64,000 nucleotides of DNA from Rhizophagus irregularis (lineage: Eukaryota; Glomeromycota; Glomeromycetes; Glomerales; Glomeraceae). The DNA lies in contig NC_089431.1 in the NCBI RefSeq assembly GCF_026210795.1, positions 3,286,001-3,350,000 of the forward strand, given 5' to 3'. The notes under the pieces were generated by a model. That model searched no databases and was not told the DNA's origin. It saw nothing but the letters and a program-made list of their open reading frames with translations. Shown here piece after piece: positions 1 to 64,000 of this stretch (position 1 is the first letter of the stretch; the number at the start of each line of letters is the position of its first letter). The position numbers were made by a program, and so were the translations under genes.

Positions 1-44
1 ACATTCTGATTTATTTTATTTTATCTTTTTTTATTATATTAGTT

Positions 45-212
45 GATGCAGATGAAGCAAATGGTAATCAAACTATTTTACAATCCGATTCTGTCCCCGT
101 CGCTTCTGATGGTGGTGACATTTCACTTTACAGTGATGATGATGCAAAGAAAATCCCTGAAGACGTTGTCGACAAGGGCAACTCTGCCAAAGGAGATGGC
201 AAAGGACAATAA
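45..212 (+). CDS. 3'-terminal exon of an acidic protein gene (5' part outside window)
   Basis: After a pyrimidine-rich tract and AG at 41-42, a 55-codon frame runs from the Asp codon at 45 (it may include one or two bases before) to TAA at 210-212. The peptide is strongly acidic and polar, rich in Asp, Ser, Gly and Lys, with a DDDAKK stretch and a KGDGKGQ C-terminus. No domain is recognised. It reads as the low-complexity tail of a gene entering from the left, because the composition is protein-like and no in-frame ATG opens it. The overlapping Met-rich frame in the same stretch is a shadow. The splice site is inferred. Confidence 0.5.
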   Translation, partial: DADEANGNQTILQSDSVPVASDGGDISLYSDDDAKKIPEDVVDKGNSAKGDGKGQ

Positions 213-850
213 GAATTTCTTACAGGAAGATAAACGCCATCCCTTATTATAATAACGACATAATTAATAATTACACATATAAATTAATTTAATAAATATT
301 ATGTGGTTCTTTTTTTTCTGAAATTTTTTAATATAAAAGGTGTAATTTTATATTATTTGTAATTTATTTTTTTTTTCACCGTCCCTTAGAAATTTAGTTT
401 TTAATAAAGGATCTTTGTTTTAGAAGTGTAAAAAAATTATATTTTTTAAGTCCCACTATATAAATCTAACTTTTTAATTATAATTTTCTGTTCAAATAAA
501 TGATAAAATAAAAAATTTGAATAAAATAATATAAACCTTACATTTTATTTCTATTTGACCATTGTTGATGACGGGATTTATGTTGTTACACGATCATCTA
601 AACATGTAATATTTTATTTTAAAAGTAATTTTTGTTCGTTTTTCGATAAAATTGGGTTTCGCTCCGCTTCCGCTCTGCAAAATTCTTTCAATGTTTATTC
701 CGAGTTATTACTTTGTTATAATTACTTTGTTATAATAATTACTTTGTTCGGAAAAACTAATTGTAGTTAATAACACTTTACGTATTATTTCTTTTTATTT
801 GTTCCAATTGGGCCAACAATGTGGCTTGGCGTTTTTGTAACACTATATAC
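213..850. other. intergenic, no gene seen
   Basis: AT-rich 3' flank of the preceding gene with homopolymer T and A runs. A 71-codon open frame at 555-770 has no recognisable domain and is not supported as a gene. Confidence 0.5.
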
Positions 851-1066
851 TAGCCTCATTAGTAAAATGATTATGATTATCTTAACACCTATTACAAACT
901 ATATTAGCCTCATTGGTAAAATGATTACCTTTTTACGTACTTATATTAGCCCCATTGGTAAATGATTACTTTTTACGTCATCTACTTAACACCTATTACA
1001 AACTATATTAGTCTCATTAGTAAAATGATTGCTTTTTACGTGATCGTCTTAACACTTATTACAAAA
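851..1066 (+). repeat. cluster of four irregularly spaced short repeats
   Basis: The core TAGCCTCATTGGTAAAATGA (with small changes) occurs at about 851, 904, 947 and 1009, so the spacing is 53, 43 and 62 bp. A second motif, CTTAACACCTATTACAAACT, recurs at about 881, 984 and 1049, and TTTTTACGT follows several copies. This is a degenerate tandem array with a two-part unit. It carries no open frame. It could be the remnant of a MITE or a local satellite; which one is not clear from one locus. Confidence 0.75.
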
Positions 1067-1526
1067 AAGTACAATCAAATTAATTTCTACTAATTTTACT
1101 AATAATAGAGTTGATTTAATTGGGATTAGATCTACATTTTTTTTATCATACAAAATTTGGGAAACACGTTTAGGATTTGATTCAAAGGTATTCGGTATTC
1201 CGGATCTTCTTAAAATGCATCAACGGATGGTCAAGTAATGGTTAATTAGATTAACAAAATTTAAATTTTAAAGTTTCGAGTATATATTATATAATCACTC
1301 ACAATCACTCACATATATCTGAAACTCGGTAAAAACTTTTTTGAAACTTTTTTATGTGTAAAAAAATATTTACGTAAAATCGCGTTAATCAAATACGTCG
1401 ATAATAATCATATTACATAATTTAAAAAAAAAAAATACCCATGTATTTATTTATTTTACATATTGTTACTTAAGAAATTATATTATTTTTATTACAAAAA
1501 AAAATCAAAATCATTCATAACCCTCC
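1067..1526. other. intergenic, no gene seen
   Basis: AT-rich 3' flank of the minus-strand BTB gene. No coding signal or repeat recognised. Confidence 0.5.
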
Positions 1527-2263
1527 CTAATCACTATCGGATACTGCGGTATGATATTTTTCAACTAAAGTTAATCTTTTTTTACCACGTCGAAATTTTC
1601 TTTGATTAATAGATTTATAAGTATCAGTTCTACTAATACGAAATACTTCATATTCATCCACATTAAATCTAATATTATCATCAAAATTTGTTAAAGTAGT
1701 TGGTGAAGATGTAGTAACATTATTCGTAAGATTCCATTCATTTCCCCAAATATCATTTGAATTTGTTGAAGAAAATGATGCTCCTAAACCGAATGTAGTT
1801 GAACTCCATCTTTTTTCATCATTTGATGATGATTCCCCTGTTAAACTTTTTATAATAGTATCACAAATACCTTGTCTATAAGATTTTGAATTAGAAGAAC
1901 ATTGTTCATCTCTAGATAAATTTTCTACACACCATAAATCTCCATCTCCAAAACATGGTCCATAAGTAGCTGAATTCCAAATTGCTTTTTCAGGTTGTAA
2001 AATACGTGATAATTGTGATTGTGGATTTGATCCATAACCTAAAGAAAATATAAAACTATCTCTTGTTGTAATCCAACCAGATTGAGATTGCCATGAAGTT
2101 GGATTATACCCTCCAATAATATGATCCGTACCACTTATTCTCATTATAACTAAAGTTGGTCCTTTATTATCACATTTTTTATGAAATTCTTCAGCTGAAA
2201 ATCCATCAATACTTCCTCTAAGTAATAAACCAAAATGATATTTTAAATTATTATTATTATTAA

Positions 2264-2299
<36 letters not shown>

Positions 2300-3326
2300 G
2301 TATTTGTCCACCTCCATCAATCCAATTTGCTATAATTGATATCTGTTCTTGTATTACGAGACATGATCTAATGGCATTATTTGGTAAATATGTTAATGAT
2401 TCTTTTTGTACTCCTGTATAATAAAAACATTCTAAATCTTCATATAATGAATCTGGTAAACAACTTTTAAATGGTCTAACCATTTGATAAAATTCTGATG
2501 AATTAATTTCACAAAATCTAATAAAAGGTATCCATTGTCGTAATGTTTCTTCAAATTTATTAAAATCTTGACTTGTCCATTTAGTTATATCATTACTAAA
2601 ATTTGGATGTTTTGATGTACACCATTTAATTATATGATTCCATATATTTATCTCTCTCATTTGAAAATTACGTTGTTCTAATACGAATTCTAATGTATCT
2701 TGATCTATAGTAATAAAATCATCCGCCATTAATAATACATCTGGTTCATTATTAAGAATATTTTGACAAAAATCTTGTAATTCTTTTGAAGCTTCTAATT
2801 TAACTGAAGTCCTATAAACAAATGCGAAACTTTGATGTAACCATAATCTGTGATGATTAAGCAAATGATCTTGCATGAGGTCATGTAATTCATTCATTAA
2901 TAATTCATCAGCTGCTACCAATATCTCCAAACATCTTTCCCCTGATTTTTCTGCTAATGCCATTGTTCCAGTATAAATATACCTATATATATATATATTT
3001 AAAAAAATTTATTAAAAAAAAAATAATAATAAAATAAAAAAAAATAAAAAAAAATCCATATTATAAACCTACTCCAAAATATCACCAAATACTAATGCAG
3101 ATATATTGGGTTTATTAAAAACTATTGCATCTCCTTCTTTCTTTACCCATTGACTTGATAAAGCAGTATTAAAATAAGGTGACCTAATTCTCAATATACC
3201 AGAATGTGCTCTAAAAGTTTTAATGATTGGTTCTTTACCAGCATATATAATTACATCATGATTATAAGCTTCTTTTAATAATTTATGAAAATCTCTTGAA
3301 AGAGCTCTTAACTGTTCAAGTGTCAT
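1527..3326 (-). CDS. BTB-BACK-TLDc domain protein
   Basis: Two exons, 3326-3073 and 2982-1527, joined across a 90-bp GTAGGT...AG intron, give 569 residues. The splice restores the family motif YIYTG right after the BTB fold. Order: BTB/POZ (about residues 15-90, with the DVII and FRAHSGILRIRSPYF signatures), BACK (about 115-215, ending in FIRF...RPFKSCLP), then TLDc (about 295-530, with IIGGYNP and GDGDLW), and a basic C-terminal tail. An asparagine run coded by an AAT trinucleotide tract (about 2255-2306) separates BACK from TLDc. BTB-BACK proteins commonly act as Cullin-3 adaptors; TLDc is linked to oxidative-stress proteins and V-ATPase. The substrate is unknown. The closest relative in the window is the next gene. 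Confidence 0.88.
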
Positions 3327-3369
3327 TTTGTATAAAAAAAAATTTAATTGAGGGAAGAAAGAAGAGAAA

Positions 3370-3401
<32 letters not shown>

Positions 3402-4147
3402 CCGAGCAAAATTTCGGGGATTTAAATTCATTTATATATAAAGTTAAAATATGACTGAATTTGGTAATTGTTTTTTGTATTGAAGGTGATAGTACGAGTA
3501 CAAATGCAACAATTGTAACGTAAAAAGTATAATTGTAATACACACGGTTATTTACAATCTAAGTTTAATTTTATACCATAACGGAAAATGCCTTTACATA
3601 TTTTGGGATGATTGAAAAACTTATGACTTACCATAAATTCTATTTCATTAGATTTATTTGGTACTCAAATAAACTTTTTGGGTAAAATTTTAAATAATTT
3701 CCGGATTCTAAAAAGAAGGAAACACAAAATCATTTTAATCATATTTAATCATTGATAAAAAAAAAAATAAACTAAAAATAGTACGATTATTAGGTAAATT
3801 TTTTTGAAACTCAGTAAAGAATTTATCCTGCTTGGTAGTCTATTATAATCTTTTTTTTTTTTTGAAAATTTTTTAAATTTTTTAAATTTTTTTTTTTTTC
3901 TTTTTTTAAAGAAATTTTTTTAGACAAAATTGACAAACAATTTAGAACTCGGCTGACGTTATAAAATTTTTGAAAAAAATATTATTATGAATAATCTATT
4001 TATTAATTGAACTACCCAAATACTCCTTAAGTACACCCAAATATTCCAAAATATTTCCATAATCAAGTTATTTTGTCGATTAATAACGTTAATACGTTTA
4101 TTATAATGAAAGAATAAATTTTATTGTGGAAAAACATAAAAAAAAAA
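3327..4147. other. intergenic between the two BTB-TLDc genes
   Basis: About 820 bp of AT-rich sequence with long T and A runs (notably 3850-3920). It should hold the promoter of the upstream-left gene and the terminator of the next. No further gene is seen. Confidence 0.5.
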
Positions 4148-4898
4148 TCAATAATTTGCAGGTATGACTTGAAAAACTTCATAATCCTCATCCTCAAAAT
4201 AATTGCTAAAACCGATATCTTCATAAATAATACCAGGAAAAACGCTCCAATCTAATCCAGAACGAACATCCTTACTACCCCAACAAGGACCACCATTATT
4301 ATAACAATAAATAGCTTTATCGTGTTTTTCTTTAATAACGCGTCCAATTTTTGCCGTATTCTTATCAGACCGATTTGATAATGTGAATATAAAACTTTCC
4401 ATGGTCGATTTCCATCCTGTACCATTCCAATCCAATGGATTGTAACCTCCAATAATTCTATCCGAATTCTTTTTCTTTATGATTACAATATTTGCTCCTT
4501 TGTCATCACAATGATCATGAAATGATTCATACGTATCTCCATCCCGACTTGCTCGATAAATAAGTTTAAATTCGTAATTGGATGTATCTGAGATTTTTTC
4601 TTGTTTATCAATCCAACTGGAAAAAATTGGTGAGAGTTCATTTATATCCAATAAATTAGATTTCTTTTCCATCGAGGGAACTGGTTCATATACCGTGCCA
4701 TTTCCATTTATTGTTTCTTTGGGAGGTAATTTTATTGAATCCATTAATTTCTCCAATCCGAGTTGATCTGCAGCTTCTAAAAGATTTTTTAACTCGGAAA
4801 ATTGTTGTTCGTTAAAATCAAATTGTCCTGTGTACAAATATCTAAATAAAGGTATGCAAAGATATAAAATTATTAAAATTGCTATATATATATATATA

Positions 4899-4931
<33 letters not shown>

Positions 4932-5203
4932 TAATGATTATAATAATAATAATTAAGTTTTTCTTACCTCAAGATGACTGGCCAAACAGTTGAATGAATA
5001 CTTGATTCTTCAAAATAATGTACGCCATCCTGTATTTTATTGGTATCCAAAGCTGTTGAAAAATATGGAGCTCTTGCCCTTAAAATAGTTGAATGAGCTT
5101 TAAATTCTTTTAAAGGGTCATCAGAACTTTTAATTATAACGTCGTATGGATCACCATTTTCTAATAAATTTTCAAAGTCTTGAATAATATCTGATAATGC
5201 CAT
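4148..5203 (-). CDS. BTB-TLDc protein without BACK domain
   Basis: Exons 5203-4968 and 4841-4148 flank a 126-bp GTAAGA...AG intron that contains TA and TTA microsatellites. The 309-residue product has a BTB domain (about 10-85; DVII, FKAHSTILRARAPYF, then YLYTG across the splice) followed directly by a linker and a TLDc domain (about 160-309; GANIVIIK, IIGGYNPLDW, FIFTL, EDYEVFQV). The BACK domain of the neighbour is absent, so the protein is much shorter than the three-domain form. The open frame crosses the BTB-TLDc linker without a stop, so this looks like a designed short paralogue rather than a broken gene. Tandem, same strand as the gene at 1.5-3.3 kb, which suggests local duplication. 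Confidence 0.85.
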
Positions 5204-6926
5204 TGAAGAAGATTCTGAATATTTTGTGTAACGTAGAAATTTTCAAGTTTTTGGGGATTAAAAGCGATTTTTATTTCATATTTATGGGTTTTTTTTTCAA
5301 ATTTATTATTAGCCATATAAATTAATGATTTACTAGAAACTTTATTTTTGAAAAAATACTTACTGGTTTGGATTTAATTAAAAACTTTTTACTCGTTCAA
5401 TGATATCTTTATAATCCACTTATTAGGAATATAATAAATATCATAAATATCATAAAAAGTTAAAAAAGTTTTATTTGTTTGATTTTGCATCACACGTCAT
5501 GCCAAGGAATTTAATGATATGATCCCATTATTTCATTCTTTTATTCTTTATATTCCTTTTTTCGGTTTTTTTTTTTTGAAAAAAAAAAATAAAAATTTTT
5601 AATTCGTCAGCCAAGAAAACTTTTTGTATCATTGATACTAACTAAAAAATACTTATTACGCATTATCTCGGATCTATTTATTTATTTACTTTAACAATTC
5701 CAAATATGTCATTAATGTTTCTGTTACCCAGATCCCCCATTCCATTTGCGTAATGATGATCAAATTTTGCAAATTACTTTGAAGCTTCAAAAACATGCAA
5801 AAAATGGTTGCATTTAATCTTTCAAAGAATTTTTCACGTTTGATTTCTTTTTACATTTCTTTATCGATTTTTCTTGCAGTTTATTCTATCAACTATAGAC
5901 ATTTTCTGTTGAAAAAAATTTCAAATAACTTACGTAAATAAAGTACCCGAGTACAAAGACCCGAGTACAATTACCTTGCGATAATTTGCGATAATGAACA
6001 TATTTGTAATCCTTAATTAGATATATTAGATATGATAACATATGTATTTGTATAATCTTTCTATCTATAATTACTTGTTGATTTTCTTAAGTGTACAAAA
6101 AAGATCCTTTGAAAGAACAAAGATTATGTAAATCGTGAAAGAGGGTGAAAATCTAATACATATATGTTAACAAGTGTAAAGTTATTTTATTGTGTGTTAT
6201 TGTGTGTTCACTTTATTTGGAAATTTTGGAATTGAAATCATAATATTTTATTTAGGAATGGTATTACAAAAAAAAAAAGAAAAGTGGGAATCATGATTAC
6301 AATAATCTCTAAAAATGATTTTCAATCTTTGTCCATACTATGTATACTTTTTTTTTTTGTGTGCCCGATTTTTTTTTTTTGTCGATCTGAATAAATTAAA
6401 TAACAAACATAGTTAAGGTTTTTACACAGACACTTATCACGTGTAATTCGTGTAAAATTACTATCATTTTGATAATATTTAGTTAACGCCTAAACTTGTA
6501 CTTTTTTTTTTGTTTTTATGGTTAATTAAAAGTTAACGATATTAAGTAAGCGGGAAAAGACGGATGGTTTTAATACTATCCGTTCCATGAATGGTTAATC
6601 TTATCAATTTTTAGTGAAACGATCAGGTGAATTTCATTTCATCATGGATGGGAAATGAATCTTTATTGGTGATTTAAATCTCAGATTGTATTTTATCAAA
6701 AAAAAAAAAAAAAAAACTGAAAATCGGTTTTTTACTGGTTCACTAAAATGGATCTTAGATTTAATTGGTAAAAAAATTTTGAATGGTCTTTTTTTTTTTA
6801 TTATTTTCCAGTGCTAATTAATAAGTTGTCGTAAAGATATCGTAATATATCGTTAGATCGTAATAGAAAAAAATAATAATTTTTCAAGTGAACCTATATT
6901 TAAAAACCAATTATGTAATTATATAT
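5204..6926. other. intergenic, no gene seen
   Basis: 1.7 kb of AT-rich sequence, with many homopolymer runs and no convincing coding frame on either strand. It contains the promoter side of the BTB-TLDc gene and the 3' flank of the SURF6 gene. Confidence 0.5.
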
Positions 6927-9190
6927 TTATTTCCTACGCTTATTCTTTTTCTAAATTGACGATACAAAATATTAGTATGTTTAACTATAACATAGAAAGA
7001 AAATATTTGATTGAATCACCTTATTCTTCTTTGCGTCAATTCTAGCTTGGATATTTTCTGTACGTTTCTGTTGTCTTTCGGCCATACTTTTGTTAACAGA
7101 TTTGATACGTTCTTTCCTATAATTTATTCCAAGAAAAAATGTTTCATCAATAAACAATCCAGTGAAGAATAACAAATATGAATAGGAATAAAAATTTAAT
7201 ATTACCAAACTTTTTCGCTTTTCTTTTTTTTTATAATTTTCTTTTTAATGGTTTTTTTCAATAATTTAGGGTCATCTTTAACTTTTTCTCCTTCTGCCCT
7301 TTTAATTGCTTTGCTCCATGATTCTTTCTCATGTAATTCTACAGCCTTCATAAAATTTAAAGAAAATATCAACATATTAAAAAACATAATAAAATTATGT
7401 ATGTATATACAAATAAAAATCATCAAGTTACTTTTTCAGGATCTTTTTTCTTTAATTCTTTCACTTTTTTGATTTTGTCTTGTAACTATAATTAAAATAA
7501 AATTAGAATGATATATTATGTATTTTTGAATTGCAAGAAGGTTCAATTTTACCTTATTTATAAGATGAATATCATCAATTTTTTTCTTTTTCTTCTTCCC
7601 TCCCGCAAAATCAAATTTAGTAAACGTAAACTGTAAATCACTATTTTCGTGCTGAAAATCTTCTTCAATATCATCATCACCTATTTTCCTTTTAATACCT
7701 CCACTCTTCTTAACATTAAGATTTTTCGTATTTTCATCCTTTTTAATATCTTCATTCTTCTTAGCATTAAGATTTTTCGTATCTTCATTCTTCTTAATAC
7801 CTCCACCTTTCTTAACATCAAGATTTTTCGTATCGCCATCTTTCTTAATATCTCCACCCTTCTTATTATCAAGATTTTTCGTATTTACATCCTTTTTAAT
7901 ATCTCCATTCTTCTTAATACCACCCTTCTTAACATCAAGATTTTTCGCATCATCTTTTTTAATATCTCCGTTCCTCTCAATATCCTCATTCTTCTTGATA
8001 TCTCCATTCTTCTTAATATTATTTTCTCCATTTTCCGCTTTATTGCTGCCATCTTTATTAATTTTTGATTGCTTTCGTCTTAATTTCTTTTCTTGTTTCT
8101 TTGCCTCATTTAAAGCTTTTCTTTTTTCATTTTTAGACGATTTAATATTATTCTGCTGCTCTGAAAGAATAATTTTGTCAAGACGTTCTGGAATCGATAT
8201 TAACTTTTGTGGTTCTTTTTTATTTGATTTAGAAGGATGATCTAAAGTTTGTAAATTAAGATTAGTCAATGGATAATGTAAATAAATAATTATTATTATT
8301 ACCAATTTTAGTTTCATCTTTCTTGTCGAATTTGTCATTGATATCGTTCTCAGAATCTGACTGAGATCTATTGTTGCTTCCTTTATTTTCACTTTCATCA
8401 TCATCTTCCTCTTCGTCATCATCGTCGTCTTCTTTCGCTTGTTCTTTATCACTGTCATCTTCATTATCAACTTTGACATCATCATCATTATCTTTATTTA
8501 TTTCTATCTTGTCTTCAACTATTTTATCATCGTCATTATTATCTTCGATGTTATCATCTTCATCGCCCTCTTCTTCATTCTGCCTTTTTCCTTTTTGTTT
8601 TTCTTGTCTAATCTTATTCAATTTTTCTTTTTGAATGTCTTGTACAGTTTTTAAATTATTAGGATCAAGCTTAAAGTCAAAAAATAAAAATAAAAAATAA
8701 AAAAATTTAAATTAAATAATTTATCATATAAAATTCAATTAAAAGCGGGATATTCTACCTTTTGTCTTTTTGCTTGTTTTTTCTGTTCTCTGATGACTTG
8801 TTTGGAAAGTTTTTTTCTTTTATTAGGTTGAAATTTATTATCTTCCTCCGTTGCTTCTGGCTTATGAAACAAATTAAAAAAATCAAAATCAAAATCAATT
8901 AACTATTATATAACGTTATAAAAATAAAGTACAAATTACTTTTATAATACTTTACATCATTCTTGAAATAATGTTTTGGAGGAATTAAACTTATCACCGA
9001 ATCAATGAATTCACTATGTTCTTTTAACCTATCCTATATGTTATATATTTATAGTAATTCAATAAATTAAAATGTATTTCTTGTAAAAAGAAAAATTTTC
9101 AACGTTTTTTTTTTTGTTAAATTTTACGTTTTAAAATAAATTTAAATATATTACTTCTATTCCATCAAGTGTCCATGAAAATGGTATCAT
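6927..9190 (-). CDS. RRP14: SURF6 / Rrp14-family ribosome biogenesis protein
   Basis: Nine exons (9190-9155, 9033-8956, 8860-8759, 8669-8303, 8241-7553, 7485-7432, 7345-7206, 7116-7020, 6950-6927) keep phase and give 528 residues. The N-terminus carries the Rrp14 N-domain pattern (LKEHSEFIDSVISLIPPKHY). The middle is an acidic Asp/Glu tract and a lysine-rich repeat. The C-terminal SURF6 core includes FDFAGGKKKKK, ESWSKAIKRAEGEKVKDDP, and KERIKSVNKSMAERQQKRTE, ending in a basic KKNKRRK tail. SURF6/Rrp14 is a nucleolar factor needed for 40S and 60S assembly. The last intron has a clear TACTAAT branch site. The start at 9190 gives a short N-terminus typical of the family. Confidence 0.9.
7700..7990 (-). 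repeat. in-frame minisatellite inside the SURF6 gene
   Basis: About five diverged tandem units of roughly 50-70 bp encode variants of TKNLDVKKGGDIKKDG. The unit keeps the reading frame, so length variation would change the lysine-rich linker without breaking the protein. The antisense strand is also open over part of this array, which produces a spurious Ile/Phe-rich frame. Confidence 0.8.
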
Positions 9191-9227
9191 TTTTTCTCTG
9201 ATTATGTGGAAGTGTGTGGGCAACTTT

Positions 9228-10683
9228 AATATATATATGTTGCGCCTCAGATCGATTCGCCTCAGATTAAAATCGTCATGTGAGGTGCATCAAATTTTAT
9301 TTTCACGCTTTATTTTTATTTTTACTTTATATTTTCTTTTTAGGAACATTATTAACTGTTCCTTTTTTTTCTTACAGGAACTGCTATTTGGAACGGTTAT
9401 TTTGGATTTTTAAGGTAGGTGACGCTTATATATATATATATATATTGTTTTTCTTTATAGGAATGCTATTAACCATTCCTTCTTCCTTTTTCTTTGCAGG
9501 AACCTCTCAGAACGCCATTTGGAGGTTGGAATAGCATGTGAGGATTTCTTTCGCCTTCCTTTATGTTTTTTCTTTCTAGAGATGCTAATAACCATTCCTC
9601 CTCCTTTTTTTTCTTTACAGAAACCTCACTGAACGCCATTTGGAAGTTGGAATAGCAGGTGAGGGTTTTCTTTTGTCTTTTCATTTTGTTTTTTCTTTTA
9701 GGAACGCTATTAACCATTTCTTTTACTTTTTTTCCATATAGTAACTGGTTGGAATAGCTAATTTGCAGGTGTTTTAATTTAAAAGTTGGAAAATTCAAAA
9801 AGTTTATTGTAAAAAATTAGTTTTTTATTAAATTTGAGAAATTTTGTAATAAAAATTATGTATCTTCTACTATTAAATTAAACCAATGAATTAATTTGAC
9901 CATCATTATGAATTTACTTTTTTAAATCTAATTCTTTTATTAATCATAATACAATATTATTTTTTCTATTTCAAATATCAATCTTTTTTGTTTTCTACAA
10001 CATAAACTCTTATTACTATATATCCATTTGATCTATATCCATTTGACTATACATATAAAACAAAGATTTTTTATTGTGACAATAAAAAATTGTCATATAT
10101 AATATTATATAATTCTCAGACTAATTCTTGACACTGCAATGAGTATTCTGATCAATTCCTATAAAGAAAGGAAGAGAAGGAATGGTTAGTAACATTTCTA
10201 AAAATGAAAAATATATAAAAAAATTTTAAACTTACTTTAGAAAATGGCTGTTCTATGGGGTTTCTGTAAAGAAAAAAAGAAAAATGAACGGTTAGTAGCG
10301 TTCTTAGAAAGAAAAAACATAAAGGAAGGCAAAAGAAGACCCTCACATGCTATTTAAAGAAAAAAGAAGAATGGTTAATAGCATTCCTATAAAGAAAAAC
10401 AATATATATATATATATATAAAACATCCACCCACCTTAAAAAATCCAAAATAACCATTCCAAATAATAATGTCCTAAAAAGAAAATAAAGAAAAAATAAA
10501 AAATAAAGAAAACTGGTAACTATCTTTATATCTTAAAGAAAAGGCGTGAAAATAAATTGCCCTCAAATCGAATCTGAGGCATCTCAGGTGATTGATGTTT
10601 CACTTCACGCACCTCACATGACGATTTTAATCTGAGGTGTGTGAACTTCGATTTGAGGCAAGAATCGACAACATATATATGTC
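9228..10683. mobile_element. 1.46 kb fold-back element (long inverted repeats)
   Basis: The left arm (about 9228-9770) and the right arm (about 10150-10683) are inverted copies. Both begin with ATATATATGTTG, then carry CCTCAGATTAAAATCGTCATG, a TA microsatellite, and GAATGCTATTAACCATTC. Each arm itself has two to three internal copies of a roughly 115-bp unit (GGAACGCTATTAACCATT ... GCCATTTGG ... TTGGAATAGC ... GTGAGG). About 380 bp of unrelated sequence forms the loop. There is no transposase frame, so this is a non-autonomous fold-back or MITE-like element. The ends lie in TA-rich sequence, so a target duplication cannot be assigned. The left end is only about 37 bp from the SURF6 start codon. 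Confidence 0.8.
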
Positions 10684-13290
10684 ATTGTGTAACTGATTTT
10701 TCACATCTTCCGCAGTTGTTCCAAGTCAAAAATTGATACATGACGATATATTTTTGTACAATTCACTGATTTGTGAATTTTATTATTATTAGTAGAATTG
10801 AGATAAATATATCTATTTAAGAGATAATTTAATAATATCAGATATAACTAGAATAATAAAATAATGTTATTCTGGCTTCAAACAAATGTGAAAAGACGGA
10901 GCCATCAAAATATCCACATTCCCTGAAGATCTATAGTATATAAACGTTTCCCTTTTTTATCATGGACTAAATCAATTACATGGTATAACTACTCAGAGTT
11001 TATCTGTTTTCTTATAATTACAAAAACAATTATGTGAAGGATGTAAATATAAAGTAGTGTTCAATCAAAAGAGTTACTCTCTATAGCTTGAATATACCAG
11101 AAGTTCCACAAGTACAATTTCAAGTTCATCTTGGGACAAAGAAGTTAATAGAGATAATATAAAAAGGTGAGTATTTTTCAATCCACCCGAAGTACTCTCA
11201 ATTCTTTTATATAACTTTAGTTTTCTAAAGATAATAGAAGTAATACAATATGCTACAGAATGCTACAGACGATCTTTGTGATATTTTATCTGAGCCTTCT
11301 GTTGGAATACAACAATAGAGGATTGTGTCAAAATGATCAAGTTGATACAATTAAAAAGTTGATCAAAAGCAACACAGATCAAGTTGTGTGCAATAGAATT
11401 GAAAAAGTAGCACAAGCTTAACTTTTGATAAAATAACTGTGATGAGCCTTTATAAAATAAGCTGAAATAGAAGAACTCACAAAGGGAAGCAGTTGAATGT
11501 AGCTTGTATCCAAATTGCAGGAATGGATTTGAAAAATATATTAAAATCATTAATAGATGATTTTTTTTTTTGTATTAAATGTAAATAAAAAGTTAATTTC
11601 TTAATCATAATAAAAGATTTATAAAACAACTATTATGTATGTACTGTAGATAGTAATCAAAATTCACAATGATAAATTTTTCCAAAGTAAAACATATGAA
11701 AATAAAGTTAAAATCAAGATAGTTAAGTTCATGCTATTCTTTTAGTTTTTCAAAATTCTCTTGATTATAAACTTTAGAAAATGCTTTAATTAAAAGATTT
11801 TTTTATTTTATTATTATACTCAAAGGAAGCAGTATTAATCAAAAGATAATCTTTATCTTCAAACCTATTCTTAATAGTATTATCTCTTTTCACAATAAAC
11901 TTTTGACTACAATTATTATGTTTGATATTGATATAATCTTCATTTTTAGAAGTATCACCTTGATTATTTTTTTTTAAAAAAGTATATTAAGGTAAAATAA
12001 AACATGTTTTAGATGATTTATAATATAAATATAATTATATGATCCAATAAAAATTTATGAAATAGAAGTAGTATCATTTTATTTTATCATATTAACTGTA
12101 CCTGCAAAGTTCACAATACTATTAGATTTAAATTGATATAAATCATTGCAAATTGAATAAAAGAAATAAAGTTAATGCAATCATTTTAAAGTAGCAGTTA
12201 TAAATTTACCTTAAATAACATCTGTTAAATATGTTTATACAAATGTTTTGCAAAAAATCAAATACAGTAATACCTTTCTAAGTATACCATTTCCTTTGAA
12301 ATAACAGTAAAAAAATAGTAGAATGTACATTTAGAAAAGGTGTCAGTATATTTATAAAAAGTAAAATATTAAGAGCTTTATAAGTTGAAACCAGACCTAT
12401 CATATACTTAAAAAGAATTTATATAGTGTATGTACTTATAGAAGATGTATTTAGAAAGGTGTTACTATAATGATATTATAATTATTAAAGTATTAGAGAT
12501 AATTACACTTTTTTATATTTTTATTTGAATTTAAGAATATCACTTTATTGTTCTTTACAATCTTTCTATAGATATATATAAGTTGTACATTCTTGATAAA
12601 AAACTTAATATAAAAACAGATTAAAAAATTTAAAGCTAAAAATTTTTTTTAAATAATAATTAGAAAAATTACCTTAAACTGATATATTTATAAAAAATAC
12701 AATATTTAAACTTTTTTTTAAATATAAAGTACTTTTTTTCTTTTTTTTTTTTTCTGCAATGCATTTGATAGTTTATTAAATAGTAAAATGATTTCAGATA
12801 TTACATATAGTAAATAAAAAACCTAATCTAACCATCTAATATAATTAACTATCAAACCACTCGTCATGCTACATTGAGCATCCCACGTATGCACTGTCGG
12901 GTGAAGTTTTTGCTTAAAGGGTATAGTTCGTGTGAAACGGCCATTCTTGCATAAATGCCTCTTCTTATAAAACAACGTGCAAATAAAAAAAAGATTATGT
13001 TGATAAAGAATAAAACCCTGATATATAAATTCCATTCAGATCGATTCTTTCACAAAGTGTCCTCAAAGCGTTAAAAGAAAAAGAAGCTTTTTCTATCCAA
13101 GGATTATAGATCGGAACGCATTACAAGACCAGGACTGCACGAGTTTGTAGATAAAGTGAAATGTTCCCCATTTTTGAAATCAACTAGTGTAAGGTCTCAT
13201 TTACCGTTTGAATGTTGCAAGGTGTAAAGAGAGACAGATTCTAACATTGGATGTTTGTTGTTATAACTTAATTTCTTGAACACTGTAAGC
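10684..13290. other. gene-free AT-rich interval with coding relics
   Basis: No intact gene. Short protein-like fragments occur (for example near 11260-11560 and 12830-13130) but they are interrupted and were not assigned to a family. Most of the stretch is uninformative AT-rich DNA. Confidence 0.45.
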
Positions 13291-13675
13291 CAGTGTTGGG
13301 TTTTGGACTTGTCCAATTGGTTTTTTTAATTGGACAATTTTGGATTGTTCAAAACCAGTTTTGGACATAGTTTTGGACATAGTTTTGGACAGTTTAAAAC
13401 TGCTCAAGAGTCCTAATATTCATCAACTGAAACTAAAAATAAAATAAAAATATAATGTTAAAATGTTAAAAAAGTAAATATTTAATATTAATTAAATGAT
13501 AAAAATTAATATAAAATCAAATAATATTAAAAATTAATATTTAAAGATTTTTGAAGTAATTTAATAATTGAACTAGAATTAAAATTAACCAAAATTAGTC
13601 ATAATTTTAGCCAAAATTAAATTTTTTGTCATGTGATCTGTCCAAAACATCCAATTGTTCAATTGCCCAACACTA
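13291..13675. mobile_element. hAT-type MITE with perfect 8-bp target duplication
   Basis: The 385-bp element starts CAGTGTTGGG and ends CCCAACACTA, giving 10-bp terminal inverted repeats that differ only at the outermost base. It is flanked by an exact 8-bp duplication, CTGTAAGC, at 13283-13290 and 13676-13683. Eight-bp target duplications and CAGTGxTGGG ends are typical of the hAT superfamily. Subterminal TTTTGGACA repeats occur inside. There is no coding frame, so it depends on a transposase elsewhere. A second family member lies at 57234-57362. Confidence 0.92.
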
Positions 13676-14218
13676 CTGTAAGCTGCCACCCATCATTAAC
13701 CTCATCTAACCAGTCAAAGTAAACTCTATCCAAATTTTTAAGAAAACATAAAAAGATAGCACTATAATTAAATCTAAAAAAAATAACTAAACATATATAA
13801 AAAATGAAAAAAGATAAAAAAAATATATGAAATGTAGAGGAAACTATTTCTACCGATCACATGGACCATTTTTTAATGAAATTTCAGCAATAATATTTTT
13901 GAAAGACTTATTATAAAAAACGGCTTCTATTGCTAACAACTTTACTTTATAAGAACTTGAAGATTTCCTTAAGCTACTTGACGAAAAGATGTTCACTTTC
14001 TTACTAGAATAAATGTTGCAAGTTTTTAAGATGACTAGCGCAACTGGCATTTATCAAACTGCCACAGACTTCGAACCTGCTATATATAAACGTTTGGAAG
14101 GATTACAAACTACATATGCTGACGAGTTCTACGAACTGGGTGTACCTAAAGAAAACTTCAACACTTTCCTTTTCTTTACTATTAATTTCAAAGATGCGTA
14201 TACATGCCTTCTCTATGA

Positions 14219-14922
14219 TAGGGATCGGAAAAGATTCGATTAAAATCGAAACTATCGAAAATCGATAAGAATCGATTTTAAATCGAATCTCGAATAAAAA
14301 TCGAATCTACTTATTGTGGCGCAGTTTCGTTAATTTGACCGTAAATTATTATTTGTTCATAATCGTTAATTTTTCGCCAAATTCATAATTCCGCCCGCGA
14401 ATCACGTGACAGAACACAAACTTCCTAAAAAGGAAATTTTATCTCCCAATAAAATTCAAGTTGCTATCGCACAAGGTTGTACAAATTTCCAAAAAGGAAA
14501 TTTGTTCGTCGATCACTGTAATTTTTTTGTAATCACGTGATATGTGTTTAAACACACATCTACCCCAGTATCGCCAGAAAATTTTTTCACCCCCACGTGA
14601 CTTTGGCCGGCATTATGAGATTTGGCTGGAATTAAGAAATTAACCATGTGTCGAATAACGTGTGATGAATAGGATTTTAGACACTGAAAAATGCTAGGGT
14701 ACAGAATCACTTTATAAAAAATGAGAAAGTGGAGGGATGTGACACGGGTGACAAATTATTTAGGGTCGCGTGGGGGTGAAAAAATTTTCTGGCGATACTG
14801 GGGAAGATTTAAACACACCTATTATAAATAGTATAAAAAAAAATCGGTATTTGCGAAACGATTAATCGCGATTAATCGATTTTAGAATCGATTCTAATAA
14901 TGGGAATCGATTCCAATCCCTA
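14219..14922. mobile_element. hAT-like MITE inserted in the LINE-like ORF
   Basis: The 704-bp element begins TAGGGATCGGAA and ends TTCCAATCCCTA. The neighbouring inner sequence is rich in AATCGATT. It splits the LINE-like frame between TCLLYD and NDGSDY. The flanks are CTCTATGA on the left and CTCTAACG on the right, matching at 5 of 8 positions, so an aged 8-bp duplication is plausible. It has no coding capacity and contains a second inserted element (14558-14808). Confidence 0.8.
14558..14808. mobile_element. MULE-like MITE with exact 10-bp target duplication
   Basis: The 251-bp element has terminal inverted repeats of about 40 bp, starting ATCTACCCCAGTATCGCCAG on the left; the right end is the complement, with ATCTTCCCC in place of ATCTACCCC. 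It is flanked by TTAAACACAC at 14548-14557 and 14809-14818. Target duplications of 8-11 bp with long inverted repeats point to the Mutator-like group. It sits inside the hAT-like MITE and is therefore the youngest of three nested insertions. Confidence 0.9.
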
Positions 14923-16490
14923 CTCTAACGACGGCAGCGATTACATAAAAAAAGAAAAGGCATCACGTGAGACACAAACAATAATAAATGCACCCAATAG
15001 AATTCTGGGAATACCAGATTTCACTCTGATAGATATGAAAATTATTGAAAAGCCTAAACACCAATCACTAGTTATACCTCCTGTAACACAAATAAAACTT
15101 AATGTACAAGCTTAGCCGTATACCCCAAGAGGAAAGAAGTGTGTGACATATGCCAATATCACAAAAGTGTTCCAGTTTTCGACAATTTCTATACGTCACC
15201 TTCCTTGAGGATAAATGGAATATCAATCTATTTCGCGAAAGGTAAATCTAACGCTAAATAAACGCAGCAGCAGAAGATTAAAAAGTCTAAGCTTACACTG
15301 AAGAAAATGATTTCAACTGTTATGACTGGATATACACCAGAAGATAAGGCTAATGTCTGTGAGATAGTTATTTATGATATCCACTCCACCATGCTATAAC
15401 TTGATATCCTTACGAATCTAGAGAAATAGGGTCAGGTAATTGTGTTCAAAGTAAAGACGTAAAAGAAGTATTCGACTGTGACTGTGTCTATTGACTTCAA
15501 CAAGTGAACTTTGACGAATTGGAATAATGGAGTTTGGACAGCTCTGTTTAGAAGAATGCCTGTATGATAGTTTCCTGTGTCCTGAACTCTGAAGCAATGT
15601 AAAGAACGTGAGAGATTTCAGGTTGTAGTTATGGATATTTTTAAATCTGTTACTAACAATGTAGTATACAATACGGAGAACCCTGCCTAATCGATGCTAT
15701 CGCAATTAGATGGTACTTTACCTTTCAAGATTATTCAAGACTGTGGGTGTAGGAAGTTGATCGCGTATTTTGACACTTAGGCAAGCCTAAATAAAGCATT
15801 CAATACAGATTTTAACTTTGAAGAATTTAAAGGTGTTTGGACTTGATATTTTTCGTCCACTTTGAATCGGCCTAAAAATAAGCCACCAAAGAAGATGGAT
15901 TCTACTTAGAAGTAGAACTAAGACAAGAATCCAAATATTTTGCAAAAGGACTTAGATGGACAGAAATAGAAGGAAAGTCTTTAGGAAATAAGAAGCAATC
16001 TACTTTAAAAAATAAAGGCTTTGATGGCAATGACAAACTTACAATTTTAGCTGAAATTAGGGTATTGCTAAAATCACTGACCAACTGACGGGAGGACTGG
16101 ACCAAATTGGAGTTTTGGGATGTTAGAGTACTCGCCATCTAGTCTAAATTTTATTAATCCTTTTTTTTTACCCTATTATTTTTGTTTAAAATCCTTTTTT
16201 TTTTGTTTGTATTACAGTAGGTCTTGTTGAATTTTCCTAGGATTGAGACTAAGAGGAGGGCATCCCCTTTAAGAAAGAATAATTACACATTGGACTTACT
16301 CTCATAGTCCCAAATTCAGCCTGATAGTGCACACGTGGGATCCTCTTGTAAGATAATGAGTTGTTTATTAGTTACTAAATTAGTTTAAATTTATGTTGTA
16401 TTACTCGTATATGTATTAACGTGAATTTAATTTTAATAAACTAATAAATGTGTTGCAGCGACAAAAAAAAAAATATATGAAATATAGAAG

Positions 16491-17330
16491 CAAATAAGAA
16501 AATCTGGGCGCTATAATATCGAATTTTGTCTTTATCCTTCTTTTTCCAAGGTGTGTAAGCACAGTTAAATATGAGGTCCAAGGTCTTTATCAAAGGTTGT
16601 TTAAAGAGAAACTAAAGGCAGTTAGTTCCACAATATTGGATAAAGGTTGGACTAAATATTACACCGAAAAAGCCATTGAAATTCCGTAAGAGGTAATCCG
16701 TTCCGTGAGTTATCCCAAAATGGAAGTTTTCTTCTGAGTTTTGAATTATTTGTTGTTGTACTAGCAGTTTTCATAAAGTATTTAAAAACGCGTCAAATTT
16801 GCGACATGTTTTGATCCAAAATGCTTCGGGTGGTGTTCTAATTGGAAGTCTTGTGACTTGACGAATAGGAAACGCCAGTGGGTGTGAGTAATAAACAATA
16901 GGTATTGAAAAAGGTGTAGAAGGAGTTAAAGGCAAAATTTGTTCGTATTATTTGAGTAGGCTAGTTAAAGTCTCCTGAAGGTATTTTTGTGTGAAGTGCT
17001 TATGGTGTCGTAGAGCCATCACGTGTTTCTTGATAGCCTGATCGAGTATTTTGAAAAATGATACTGTAGTCTGTTGGTATAAAGAAAATTGTTGTGAAGA
17101 AAATCCACAAAGTCCTTGTTGTTCAGGAGTTCATTGATCGCTCTTTTCATGTCCAAGATTTAGATATTCCACTTATAAAAGGTAGTTTAATATTATTCTC
17201 ATCTTGTCGTAATCTAAAGCTTGCTTGTTCTGGGTGATACGCCTCTCCAGACCATCTTGAGTCCAGGGACCCCACAAAGAAGAAAACCGCGTAAGATAGG
17301 AAAAAATAATGAAAAAAAAATTGTATTTAA
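16491..17330 (+). other. decayed coding remnant, family not recognised
   Basis: From about 16555 a protein-like frame reads CSTVKYEVQGLYQRLFKEKL, then KGWTKYYTEKAIEIP, and continues with frequent stops. Composition is less AT-rich than its surroundings, as in a former coding region. I do not recognise the family. It probably belongs to a repeat protein rather than a host gene, given its setting. Confidence 0.4.
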
Positions 17331-17576
17331 TACTAAAATAAACCACTACAAATTCTTTGCTGTCAAGGTTTTACTTGAAGTATTTGAAATAAAATAAAAG
17401 TGTATAAACTATAAGTAAAAAAATAAAAAAATAATAAAAAATATTATTGAAAAATTATGGTCCAAACGTTTAGCAGAAAGAGTCCCCTTAAATATAAAGT
17501 ACTGTGATTCAAAATAAATATTAAACTATTAATAATACAACTCAAAGGTAATGTATAGTAAAATGCATTTTTAGTA

Positions 17577-17818
17577 AGGTTGCTTATCTAAACATCTTCA
17601 AAATCTTACGATTAGTTTCGTCAAAATTTTACTATAGATTTATTATAGTTTTGGCAGAGTTTTGGCAGTTTCGGCATTTATAATAAGTTTCAGCAGTTTC
17701 GCTTTTCTCCAAAGTTTTGCCAGTTTTTTAATATAACTTTAATATAGTTTCAGCAGAATTTCGCTTTTTGGCGAAACGCCATCTTGCCTAAACCCTTAGG
17801 TTTCGGTAAGCAACCTTA
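17577..17818. mobile_element. 242-bp MITE with exact 10-bp target duplication
   Basis: The ends are AGGTTGCTTATC and GGTAAGCAACCTTA, about 13-bp imperfect inverted repeats. An exact ATTTTTAGTA duplication flanks it at 17567-17576 and 17819-17828. Inside are repeated TTTGGCAG and TTTCAGCAG strings. The duplication length suggests a Mutator-like origin. No coding frame. Confidence 0.85.
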
Positions 17819-17828
17819 ATTTTTAGTA

Positions 17829-19000
17829 ATAACTCAGTCAATATTAATGCTAAAAATGCGATTTTATTATCATTAGATTCATCTCATCAAGACAAATCTA
17901 ACAAGTTTAAATTATTTAAAATCCAATTACTGAATCGCTTAAAAATAGGGATATGTATGATAAGAAATTTAAAAATATTCTTAAAATACATAATTCTGAC
18001 TAGAATTAACATATAGCAAATTCTAATATGAGTTGTATAAGAGATGTTCAGGGTTTTATAATACTATTGAAGCAATACTTTTAAATATAATAATATAGTA
18101 ATAGTAATAATTTGAACTTATATAATAATATAATATTTTATAACTAATAATTAGTTTAATATCTTTTCTGGTTGAAAGGAGGGAAGGAATAATTTAAACA
18201 AATATAATACTTAAACATATCAAAATTTTCAGAAGTTTTGGTAAAATCAGAAATATTTGGTACATTCAATTTCAAAAAAGAGAGGGGGTACTTTAAACAT
18301 ATATAAAATAATTTTCAAAAATAAAAGGAAGGAAGATGTTAAACTAAAAATTAATGTGAAATAGCTTTATTAGAAATATTTTATTAAAATAAATTAATAA
18401 TAGTAATTTCATATTTTTATAATTGCTAGCTAGTAAGTAGTAATAAATAATTCAATAAAATATTAAAATTAGTATTATAAAAATGGAATTAAAAAATTGG
18501 CTACAAGTCTATAACAATTACATTAAATAAAAAATATAGATTTTATTAATAATGAATTATATGGTTTATTTTAATAATATTTAATAGTTAATTTTCTTAA
18601 AAGTAAAAAATACTACTAGAATTTTAAATAATATAATAATATCAAACTATATGAGTACTACATTTATTTTTGTAAATTGAACCATTTATTGATATTTTTT
18701 ATTATATACTGAAATTGTGATAATTTAAAGAATAAAATTCTTATCATATTATAAATGTTTCTTAGATATTTTTGATATTATTTTTACCAATTCGTAGTTA
18801 ATCAGTTTGACCATTTTAGCCTGACTTTGGCTTGGAGTCAGACATATTCTTAGACAATTGAATCTGTTTAAGGACATTATCACTGCCACAGTCAACAATT
18901 ACTACTTATTTTGCCCAATAAAAAATAAACACTTCAATTGTTCATAATAAATAGCCAAAAGTCTTCTTTTTGAAAATCGATTCGCTCATCGTTATTTCAA
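17829..19000. other. AT-rich interval upstream of the HERPUD-like gene
   Basis: No gene seen. The last 200 bp before 19001 are less AT-rich (around 18800-18980) and probably include the promoter and 5' leader of the downstream gene. Confidence 0.5.
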
Positions 19001-20484
19001 ATGTCTGAATCGAACAATTCTTTAAACAAAGAACTTTCTTCTTCAAATAATACTGGGGGAGATAATAAAATTAGAATATTCATTCGCTCCCCGACAACAC
19101 CTTTACCTGACGGTTATTCTATATTAACTAATATTGATTCTTCGGTTCTTTATTTGAAACAAACAATCTTCGAAACTCACCCTTTAAAACCTGTGGTCAG
19201 AGATCAAAAATTGATCTATAGAGGAAGAGTATTAAGCGATAATGACCTGATTGAAAGTATTTTGAAAGACGGACTAGAAACAGACCAAACCTTTCATTTG
19301 GTCGTTAAACCCTCCTTCCAAGCTATTGCTGAAACGACCGGAATACCTATTTCCCCTCCTAATTCTCATTCGTCTTCTCAAAACATTAGATCTCAAGATT
19401 ATACTCAATTATTACAACAGCAGAACGTTGCTGATAATGCCCAAAGTACTGGGCACTTTTATATACCTCAAAATTATGCTCAATACAATTCACAGAATCA
19501 ACAATTACCGGCAACTAACCTGCAATTTCAATTTCCAATGGGATATTATTATGTTATGATCAAGTAGGTTCTGATTAAAGAATAAGAATTTTTTTATTAT
19601 ATTTCTTGATATTAATATGTATATGTTTTTTTATTAGTGGATTACCTTATCTTATGCCAGTTCAATATCCATTTCCTTATACGTATCCATATATACAAAC
19701 ACAACCACAGATGGGTGGACAAATTCAACAACAGCCACTTGTTGCTCCAGTGGAAGAACAACATCATGATAATGCTGCAAGAAATCAAAGAAGAGCTGCC
19801 ACGTTGTGGTTAGTTGTTAAACTTGGTTTCCTTGTATATATTTTTTCGCAAAATGCTAGTGCGGAACGAATGATTTTGTTATATATTTCTGCTTTGGTTA
19901 TTTTTCTGTAAGTAATTAATTTTCACCATAAAGCTGTATTTATATAGACTATAGTATATTGACGTAAATTTTCCTCTAGGTACCAAACGGGTCGTTTGCG
20001 AATAGTACGGAGACGCAGAAGAGTTTTAGTACCATTTCAAAATGAGTTCTTTGGTAGGTAATAAAAATTTTTCAATATATTATTATAGCAAATATATTAA
20101 ACTCTTTCTTCGTATTTGGAAGTTCAACAAATGGCACAAGTTCCAGCTGTCCATAATCAGGCAGGAAATCAACCAAGGCCAGATGGAAATCAAAATATTT
20201 TAAATCAAAACAACAATACATCATCATCGTCATCATCGAATACTACTTCCTCCTCATCAAGTAGTAGTAATAATTCTACAGATAACAATAATACACCATC
20301 AACATCAACAGCCGAACAACAGAACAATATGAATGATAATGTAAATGGAGCAAATGAGATTATCGTACCGCAACAAGAGAATGGACGATCAATTACTTTG
20401 CAGGATATTGAACATGCATTATGGACCTTTGTGGCCTCTTTAATACCCACAAATGTTGCTCAACAGGAAGAAGTTGGGATGTAG
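19001..20484 (+). CDS. HERPUD-like ER protein with N-terminal ubiquitin-like domain
   Basis: Four exons (19001-19563, 19638-19907, 19980-20053, 20123-20484) give 422 residues. Residues about 24-105 form a ubiquitin-like fold (KIRIFIRSPTTPLPDGYSI ... LIYRGRVLSDNDLI). A Gln/Pro/Tyr-rich spacer follows, then two hydrophobic stretches (LWLVVKLGFLVYIFSQN and MILLYISALVIFLYQTG) ending in RLRIVRRRRR, the arrangement of HERPUD proteins. The tail has Asn/Ser runs and a final conserved-looking helix (DIEHALWTFVASLIP). HERPUD proteins sit in the ER membrane and support ER-associated degradation by recruiting HRD1. The YQTGR motif across intron 2 strongly supports the splice choice. Confidence 0.83.
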
Positions 20485-20904
20485 ATAAGGATAGAGATAG
20501 ATTCAAAGCATTGCAATTTTGTTTAATAATCATGCAAAAAATATTCGATTGTACAATTATTAGAGATTGTACATGAACAAAGAAATTACATTCTTTATTT
20601 GTAATAAGATATAATTACATATTAGTTAATAATAAAATTATTATAGAAGCAATAATAGTTATTTATATTAAATTAAATATATTTAATTATCATTCATGAC
20701 ATTATAGTAATGTTTTATCTGATCTGTTCTTTGTTACTGAATGAGAAGAGACAGGAAATAATTTAATTTGTCATTAATGTAGGAATATGGAAACGAATAA
20801 AAATTTTTGATACTTGCGTTTTTCAAGATTATTTAAAGTGGATTCTGAGCAACTGGTAAGCTTTTCAATTGGTTACTAGTGTCTTCAGAGAATGATGGAT
20901 TAAT
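20485..20904. other. intergenic between convergent genes
   Basis: 420 bp holding both 3' flanks. No gene seen. Confidence 0.5.
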
Positions 20905-21648
20905 TCATAAAATTCTTTCTTTATATGAGAAAAAATCCGTACCATTGATAAAAGAAGCCAGTTTCTTCTCAAATATTTGATTTGTTTTCTCTTGGGCAAC
21001 TTCATTTTTCAAAAGCTCAACGACAATCAAATCATGCATTTGCTATAATATTTTTAGTAATATGAGTAAGGTTAATTTGGTTTTAAATATTAAATATTAA
21101 TTTTCTTACCAAATACTTCTCTTTTTCAGATCTCAATTTCTTTACGATAGAAAGCTTTTCATCCTCTAATTCCTCAAATTTGCGTCTATATTCATTAACT
21201 TTATCCTCACTGAATAAAAAGAATTTTATAAATGTCGATAAACTAAAATAATGTTACTTTATGATAAATATAATAGTTACATTTCTTTTTTTTGACGTGA
21301 AACTAGTTCATTGGTTAATCGGGACATATCTTGAATAATTTTTTCGCATTCATTTGATATATGATCTTGTTTACTTTTAACCTTATTTTCCATACGATCT
21401 ATGATAAAAACAATATATTAAATAAGTACGGTAATGAATCCTATTTATTCAGTTACCATGAAAAGCTGCAAAGATTTTAACCATATCTTCTCTATCAAAT
21501 AGGTAAAATTGATTTTATTTAATAAACTAGTCAATAGTTATTTGATAAGTAATTTGTAGTAAAATTACCCATCCTGGTCAAGACTGTTATTAGAATCATC
21601 CTCAAATGCTTTTTGTAAACTATTATGACCCGAATATTTTTGCGACAT
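20905..21648 (-). CDS. small coiled-coil protein divergent from NDC80
   Basis: Five exons (21648-21569, 21491-21457, 21398-21281, 21209-21110, 21042-20905) keep phase and code for 156 residues, too short per exon to appear as one open frame. The start MSQKYSGHNSLQKAFEDDSN leads into a long predicted coiled coil with heptad-like Leu/Ile/Val spacing (KSKQDHISNECEKIIQDMSR, then KFEELEDEKLSIVKKLRSEK), and the C-terminus is ASFINGTDFFSYKERIL. No catalytic motif. The family was not recognised. The gene shares a 346-bp divergent promoter with NDC80, which makes a kinetochore or spindle role worth testing but does not prove it. Confidence 0.7.
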
Positions 21649-21994
21649 ACTGAATTTTCATTTAAAAATAAGTCGAGAATAGATTGAACAGTATCCAAGG
21701 TGCTTTATTTAGGAGGTATAGGAGGTAAAGAACTTTTGAAAAAGTTTGTGAGCGCAACCATGTTTATGAATAATCAATCGGCTGAATATTATTGGCGGTT
21801 GAGATCGCAAGCAAATGATTAGCTATCAAAATCTAATAACGCGTAAATTACCAGAGCGCACCTCAATATTATGAAAACTTCGAAGCCGCGTTTCGTACTT
21901 TTCTTTTCTAAAATTATTATATGGTAAATAGAAAATAAGAATATATTTCTAGTGTCAAGTTTAACTCATTTAATAAATTATTTGGAAATAGATA

Positions 21995-24537
21995 ATGGAC
22001 CAATATACGAGAAAAACTTCTTTGCCACAACGTAGAGCCACTTTAGCTAATATTGCGGATTCAAACCAATATTTAGCTAGTTTAAGGCAACAACAACCAA
22101 TGTCAGCCATTCGTCAAAAACGTCAGTCAAATTTTCCTCAAGCTGGACGCGTCTCAAAAGTTGTTTCCGAAGTAGTAAATCCAAAAGGTTTTGGGCGTGC
22201 TGGAAGAAGTTCTATTAGGTGATTATACTCGACTTTTAAAAAATATTTCTACTCTTAATCACATGAAATTTAATTATAAATATTTTATAAAAGGCCGAGT
22301 TCTGCTTTACAAACTATACCACAAGATAGAATAAACGACAATAATAATGTTAGACAAAAAGACTGCCGTCCGTTACGTGATAAACAGTACCAAATGGAAT
22401 CAATTAATTTAATTATTGATTTTTTAAGAAATTCTAATTATCCTTACCCAATTGAACAAAGAAATTTATCAAGCCCTATTGCGAAAGATTTTCTTAATAT
22501 TTTTAGATTCTTATATAATCGTTTAGAACCTTATAAAGATATCCTAAAAACTGAAGACATTGCTGGAGCTTTAAAAGCTATAAAGTATGAATATAATATT
22601 TTCTTTTTTGTCATAATAAACTTTAATTCTTCATTTAATATTATTTAAAAGGTATCCATTTATTCATGATGTCTCAAAATCTTCTTTACAAGCCGTTGGG
22701 AACCAACAGACTTGGCCAATACTTCTTGGTATGTTAAAGTGTTATATAATCATTCTAATAAAATTTTATTAGAACTAATCCTTGTTTTTTTCTAGGAATG
22801 TTAAGATGGTTGGTGGAGGTTGTCGCTGTAAGTATTGAAACGGTTAATTTCATAAAATTAGAATAAAGCTTACGTAAATGATTATTTAATTTATTTAGAT
22901 GTGGGAAAGAGTCGAAACATTAGAAAATGATCAAAATGTGATGAGTTTAGAATTTTTGTTTTTTAATTATCTTGCTGATTCATATGAATTATTTCTTAAT
23001 GGAGCTGACGAATATCCTGAACAAGATGAAGAATTATCAATTAATTTTGGTACGAAAAATTTATTTAAGAATAAATATATGATTTCTACATGATTAACAT
23101 TAAATTATTAGAGCGTATGTGTGAGGAACTCATCAAGACTAATGATGAACTTCAAAGTGCTGTCAATGAATTAGAAAATGAATTAAATCGAATGAGTGAA
23201 ACAAAAGTAAGAAACTTGTTTTTTATATACATATAGAGCATATAGAGACTATTGATAAATTTTTTTAATCAGGATCCATTAACTGAAGTGAGAAATGACA
23301 ATCAAACGCTTCGTTCGGATATGGATAAATTTAATAGTTATACAAAACATTTGGAAGAAAAGAAGAAAAAGCTTAGTGAATCTATTACAAAATTAGAAGA
23401 TCAACAAAGGACAATTGGTAACATTAATTAATCTATTTGTTGTTTAAAAAGTTCATTATATTAAACTAATAAGCATACGTATATATTTTAAAAAAAAATT
23501 TAGAGCTGGAATTAAAACAAAATGAAGAAGAAAAAGAAAAAATACAAAGACAAGTTGATTCTCAACCAATATCTCCTGATGATGTTGAAAGGATGCATAA
23601 AGAAAGTGAACAAATAACGAATAAGCGTAACGTTATAGCAGGGAAAATGAAAGAAATTAATAAACTACAGTGGGAAAAAAAATTAGATGTTGAAAAAGAA
23701 ATTATTGAATTAGAGCATTTAATCCAAAGCCATAATTCTAATCTATTTAGAATTGGTCTTTTACCTTCGTCTTCAAGATTGGCTAATGGAGAAAATTTTG
23801 AATTATCAATTAATGTCGAAGCTGATAGAATCGAAAAAATCATTTCTTTGGATTTGAAAGATACTGTCAGGGTAAGATATAAAAATAAGGGTATTTTCTT
23901 TAATTATTTACTTAATTAATCATCAAATTGGTTTAATTTTAATAGAACAAACTTGCAGAAGTTCGAAAAGAATTTATTAATGAACTTGATAAAACTCAAG
24001 AACAAATGACTCGTGCTAATGAAGATGTACAACATTTAATTGATGACATTGGAGATAAAGAATCGGATTTACATAACTTGGAAGAAACTAAAAATTCTCT
24101 TTCAAAACAATTTGATGAATTAAAAGAATCTGACCAAAAAGAATACGATAATTTAGTTAAACGAATTGTTGCTTTTGAACAAGGAGTTAAACAATCGAAA
24201 TCTAAAGGAAACTCTAATTATATTGAATGTAAACAAAAACGTCAAGAAATTCAGATTCAGTATGTATTTAATATTAATAATGTGTCATTCGAGTCTTTAA
24301 TATTTTTGGTTCGTAAAGGAACTAACTAAAATCATAAAAACTTTTAGTTATGATCATATTTCTAGAGAGTATCATAATGCGAGAGATGCTGCGATCAATG
24401 AATTTAATCAGATTAAAAATGATCAAGTGCGTAGGTTACAAAATATTTCAGCTGCTATTACTAGTCTGACACAGTTATCTAGAGATTATTTGAAAGACGT
24501 AGTGAAGAAAGAAAAGCATCAAAAAGTTCATAGTTGA
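21995..24537 (+). CDS. NDC80: Ndc80/Hec1 outer-kinetochore protein
   Basis: Ten exons (21995-22218, 22294-22584, 22652-22728, 22796-22827, 22899-23049, 23112-23206, 23273-23417, 23504-23871, 23946-24259, 24348-24537) give 628 residues, the usual length. A basic unstructured tail (MDQYTRKTSLPQRRATL) precedes the calponin-homology domain (about 90-215), which shows DKQYQMESINLIIDFLRNSN, YPFIHDVSKSSLQAVG, and WPILLGMLRWLVEVV. The rest is coiled coil to the end. Ndc80 binds microtubules and tethers kinetochores. The basic tail is the expected Aurora-kinase target region. All splice phases agree. Confidence 0.95.
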
Positions 24538-24860
24538 TTTTTTTTGGACTAATAATCTGGTACGTTTCTTTAACATATTTTATATAATTCATTTTTCAGA
24601 CTATGATATACGTAATAATTCAACTTAAAAATGATCAGATCCTATTACATTATAAATTATAAATTTAATTTCTTGCTATCACTGTCTTCATTAAAATAAA
24701 AAATGGTTTAATTAATATCTAACTATTAAAATAGTTGGTATAAGCCTCAACTAAAAAGTATTAATGTATACGTATTAAATAAAGTATAAAGTAGAGTCAT
24801 GTGTATTATTATATATTGTATTAAATACAATTCTATAATATATATGTACATATTTTTTTT

Positions 24861-26658
24861 TTAATCTAATTGTTCCTGTTCTACCTCGCCGGGAGATGTA
24901 ACTGTATTCTTCGTTGATTGAAGAACAGATCCTTCTGGGACAAAAAAATCAGACAATCTCATAGGTCGAATGTTCACTTTCTGTACAAATAAAAATAAAA
25001 TATTTAATAATAAATTAAGAGAGAAAAGCATTTAATTTTTTTAATTTTTTGAAATGATAATATACATCAGGGTCAATATCTGTCAAATCGCCGTCTGATG
25101 TAGAATGGCTACGCATATATTCTCGTATTGGTATCATTGCTGCGTTTCGACATGCCTCTTTCAAATCACTGCCTTTAAAATCGAATAAAAATAAAAAATA
25201 AACGACTTATTTAAGAAGAAAGGTTAAGTATAGATCACATATAAATTACCTGAAAAGTTAGCAGTTTTCGCTACTAATTTGCCAATGTCGAAATTATTCT
25301 CCAAATGTTGATCTTGAAGCATCTAATTAATTGCAATAAATAAACCTTAATATATGCTAATAATAAAAAAAATGGCATGATCTTTGACTCTTACAATATC
25401 TAAAATGTTTTTTCTTTGTTCTTCATTTGGTAAACTGATCGCGAATCGTTTTGGCATACGACGAAGAATAGCATAATCTATATCATTCGGCCTATTTGTA
25501 GCACCAAGAACCTAATTATATTTACAAGCCATAATTATTAACATTCACTAAAATTTAATTCCGGGCTTATAATTAAAATTAATTAAATACAAAATAACTT
25601 ACGATTATGCGTACGCTATCATCTGTAGTTAGGCCATCCCATAAACTATTTAGAAAATTTTAGAATTATTATTTAGCATATAATTAATTATGCATCATGA
25701 ATATTAACATTCGAGAATTCCCACCTCATAAATTCGGCCTTCATCATTCCAGTAACCTCATGATCACTACTTCGCCTTTCTCTCAAAAATGCATCAATTT
25801 CATCAATAAAGATGATACAAGGTTCTAATTTTTTCGCAACTGAAAATACAGCTGATACAAGTTTATTGGATTCACCAAACCATTTGTCCGTTAATGTTGA
25901 TACATGAAGATTTATAAATGTGGCTCCAGATTCACGTGCAAGAGCTTTTGCAAGCATTGTTTTCCCGCATCCAGGTGGACCATGAAGCAAAACACCTTTA
26001 GATACGCCCAACAATCCGGAAGGTGAAGTGAACAAGTGTGGATAAGTTAAAGGATATATAACCGATTCTCTAAGGGATTGAATAATTGGATCAAGTCCTA
26101 TATTTTAAATAAATTTTAATTAAGATTGACAAAAAAAAAAATAATGTAATTCAAAACAATTACCTCCAATCTCTGAAATTAATTGAATTTTAAGGGAAAT
26201 GATCAGTAAAAAAAAACAATATAAAGAATATTACTAAAACCAAAAATAAAAGCATAAATTACGTTTGAAATTAATGGAAATTTCTTCCGGAAAGATTACT
26301 TCGGACAAGATTACTTCTTCGTACTCATTTAGTTTCATGTTTTTTCTCTGTAACGTTTAATCAAATATTCAATTATGATATCACTAAACAGTATAACAAC
26401 AGTAACACTTACTCCTAGTTTTCCTAGCACTTGTTCACTTTTTGCCTTAGCTTCTTTCTTTTTATCCTTCATGGGATCTAAACTACTAAGCACATACTTT
26501 ACGGCATAGTAAAGTGCAACCTGAGATATTGCAAAAACCACGACTAATAAATATAGAGTAAGAAGGAATTAAATTAAAATGGCAACCTGTGATCTATATT
26601 AGATCATAAAAGATAGTTTACCATCGAAAGCATATTTCTTCGCGGTTGGTGGCGGCAT
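24861..26658 (-). CDS. MSP1: Msp1/ATAD1 mitochondrial AAA ATPase
   Basis: Ten exons (26658-26622, 26543-26413, 26347-26263, 26172-26164, 26097-25725, 25645-25603, 25511-25395, 25322-25250, 25172-25066, 24980-24861) give 364 residues. An N-terminal membrane segment (about 13-31, [19 protein letters not shown]) is followed by the Msp1 linker and an AAA domain with Walker A GPPGCGKT (about 127), Walker [11 protein letters not shown], sensor GATNRP and arginine finger in ILRRMPKRF. Msp1 extracts mislocalised tail-anchored proteins from the mitochondrial outer membrane. Exon 4 is a 9-nt microexon that completes the conserved IGGLD motif. Divergent from RRP43 across 151 bp. Confidence 0.94.
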
Positions 26659-26809
26659 TTCGTAAAACTAAAACTATCTTAGATCAACTATAAACTGTTC
26701 ATTCAACAAATTTATACGGTAGCGCTGCCGCAGATCTCACGTGATTCTAAAATTTCGATAGATCGCTATAATTTCAAACTTAGATCCTACTCTCGATTTT
26801 TGGTAAAAC
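26659..26809. promoter_or_regulatory. bidirectional promoter MSP1/RRP43 with CACGTG box
   Basis: Only 151 bp separate the two divergent start codons. A CACGTG palindrome lies at 26738-26743 within TCACGTGATT, the same 10-bp string seen between MAK5 and RBM18. CACGTG sites bind bHLH factors such as Cbf1 in fungi; use here is inferred. Confidence 0.55.
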
Positions 26810-28027
26810 ATGGGTAATGTTACAAACGAAAATATTATTAATTTAAATACTGCTATTACTTTTGAAGCTGAAACATTCCGAAGGATTCAACCCGAAGAGT
26901 ACTTACGTAGATACATTCAACAGCATGTTAGACCCGATGGTAGATCCTTCAATCATTTTCGCAAAACAACTGTAAATTTAAGTAAGTTTTTACCTTTATT
27001 TAGCTAAAATTCCACATTAAATAAATAAGTTGACGTGTTTCTTTTAGGTTGTATAACAACGGCTGATGGCTCTTCAATGGTACGAATAGGAAATACGACT
27101 GTAATTTGTGGTATTAAAGCTGAAGTATCAGAACCAAATGTAAATTTTCCTAAAGAAGGTTATTTAGGTAAAAATATTTTTCTCCGCAATTCTTATTCAT
27201 GCACTTTAAATTTTCTATTATTTATTCCTTTAATGTATTTTATAGTTCCAAATGTCGATCTATCGCCCATTTGTTCACCTAGGTTTAAGCCTGGACCTCC
27301 GAGTGAACAAGCACAGGTCTTGAGTGAAAATTTAAACAAATTATTAAAAAAGTATTGAGCTTAAATTATTTATAAGATTTATCCTTTTGACCATTTTTGC
27401 TGATTGTAATACTTTTTTTATAGTTCGAAAGTAATTGATTTAGAAACATTATGTATTGAAGAAGGGAAAGCCGCATGGGTTTTGTTTGCAGATCTTGTTT
27501 GTGTAAACTATGATGGGAATGTATTTGACGCGTGTGTAATTGCATTAATGTCTGCTTTAATGAATGGTAAGCGCATTAAACATATTTAAAGAAAAAAATT
27601 CAAATATTAACCTCATATAGTCTTGTAGTGAGACTTCCTGAAGCAGTCTATGAAGATGGTATAGTAAAGGCTACTGAGGAAAAGACAATTATTCTTGGCC
27701 TTATACGGATAACTTATTCAGCATCGTTTGCCATGTTTGATGGGTAAGTGAATTATATTTACCTTAAAAGTCATTTTAAAAAAACTTACATAAGAATTCC
27801 ACAGACAACATTTATTGGTTGATCCGAATGAAATGGAAGAATCAATCACTAAAGATGGAATTACAGTCGTAGTTGATGAAACCGGAAAATTATGTAATAT
27901 ATGGAAAACTGGATCTTCATGCTCATCAGAACAATTAAAAACATGTATATCAAAAGCTCGTGATAGATATGCAGATATAACTTCAATCATTGAAATAGCA
28001 AAACAAGCTATTAAGAAAATTGAATAA
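26810..28027 (+). CDS. RRP43: exosome core subunit Rrp43 (EXOSC8 family)
   Basis: Six exons (26810-26981, 27048-27167, 27246-27351, 27424-27566, 27629-27743, 27805-28027) give 292 residues, a normal RNase PH-like subunit length. Diagnostic stretches are [18 protein letters not shown] near the start, [20 protein letters not shown], and [20 protein letters not shown]. The RNase PH fold is present but, as known for Rrp43, it is a structural ring member rather than a nuclease. It works in nuclear and cytoplasmic 3'-5' RNA decay and rRNA processing. Its stop codon ends 2 bp before the stop of the convergent oligopeptidase gene, so the 3' UTRs must overlap. Confidence 0.92.
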
Positions 28028-28029
28028 AA

Positions 28030-30986
28030 TTATTTATTTTGAACTTGGGAAATGAGAAATGCAAGTTCCAAAGCTACATCTTTAATTCTTTTTGACTGAT
28101 CATTTTCAGCTCCAAAATGGCCTCTTTCCTTATCAACTTTTAAAATTAACAAATTATCATTTTTATCTATTAGTTGTTTTATTCTCATTCTAGCTACCCA
28201 TTTTAATGGGTGCCAGTAACTAACTCTTTGATCTTTCATGGCTGCCGTAACCAATATTGAACATGTTTGTTGTGATTTTATAGATGAAATATTATCATAT
28301 GGCGCGTAACTAGCAAGATACTCATAGGTTTCTTTATTCTCAAGAGGATTTCCCCATTCGTTATACTCTATTCGAGTGAGTGGTAAATCAGAATTTAACA
28401 TACTTGATAGCGGGTCCAAAAAAGGAACTCTCAAAATGATTGCGCGAAATAGATCTAAGAAACCAAATAAAAATATACCAGCTTTATTCAAAGAAGTTTA
28501 GAATATTTAAAAAAAATTCCCCTACCTGGTCGCATATTAAAAGCAGCTCCTGCGAAACAAGAAAAAAATATTAACTTAGCAATATATAATATTAGCGTAG
28601 TTAAATCTTACCTAATAATAATCCTCCGGCACTAACACCTATTGACGCAACAAGAGATGGATTTGAATATCCAGTCCTAATAAGATAATCAATTACCGAA
28701 ATCAAATCGGTAATCGAATTTTTCTTGTTCATCAATCGTCCTTGGTCGTACCATGTGCTACCTAATTCTGAGCCTCCCCTAAATAAGAAAAATTTATAGA
28801 CAAAGATAATAATTAAAATATTCCAAATAGTTTTTACCTAACATGTGCAAGCGCAATTATCCAACCTCTTTCTAACAATGAAAAATGTTCAAGTTGAAAA
28901 TCAGGCTCAATGGAGACTCCATAGGTCCCGTATGATCGAATTAGTAATGGATTTCTACATAAAATAGAAATTGTCTTAATTTCATAACAATGAATCAACA
29001 ATTAAAAACAAATAGTACTTGTTATCCAGGGTCAAAGATTTTTTATGTAATAAAGTAATTGGTATTTTGGCACCATCCAACGCGTTTGCATAAGTACGAT
29101 AACAAGTGTATAAGGCGGGATCAAAATCTGATTAAATTAATAAATTACCAAATAGTTACTAAAACAGCGCGTAAGAGACATCAATACCTACTATTGATAG
29201 GATTAGATCTTACTGAACGTAGTCTCCTAGTTTCCATATTATATTCATATGTTGATGGGTGAGCGAATGGAGAGTCACAAGTAAATCTTACAATATCAGT
29301 ATCATAATCCTGAATCATAAGAGGCATTTATTTATTAATAAAATAATATAATTAACATAGTAAACTTGTAAACTCACAATGTTTGTTTCTGGAGACACCA
29401 CACAAAATTTTGTTGGTAATTCAATTTGATGCATATCTTGCGAAACGAAATTGTAGCAAAGAATTATAGGCAATCCTTCTCTTTTTGCAAATAATACGGC
29501 AAATTTCTGAAAAAAAATTATAGAAAGAAGTTGTTAATTTTTATTTTATTTTTTATTTTTATCTTTTTTTTTTTAAAAAAAAATATATAAATAATAAATA
29601 AAAAGAATTTACGCGGAATATATCAATATCTTCTATTTTTTCACTATCTTTAACAGTGAATATAGTTTCCCAGTTTTTTTTGTCACACTTTTCAAGACTC
29701 GCACGGACCAATTTGAAATTTCGTGCATTATCAGCATTCGTCAAAATGTACAGAAATTCCTTATTATACGTTAATAATATATATAAATAATTTATTTATT
29801 TATTTATAATATAACTTTTCTTTAATTTACACGTATATAATTCTACTTACATCATGATGATCAACGTAATATTCTAATCCTATTGAGCGTGGTTCAATAA
29901 GTTTTAGTTCGGGAAATCCTTTAGAAAAATCATGATACGCATCAAAAAGTCGTACTTCAGAAGTAGAAAAACCATTCGAGTTTAACGTAATAAAGGACTA
30001 TAAACCCATTAAGAATTTAGTAAATTGAAAATGAGACAAAATAAATAAAAGATGAACATAACCTTGTCCTTTGTAACTGTAATATCAACAAATGATGATT
30101 TATCCTTTTCTTCATATATAAGAATATCATCTTGTGGTGAACTTCCAATATGGTGCGCATAAACTTTGTAAGGTCTGAGTTGTTCATCTGTTATGGTATA
30201 GTAAATAATCTTACTATTACTTCCCCATACAAAATTAAATATTTTTTTTAATTTTTCATCATATATTATTGAATTTTCATTCAAATTTTTAAAATGTAAT
30301 ACACCAGTTTCTTCGCCCTCTTGTTCTAATAAGTAAGCAAGCTTTCTATGATCAGGTGATATTAATAACGATCGAATATGTTTATTTGTTTCTCTCAACC
30401 ATTTCGAGTCCAATAAAACCATTTCAGTTGAGGGAAATCCCTTTTTATTACGACAATATTTAAGTCCATGTTCAGTTAATATTGTATAATATTCATATTC
30501 GTCCGCATAAATTTTTATAGGTGCCATAGTTCCAGTTCCTTGAGTAATCAATTTTTTTTTCAATTCCTATACGTTAAAAGCGCGTATAATTCATCAATGT
30601 ATATTAAATTTATGATGTAATATGTAAGAATTCTTACGTAAGTTAAACGTTGTTGTAACAATTTGGTGCCTTTCATAACGGATTCAGTATATCTATTATA
30701 AATATAATTAAATAATTAAATAATTTATTTGTTGAAAATTATATTTACGGCATATTTAAGAAATTGCTCACTCATTTTCAGCTTTAATATATTTTAGGAC
30801 ATCCTGGAAATGATGAATTCGTGTATTAGAACTTGTTATCATATTTCGCGTCTTTATTAAAAAGTAATATCATTAGTTACGTGATTTTTGGGATTCTGCA
30901 TCCATTGAAATTCATCGCTGCGTTTAATTCCAAAATACATCGAATTGACTGGTATTTGTTTCGGAATTGGTGGTTTATAAACCTTT
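28030..30986 (-). CDS. prolyl-oligopeptidase family (S9A, oligopeptidase B-like) peptidase
   Basis: Thirteen exons from 30986 to 28030 keep phase for 692 codons plus a split first codon. The N-terminal part (PPIPKQIPVNSMYFGIKRSD, DVLKYIKAENEYTESVMK) and a beta-propeller region precede the catalytic domain with GTYGVSIEPDF, RGGSELG, nucleophile GVSAGG (about residue 536), Asp in KDQRV (about 627) and His in RGHFG (about 665), so the catalytic triad is complete. The enzyme should cleave short peptides, after basic residues if it behaves like oligopeptidase B. The first exon is uncertain: 30986 begins in phase 2, and a small exon at 31223-31195 (MQELTPMEG) with a weak GTGC donor fits phase but is unproven. 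Confidence 0.88.
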
Positions 30987-31223
30987 CTAAAAAGAAGCGA
31001 CGAAATTGTCAAGAAAATATTTTATCGGAACTAATATCACTTAAGTGCTATTACCTTTGTACCAAATTAATGAAGTTATTAATTGTAAAGGAATGAAAGC
31101 CGCGTAGCTTAATTTCATTGTTCTACATAATTAAAGAGAATTTAATTAAAAAGTATTTATGCACTGTTTGAATTATATATCATTAATTGTGCACCTTCCT
31201 TCCATTGGTGTTAATTCCTGCAT

Positions 31224-31745
31224 TGTTGTTAATAAAATTCCTAAACGTATTCACGTAAATGCGCATGGGTTCTATGATTTTTTTAAAAACGCGAAAAATG
31301 ATTTCCGTAATCAGATGATCAACATGTTGAATATAGAAAAAATGAATATATGGAACAGATGTTTTTAAGCTAAGCCACAAATCATTTGTATCATAGTATT
31401 ATGATCGATATCATCTAAGCGATCGATTGCATAACTGATAAAATGTTGAAATACTTTCCAGCCTTAATGATTTAACACAGCCACGTACAAGTCTCACACA
31501 TATATATACCTGTATTAATTAAAAATTCCTGTGTAGAGAGAGACATATATATATACACACATATATATATCTTAAAATATGTGCTTAAACGCGTCGATTT
31601 ATTTTTATTAATTTTATTGGTATTTCATTAGTTAAAAGTTTTGTATAATTTCCTGAAAAAGAAATTTTTAAATCTAACACTAGGTCTTTTATGGCATAGA
31701 ATAATCGTTTTTTCTTAGCTGAATATACTATCTGTTGATTTCGCC
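31224..31745. other. intergenic, divergent promoter region
   Basis: Lies between the oligopeptidase gene and the four-TM gene. It contains a TA/CA microsatellite near 31498-31570. No gene seen. Confidence 0.45.
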
Positions 31746-32821
31746 ATGAAAAAAAGTCGGTTTAATTCTATATTTACTAAACGTCCGACAAAATGTTGTT
31801 GTTGTATCCCATTCCGGCCGGGTACCATTATTCTATGCATTTTATTATTTGTACGCATATTCATATAAGAAAGTGCTCTGGTTTTTCTGAATAGCATATA
31901 TTGATGTCGATAATTTGTACGTGTTTTACAATAGATAAATGGAATTTGGAACGCTTCAATATTTCTTTCTGAAATTGCTGGTAAATATAATCATTTAATT
32001 AGTTCCCAAATACATAAGCATTAATTTTCATCATCTTACACAACTTAGCTTATTCGCAGCATACTGCAAGGGGAGTTCCGGTTTTGCTAGGACTGTTTTA
32101 TTTTCTTGTTGTCCCAATATCAATATTTGGAATATACGTAACAAGTAAAGTAAATAAGTTGATTTATTAATTCTCTACAGCACCTTTCTTATTCATTCTA
32201 AGTTTTCTTCCCTCCTCTCTTATTTAATAGAAAAATGAAAAATTAATAGAATGGTTTTCAACATTATTTTGGATATCATTATCGTTATTATTAGTTTTAC
32301 ATTTAATTGATTTAATTTTATTTTTTACATGGAAAAATGATGTAATTAGTGCATGTCAAAATGATTTAAGTTATTTTGTTCCTTCTAATTCTTCTACTGT
32401 TCAAGTTGCTTTTGATCCTAACGCTTTTACTAAAAAACAAGTTGACGATGCTTGTGTACAAGCTGTTAATTTATCTTTATCTTGGAACCTTTTTGATTTT
32501 ATCGTTTTTAAAGCGATTGTATATGTAAGTATTTTACTCTCGTTATTTTATGTTCATAATGCAAACGTCGGTTAATACATACTATTTTTTTTTTAAAAAA
32601 AAAATTAGTTTTATTTTGGTGCAGTAGTTAGTGCTTACAGCAAAAACCCTACACAAATACCAACTGATGTCAAAATAAATACAAATCCTGACAAAGAAAA
32701 AAATGATAAAATGGCTTCAGGAAAACAAGAACTTTCTTTAGATGAAGTAAAAGGTGATTCAATTAAACCAAATGATAGTATAAAGTTAGTAGGCACTTCT
32801 CGTACTGACTTTTCTATATAA
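31746..32821 (+). CDS. four-transmembrane-segment membrane protein
   Basis: Five exons (31746-31850, 31935-31980, 32049-32149, 32231-32524, 32609-32821) give 252 residues. Four hydrophobic stretches are visible: GTIILCILLF-INGIWNAS, VPVLLGLFYFLVVPISIFGI, WISLSLLLVLHLIDLILFF, and FDFIVFKAIVYFYFGAVVSA. A CCCC cluster at residues 17-20 just before the first one is a likely palmitoylation site. The loop between segments 3 and 4 has two Cys and NSS/NLS sequons, so it probably faces the lumen or exterior. The C-terminal 50 residues are hydrophilic and Lys/Asp-rich. The topology recalls tetraspan/MARVEL-like proteins, but I see no family signature. Confidence 0.75.
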
Positions 32822-33163
32822 ATTACAAAATTAATTTAATATTTGGAAATATAAAATGGTTTATATAAAATTTATAATTAAACTGGTTCAACAGGAGTAA
32901 ATTTAAAGGAGTAACAGAATCTTAGGGCTCGTTTATTTGTTTGTTTATTCAAATGTCATTAGAAATGCAGCAATTAATCTAGCCGAAAACTTTATAATAC
33001 AATATAAGAATAAAAAAATACATTTGGAAAAAAATACCTATGAAATCATATCTAGATAATGCAATAAAGATATAAGAAGATTTCCCGGATCCATTCTGAA
33101 TTTCCAAAAATTAATAGCTTTCCAACCAATGAAAAAGTTAAGTCATCCGTACAGAATTATTTA
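32822..33163. other. intergenic between convergent genes
   Basis: 342 bp holding two 3' flanks. No gene seen. Confidence 0.5.
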
Positions 33164-34438
33164 TCATCTTTCCTCAGTAATATTGCCTTCAAGATCGTAT
33201 ATGTGAATATTAAGTTTAGAACAATGATCTTTTTTTACACTATCGAAAAATCGTTTCTTTACTAACTTTTCACAACCCATTATATTGACATCCATTAATT
33301 GGTGCCACTTAATATCTTGAATATTATCTCCTGTAACAGATGGAAAGTATGATAAATGAATATAATTAAGATGTGGGGTGGTTCTTGCTACAACATCCAA
33401 GAAATGTCCATCATTCTCGAAATCCCTTCCTTCTAATGCCAACACTTTCAAATTTGGTGTATTTTCCACAAGATTACAGAATAACTTCTGATCTTCCTCT
33501 CTCAAAGGCATCCACAATTCTTCTAATTGTTCTCCACAATTATCTGCCAAATATTGAAGTGACTTTGTATAAATTTCTTCCCAGTTGTAGTCTGTAATAT
33601 GTGGTGGTTCAATTTGAAGGTTCTTGATATTTTTCCATGATGTTAATAATGTATAGAAATCTTCCGGTGTCTCTTTCCAATCACAACAATGAACTAATGC
33701 GCGATCTATTTTTTTACAATCGCGAAGTGCTCCAATAGTTTCTTGATTCGCGACATGCATCATTAAATCAACTTCTCGAACAGTCCCAGTAACCATTGAA
33801 ATAATATTGCTAACAGACGGTAAATTGAGTGTATCATCTTTATTGGGCCCACGTAACGCGGATGTATGAATTTTAACTCTCCGAACGGATCGACACGATT
33901 CTGATATATCTGAAAAAAAAGTATTCATTACAGGTGGAAGATCCTCGGAAATATGATCCGTGGTAACGGAGTTGAATCTGACTGCAAAAGTATGCATGTT
34001 AGGTACTGTTTTAGCAAATTTTACAATACCGTTCAATTTCTCACTTAGCGTAGACTCTGTTTCATTTTGTTTAGGATCATAATCATATTCTATATAGATC
34101 TGTCTGGTATATTTACCATAACCTTCTTGGATTATCCATTGAAATAGCTTTTCCCAGTCTCGTTCTGCGTCAAGTTGAAACAATACTTTTTGCCATATTC
34201 TCGGTACAGCTATTTGACGCCAGACTGAACACACCCTAGAAACTCTAAAAAGATCTGACTGTTCTTGTGAGAAATGATTGTCAATCGCATTGGGTATTTC
34301 CGACTCATATACTTGTTCGTCTATAATTCCTCCCCATAAATATTCAAATATTTCAGTAATGAGTTCAGGAGGTAACTTATGGTTTGGTCGTAAAGTTTGT
34401 TGTTTTGGCTTTTTTTTACGACTACTTGTTCGTGGCAT
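33164..34438 (-). CDS. F-box protein
   Basis: A single uninterrupted 424-codon frame. After a basic N-terminus (RKKKPKQQ) the F-box reads LPPELITEIFEYL ... LFRVSRVCSVWRQIAVPRIW (about residues 21-82), with a longer-than-usual insert in its middle. The rest has regularly spaced hydrophobic segments resembling leucine-rich repeats (LEELWMPLREEDQ, NLKVLALEGRDF, LNYIHLSYFPSVTG). F-box proteins tie substrates to SCF ubiquitin ligases; the target is unknown. Intron-less genes of this type are common in multi-copy F-box families. It is divergent from RPN3. Confidence 0.85.
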   Translation of the reverse strand: MPRTSSRKKKPKQQTLRPNHKLPPELITEIFEYLWGGIIDEQVYESEIPNAIDNHFSQEQSDLFRVSRVCSVWRQIAVPRIWQKVLFQLDAERDWEKLFQWIIQEGYGKYTRQIYIEYDYDPKQNETESTLSEKLNGIVKFAKTVPNMHTFAVRFNSVTTDHISEDLPPVMNTFFSDISESCRSVRRVKIHTSALRGPNKDDTLNLPSVSNIISMVTGTVREVDLMMHVANQETIGALRDCKKIDRALVHCCDWKETPEDFYTLLTSWKNIKNLQIEPPHITDYNWEEIYTKSLQYLADNCGEQLEELWMPLREEDQKLFCNLVENTPNLKVLALEGRDFENDGHFLDVVARTTPHLNYIHLSYFPSVTGDNIQDIKWHQLMDVNIMGCEKLVKKRFFDSVKKDHCSKLNIHIYDLEGNITEER

Positions 34439-34607
34439 TTTGAAATAAATAATAAGAGGGAAACTTTAAATACAATAAAATAATAAACGGACACCAAAAT
34501 GTTGTTTACTGTAATAGTTAATCATGTGTAACCTCTTCGATCATCATAAATTGAAAACTTTTGACGTCATTAAATTTCATCTCTGATCATTATCATAGTT
34601 CGCAACA
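34439..34607. promoter_or_regulatory. bidirectional promoter F-box/RPN3 with TGACGTCA element
   Basis: 169 bp between divergent start codons. A perfect CRE palindrome TGACGTCA lies at 34562-34569, 39 bp before the RPN3 ATG; bZIP factors of the ATF/CREB type recognise this. No yeast-type PACE motif was noticed. Confidence 0.5.
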
Positions 34608-37060
34608 ATGTCTGTACAAGATGTCGAAATGGACACCGTTGACGAAGTTGTTGATGCGCAAAAAAAAGCGGCAGAAGCCGATGCTTTGGTTTTGGCTGGT
34701 ACACATTTTCATTCACATTTTTTACGAAAACATTTTGAAATTTGATTAGAACTAATACCGATTCACTTGAATTATAATAGATTTGAAACAAAACTTTGTC
34801 CTTCTTGAGCGTGCAGTAGCTACTTTTGAATCACGATTTATCACAAGAGTTTTAAGAACTGCCGCATCCATTCGAAAGCGGTTGAATGCAGAAATTTTGT
34901 CTCAAGCGATTCGAGATGTTTATCCAAGAGGTCAGACAATTCTAATAAACCAATTTGTATAGATCACGACGAATTTAGCTCTTAAATGAGCGTAACATTT
35001 CTCACGAAAGGTCATCATCAATATGATTCATGAGAATGTCACGAAATTATTCGTTTAATATAATTGTTTGCCTAACTGAAACCATTAACCTTTGAACTTT
35101 GAAATAGATGCTGTTGATAAAAGAAGACTTCTGAAATTCTTGGGAAAGGTAAACATGTTAATTATTCTTTCTTTCCTTCTTTCCTTTTAATTTGTTAAAG
35201 CTTTATTATCATGAAGGACTCAGGAGTTATGGATGTTGATTCGGATGACACGACAAAAGATAATCCACAAGTTTTACCCGAAATTGACCTTTATCTTCAT
35301 CTATTGGTGATGATATATTTGTTGGATAAACAGGACTATTATCAGGTTAGTAAAGTTAGTATACAAAATTAATTTGGATTTCTAATTTATAATTACTTCC
35401 TATAGGGTATTTTACTTTCCAATGAAACAATCCATAAAATTCAAAATTTGAATCGTCGTACATTGGATCAATTGTCGGCGCGTATATACTTTTATTATGC
35501 ACGTTTTTATGAACTCACTGAAAAATTGGCAGAAATTAGACCGTATGTTTAAAGAATGCAGTTTTTTCTTAATGTTCGTTCTGTTAAATTGATTTAATTA
35601 CTATTATTTAGTGTATTGTTAGCCGCCCAGCGAACAGCGACTTTGCGTCATGACAATGATTCTCAGGTAATTAATCTATTATGTATGAACTTAAAAAAAA
35701 ATCGGTTTACCTGATTTACAGAAAATTTGACATATACATTTCAGGCTACATTGCTCAACCTGTTGCTAAGAAATTACTTTTACTATAATCTTTATGACCA
35801 AGCTGATAAACTTGTCAGTAAAACGACTTTTCCCGACACTGCAGGAAATAATCAACAAGCTAGATACATGTATTATTTAGGTAAATAATATGTAGTAACT
35901 TTAGCGAAATGACTTTTTTATAAATACTAATATCATTTATTTCCAGGTCGTATTAAGGCAATACAACTTGATTATACGGCTTCACATATGCATTTGAACC
36001 AGGCTATTCGCAAAGCACCCCAGAATACAACTACAGCTGGTTTTCAACAAGCGGTAATTATTACTTCTCTGTTTGCTTTTTCCGTGAGAAATATTAAAAT
36101 AATTTTGCATATTTATAGGTCTATAAACTGTCCATTATTGTTCAGCTTCTCATGGGAGACATTCCCGAAAGATCCATATTTAGGCAACCGGTTTTAAAAA
36201 AGCCATTGGTTCCCTATTTGCATATCGTCCAAGGTAAATTTTATGTGATTTAAGAAAATTTAATTTAGCTGTAATTTTGATCATATGTACTCTTTCATAT
36301 GGTAGCCGTGCGTATTGGTGACTTGTCAACATTTCAAGAAACATTGGCCAAATATGGGGATGTTTTCCGCAAGGACAAAACTTTTACCTTGATACTAAGG
36401 TAACATATATACTCGTCTTGGTGTAAAATAGAGTTTTTTATTGTTAAAAATTAAATTTTATAAATTTTATTTTTTTTATTTAGACTTCGACATAACGTGA
36501 TTAAAACAGGTATTAGAATGATAAGTCTGTCCTACTCTCGTATATCTTTACGTGATATTTGTTTAAAATTACACCTTGATAGTGAAAAAGATGCCGAATA
36601 CATTGTTGCCAAAGTATGTTTCAGATATTTTATAATAAATAAAATACATGATATATTAACATATTATTACTTTTTTCAGGCTATTCGAGACGGTGTTATT
36701 GACGCTATCATAGATCATGAAAAAGGATTTATGAAATCAAAGGTAAATAATATTTCGCTATTTCTATATCAATAATTTTATAAGTATAATTATTTGATTT
36801 AAAAAAAAAATTTCTTTAAAAATATAATTTAGGAAAATGTTGACATTTATTCGACGAATGAACCTCAGAGTGCTTTTAATGCTCGTATTACATTTTGTTT
36901 AAATCTTCATAATGATTCGGTAAAAGCAATGAGATTTCCACTTAACGCACATCGTAAGGAGTTGGCTTCCGCTGAAGCACTTCGTGAAAGAGAAAGAGAA
37001 CTTGCAAAAGAAATTGCAGAAAATGATATGGATGATGACGACGAAGTTGCGGATTTTTGA
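34608..37060 (+). CDS. RPN3: 26S proteasome lid subunit Rpn3 (PSMD3)
   Basis: Thirteen exons (34608-34698, 34781-34930, 35108-35148, 35217-35345, 35406-35542, 35612-35666, 35745-35880, 35947-36053, 36119-36233, 36306-36399, 36484-36613, 36680-36742, 36833-37060) give 491 residues. Conserved stretches are [77 protein letters not shown], and the PCI/winged-helix part [20 protein letters not shown]. The C-terminus is the typical acidic [11 protein letters not shown]. Rpn3 is a scaffold of the regulatory-particle lid. Length and order match the family. Confidence 0.94.
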
Positions 37061-37324
37061 GAATCCGATGGTTTTTTTTAATTATGTATAAATTTTGTCT
37101 TGATAAATTATGATGCATTTGCAAGATGCATAAACTTGCGACATAAAATAAACAAAATGTTAAAATATATTAATTATAACTATAAATATAATTAAAAATA
37201 AAGTTCTCCCAAATTTAGATGACCAATCTACTCGAATATGCGTAACTATGATTATATCTTAGCTAAGTTTATTAAAGAAAAAGTTTGCACTCAATTTTTT
37301 ATTACAAAAAGAGCCGTATTAGAA

Positions 37325-39208
37325 TTACTCTTCATCTACGAAAATTTTAATTTGTTTTGCATCAGCATCCATCATTTCTAAGAGTAATTCTGACCGGTCT
37401 TTAAGATCTCCCATATCTTTTTGTTTCAACCATTTTTTCAATTCTTTAAGTCTTTTACTAATTAAGTCATCAGCAACCACATCCATCTCTTCATCATCTA
37501 ATCCATGAACGATAACCACCTTTCCCTGTTTTTCTTGTCTTAATGTCTTTGCATTTACATAACTTTGTAATATTGAACTTAAAAAAAATATATGACGCCA
37601 TATTGCAACTGGTTCCGTTAAATTTCTGGTGTACGGTATACTGTATAAAAATATTTTTGTTATTTTCACTAAACTTAACGACGATAAAATTAGTTTTTTT
37701 TCTTTTTTTATATTACTAAGGTCGCTATCAAGAAGTGCTTTTTCAATAAGCTGATATTTAAAAGTATTAGACAATAAAGTCTAATAATTAAGTTCAAAGA
37801 ATTAGTTTATTTAGAATAATTACATTAAAGTTCAATTAGTTATACATACTTGTAGAAATGATATCATTCGAGACGGTTCGAGTAGATTTATTTGTAGATA
37901 CATTTCATTTTTCAATGAATCACGACAAATATGACCTGCATATGAAAGAATAATAATCTATAATAGAAACAAATTATTATAAATACATTAATACTTAAAT
38001 TTTCCGTTCTTAAATTAAATTTCAATATAAAAAATTTGGTACTTTTTTTTACCAATAACATAAGTAATTTTTTACCTGATCTAATAATCTTTGTGACAGA
38101 CGAATTGCTTCCATCGGTATTTCTTTGGAAAATACCGATGTTATTAGAGAATCAATAACAATTCTAAGGTTCGTACGTGATCTTGTAACTAGTCGTAATA
38201 GTATGGAAGAAAAAAACTTTCCTAATCAAACAAAGAATGAATATTCATTAGATAATCTACCTTCAAATGTCCAATAATACGATGTTAACGTAATCTCTCT
38301 TACTTTGTTTAATTCGCATATCAATCTCAAATACGTTTACGATTTGTTCAAGGAATAGTAAAATTCGGGTAGACTTTGAATTATTTTTTTTAAAAAAACT
38401 TATTAAATAAAATTTTAATTAAAATACGTATATATATATATATATATTATGCCTTACCTGGTCGTTGTCATCAATATTTTGCGTTAAAGAATTAAATTTA
38501 TCTTTGATAAACGCCCAAAAGCTATCATAACCTACTGGCCATACTTCTTCAGGATCTGAATGATTTTCGAAATTCCAAATATTTTCAAATGCAATTGATC
38601 CGGTTGTATATAACACATGTTGTAAAATTTTATAAGATTTAAAATTAATGTCTTTATCAACTTTTGGGTTAACAATGATCTCCATCATTTTTCTTATATG
38701 AAGTCTTCATAGAAAGAAATGTAATGTTATTATTGCATTCAAAAGACTTTGAAATATTGAAAATTTGCTTACTTTGGAGGATAAAATTGTTCATTTTGAA
38801 AAGAATCCAAAAGATCAAGCGCTGCGGTATCTTTTTGATAAACAAATCGTTTTTTCTAATCAGAATTTCTCTTTTAGTATTAATAAATTATAAAATAATA
38901 TTTACAGTGTTCTTCGTCGAGACAATTTTCGATCAATGATTGATAAGTATTTGGCATTATCTTTGAATTTGTGGAAAACGTTTTTATTGATTTATTCAAT
39001 TTTTCATATGACTCTACTATTTCAGGGTATACTTTCAACATTTCCTCTGCTTCTTTACGAACGCCTTCTGTTTCTTCAGTTTCACAGAGTAAGAAGTACA
39101 AATTACCCTCCTAAAAATATAAATGCAAGAATATAAGTATGAAAATATTTTTGATTTTATCTCTTTAAACCTCAATACCTCTTCTTTTCTATCGGAAATG
39201 TATGCCAT
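37325..39208 (-). CDS. unrecognised helical protein, 439 aa
   Basis: Eight exons (39208-39179, 39110-38906, 38830-38773, 38704-38458, 38373-38304, 38221-38076, 37957-37850, 37780-37325) join in phase to 439 codons plus stop. The N-terminus is MAYISDRKEEEGNLYFLLCE, the middle has EEHYTAALDLLDSFQNEQF and RLVTRSRTNLRIVIDSLITS, and the tail is Lys/Glu/Asp-rich. Hydrophobic spacing suggests an all-helical HEAT/ARM-like fold without membrane segments. There is a loose feel of glomulin/Ybp2-type proteins but nothing firm, so no function is given. It is divergent from MSS1 across 170 bp and convergent with RPN3. Confidence 0.72.
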
Positions 39209-39378
39209 TTTAAAGTAAAATTTTCTTCTGGTGAGAGACAAGAACGCGTTCAAAAGGTTTTTATACACCGGTGACCAGCTTCTGTGTTACCAGCTTTGTA
39301 AAAGATGCTGCGGTAGGTTGGTAGCTGGCCCGCGCTAGCATTTTTTCCGCGTTTAGACCAGTGTTAGACCATAACAAA

Positions 39379-41490
39379 ATGTTATTCAAAAAAGAAATAT
39401 TCAAAAACGTATTTTTACCTTTGAAGAATTTTCAATTCCGTCCGTACGTTTTTTCTTCATATCGCTATTGTCCAAAACTTAAAAGTCCATTTCTTAAAAA
39501 TAAAAAACAAAAATTTTATTCTACATTACATAATGATACTATTTATGCGTTATCAACTGCGCAAGGAAAAGCAGGAATTGCAATTATACGCGTTTCTGGA
39601 CCTAATGCTTCACAGGTTGTACAGTTTTTAGCTTGCTACGATAATTCATAATTTAACATTCCAGAATTAAATTTAAGGCCGCTATAAAAATGACTTCTAA
39701 ACAACTTATTCCTCGTAAAGTCACAAGAAAAAAGATTTCTCATCCCAAAACCGGTGAAATTATTGATCACGGTTTAATTTTATGGTTTCCAGGTGAATTT
39801 TTATTAAATCTTACGCGTTCGAATTATATATAGAATTATAATTTATTTTATATCTAGGGCCGAATAGTTATACCGGAGAGGACACGGTTGAATTTCATAT
39901 ACATGGTGGCACATCTGTTGTGAGAGGTATATTAGATGCATTAGGTTGTATAGAAAATTTCAGACATGCAGAAGCTGGCGAATTCACGCGTAGGTGCGAA
40001 AATAGTTGATTTATCGTTTTTCTCAATCTCATTTGATTGATACAAATGAATACCTAAAAAAAAGAGCCTTTTATAATGATAAATATGACTTGACGGAAAT
40101 TGAGGGTCTTGCTGATTTATTAAACGCAGAAACTGAGGCTCAGAGAAGACAGGCACTGCGACAAGCTCAGGTATGAAACATACTGTATGTACGCAATAAT
40201 AATCTTGCGTCTAGCGGTCAATTTCCTGTTATATTAATTCTAAAGGGCGGGTTGAAAATTTTATATGAAAATTGGAGAAAACAATTGATCGAAAATACGG
40301 CATTCCTGGAAGCTATTATAGATTTTGGTGAAGACGAAAATATCGAAGATGGAGTTTTGGAACGAGGTAAAATTGTAAATTAAAATTGAAAAAAAAAATT
40401 TCTCATGATTGTTAATATTTGTAGTGACGGAAAATATAAGAATTTTGAAAAGTAAGATTTCTGAGCATTTAAATGATAATCGTCGTGGGGAAATTTTGCG
40501 AGATGGTATACACGTGACAATTTTGGGTCCTCCGAATGCTGGCAAAAGCAGTTTCTTGAACTACTTAGCCCAAAGAAGAGCAGCTATTGTATCACCAATT
40601 CCCGGAACTACGCGTGATATTATTGAAATTTCTTTAAATTTTGGAGGTTATCCAATTATAATTAGTGATACTGCGGGTCTAAGACCCTCAAATGATGTTA
40701 TTGAAATTGAAGGAATTTCAAGGGCAAAGGATCGGTAAATGAAAATAAAGATATTATTACTATTATTGAAACAAGGAAGATAAAAGGCAAATTAACAATC
40801 TTTATTGCATATTAATTTATTGTAGAATAAAGACGGCCGATATCAAAATACTTATTCTTTCCAGCTTAGAAATAATGAATTCTATAAAATGCGACAATAA
40901 TTATTTCTATGATATAAGTTCAATAATTAGAGATACTGTAGATGTTGATACATATCTTGTTCTAAATAAATGCGACCTGATAGAACACAAGCCAGATCTA
41001 TCAAAATTAAAAGAAATATCTCTAAAGTATATATCTACAAATTATATTTGGTGCCTGTCATGTCTCACAGGGGAAGGATTCGATGAGTTCCAAAAGTCAT
41101 TTATAAATTCTCTTAAAAAGAAGTAAGGATAAAATTTCTAATTTGTGCCAAGCAAATTTCATGTTGTACAATTCTAACTAAATTAAATAAATAGATATGA
41201 TTCATCCACTTCTCAAGTCGCTTTAATCACTCAAGCTCGACACCGCGAACACTTGAGAGATTGTCTAAAGGCGCTGGAAAACTTTCTTGGTATTTTCATC
41301 AATTATATGCTTCATCTATTAAATTCTTAATACTGATGTTATTTATTTTATATGTATAGTACTCAATGATATAGTATTAGCCGCTGAAGAATTAAGATTC
41401 GCAACTCATGCACTGGGAAAAATTACTGGTCGAGTTGACGTTGAGGAGATATTAGGAGTTATATTTCAACAATTTTGTATCGGGAAATAA
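39379..41490 (+). CDS. MSS1: mitochondrial tRNA uridine-modifying GTPase (MnmE/MSS1/GTPBP3)
   Basis: Nine exons (39379-39615, 39678-39792, 39858-39993, 40065-40170, 40246-40366, 40425-40734, 40826-41122, 41195-41289, 41360-41490) give 515 residues. A basic, Phe/Tyr-rich presequence suits mitochondrial import. The TrmE N-domain starts [20 protein letters not shown] and includes [11 protein letters not shown] and [11 protein letters not shown]. The G domain shows [18 protein letters not shown] and NKCD. The protein ends in FCIGK, the catalytic C-x-G-K terminus. With Mto1 it forms cmnm5/taurinomethyl-type uridine at the wobble position of mitochondrial tRNAs. The exon 1 donor may be GTTGTA at 39616 or GTACAG three bases later. 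Confidence 0.95.
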
Positions 41491-41518
41491 TAAAATTGAG
41501 ATCATTTAAAGGATGATA

Positions 41519-42383
41519 TTATTCTAAAATTTCTGATTCTCTTTCCCTTTCAGCGGCTTCTCTCTCTGTTGCTAATTTTTCTATTTTTTCGATTTCCTCT
41601 TTTGTACAAAGTATTTCTACTTGTCTTGTCGCTAAAGCAGTGTTGTGGTTAACTTTTTCTAATTCCCATAATGATTTATCGAGTTCTCTCTGTGATTTTC
41701 GAACACTTTCATTTAATTTTAATTCCGCCTCTCTCAATCTTTGTCCTTCCGCTCTGATTTGCGCCAACTTTATCAATTTAATCGAATTAATAAAGTATAT
41801 AAAAAATTATTAATTATAGAATGAATCAAAATACCTTTTCCTCAAGTACTGGTGCGTAAGCAGGAATTTGCACAAGTTTTGGAGGATGTGAAAAAATATT
41901 TGGTGGAGGACGGTGAGATGTGGGAGGAAATGGTGGTCCAGAATATGGACGTTGATATGGTTGATGTTGCATAGAATTTCCTCTTGTATAATTATTATAG
42001 CTAGGAGGTCCATAATCTCGATTGGGTGGTGGCCTAGGATATGGGTTATATGAATGTCCACCACGATAAGAAGGTCTTCTGTCATAAGGTTGAAGGGGAG
42101 GTATTGGTGGTCTCCCATATGGTTTTGGATCTCTCGCATTTCCACCATATGGAACCTGTCCCCTAAACATGGGTTGTGATTCTTCTTCTCGTTCATCGTA
42201 TCTACCCGGAAGCATTTGTGGTTCTCTCATCGGATAATCTGAATGACCACGAGAAGACATGTAGTGAGAACTTGAACCATAATCCCTTTCCGAAGGATAA
42301 GAATTAATGCGGTGAGGTGTTTGATCTCTTGGACGGTTATAGTTTGGTGGACTATTTCTACGTTGATCATTAGTTCTATCCAT
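41519..42383 (-). CDS. Pro/Tyr/Arg-rich protein with C-terminal coiled coil
   Basis: Exons 42383-41835 and 41767-41519 give 265 residues. The first about 165 residues are disordered and rich in Pro, Tyr, Arg, Ser and Gly (RDYGSSSHYMSSRGHSDY, PPIPPLQPYDRRPSYRGGHS), a composition seen in RNA-binding or condensate-forming proteins. The last about 90 residues form a charged coiled coil (RLREAELKLNESVRKSQREL ... EEIEKIEKLATEREAAERER). No RNA-binding domain is visible. Its stop is 28 bp from the MSS1 stop, so the 3' ends are convergent and close. Family not recognised. Confidence 0.72.
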
Positions 42384-42677
42384 TATCCTTAAATTAAAAA
42401 TGAATGCGTTTTGAATTCAAACAAAAAAAAATAAAATAAAATAAAAATAAAATAAAAAGGAGAATTGAATTTTTTATTATTATTTTTTTTTTAAAAAAAA
42501 AAAAATGAAAACTGATCGACATTCACTTGTGGCCAATAGAGTAGAGAGTAAAAGCATAATCCCGTGACCTCAATTGCAGATCTTGATAGTAGTGTACGTC
42601 ATCATCGAAATTGTCGTACTGTAGTACGTACTGTACATGGACCAAAATAACTTATTTACATTATTACGAACATAAAT

Positions 42678-44244
42678 ATGGAAGATAAACTTTTCACGAA
42701 ACTCTCTCAAAATTTACTCGAAATTTTAAATGATGATGAATATTATGATATTACTATTGAAGTTGGTAATGGGCCTTATATAAAATTATTTCGTGCTCAT
42801 ATGGTTATCTTATATTATCGTTCTCCTTATTTGCGAAGAATTTTGTCAACAAATAAAAAGAAAAATGATGGAACTTTGGCACATATTAAGTTACCAAATA
42901 TTTTACCCGAAACTTTTCAGATAATCTTAAGGTATGGAAGAAAGAATTCAATTATAATCAATTAATATGATTTCTAAGTTTATAAATACTTTTATTTAGG
43001 TATATTTATAGTGGAGAAATTTCTTTGAAAGAATATGATACTTCAGATATCATTAAAATTTTAGTTGCTGCTAGTGAACTTAGTCTTCAAGAATTAGTCC
43101 TTTCTTTGCAATTATTTTTGATTGAAAATGAATCAAACTGGATGGAACTAAATTTTAACCTGATATATCAAACAGGTTTTGAAAATAGTTCTTTTTTGGA
43201 ACTTCAAAAATATTGTACTGATTTAATATCCAAAGAACCAGATAAGATATTCAAATCACCAAATTTCTCTTCAATTCCGGAAAAACTTTTGGTCTCACTT
43301 ATTCAAAGTGATAATCTTCGAATAGATGAAATTCACATATGGGAATATGTACTTAAATGGGGTCTTGCTCAAAATCCGGTACTTCCTTCTGAACTTACAA
43401 GCTTTTCAAAAGAGGATTTCAATGCTCTGAAGAATAGCTTGCACCAATGTGTTCCGTTTATCAGATTCTATAATTTAACTTCTGAAGAATTTTCAGACAA
43501 AGTATTACCTTATAAAAAAATTTTGCCAAAGGAATTATATAAAGATTTATTGAAATATTTCTTAAGTCCTAATAATCAATCAATTAAGGAATCGAAAAGA
43601 AGATTACAAAAAGAATCTCTTAAGATGAATATCGTAGAAGATTCCCTTGATAACATTAATTATGGTGGCGAAGAATCAAAATTTGATATTAAATCTCACC
43701 GGGCAACTGAGTTTGAAAAGAAAGAATCAACTAGGAAAGAGAAAGTCGAGAATAGCGCACCACATATAAATATTAATGCATTTAGTCAAACGCAATCGCA
43801 AGCATCTCAAATATCCACTGCTTTTGCACAACCCACATTTGGACAAAGCGGTTTTGGTTTTGGACAACCAATATTTGGTCAATCAGGGTTTGGATCATCT
43901 TCTTTTAGTAATATTACACTCAAAATTCCAAGTGGAGGTGGTTTTGCTCGTTTTGCAAGGTACTTTGAAAAGTTTATTTTAAATAATTAATTTTCATTAT
44001 TTAATTTCGCAAGATCTACTTAAATTGTATTGTTTATTTATTTTCAATTTTACGTTACGGCAGAAGCAGCAGCGGTTTTGGCAGTGCATCAATTACTTCA
44101 AAATCGGTGTATGATATTATATATATATTTTTTATTTATTTTTTTGTCTTTAACTCTGTTTATTAATATAATGTCTTTTTTTATTGAAGCGATAAACCAC
44201 CCAACACATCGTTAGATCCAACTTGGTTTCAAATTCGTAAATGA
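42678..44244 (+). CDS. BTB-BACK protein with FG-repeat C-terminal tail
   Basis: Four exons (42678-42931, 43000-43959, 44064-44108, 44190-44244) give 437 residues. BTB (about 10-88; DITIEV, FRAHMVILYYRSPYL, then YIYSG across the first splice) and BACK (about 115-225; EIHIWEYVLKWG, CVPFIRFYNLTSEEF, PYKKILP) match the family of the 1.5-3.3 kb gene. In place of TLDc there is a charged linker and then a Gln/Ser/Phe/Gly tail with six FG dipeptides (PTFGQSGFGFGQPIFGQ, SGFGSSSF, SSGFGSAS), like nucleoporin FG repeats. Exon 3 continues the FG pattern in frame, which supports the splicing. It could be targeted to, or interact with, nuclear pores. Confidence 0.8.
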
Positions 44245-44541
44245 ATATCTTGGAGCTTTTTATAATTATATCTGTTATATTAAAAGGAATTGTAGTGATA
44301 TTAACAAGTAATTAATATATTAATAAAAAAAAAGAGAGAATTACCAAAAAAAAAAATCAAAATAATATTTCCATTAACCTTTCCCTTTCCAAATGTGACA
44401 GAAGTTATGCACGTTACAGAATTTATTATGTATTCACCGGGTAAATCTTGGTTTTAAAGAAATACGAAATTTGGCGGAATTCGTACAGTACATTAAATAT
44501 TTCGTTTATTCACGAATATAGTTTGAAGTTGTGAAGACATA

Positions 44542-44700
44542 ATGACGAATGTTTTGCTCAACGAGTTAGCTAATTCAGATGAACCCTTTTACCTATTCAA
44601 TACAGCGGAGCGCAGTCCACTCGCATCCAGAAATAACAATGGGGACGAAAACTTATTTTGTTTATTGAATTTGCATATTATTGAAACCTTCATCAGTTAA
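44542..44700 (+). CDS. possible small ORF, 52 codons
   Basis: An ATG-started frame with balanced composition (MTNVLLNELANSDEPFYLFN ... ) ends at TAA 44698-44700. It lies in the 820-bp gap before the YjbQ-family gene. It may be a short gene, a first exon, or an upstream ORF in that gene's leader. No family recognised. Confidence 0.3.
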   Translation: MTNVLLNELANSDEPFYLFNTAERSPLASRNNNGDENLFCLLNLHIIETFIS

Positions 44701-45063
44701 AGTTGATCATCGGTTTTGTAATTAAAAATATGGCAATAATTTAATAATTTGTTACTAATATTACTTATATGCTTATTTTTTTTTTTATTATCATAAATCG
44801 CTATATAAATCTCTAAGAATAAGGATCTTATTGAAGACATCGATTAAGTATCTTGATCCAAAAAAGCGCTTTTTGCATTCAGTCATTTATGAATAGATTG
44901 ATTTGATGATAATGACGTAAAAAGTACATCAGATCTGTTGATAAGATCGACGAATCCATCTTTCTGTGAATTAAAGAATAAAATTTTACTCTTCTATTCC
45001 GTAGAAAAAAGATCTCTTTATAGTTCAAATAATTATCTTAGATTCAATTTTTTATTTAAGGAA

Positions 45064-45719
45064 ATGTCTTGGTTTCAAAAGACGGTTAATTTAAGATCAA
45101 AATCTCGAGGATGTCATTTAATTACTAGAGAAATTGAAAAACAAGTCCCTGAAATTGAAGAATATGAAATAGGGATGGCAAATATTTTTCGTAAGTCTAT
45201 TGTTAGTATTTATTTAATTTTGGTCAAAATTTTATAATAATTTATTTTTTTTTTCCTCACAATAAAAGTTCAGCATACTTCTGCTTCACTATGTCTCAAT
45301 GAAAATGCTGATCCTGATGTAAGAGTAGATATGGAAATGGCATTGAATAAAATAGTTCCAGAGAATTTACCTTATGTTCATACCGATGAAGGTCCTGATG
45401 ATATGGTAAATTTTGTACCACTCTCGTTACATGTTTTCTTTTGAAGTTTTTTTTGTTCGTTCATATGTGATGTAAATTATAGCCTGGTCATGTTAAATGT
45501 GCTCTTGTTGGCGCTTCTTTAAACATACCAATTACAAAAGGTAAATTGAATTTAGGAACATGGCAAGGGTAAGTCAAATACATTGATGTTTTTTTCTTGA
45601 TAAATTCTTTGAACTCCTTAACAATTCTTTTTTTTTTAAGCGTTTGGTTATGCGAACACAGAACACATTCTTCTGGAAGGAGAGTAGTTGTTACCTTACA
45701 AGGTGAAAAAAGAGCTTAA
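45064..45719 (+). CDS. YjbQ / UPF0047 family protein
   Basis: Four exons (45064-45190, 45269-45405, 45483-45568, 45641-45719) give 142 residues, the usual length. Family marks: MSWFQKTVNLRSKSRGCHLI, FLQHTSASLCLNENADPDVR, HTDEGPDDMPGHVKCALVGA, LGTWQGVWLCEHRTHSSGRR. The His, Asp and Glu residues of the HTSASL and DEGPDD motifs form the conserved pocket. YjbQ proteins show weak thiamin-phosphate-synthase activity and have been linked to DNA or metal handling; the cellular role is unsettled. The in-frame extension upstream of 45064 is Ser/Phe-rich and not part of the family, so MSWFQK was taken as the start. Confidence 0.92.
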
Positions 45720-47269
45720 ACTTTCATTATAGAAAATCCTTATTATAGAATATCAAAAATTTAAAATTTTTTTTATGTAATTGTGAAGTTTGATAGTCTC
45801 CTTGAGGGATGAATGGTAGAATAAATAATATATGATTTAAAATTGGTTAGTTTGCTAATGGAAAATTAATTTTGTTCGTGATACCCATTTAACCTTGACC
45901 AAATAAAATGATAATTCTAAATACTTAGCATTCGATTATTACATTTGCACTTTGAGTTTTGTCTAGTAAGGATTTGAAAAAACTTGATCTCTTAAAAATG
46001 AAGTGATCGTTTTTATTTATTCATCCAGTATACAAAAGAAGAATTTTTACATGTTATTTTATTTTTTTGAAGAAACAAGAAATGTTTCGGAAATTGATTA
46101 TTCATTTTACATGTATCTTATTCTTATACAATAGAATGCTAAACTATTTCAAATGCTATATATATTTACATGTTGAATGCTATTTTGCTATGTGAATATA
46201 GATTGTTTAAATTTTTATTAAAAGTTGTTTGTATATTTTCTATTCTTATTTAAAGGACAATCACATTTTGAATCAAACACTTGCTTTTTTAAATAAAGTA
46301 TTATAAATGCCAATACTCTTAAATAAATGCATCACATAAAACTTTTTAACTTTATAAATAACTTTCAGATCAATTTTTAATAATATTAGTACTTTAATTT
46401 TCTTTAATTATTAAACTATTATAAATATTCTCTAATAAGATAAATTAAAATTCTACTTATTTCTAAATTTAATAAATAAATGATACTTTTTTTTATAATT
46501 AGTAATACATTTATACTTTTCGTCAAAATGACAAAATACTAATTAAATTTATTTTGACAGACGTAATGTATTTTGACAGACGTAATTAATTCATAGTAAT
46601 TTTATAATAAATAGTGAATTGGTCCGTTCGCCGAAATACGACGTAATTAATTAGCAGAGAAGTATAAATACATTCTCTTTATTTAATATCAAAAAATTGA
46701 TAATATACAAAAAATGAAAATAGCCAAAACACAATAAAAAAAAAGTATTTACATCATAACTAACTATTTTAGTTTAAAAGATTTAATTCGTAATCCACCA
46801 GTAAACCATAAAACTTGGCTATTAAATTCCGGTGAAAGTTATATATATTTACTAATAGCACGAAATCTACAGTTCCACCAATGCAAGGTACAAATTACTA
46901 AAATATTATATGAAAACTAATATTATAGGCATAAAAATATGCCATTTGGCTATCTTAATAATAAAAGACTGGTAAAAATTTTAAGCACCAAAAGACACTT
47001 TCATAAGAGCTGAAAATTTGAATTTGAAAAAAAGAAAAATTTAGTATTTTAAAATTTTAAAGATAACTCATCATCTAGTGGTTGTAGGAAAATAAAATTT
47101 AGTTCATCGAATTTGTCTCATCGAAACACATCTAATGGTAATAATTTTATGTCTCTATAACTAATGGAAGGCAAGTTATTCCATATTTTTTCTCCAGAAT
47201 CGCAGATTCTAAATTATTGATAAAAATATATATGAACTTATCACCACCTTTTAATAGTCAAATTTTATG
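45720..47269. other. intergenic, mostly AT-rich
   Basis: No intact gene. TATTTTGACAGACGTAAT is repeated twice in tandem near 46550-46585. A minus-strand protein-like remnant lies at about 47060-47213 (listed separately). Confidence 0.5.
47060..47213 (-). pseudogene. short protein remnant with IWNNLP motif
   Basis: Read on the minus strand from 47213: FRICDSGEKIWNNLPSISYR, then DIKLLPLDVF, a stop, and DKFDELNFIFLQPLDDELS. The W-N-x-L-P motif occurs near the C-terminus of many LINE reverse-transcriptase proteins, so it may be the end of a LINE ORF2, but the piece is too short to be sure. Confidence 0.35.
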
Positions 47270-47301
47270 CACAGGTCAAATGATGAAGAATCAGTAAATT
47301 G

Positions 47302-47353
47302 AGAGCCAGTTAAGAATCGGGACCAATCAGGTTTTTGATTCTTAACTGGCTCT
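47302..47353. repeat. perfect 17-bp-stem palindrome in the transposon's left end
   Basis: AGAGCCAGTTAAGAATC at 47302-47318 pairs with its complement at 47337-47353 around an 18-nt loop. The stem includes the AAGAATC subterminal motif. In CACTA elements subterminal repeats bind the accessory protein. Confidence 0.8.
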
Positions 47354-47545
47354 TATTTTTTTTATCATTGAATAATCAGTATGCCGATACTTATATATAT
47401 TTTATCCTATTAAATATTGATAATTCTTAAATTACAATTAGTAAATAATTGACAACAAATTAGTATTCCGATTATTGGCAAATAAAATTCTGACCCGTTA
47501 TTAATCTACTAAAAAGCATCGGTAAATCATCAAATAATAATTGGT

Positions 47546-49119
47546 TATATGCGTAATATTTATTATTTTAATAAAATCAAATTTTACATATATTCTTAAA
47601 AATTTAAAGCTCTGATTTCTTTTTATGATACTTTAATAAAATAATCAAATATGCTACTACAAACAATTAACACTAGCTAGTAAATCTAAAATTATTAAAT
47701 TTTTCTAAATTGCTATTAGTGAACTAACGGGAATATACTTCCTAATATATTTGTAATATCACACTACAATTCAAAGAAAAATTTCCCTTCTCACATTTTT
47801 TCGAAGCATGCAAGTAAACCTATATGGTTGCAAGTATTAATTTCATCAACCGAATTTCACCTTTTTTGCAGCCATCAAAGCCAAATAAACGATTAAACTT
47901 GTCTATAAAATAAATAATAATTACAATAAACAATTTATTTTAGAAAAATATTAATAATAGAATATAACAAAATAAAATTACTTTCTAGTTTTTGTGTCAT
48001 TCTTCGTGCTAAATGCTCTAACAGTAACTACTTTAAAAAAAAATCTACAAATATCAAATTATAATCATCTAACTCCCATTTTGTTTGATTTCCAATTGCC
48101 TGACTTTTTAACATAATCTTAACATAATTTTTAACAAATCTAAACAAAGAAATATCTTCTTAATAAAAAAATTTTTTTAAAACAATATCCGAAGTATAAC
48201 AACCAATCACCAATTTAAATCAAATTTACTTCATTCCACGATCAATAGCTCTACTTAAATTACCAGTTTGATGAGATTAAATTGATGAAATAATAAAATA
48301 CAAAAAATTGATATGATAACAATGAAATAAATCTAAATAACAATTAATTACAATAAAGAAGTTTTAGCAATAAGAATTTTTTCGGCAATGAGTCTTTGAT
48401 TGTCTGAAAAAAAATTTCTTTTATCTCTATTTAATTACGATCTATTTAATTTAAGTAATTACAACTAATCTAAATTGTCTTGAGAAACCCTCAAATTCTT
48501 GAATAAATGTTATTCTATTTCAATAATATATACGTGACTACGTGAGCATATCTGAAAGAGATAAGCAAGCCATATTAACATAAGCAGAAATTATACTCAA
48601 GTTATTAATAGCTCAAACAAGAACATATTAACATCTCTGAATTGACATACAATTCTACCAAACTCTATATCATCACTTATTAGTAATCTACGTAAAAAGT
48701 TCTTTTTAGCAAAACTATTTTCTTAAATCCATTCAGTTTTGCCTTATCCTGATAATTTAGAAGAAACATGAGTAATATTCTGTCATAATTTTCTATAAAT
48801 TTCTCTTATTGTATCAGTATTTAACTGGTTTGTTGCATGAACATCTAATGAAAATTAATCTAAAATATGATGATGCATTCCAGTTTCCTTCATTAAAGAA
48901 TACTTAGCGAAATAATTAAAAAATATTTCAAAAAAATAAAAATTCATAAAAAAAAATTTAAATCAGATTTGGTAAGTCTGAAATTAATTGTAATTAATAT
49001 GCATATCGTATCAGCAATTGGTGGTGTTAAAAAAAAAATTTTCAATTATCCAGATTCAAAGTACCAAACCTTACGCCATAACACATAATTTTGCTGAAAA
49101 ATATAGAATTTTATAAAAT
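47546..49119. other. non-coding left part of the transposon
   Basis: AT-rich sequence between the left end and the transposase 3' end. No frame of note; short runs resemble decayed coding DNA near 48750-48850. Confidence 0.4.
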
Positions 49120-52100
49120 TTAATATATCTTCCTATTAATTGGTATTACCGATATATATTTTTTTTTGCCTACTGTAAAAGAACCTTCAATAAATCGACC
49201 TAATATACTGTGCACCGGAATAATACAATCTCTACTATGTTCGAAAAATTCTTTTTTCCATAGTTCAATATTGCAAGATTCAATTTCATCATTAATTTTA
49301 CAGTGAAATCTAGTATTATGGTTATTTGCTAGACGATACCACCTAACAAATGCTAAAGCATGTTTCTTAGATCCTTCCAGTAAATGTAAAGTATGTTCAA
49401 AATAAAATTGAACAATTCTGGGATAAGTATCTTTAGTATTTCCATGGGTAAATTGTGATAAAATTTTAGCTGATGTGATGTGTCTTTTTGAATATGATGA
49501 TGCAAATACTTCTGAGCCAAGTCGTAATCGCCCATAAATATTTACCTTTGAAAGTACTGGTATAGCTTCTGGACTGGCAACATGGATATTTGCTAATGCT
49601 ACAAAATCTTTATTTTCATAGGCATTGTAATAATATTCAACCAACAGATCTAATATTTCTTTTGGTAGGTTTGTATTTATTCTTTTAGAATTAAGAAAAG
49701 TACCCAGAAAGGATTCAGAACCTGTTCCAGCCATTTTTTCCACATTTCTGGATATAGATAAAAATTTCTGGTAGTCTATTTCATCAAATTCATCTTGAAC
49801 TGCAAGACTACTACTAGTTTCTTTTAATGCTATTAAAGGTAAACAAGCCGATAAATGTTGGTGATCTTGGACGCACGAAGAAAATTGATCAAGAAGGGAG
49901 TTATAATGAATTGTTTTTAATAATTCTAGCTCAATTTTTCTGTTACTAGTATGATACGAACCTATATATATGAAATAATAAATAATTAATAAATATGAAA
50001 TATATAAATGTAATAAATTTATAAATTTAGTTAAATATAATTTTTTTTTTAATTTTAAAAAATCTGTTAAATATTTTATTTCGTTTTTATTATAGTTTTT
50101 AAAAGGTGAAAGTATTTAAAAGTAGACTGGTTTTTATTGTACTTACCCAGTAAACTATTCATTCTTTCATAACTAAAACACCAAAATGCATATAACAGTT
50201 CATAGTCTAAAGCGCAATGGCAAATATGCAAACATAAATGTAAATTTGGAGAAATTTTTTCTGGTCCGTAATTTTGCTTGATAAGTTTTACCATTGTTAA
50301 AAGCCGTTTGTGTGCCTCTTCTAATCCATTTATTGATATAGTTCTGCATACAAGTATATTATACACGCGAACAAAATTGGCAAGAATTGCTCAATCTGAT
50401 TTCCGAAGTAGATCCCAGGTAATTGTAGTTGCGTACACAAGGATAAAATTTTTCCACTGATTTGCAGTAAACCTTGAAAATCCTTCTCCTGTATCAATTC
50501 TATAGGGGATTCTGCCAATATCTTTTATTAACTTAGCCCTATTCTGCATTATTTTAAGGTCTTTTTGTGTTAATCATTCTTCTTCAATCCACAACCATAG
50601 TACAATCCATTTAGCGATACCCAAAAATAAGCAGTGCATGGGATCGATAATGAGAAATCTGACTGAATCAAAATAACTAAGCCGATACATTTCTGACCAA
50701 CGCACTGAAGTATTACATACGTGAAGACTTCTAGCATCTTTAGTTTTACATTCCAACCATTCCTGTGCATTTTTTTGAACTTGGTTGATATCTCTTTCAA
50801 CAAACCATTTATCAATATTATCGAATCCACCAAAATTTGGCTGATTTTGATCATTGAATTGTGTTTTTTTTAAACATCTATGTTCTATGACAGGCTACAC
50901 GTGCTGATATGTAACCACAGAGCTTTCTTGCAGCTGGAATATCACAAGAGCAGCATATTACTGCAGCTCGAATTGGCTTATTAGTGCTTTTATATATTCC
51001 TGATAGTTCAATCCCATTCCATAATTCTAGTAATTGATCAATTATTGGAGCCAAATAGTGATTTATATAGTGTAGGCTTGGTTCATTTGGTCCGGGAATC
51101 AAAGCTATTGTCAGAATGTTTGATGGTTTAAATTTTTCATTTCGTGAAAGGTTACATATTACACCATATATGGCTCCCACACTATAATTGGCATTATTGA
51201 ATGGCCGAAACCAATCAATATTTAACATAATACCCAAGTGTCTATCAGCCACTTCTTTCCGAAAGAAAGGTAAATTTTGGTCTTCATCCCAAAATATTTT
51301 CCAAACTCGTCCATCATAATTATCATTTAAATATTGAGGAACATTACACTGATCTGCCTATTTCCTGCATGAACTCTCAAATCCTTTTCGATTGTACATC
51401 AATTGTAATTGGTGTTTTAAACTGACAATTGGAAAAATTAAAGAAGGCTCTCCATTTATAGTGTGAACTGTCTTAGTAAGTTTCATCATACATTCATTTC
51501 TTTGATTTGCCATTGGATGATTTGGCAAGTCAATATATGTACAATGACTTTTAATAGGAACTTGAGTAGGTGTGGTAGTTGATACTTCTGCTATATTATA
51601 TAATTTACAACATTTTTCACATGCTGCATATTTTATTATATGAACACATACACCAAGTATTTTGCATGCCATATACAGTGATGTAGGAAAAGATTTATAT
51701 GTATTTGCGTCCAAAAGTACCAAAATATATCTAAAAAATTTAACTAAAGAATCGGTAGTGACGTTAGATAACTTATGCCTTTCTTGGTATAATAAAATCC
51801 ATAAGACAATCCAATTGAAGCTTTCATTAAAATCAACAATAGGTACTTCGATATCATCATATATATCATCTGTTTCTGGTGCATCAAACCCGCTAGATGA
51901 AGATTCATTTGGATTTTCTTCAGTAAAATTGAGTTCATCATCAACACTTTCACTATTATCACCATCGGCATCACCATCATCATCATAATCAGAAATATTC
52001 TGTTCGATGACAACTATTGGATATGTTATTCCACCACTACCAATATCCTTTTGTTTTCCTTTTGGTTTATCTTTCGGTAATTTCTTGGGAAGGAATGTGT

Positions 52101-52431
52101 AGGTTTTTCTTTGAGAAGGTTGATTAGATTCGATCATCATCTGATCATTATCATCAACTTCCATAGAATCCAGTCTATCTGGCAAATCTACTGATTCATC
52201 TAGACTTGGGTCATTGGTCGAATCTTGATTTAGGTCTGTATTTTCGATAATTCCTCTTGGTCTAATATTCTTTTTTAGTTCATGACTTTTTTTTGTACGC
52301 GAATCAACTAAAATTCCCTTACATTTATCGCAATTACAAGGAACTTTCCTTGTTTTACTTTTATTAGGGTGATTATTATTATTAGAAACCTTTACAAAAG
52401 ATTTTTTTATTTTTCGATATGTTCTTGGCAT
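49120..52431 (-). pseudogene. Tnp2-family transposase gene (Transposase_21), disrupted
   Basis: Reading from 52431, a 357-codon frame starts MPRTYRKIKKSFVKVSNNNN with a zinc-like CNCDKCKG motif and an acidic middle, and includes LYMACKILGVCVHIIKY and a zinc-like CEKCCKLYN. After a stop the homology goes on with ADRHLGIMLNIDWFRPFNNA, ALIPGPNEPSLHYINHYLAP, then the hallmark IIDPMHCLFLGIAKWIV, and the C-terminal part ends at 49120 (SVIPINRKIY). The Tnp2 catalytic core is therefore represented in order, but at least three or four stops or frame changes interrupt it; one break near 49980-50070 may be a true intron. The enzyme would cut and paste CACTA-type ends. Confidence 0.85.
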
Positions 52432-52776
52432 TGCAAAATTCTTATTTTATTTTTATATGATAATTTTTCAATTCTTTGAAATAATAAACGAAATATTATA
52501 TCCATTAATAAATATATTTTATTGAAATGTTGATTAAATTCTAAAAAAGGAAAATAAATTGTAGTCTAAATATAGTCTAATTTTGAATATATAAAGATGC
52601 ATCATGGATTTTAATTTGATTTTTTTTTTCTAATTCTTCGTTAGATGATTGATTTCTAAATTAATTATTGACCAAAGAAAAAAAAACATTGTAGAAAAAA
52701 AGTATAAAAAAGAATTTATTAATTTTTTCTTTTCTTTTTTTCCTAAATTATTTTCATTTTTGCTCTTTTGGTAAAA

Positions 52777-54626
52777 ATGCGTAGGCGAAACCCGTTTAAG
52801 ATCAATAAAATTAGCCAACAACGTTTTTACACAAGTTCATATAATCGTCATTCATCAAGAATGAATATTTCAAAACATCGCCGATATTCATCAAGTCCTT
52901 CTCCAGAAAGGAGGAAATATACTTGACATTCTCTACTGGGAAATAAATATTCAAGTTACTCTCGTTACTCATCACAGAGGTAAAAGTTTCCTATCTGTAA
53001 AAGCATGAATTAATAATCTAATATAATTACTTTAAAAGTGATGTTCAAAGAAAACGCTTACCAAGTACTAGAAGGGTCATTTGTTTAATATTCGAAATAA
53101 CTGCTCATCAACTTGGGAATATGAAAATGGTCACTCATCAATCAATAGGGATTCAAGAGAACATGATCGCTCATCAATCATCAGGGATTTAAGAAAACGT
53201 GATCGCTCAAGGGATTCGAGAGAACGTGATCGCTCAAGGGATTCAAAAGAACGTGATCGCTCATCAATCATCAGGGATTCAAGAGAACATGATCGCTCAT
53301 CAATTATCAGGGATTTAAGAAAACGTGATATTGGTCGTTCATTAATCATCAGGGATTCAAAATCGCCAAAAGGATACGATAGTGGTATGATTATAATTTG
53401 GTTTTTTGTAAGGATCTTTTTTTTAACTAATAATGATATTAATTTACAGTGATTGAAGCCTTAAGTAGAGCTGTCAGCTCATTTACGGAAGAAGTTTAAA
53501 GCATTAAAGCAGCCTCTCAATCAAAGCCAGATCAATCAAGACATAATCGGACAGAATCACCTCTGGAACCAGAAGCTGGCTACTATCGTTATGCTCAAAA
53601 CGTTCTTGAAAATATGGATGAAGAACAATATAAGAATTTTCATGTAAGTTATTTTTTACTATAATCACTATTTCTTTTTTTTCTTAAATATTACTAACCT
53701 TTTTTTGAATTAAGGATGAAGTAGTGCAGATCTTGAGTGGTCTTGATGACACATTACAACTGGACCATACTAAAAAATGAATCGATATTGCCTGACATGT
53801 TGCAAAAAATACAATGAAAGAGATCGATAAAGCTATGAAAGGAAGATTTCAATACAAAGATACAGAACTGAAATGGGTTTTGCAACAATTGCATCGTCAC
53901 CGTCATGAAAATTGGAGGATTAATCTTGATCCAGAAAAAGCAAAGTCAGAAAAAAAAGAAAAGGAATCAATTCTCGTAGAGGCGATGTAAGTACTTCGGT
54001 AAACTAGTTTAGCAAATTAAAACTTGTTACTAATCGATTCATTTACTTCAGATAGAAAAAGGAAAGACGCCAGAAAGGTTTGACCCACATGTTTAACGCC
54101 AAAGATAATTTACTTAGCAAGTTTAAACTATCATCTTTATCTTGGGACGAATTCAATGACGATTGTGAATTATTGATGAATGAAGGCGAATTCCATAGCA
54201 ATGAAGTGTCTGAAACTGACGATGAACTTGCCCAAGAAGAAGTCAATATGAATATCTGACCAAAAAATAAAAAACAACAGATAAACATGTTCTTCATGTT
54301 TATGACAAACCCTGGAGGTCAAGTCGTATAAGTAAATTGCTTATTTGCTTCGAGTTTGCGTAATTCATCATTTTATCGATACTGATTATTGATTTTTTTT
54401 TATTCAATAGGTTCGTGAATTACTTCGTCTATCTGATAGCGTTGGCGAGAAAATAAGTCATGTAAAAGTTTTTTGTCACCGTTGGTATGAAGATAAAAAA
54501 TGGTGCGATAATTCTAAGCCACCTGAAGATACTCCGGAATGGACAATCTCTTGATCATATGATAACAATGATGATCATCAATCAATGATTAGTTTTGGTG
54601 AGAAGGAAAATATCGAAAATGAGTAA
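52777..54626 (+). pseudogene. RS-repeat accessory ORF of the transposon, decayed
   Basis: Begins MRRRNPFKINKISQQRFYTS, basic and Ser/Arg-rich. A minisatellite at about 53140-53360 encodes RDSREHDRSSIIRDLRKRD-type units. Downstream pieces read YYRYAQNVLENMDEEQYKNF, DEVVQILSGLDDTLQLDH, FQYKDTELKWVLQQLHRHRH, and an acidic region followed by RELLRLSDSVGEKISHVKVF. Introns appear to separate them. Several in-frame stops show decay. The position inside the Tnp2 element and on the opposite strand suggests the role that TNPA-like proteins play in CACTA elements, binding subterminal repeats, but there is no sequence proof and it may be a captured host SR-type gene. Confidence 0.6.
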
Positions 54627-55027
54627 AAGGACGGGAAAAGAATAGTATTGTATTATATTATTGTTTGTATAGCTTAATATTGCTTGTATATAATAAATAA
54701 TAATAATATTTTATATTAACAATTTTCGGTATTAATATTGGTAAATTGAAATAAATAATACTGTAAATATCAAATGAAAATCATGTATAAAAGAGGATAC
54801 TATTGGGTTTGATATTTATATAATATTTACCCGATTGGTAAACCGATTCTTCATTAATTAAAAATGATATTTATAAAGAATAGTTTACCGATATTGTCCA
54901 GAATTTAAACATTAATAGGCAAAGAATCGGAAATGATCATCAGACTATTATAGTAGTACAATCTATGAAAAATCAGTGAAGAATCGGGTTTATGATTCTT
55001 TACAGATATACCATCATTTGACCTGTG

Positions 55028-55860
55028 TCCAGTAGTTCACCAAAACTGTCATGTCTTCCTATCAATTTTCCAGTCTTCTTAATAGTGAGCGTATTTTGGC
55101 AAGCAATGTAAGCTTACCCGACTCACTACCGTCTAAACCTTTCTTCAAATTCTTAAAAGTAGAAGAATTGTTTTTCTTTCCAGAAGGTTTGCCCTCCTTT
55201 TTCTTGTTATTTGTAGTATTTAGTCCAACCTTGTTATCCGAGTCTTGGTTCTGCTTCTGATTACGGCCACTTCTTGATTATTGATTACGACTTTTAGATA
55301 GTTGAGGGGAAAAGTATCTAGTCCAAACACCTTCATATTCATGCAAGTTCAACTTGGTATTCGTGATTTTATCCAAATCTGCCCAATTTTTGTAATACAT
55401 GATGAGCTTGCGGGTACATTTTTCCTGAACCACCTTAAAAGCTTTGCATTCCAAATGTGAGATAGGTGATTGGGAAGGGTCTGAAGGGTATAGCATTAAT
55501 AAGTTGATGACAGTTCCAGGTAAATCTTTCACCACAGCCTGAAATCGTTCTTTTTCCTTTCTTTGTTGAAGATTCCAGTTAGCAGGATACCATCGGACAG
55601 GAAAACCTCCTAAAGGAGCGGTCCAGACTCCTTGATTCTATAGATTCATAGCCCACTCATTGAAGTCAATTGAAACGGTGACCGTTAAGTATTTCTTCTG
55701 ACGTTTAGTCTTGAAAGCGATCACGTGACCCATTTCTCAAGATGCTGGAGAAATTCGAGCTGAGTCCAAGTGGAGGAGATATCGTATAAAGTAATTTCCC
55801 GAACATTGTCCTTCAATACTGGATCATATCCGGTCATTACCAATTGTAATTTTACTGATT
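55028..55860 (-). mobile_element. second LINE-like ORF1 relic
   Basis: Read on the minus strand from about 55855: MTGYDPVLKDNVREITLYDI, KRQKKYLTVTVSIDFNEWA, GVWTAPLGGFPVRWYPANW, QRKERERFQAVV, then KLIMYYKNWADLDKITNTKL and a Lys/Gly/Asn-rich tail ending LLAKIRSLL-type. It matches the relic at 15.3-16.1 kb block by block but is closer to intact, with few stops. Its 3' end is cut by the right end of the Tnp2 transposon. The protein looks like an RNA-binding (RRM-type) ORF1. Confidence 0.68.
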
Positions 55861-57233
55861 AATAATAAATAATATTAAATTATTATCATTATAATAATTT
55901 AATATTCTTTGTTAAATATAAATAAAATTTATTTTTACATATTTGAGTAAAATAATATTAATGATAAAGTATTGAAATCTGAAAAATATATATATGAAAT
56001 TTTATCATCTGAAACATTAAGAAAGTAAAACTATTAGGAAAAAATATTAAGCATTAAAATACTAGATTGTAATAGATTGTATTTTGTAATAGATATAAAA
56101 AAGATATTTGGAAATCAAGAAAGAATAAATAAAAAAAAAATCTATTATACAAGAGTTAGTTTAAAGAGATAAAAAGAAAATCTTAATAGGTTATATAAGT
56201 ATTTTAGATAGAAATACTTAGACTATAAACTTATTAAAAATATCAGATTAAATTTCAAATGGAAATTTAAGTCTATTTTGAAATGATTATACTAAGAAGA
56301 TATTGATTATCTATAAGAACTGGTTTTACTACTTCACTTTTGAATTTGTTGAATACAGTAGATCTTTGTTAAGTATAATATAAGAATCATGCCATTTGGT
56401 TTAAATAATGTTAATATTGATAATATTAAATCTGATAAAAGTTTACTAGAGATAAAATGGATATTAACCAAGAATTGAAAATGACAAAAAAAGATTGAAA
56501 ACATGAAAAATACTGATTTATTTAACATCTGAAAAAAGAGAAAAGCTAAGAAAATAGATAGGAACTGTAAAGTAAATGTATAATAAAATTCTTGAAAATG
56601 GTGTAAAATAATGGAATTACTAATATAAATGTTATATAAGAGTGTTATTTAAATAATAAATGCTTCACTGAAGAATTTTTATAAGTAAAAGAAACTTTTA
56701 AAAAAGTATATTTGTATGTAATTTAACAATTAATAAGCATATATAAAATGAATAAGAAGTTGTATAAAAATAATTTTTGAATAAAATACTAATTAAAGAA
56801 GAATTAAACTGAATACAAACCATCTCAATTTTTGCCAGGGATTGGAAAAGAAATAGAGGAGAATATATGTTTCTAAAGAGTATTACTTTAGAATGATTAT
56901 TAGAAATTAATAATATGATTAACATAACTATGAATCATCTGAGACATTTTTACTTGTATGTTTCCATTCTTTTGGATATTATTAATAACTAAGATGAAAG
57001 GTACTTTTACTAAATCCAGGTATTTACATGTTTATAACAGGTTATAATCCTATTGTCAATTAATTGAGTGGGATAATGGTTATTGACAAAATATTTAAAT
57101 TGTTCAAGAAATACAATAAATTACAAAGTGACAAGGATCTTACTTTGAAAAGAACAAACAAGAGAAAGAGATTTCAATTGAGAAAAAAGATGCTATGAAT
57201 CATATAATGAATCCATAATTTGATAGATGAGTG
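55861..57233. other. AT-rich gene-free interval
   Basis: 1.4 kb with no supported gene or repeat. GC content falls to very low levels between 55860 and 57000. Confidence 0.5.
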
Positions 57234-57362
57234 CAGTGTTGGGCAATTGGACAATTTTGGACAGGTTTGGACAGTTTTGGATAAGTTTTGGACAGGGTTT
57301 TTGACAATTCTCTTATGTCTAAAACCTTTAAAGTTAAAAATTGTGTCCAAAACTCATCACTG
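57234..57362. mobile_element. 129-bp hAT-type MITE with perfect 8-bp target duplication
   Basis: Starts CAGTGTTGGGCAATTGGACA and ends GTCCAAAACTCATCACTG, giving imperfect inverted ends that match the 13.3 kb element. An exact GATGAGTG duplication flanks it (57226-57233 and 57363-57370). Internal TTTTGGACA repeats are shared with the larger copy, so this is a shorter internal-deletion derivative. Confidence 0.92.
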
Positions 57363-57711
57363 GATGAGTGCTATCACCAGCTGGCCTGATGGTTATGTTA
57401 GAATTACAAGATCATTTTGCTACCTGAATTCAAAACATCATATATTGTGCTCAAGAATAAAAAAAGATCCAATTGAGGATAGCCCACACAATGCTAACTT
57501 GGTTACATTTCAGATTTTGAATGTTTCTTTTGCACAAGCTAAGAGAGTACAAGTATTGCAAGGTTATCAAGTGAGGGGTACACTTCTAAGACATGTGGGC
57601 ATTGCGGACAAATCAATGACAAACTGGGTGGTTCTAAGACTTGATCGGGATGCGAATAGGGTGAGGAACATCTTACTCAAATTGTTAACGAAGGGTCAGG
57701 TTTTGGCCTGA
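57363..57711 (+). pseudogene. unrecognised coding remnant interrupted by the MITE
   Basis: The frame reads ITSWPDGYVRITRSFCYLNS, then RIKKDPIEDSPHNANLVTFQ and NWVVLRLDRDANRVRNILLK, ending at TGA. It has normal protein composition for 110 codons, but the 5' end is broken by the MITE. No family recognised; a repeat-associated protein is likely. Confidence 0.4.
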
Positions 57712-57804
57712 TATGACTAACTCTATTTATTCATGTTGGATTCAATTTCAAGGGTGGTCTTATCATTTATGGTTGTACGAAGCCCATTCTAGCTTTTATT
57801 CTTA

Positions 57805-57873
57805 CCTCTCTTCTCGAAAAATCTTTGGTTTACAAATGAAAGAAATTGAAATTTGGGAACATGTATTAAAATG
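57805..57873 (+). pseudogene. BACK-domain fragment of a BTB gene
   Basis: About 20 codons match the BACK helix of the window's BTB genes (MKEIEIWEHVLK; compare IDEIHIWEYVLKWG at 43.3 kb). The frame stops right after. A tiny fossil of the same expanded family. Confidence 0.5.
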
Positions 57874-58171
57874 ATGCACATGGTATATCTTATTCTCGAT
57901 TAGCTCAGTTTGGCTTCACAAACTTGAACCGCAATAGTCCAGGGTCAAGAAATTAATACTCATGATAGCAATGTTAGGATCATGCCGTTAGTTACTTCCT
58001 TGACATTAATGGTCATATAATTCAGAAATTATGGAGGAGTGCTACTAAATTTTTGACGGAAAAAATAAGCAATTTTATTTTATTATTAACTATGATATTA
58101 GAAATTAATAATTTTTCTTTAAATAAGTTAATTGTTTTAATAAACTATAAATTTCCGAACTTTTCTTCTTT

Positions 58172-61100
58172 CTATAAAGGTATTGTCTTTTTTTTTGATC
58201 TTAAATCGTCAGTTGCTTTAGTATTCTTAACACCCAATATTGCTGAATTATCTATTAAAATCATAAATTATTTTAATACAGCTTTATAATAAAATAATAG
58301 GATAATAATACTTATACTTACGCGAAGATTCGTCTAACAGTCTATCCGCTAAATCACGTACAATTCCACTTGTAAGATATTTTGTAGACACTCCTCGTGG
58401 AATTAATGGTTGAGATAATAATGACTTCAATTCGAGCTTCATTGATCGAATTTTTTCCTTAATTTGTTTCTGATTTCCTCTATTAGAATCGTTAACGCTA
58501 AATAAATGCAAATTGGTTACTTCGTTGTTAGAACTATCAACCTAACTTTATAAATACCAAGAACTTACATTTCTTCATCATCTAAATCAATTTCAAATTC
58601 TTGGGCGGTTTTTTTTAACCAATCATTATCGTGGTTCATCTATATTAAAGGAAATCAATAATTGTACATATATGCATATATATAATTAGATATTTCGCAC
58701 CTTCTGCATTTTGTGTTCATCTTGATCAATTTGTCTTGCCAAGTTAATTCTCTGTTTCATTGAATTTAAAATGCCTCGGTCAACAGGAAAGTCTGCTAAG
58801 CCGTCAACTAAAATAAAGAGAAAATATATTATTTATAAAATATTTGTTGTTTTTTTTTCTAAAATATATTCAATCGGTTTTATTATATTTGAGTTTGTGG
58901 CAAACCTGTTGTTGGTGAAGTATTCATTATGAGAGTATTTAAGAAAATTCAGCGCCAATTTCTTACCCTTATTTAATTTCAAACACAACTTCTGATATAA
59001 ACTTAGTTCTTCGGGACTACACAACATTAAGCTTACACCTTCTTTCCTTGAACGGGCTGTACGACCACTTCGATGAACATATATCTAAAAAAAAAAAAAT
59101 ATTAACACAATGAATAAATTAATTATTAAAAAGATTTAGGAAAATAATTTACATACATCACTAGAACGCGGTAACTGATAGTGTATTACATGTTCAACCA
59201 ACGGAATATCTAATCCACGAGCTGCGACATCACTAGCAATCATAACGGCTTTAGGGTTCTGCTTAAATCTGTAAATATAAACGCGTTAGTTAGCCGTATA
59301 AAAATAATAAATGGTTCTTACAGTCCTTCACGTTTACCTATCTAAATTCTTTAAACGCTGCCTTTGTTGCATTTGTGCGTGAAGTCCAAAAACGTCGATA
59401 TTTAATAACTTAATTACTGGTATAAGACGTCGAATGCAATCAATACTGTTAACAAAAATAAGGGTCCGACCAGGATATCGCGTAATAAAATAATACGTAT
59501 ATATATCCTAAGAAGTATAAATATTAATAATTGAATATTAACAAACAATTTAGTAGAATCAATAATACACCTTCTCTTTGGTCAGACAATCAATTTTGGA
59601 TTCTTGTAATGTTTCAGCAACCGCATCTTCAGGAGTAATATCCAGAAATATTGGATTTGAATCATTAAATTCAAGCCGATGCATTAATTCAGCTTAATTA
59701 AATTAAATTATATTATTAGATTTTTATATTTTTGTAATTGATTTATTAATGGTTATAAATAAAAGAAAAAAAAAACCATTTACTCATTGTTCCTGTGGAT
59801 TCTTTATTTATCTTTTTCGATTTGTATTTCTTTCTCTTCAAATCTTCTTTCAATTTGTTATTGAGCGTAGCAGAATACACAAAAGTCTGCCGAGGAGTAA
59901 GTTCTAATATTGATAATTAAGTATCAATAAAAGAAAAAAGGATCTTAATAATAAAAAATTATTACCATAAGTGCATTCCTTTTCTTTAATATCATTTTCA
60001 GCCCATTCATTAGTGTTACTGTCAAATAGTTTATATTAATATTATGTAATTTAATAAAAATCTGCAATATAACTAAAAATAATTAGCTTTTTACTTTCTA
60101 GTCCTCGATAAAACAGTTAGAATATGGTTTAACTCTTCAAAATGGCCAATTTCGAGCATTCTATCTGCTTCGTCTAATACTAAAAATTTTATGCGTCGCA
60201 AATTACTAAGGTACGCATCATTCTGTAGCATAAACCAGAATTTGATAGGATCTTAAGTATGAAAGAATTATACGCTTAAATAAATTTTAAAATATTAATT
60301 AAATAAACCTCAGAGAATAATTCCCATAAACGACCAGGTGTAGCGACAATAATATTTGGATGTTTTGATAATAATCGCTGTTGTTTCTGTGTAGACATTC
60401 CTCCCACAATTGTTATAATCTTTCGATAGTAATTTAACGTTAATGTTTTTTTTTTGAAAAAAAGGTATAGCAATAACTAATTCTTACTTTTATTAGAGAA
60501 TTTTTACTAATATGTTGAAGATGGTCTCTAATTTGCATAGCTAATTCTCTTGTAGGCGTCAAAATAAGCCCTACAAGCTGATTCGAGTCCTTTACTTTCT
60601 TAAATATGTACTCTAATATAGGTATTCCAAAAGCAAGTGTTTTTCCAGAACCAGTTTCAGCAGCACCTATGACATCACGGCCGGATAAACTAAAATGAAG
60701 TGTTTTTGCTTGAATTGGCGTAGGTTTATTAAATCCGAGTGATTTTAACTCATTCATAATGATAGGAGAGAGATTGAACTGATTCCATGCGGAAAGATCG
60801 ATTCCTTTTAATGAATGTTATTAGCTAATAAGCCTATTAATAATTCAGAAATATGAATTTTCAATATTATACCTTCCATAGCATTCTGATCCGTTCCTTT
60901 TTCGTCCTGAATACTATTAATATTTGTGCTGACACTTTCTTCCATTTTTGAATCATTATCAATTTCGTCCTCATCATTCTCATCATCGTCCTTATACTGG
61001 TCTATATTATTATCAAAATTATCATCTTGTGATCCTACATTTTCTTCGGATTGCTTGTATTCTCTTATATTTTTATTCCTTATTAAAATACTCTCATCAA

Positions 61101-61761
61101 ATGTATCCAAGTCATAATACTTAGATGACTCCTCTTCTGGTAATGGTTCCTCAGGTTTAGCGCATGGGCTGTCACTTTTTGCATTTGATAATCTATTACT
61201 ACTTTTTACTTTCTGTTAATAAATTATGTTATTCAAGAATTTAATCATAAACGATAAACAATAATTTTGTTTCGCTATAGTACTGACCTTAAATTTAATC
61301 GTTTTTCCTTGTGTATCTTTATTATCATCATACTCAACATCAATATCATCAATTTCCTCTAGGCATAAAAATCCTCCTAAATCGTCTCCCATAAAAATTG
61401 AATCGGGATAATTCACTTCGGACCATTCAAGAGAATTAAGTTCAACATAACCATCGTTTTTAATAAAATTATCTTCTTGGACTGCATTTTTTCGTTTACG
61501 TTTTTTACTGATCGATGGTACTACTACTGAGAAGTCTCCTTTTTCTTGAGCAGGTACTGGAGGAGGATTTGATAATGATATCTCACGCCATTCCTGTTCT
61601 GGTAGGTTATTCAATCTATCATCCTGCTTTTTTTTCTGTCTACGAGCACGTTTTGCGGCTTTTTTGCTTAATTTTTCTGCAATTATTGCTTCAGTATCTT
61701 CAGCTGGAATAAATTGGCCTGAAAAATTAGCCTTAGGTCGTATACTTTTTTCACGTTTCAT
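58172..61761 (-). CDS. MAK5: DEAD-box RNA helicase Mak5 / DDX24
   Basis: Fifteen exons (61761-61288, 61212-60873, 60804-60488, 60419-60309, 60222-60095, 60018-59966, 59903-59784, 59692-59571, 59507-59338, 59268-59157, 59084-58967, 58807-58701, 58639-58569, 58497-58322, 58251-58172) give 832 residues. A basic then acidic N-terminus (about 1-275) precedes the Q motif ([12 protein letters not shown]), Walker [58 protein letters not shown] and HRSGRTAR. An insert after the DEAD motif and the C-terminal [13 protein letters not shown] are typical of Mak5. It acts in 60S subunit assembly in the nucleolus. All phases agree. Confidence 0.94.
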
Positions 61762-61922
61762 GGACAACAAAAAAAATTTAAAATTCACTAAATTTTTTTG
61801 ATTATCAAATTTTCAGTTTTTATTTTTTCTTACTGATTGTTACACCAACAAACTCACCAATTTTCACGTGATTTTGTACATTAAATGAAGTTTCCCAATG
61901 CTAAACGGACTAAAAATTAAAA
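61762..61922. promoter_or_regulatory. bidirectional promoter MAK5/RBM18 with CACGTG box
   Basis: 161 bp between divergent starts. CACGTG at 61865-61870 lies in TCACGTGATT, identical over 10 bp to the site between MSP1 and RRP43. Confidence 0.55.
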
Positions 61923-62975
61923 ATGTCAACAACACAAACTTCCGCATCTTCTAACAAGGTAAAATTTGTATTTATTTACTAAAAGTTTTGTGATCTGCTA
62001 AAATTTTAAATTATTCAATTTAGTTGGACGACAAACGTTTATATATTGGAAATTTAGATTCTTCAATAAATGAGCAAGTGTTACTTTTAAGTATATTAGG
62101 ATTCAATTAATTATCAATATCTAATTGTCTTCTTTATTTCACAGATATACTGTTGTAAAGTTATTTGAACCTTTTGGAAAAATAACCCATCTTGATTATC
62201 TCTTTCATAAGAGTGGACCAAAACGCGGTCAACCAAGGGGTTATTGTTTCTTGGAATATAGCAAAAAAGAGGTACGTTATTTTGTTTACATTGTTCCAAC
62301 TTCAACATAATAAAATAAATATTAATTGCTTTTTTAAAAAAATTACAAATTATGTGTTCTGTATACCGAATTGCACCTAGGAAGCCTTGAGAGCGATGAC
62401 AGCTATGCATTCAAAATTGATTAAGAACCGATCCATGATAGTGACCTTTGCATATGCAGTAATTATATCAGTTTTTAACCTCATTTTTCTTTTCTTATAG
62501 TTAATAAAAATGATTATTTATATACTAATATTAGGCACCTGAAAATTATGATGGTAAACAATTGGGTGGTCTCAAGAAACGACCTTCATCATCGGTTAAT
62601 AGGCCAACGACAATTTCTTTGTTAAAAGCACATAAGATGATCAATGCTAGGTTAGTTTGTAAATTGATACATCTAAATATCTAATAATTTAATGACACAT
62701 ATTTATATTTAACTAATGCCGTTTTTAGTACTGATTCAAAGATACAAGCTTTAGAGAGAAAATTAGCGCAAATGAAACAAGAAGATGTATCATCAAATAT
62801 TTCTACAACAAAATCGTATTCACAACCTTCATCTCCACAACCATCTACTTCATTTTCAACAGAGAACATAAAGGTAGAAAGGAACTTATCAGCACCAACT
62901 TCACCATCAAGAACCACAACTAAGGGTAGAGGGAAGAGATTCAACCCTTATGTTATTCCTAAAAGTGAAAAATAA
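61923..62975 (+). CDS. RBM18: RBM18-like RNA-binding protein (RRM)
   Basis: Six exons (61923-61958, 62024-62073, 62145-62271, 62381-62458, 62535-62650, 62729-62975) give 217 residues. One RRM spans about 13-100: RNP2 LYIGNLD, then KLFEPFGKITHLDYLFHKSG, and RNP1 RGYCFLEY. The SGPKRGQPRGYCF stretch and the region after the RRM (SKIQALERKLAQMKQED) match RBM18. The tail is Ser/Thr/Pro-rich and ends basic. Intron 2 only works as a GC-AG intron (GCAAGT at 62074), which restores SINEYTVVKLF; no GT donor keeps phase. RBM18 has no settled function in RNA metabolism. Divergent from MAK5. Confidence 0.88.
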
Positions 62976-63780
62976 TTCCTGTGTTATATTATTATTAAGT
63001 TATTCTCTTTTTAAATAATATATAGAACAAAAATATTTCAATTTATTTTTCTGTGATCATTCCCTTTCAAAGAATTCACTGCATTTTAATAGATTTAATT
63101 ATTTCCTCTTTGGTAATATTTCCAAGTTCTTAGATATATTGTACTTAGTAATTTATCTTACGCATCAAGAGTTTTTTAATGGCTATTACAATAAAATGAC
63201 AATTTTAATCAATGTTTAAACTGGAATTAAAGCAGTGTCTTTTAAAAGCTACTTTAAACATCATTTTTTAAGAATGTAAATGTAATATATTCGAATTTTA
63301 ATAAAAATAAATAAATAAATAAATAACGATATTATAATCTCCATTTTGATCGTAATCTTTCGATCACTTATGTACATGATCTTTTTTGATCATCATAGAA
63401 AAATTCAAAATGATTCAATTATACAAAAATTAATACATCTCGCTATTCATATAAAAAAAATTTATAAAATGTTTTAACACACATATATTTGATAGAGATT
63501 TTATGGTTTTTACAATTGAAAAGTGATAACTATGCTACTTAACGTCTAGTTTTTCAACAAAGCCAAAAAACTTGTAAAAAAAAATAATTATTATTTTTTG
63601 ATGTAGTACTGCATAAGAAAAACAAGTTGATTATCATAATATACGCGTCAATTCGTCGAATCGGGATTACATAATAGGGTGCTCTATAATATATACATAT
63701 ATAGTTTCCATAACTTTTATTTTGCTTTCGCTGTTTGCATTTAATAATCAAAAGCGAAAAAAAAATATTACTATAGTAAA
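62976..63780. other. intergenic, no gene seen
   Basis: About 800 bp of AT-rich sequence with an (AAAT)n run near 63300. It should hold the RBM18 3' end and the promoter of the last gene. Confidence 0.5.
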
Positions 63781-64000
63781 ATGTCAGAAATTTTTAATTG
63801 TTCGCTTGACTATTATATTACTGAAGAAGGTGCAGTGCCTTTGCTTCCTTTCGCTACACACGTGTCACTACAAATTATTGATACTTTACCATGGAATACC
63901 ATAATTTTACAACCAGAATCTAATTCACAAGAAGATACTTTTCAACTAATACAACCAATATTCTTTCAATCACACATACAAGAAACCTCGTGTCCTGAAC
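63781..64000 (+). CDS. start of a gene running off the right edge
   Basis: ATG at 63781 opens a frame with no stop to the end of the window, 73 complete codons: MSEIFNCSLDYYITEEGAVP ... LPWNTIILQPESNSQEDTFQ. Composition is protein-like and no intron is evident. No domain recognised in the visible part. Confidence 0.65.
   Translation, partial: MSEIFNCSLDYYITEEGAVPLLPFATHVSLQIIDTLPWNTIILQPESNSQEDTFQLIQPIFFQSHIQETSCPE

Follow-up and report, generated by a model that had tools for sequence, protein, structure and literature searches.

The window, that is, the whole stretch of 64,000 nucleotides that was analysed (C3:3286001-3350000, in a searched genome of 146.7 Mb and 32 contigs), carries on its plus strand at 42678-44244 a predicted gene whose BTB-BACK head is followed by six FG dipeptides. 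This gene was confirmed as four exons encoding 437 amino acids, a structure based on sequence and splice signals only, in which all three introns are GT..AG and the frame stays open to the stop codon (Table 1). The wording of the original prediction suggests that all six FG dipeptides precede the third exon; the total of six stands, five being found in exon 2 and the sixth in exon 3. Because these five sit in the same exon as BACK, splicing cannot part them from it, and skipping of a separate FG exon could therefore remove only the sixth; an unspliced reading on through exon 2 also retains five. Exon 3 has a second in-frame AG acceptor 3 nt downstream. The downstream neighbour, at 45066-45719 of the window, is an ordinary UPF0047 gene (E 3.2e-41).

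Table 1. Parts of the predicted BTB-BACK-FG gene, in positions of the window
Feature	Position	Strand	Basis
Exon 1: start codon and beginning of the BTB domain	42678..42931	+	gene model, Pfam BTB
Intron 1, 68 nt, GT..AG	42932..42999	+	gene model
Exon 2: a single uninterrupted frame that takes in the remainder of BTB, then BACK, the linker and five FG dipeptides (of six)	43000..43959	+	gene model, Pfam
BACK match, aa 151-206	43196..43363	+	Pfam PF07707, E 1.5e-6
Putative junction zone	43597..43635	+	blastn of linker against 69 paralogues and donor; exact-match shuffles
Probable NUP214-derived part of exon 2	43636..43959	+	alignment with donor
FG block, five FG	43836..43895	+	sequence, gene model
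Intron 2, 104 nt; at the position of the penultimate intron (79 nt) of the C31 NUP214 gene	43960..44063	+	donor alignment
Exon 3, sixth FG	44064..44108	+	gene model, donor alignment
Intron 3, 81 nt; homologue of the final C31 NUP214 intron (95 nt)	44109..44189	+	donor alignment
Exon 4: ends ...DKPPNTSLDPTWFQIRK and stop; NUP214 counterpart ends ...NKPIIPSSSDPAWQWQARK and stop	44190..44244	+	donor alignment

The BTB-BACK head named in the original prediction was upheld, since both domains are matched above the curated Pfam cut-offs: BTB at aa 17-128 (E 3.4e-18, 66.3 bits, cut-off 20.5) and BACK with 28.6 bits (cut-off 20.9). Three other Pfam matches in the protein all lie below their own cut-offs, and neither TLDc nor an FG-nucleoporin family was matched by Pfam in it. 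No TLDc was found downstream of the head on the plus strand of 43596-46500 either, and the gene thus lacks the C-terminal domain that defines BTB-BACK-TLDc proteins.

Origin of the FG tail

When the 164-residue tail was searched as protein against the genome, it matched, besides its own three exon pieces, a sole significant place at C31:1449474-1449617 on the minus strand (E 2.8e-5, 58% identity), together with one additional place at E 3.2; the reverse search from the donor side recovers the pair of donor and window gene weakly (E 0.0135). The donor gene spans C31:1449192 to about 1454350 on the minus strand, and four of the six upstream exon pieces submitted to Pfam match the NUP159/NUP214 propeller, one of them above the cut-off (E 7.4e-16). 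From order, strand and spacing we infer that these propeller exons and the FG exons form one gene, the donor FG exon itself having no Pfam family match. Compared with this NUP214/Nup159 gene of its own genome, the window gene agrees in its C-terminal FG block, its SGGGFARFA block, both of its final introns, its last exon and its stop, but it is without the N-terminal propeller and the coiled-coil region and has a BTB-BACK head instead.

In a spliced alignment from NINAF/NANAF to the stop, 63 of the 94 aligned residues are identical (67%), the window gene having six FG dipeptides and the C31 donor ten. At the DNA level the two 3' ends align at 69% over 451 bp including the introns, plus a 48-bp stretch at 90%, the E-values of this comparison being flattering because the sequence is AT-rich and the simple-sequence filter was off. 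The non-FG C-terminal block reaches a score of 128, as against a mean of 28 (SD 5.5, maximum 50) in 2000 shuffles. The FG region is homologous to that of a nucleoporin gene, introns included, and the tail, which had been described as nucleoporin-like, is almost certainly a copied NUP214-type 3' end, joined as DNA to the BTB-BACK head within one exon and in frame. Since the introns were retained, a copy at the DNA level and not a retrocopy is indicated; the lengths differ between window gene and donor by 6 nt each in exons 3 and 4 and by 25 and 14 nt in the introns. None of the 69 paralogues read (see below) carries a NUP214-type tail, which argues that the capture ran from NUP214 to BTB-BACK.

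It is scarcely credible that the tail is convergent low-complexity sequence without nucleoporin ancestry: FG/GQ repeats easily arise, and the window gene and the donor FG exon both go without a Pfam FG-family match, but the window gene has in common with the C31 gene its non-FG block, both the positions and the sequence of the introns, and the last exon, and this reading was rejected. An artefact of assembly was likewise rejected, identity to the donor being 67% in protein and 69% in DNA and not near 100%. Capture by a Pack-MULE transposon was also considered and found no support either way, the best inverted pair being 37 nt at 70%, AT-rich and among 22 weak pairs; the nine direct-repeat families around the gene are of equally low quality.

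In regard to the junction, blastn of the linker against the 69 BTB paralogues shows DNA similarity as far as about 43597 (for L072, 43616). Similarity to the donor 5' of NINAF is weak: short matches occur at EDSLD (E 0.017) and, following the order of the donor, at EFEKKE (E 0.12), with an equally good out-of-order one beside them and no significant protein match there. The longest stretch in which linker and donor exon agree exactly measures 16 nt and lies in the same frame, a length reached by one of 2000 codon shuffles. These two anchors, weak taken alone, open the NUP214-derived part of exon 2, the firm portion of which consists, in order, of the NINAFSQTQSQ block, the FG block and the LKIPSGGGFARFA block. 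NUP214 similarity probably begins at about 43636, and the putative join was placed at about 43597-43636, with NINAF, at about 43771, as the cautious alternative start.

Codon comparisons give different values for the two halves. Between the head and its nearest paralogue (L017 on C7), dS is 0.54 and dN/dS 0.19 over 192 codons, and the omega of the head's own branch, which is partly older than the capture, is 0.18-0.27 in six chosen three-way comparisons (bootstrap upper limits 0.26-0.65); at the codon level the head shows purifying selection. Between the tail and NUP214, dS is about 0.20 and dN/dS about 0.52 over 45 hand-picked well-aligned codons, a choice that biases the distance downwards. 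The capture looks younger than the split between head and paralogue, because the dS of the tail is about 0.20 as against 0.54 for the head. The tail has kept its reading frame, but its dN/dS is compatible with relaxed constraint as well.

The BTB-BACK family and its other tails

The tails that follow BACK were surveyed in the 69 best head matches among about 95 other candidates (96 were scored out of 2,167 first-look places), and three more genes (L094, L095, L096) were read by eye. With a TLDc profile built from 17 tails of these same genes, TLDc was called in frame in 53 of the 69 paralogues and in a broken frame, that is, in another frame or past a stop, in five (L018, L022, L023, L031 and L059), while 11 have none; among those read by eye, L095 and L096 have a TLDc that carries on in a second frame. 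The claim that TLDc has been replaced in the window gene is therefore sound. The closest relatives read are nine genes on contig C7, to which the head is 72-79% identical over exon 2, the difference from the TLDc genes being the NUP214 end that the window gene has in place of TLDc; in many relatives the head match extends into an upstream exon at the same place. On the other hand, the family link that had been drawn to the BTB-TLDc genes of the window is a distant one (33% identity) for the gene at 1527-3008, which is the one of the two (the other lies at 4148-4930) that the comparison covered.

Swapping of tails within an expanded family, as originally proposed, reaches further than had been suggested, some of the 11 genes without TLDc having MIF4G, P-stalk, UBA or RasGEF/PAM2-like ends. 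In L032 (C3:5267980-5271633) the BTB-BACK head runs into MIF4G in one open frame of 519 aa (Pfam MIF4G, E 7.1e-41), and this MIF4G is 72% identical to C12:3858437 and 70% to C16:4347582; its source would be eIF4G, as a C23 gene that belongs with these matches (58%) has the Pfam eIF_4G1 region. L039 (C3:4221150-4224779) ends in ...EESNTDDEDMGFGLFD (...DDEDMGFGLFD) and resembles the C-terminus of the ribosomal P-stalk over profile positions 64-88 of 88, with a match (E 2.2e-5, 25.3 bits) that is below the cut-off of 28.1; a genome-wide search with its tail reached only E 0.03. Proline-rich tails with a UBA-like exon downstream are found in L042 (C12:519999-523634) and L050 (C3:3704000-3706400), the UBA match being above the cut-off in L050 (E 3.5e-6) and only below it in L042, and this exon is presumed to be spliced onto both. 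A source for the UBA tail was not found in the genome, where the matches outside both BTB genes are weak only (C27, 51% over 35 aa; C31:1904367, 41%). L024 (C7:1858039-1861752) has an acidic FVYP-repeat tail that is 79% identical to the end of a C14 protein (L093, C14:2472200-2473900) matching PAM2 and, below cut-off, RasGEF; this capture is apparently young, and a neighbouring relative, L026, retains TLDc. A broken further copy of the L024-type tail lies at C7:1840501-1840816.

The remaining tails are of a simpler kind. Repeat or short tails occur in L051, L055, L060, L065 and L073, and the repeats are of tryptophan or of NRNTRDQS in L051, L060, L065 and L094, the last of these having been read by eye; L015, also without TLDc, is a degenerate tandem copy. 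Genome searches for a donor of the repeat tails matched only L051 itself for L051, and L065 itself together with a nearby copy on C3 for L065.

Two MIF4G genes on C16, L091 (C16:4347000-4347700) and L092 (C16:4522600-4523350), have a 5' leader and first codons that resemble those of BTB genes near L032/L034. When their starts were compared by blastn with 78 loci, one was 73% identical to L032 over 135 bp (E 1e-14) and the other 77% identical to L034 over 104 bp (E 3e-15), in AT-rich sequence and with the filter off. Both have the look of relatives of the BTB-MIF4G chimera in which BTB-BACK would have been lost while the start region and the module stayed.

In a FastTree phylogeny of exon 2 heads, midpoint-rooted and with groupings given without support values, the genes with NUP214, MIF4G, P-stalk and C14-type tails stand in four separate places beside TLDc genes, while those with UBA and W-repeat tails and L073 form one group and L051 and L055 another. 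From these placements it is likely that tails changed independently in the family four or five times or more, and the tree and the family together point to a window gene whose head derives from a C7-type BTB-BACK-TLDc gene that lost its TLDc part. This suggests a family that tries out new binding tails, and re-tailing in the relatives offers the testable idea that the purpose of one such greatly expanded fungal family is to diversify what is bound, beyond multiplying copies.

The expansion of BTB genes in Rhizophagus irregularis has already been published (PMC8647823), and in animals gene fusion, mostly after duplication, has been described as the main route of domain gain (PMC2926785). Among the matches listed in a literature search of titles and abstract beginnings, no fusion of BTB-BACK with a nucleoporin FG end and no tail capture in this family was found, nor was anything found that treats Rhizophagus, BTB and TLDc together.

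Possible roles of a BTB-paired FG tail

BTB domains give dimers, and the explanation that we prefer builds on this property. Taken as a whole, it is given a probability of about 0.45: the BTB domain of the chimera would pair its copies and thereby present the six-FG tails with avidity, and these tails, whether at the pore or in the cytosol, would bind the partners of the NUP214 C-terminal FG region, chiefly the exportin Crm1 but also further transport receptors. Either a ligase would then be brought by the BACK region to the receptor or to the cargo, or the protein would merely compete for the receptor and sequester it, and the same BTB-BACK family could make other such proteins via uptake of other C-terminal modules. 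As regards its parts, binding of receptors through the FG dipeptides is argued by analogy and falls somewhat short of an even chance, recruitment of a ligase is unlikely, and the protein might be expected to enter nuclear pores.

The analogy comes from SQSTM1-NUP214, for which it has been reported that the last 121 NUP214 residues bind Crm1 by way of their FG motifs when attached to an unrelated adaptor, and that mutating five FG lowers Crm1 binding by more than half (PMC7188244). Binding by the window protein may be weak, since it has six FG as against 14 in SQSTM1-NUP214 and ten in the donor stretch. The leukaemia fusions SQSTM1-NUP214 and SET-NUP214 likewise combine an unrelated N-terminal protein with the C-terminal FG end of NUP214, as described for them (PMC7188244), but they are somatic and human, whereas the window gene is germline and fungal, has fewer FG and has a head under purifying selection. 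It is a natural germline parallel to these fusions, and the effect of an FG tail on a foreign scaffold could be studied in it.

The strongest alternative, doubtful on balance and yet to be taken seriously, is that tails are shuffled neutrally, a large recombining family taking up any 3' ends at breakpoints, so that the chimeras are transient and the FG tail is inert. The debris present in the family (a broken-frame TLDc in five of the 69 paralogues and one degenerate tandem end), the failure to find a donor for either of the repeat tails searched in the genome (L051 and L065) and the tail dN/dS of 0.52, which indicates no strong constraint, all agree with it. However, the FG tail has remained in frame through three exons and its two introns look intact, the head's own branch shows constraint, and four other tails match known binding-module families or the end of a real gene and not random sequence.

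The original prediction was of a Cul3 adaptor that partitions into nuclear pores, which we regard as unlikely. BTB and BACK are both present, and the head matched 34 solved chains in a sequence search, including the BTB-BACK/Kelch proteins gigaxonin, KBTBD2 and KLHL11, but most of these chains are other BTB kinds, such as BCL6 and ZBTB proteins. Moreover, the general statement on which the prediction relied, that BTB-BACK proteins are Cul3 adaptors, finds no support in this form: the phi-X-(D/E) motif through which Cul3 binders are described as making contact (PMC6484134) is missing from the BTB alpha3-beta4 loop of the window protein (STNKKKNDGT, with K replacing the expected hydrophobic residue, at a position judged from sequence and not from structure). 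The same contact is absent in 66 of the 70 genes scanned, the window gene among them, with a formal match in L051, L063, L071 and L079. Gigaxonin, with a similar loop, does bind Cul3, and the missing motif is therefore not decisive, although recruitment of a ligase is left unsupported because the motif is lacking; the Cul3 premise is thus weak for this gene.

A further reading, distinctly improbable and argued by analogy, is that the family serves as a platform for captured baits or decoys, in which heads are re-tailed with copies of the fungus's own vulnerable machinery that parasites attack or dock on (the NUP214 FG end, eIF4G-type MIF4G, the P-stalk tail, UBA) and, by multimerising, would trap parasite proteins or mark them for degradation, much as TRIMCyp does by means of cyclophilin A. 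Several distinct modules do occur on related heads, and it has been reported that picornavirus 2A protease attacks both eIF4G and the pore, where its target in that study is Nup98, found with Nup214 captures (PMC9168619). High-copy genes, BTB included, are described as forming strain-specific accessory sets in R. irregularis (PMC8647823). Nevertheless, no parasite target readily suggests itself for the UBA, W-repeat and FVYP tails. If it were true, the bait reading would give this fungus an equivalent of TRIMCyp and of the integrated-decoy receptors of plants. TRIMCyp has a RING/TRIM part, and its CypA was gained by retrotransposition. As in the window gene, an oligomerising N-terminal family (TRIM5) has there been joined to a captured host domain (cyclophilin A), which according to the reports arises repeatedly (PMC6677749, PMC2924388, PMC4936896); unlike in TRIMCyp, the captured copy in the window gene keeps its introns, and an antiviral role for this gene would be hypothetical.
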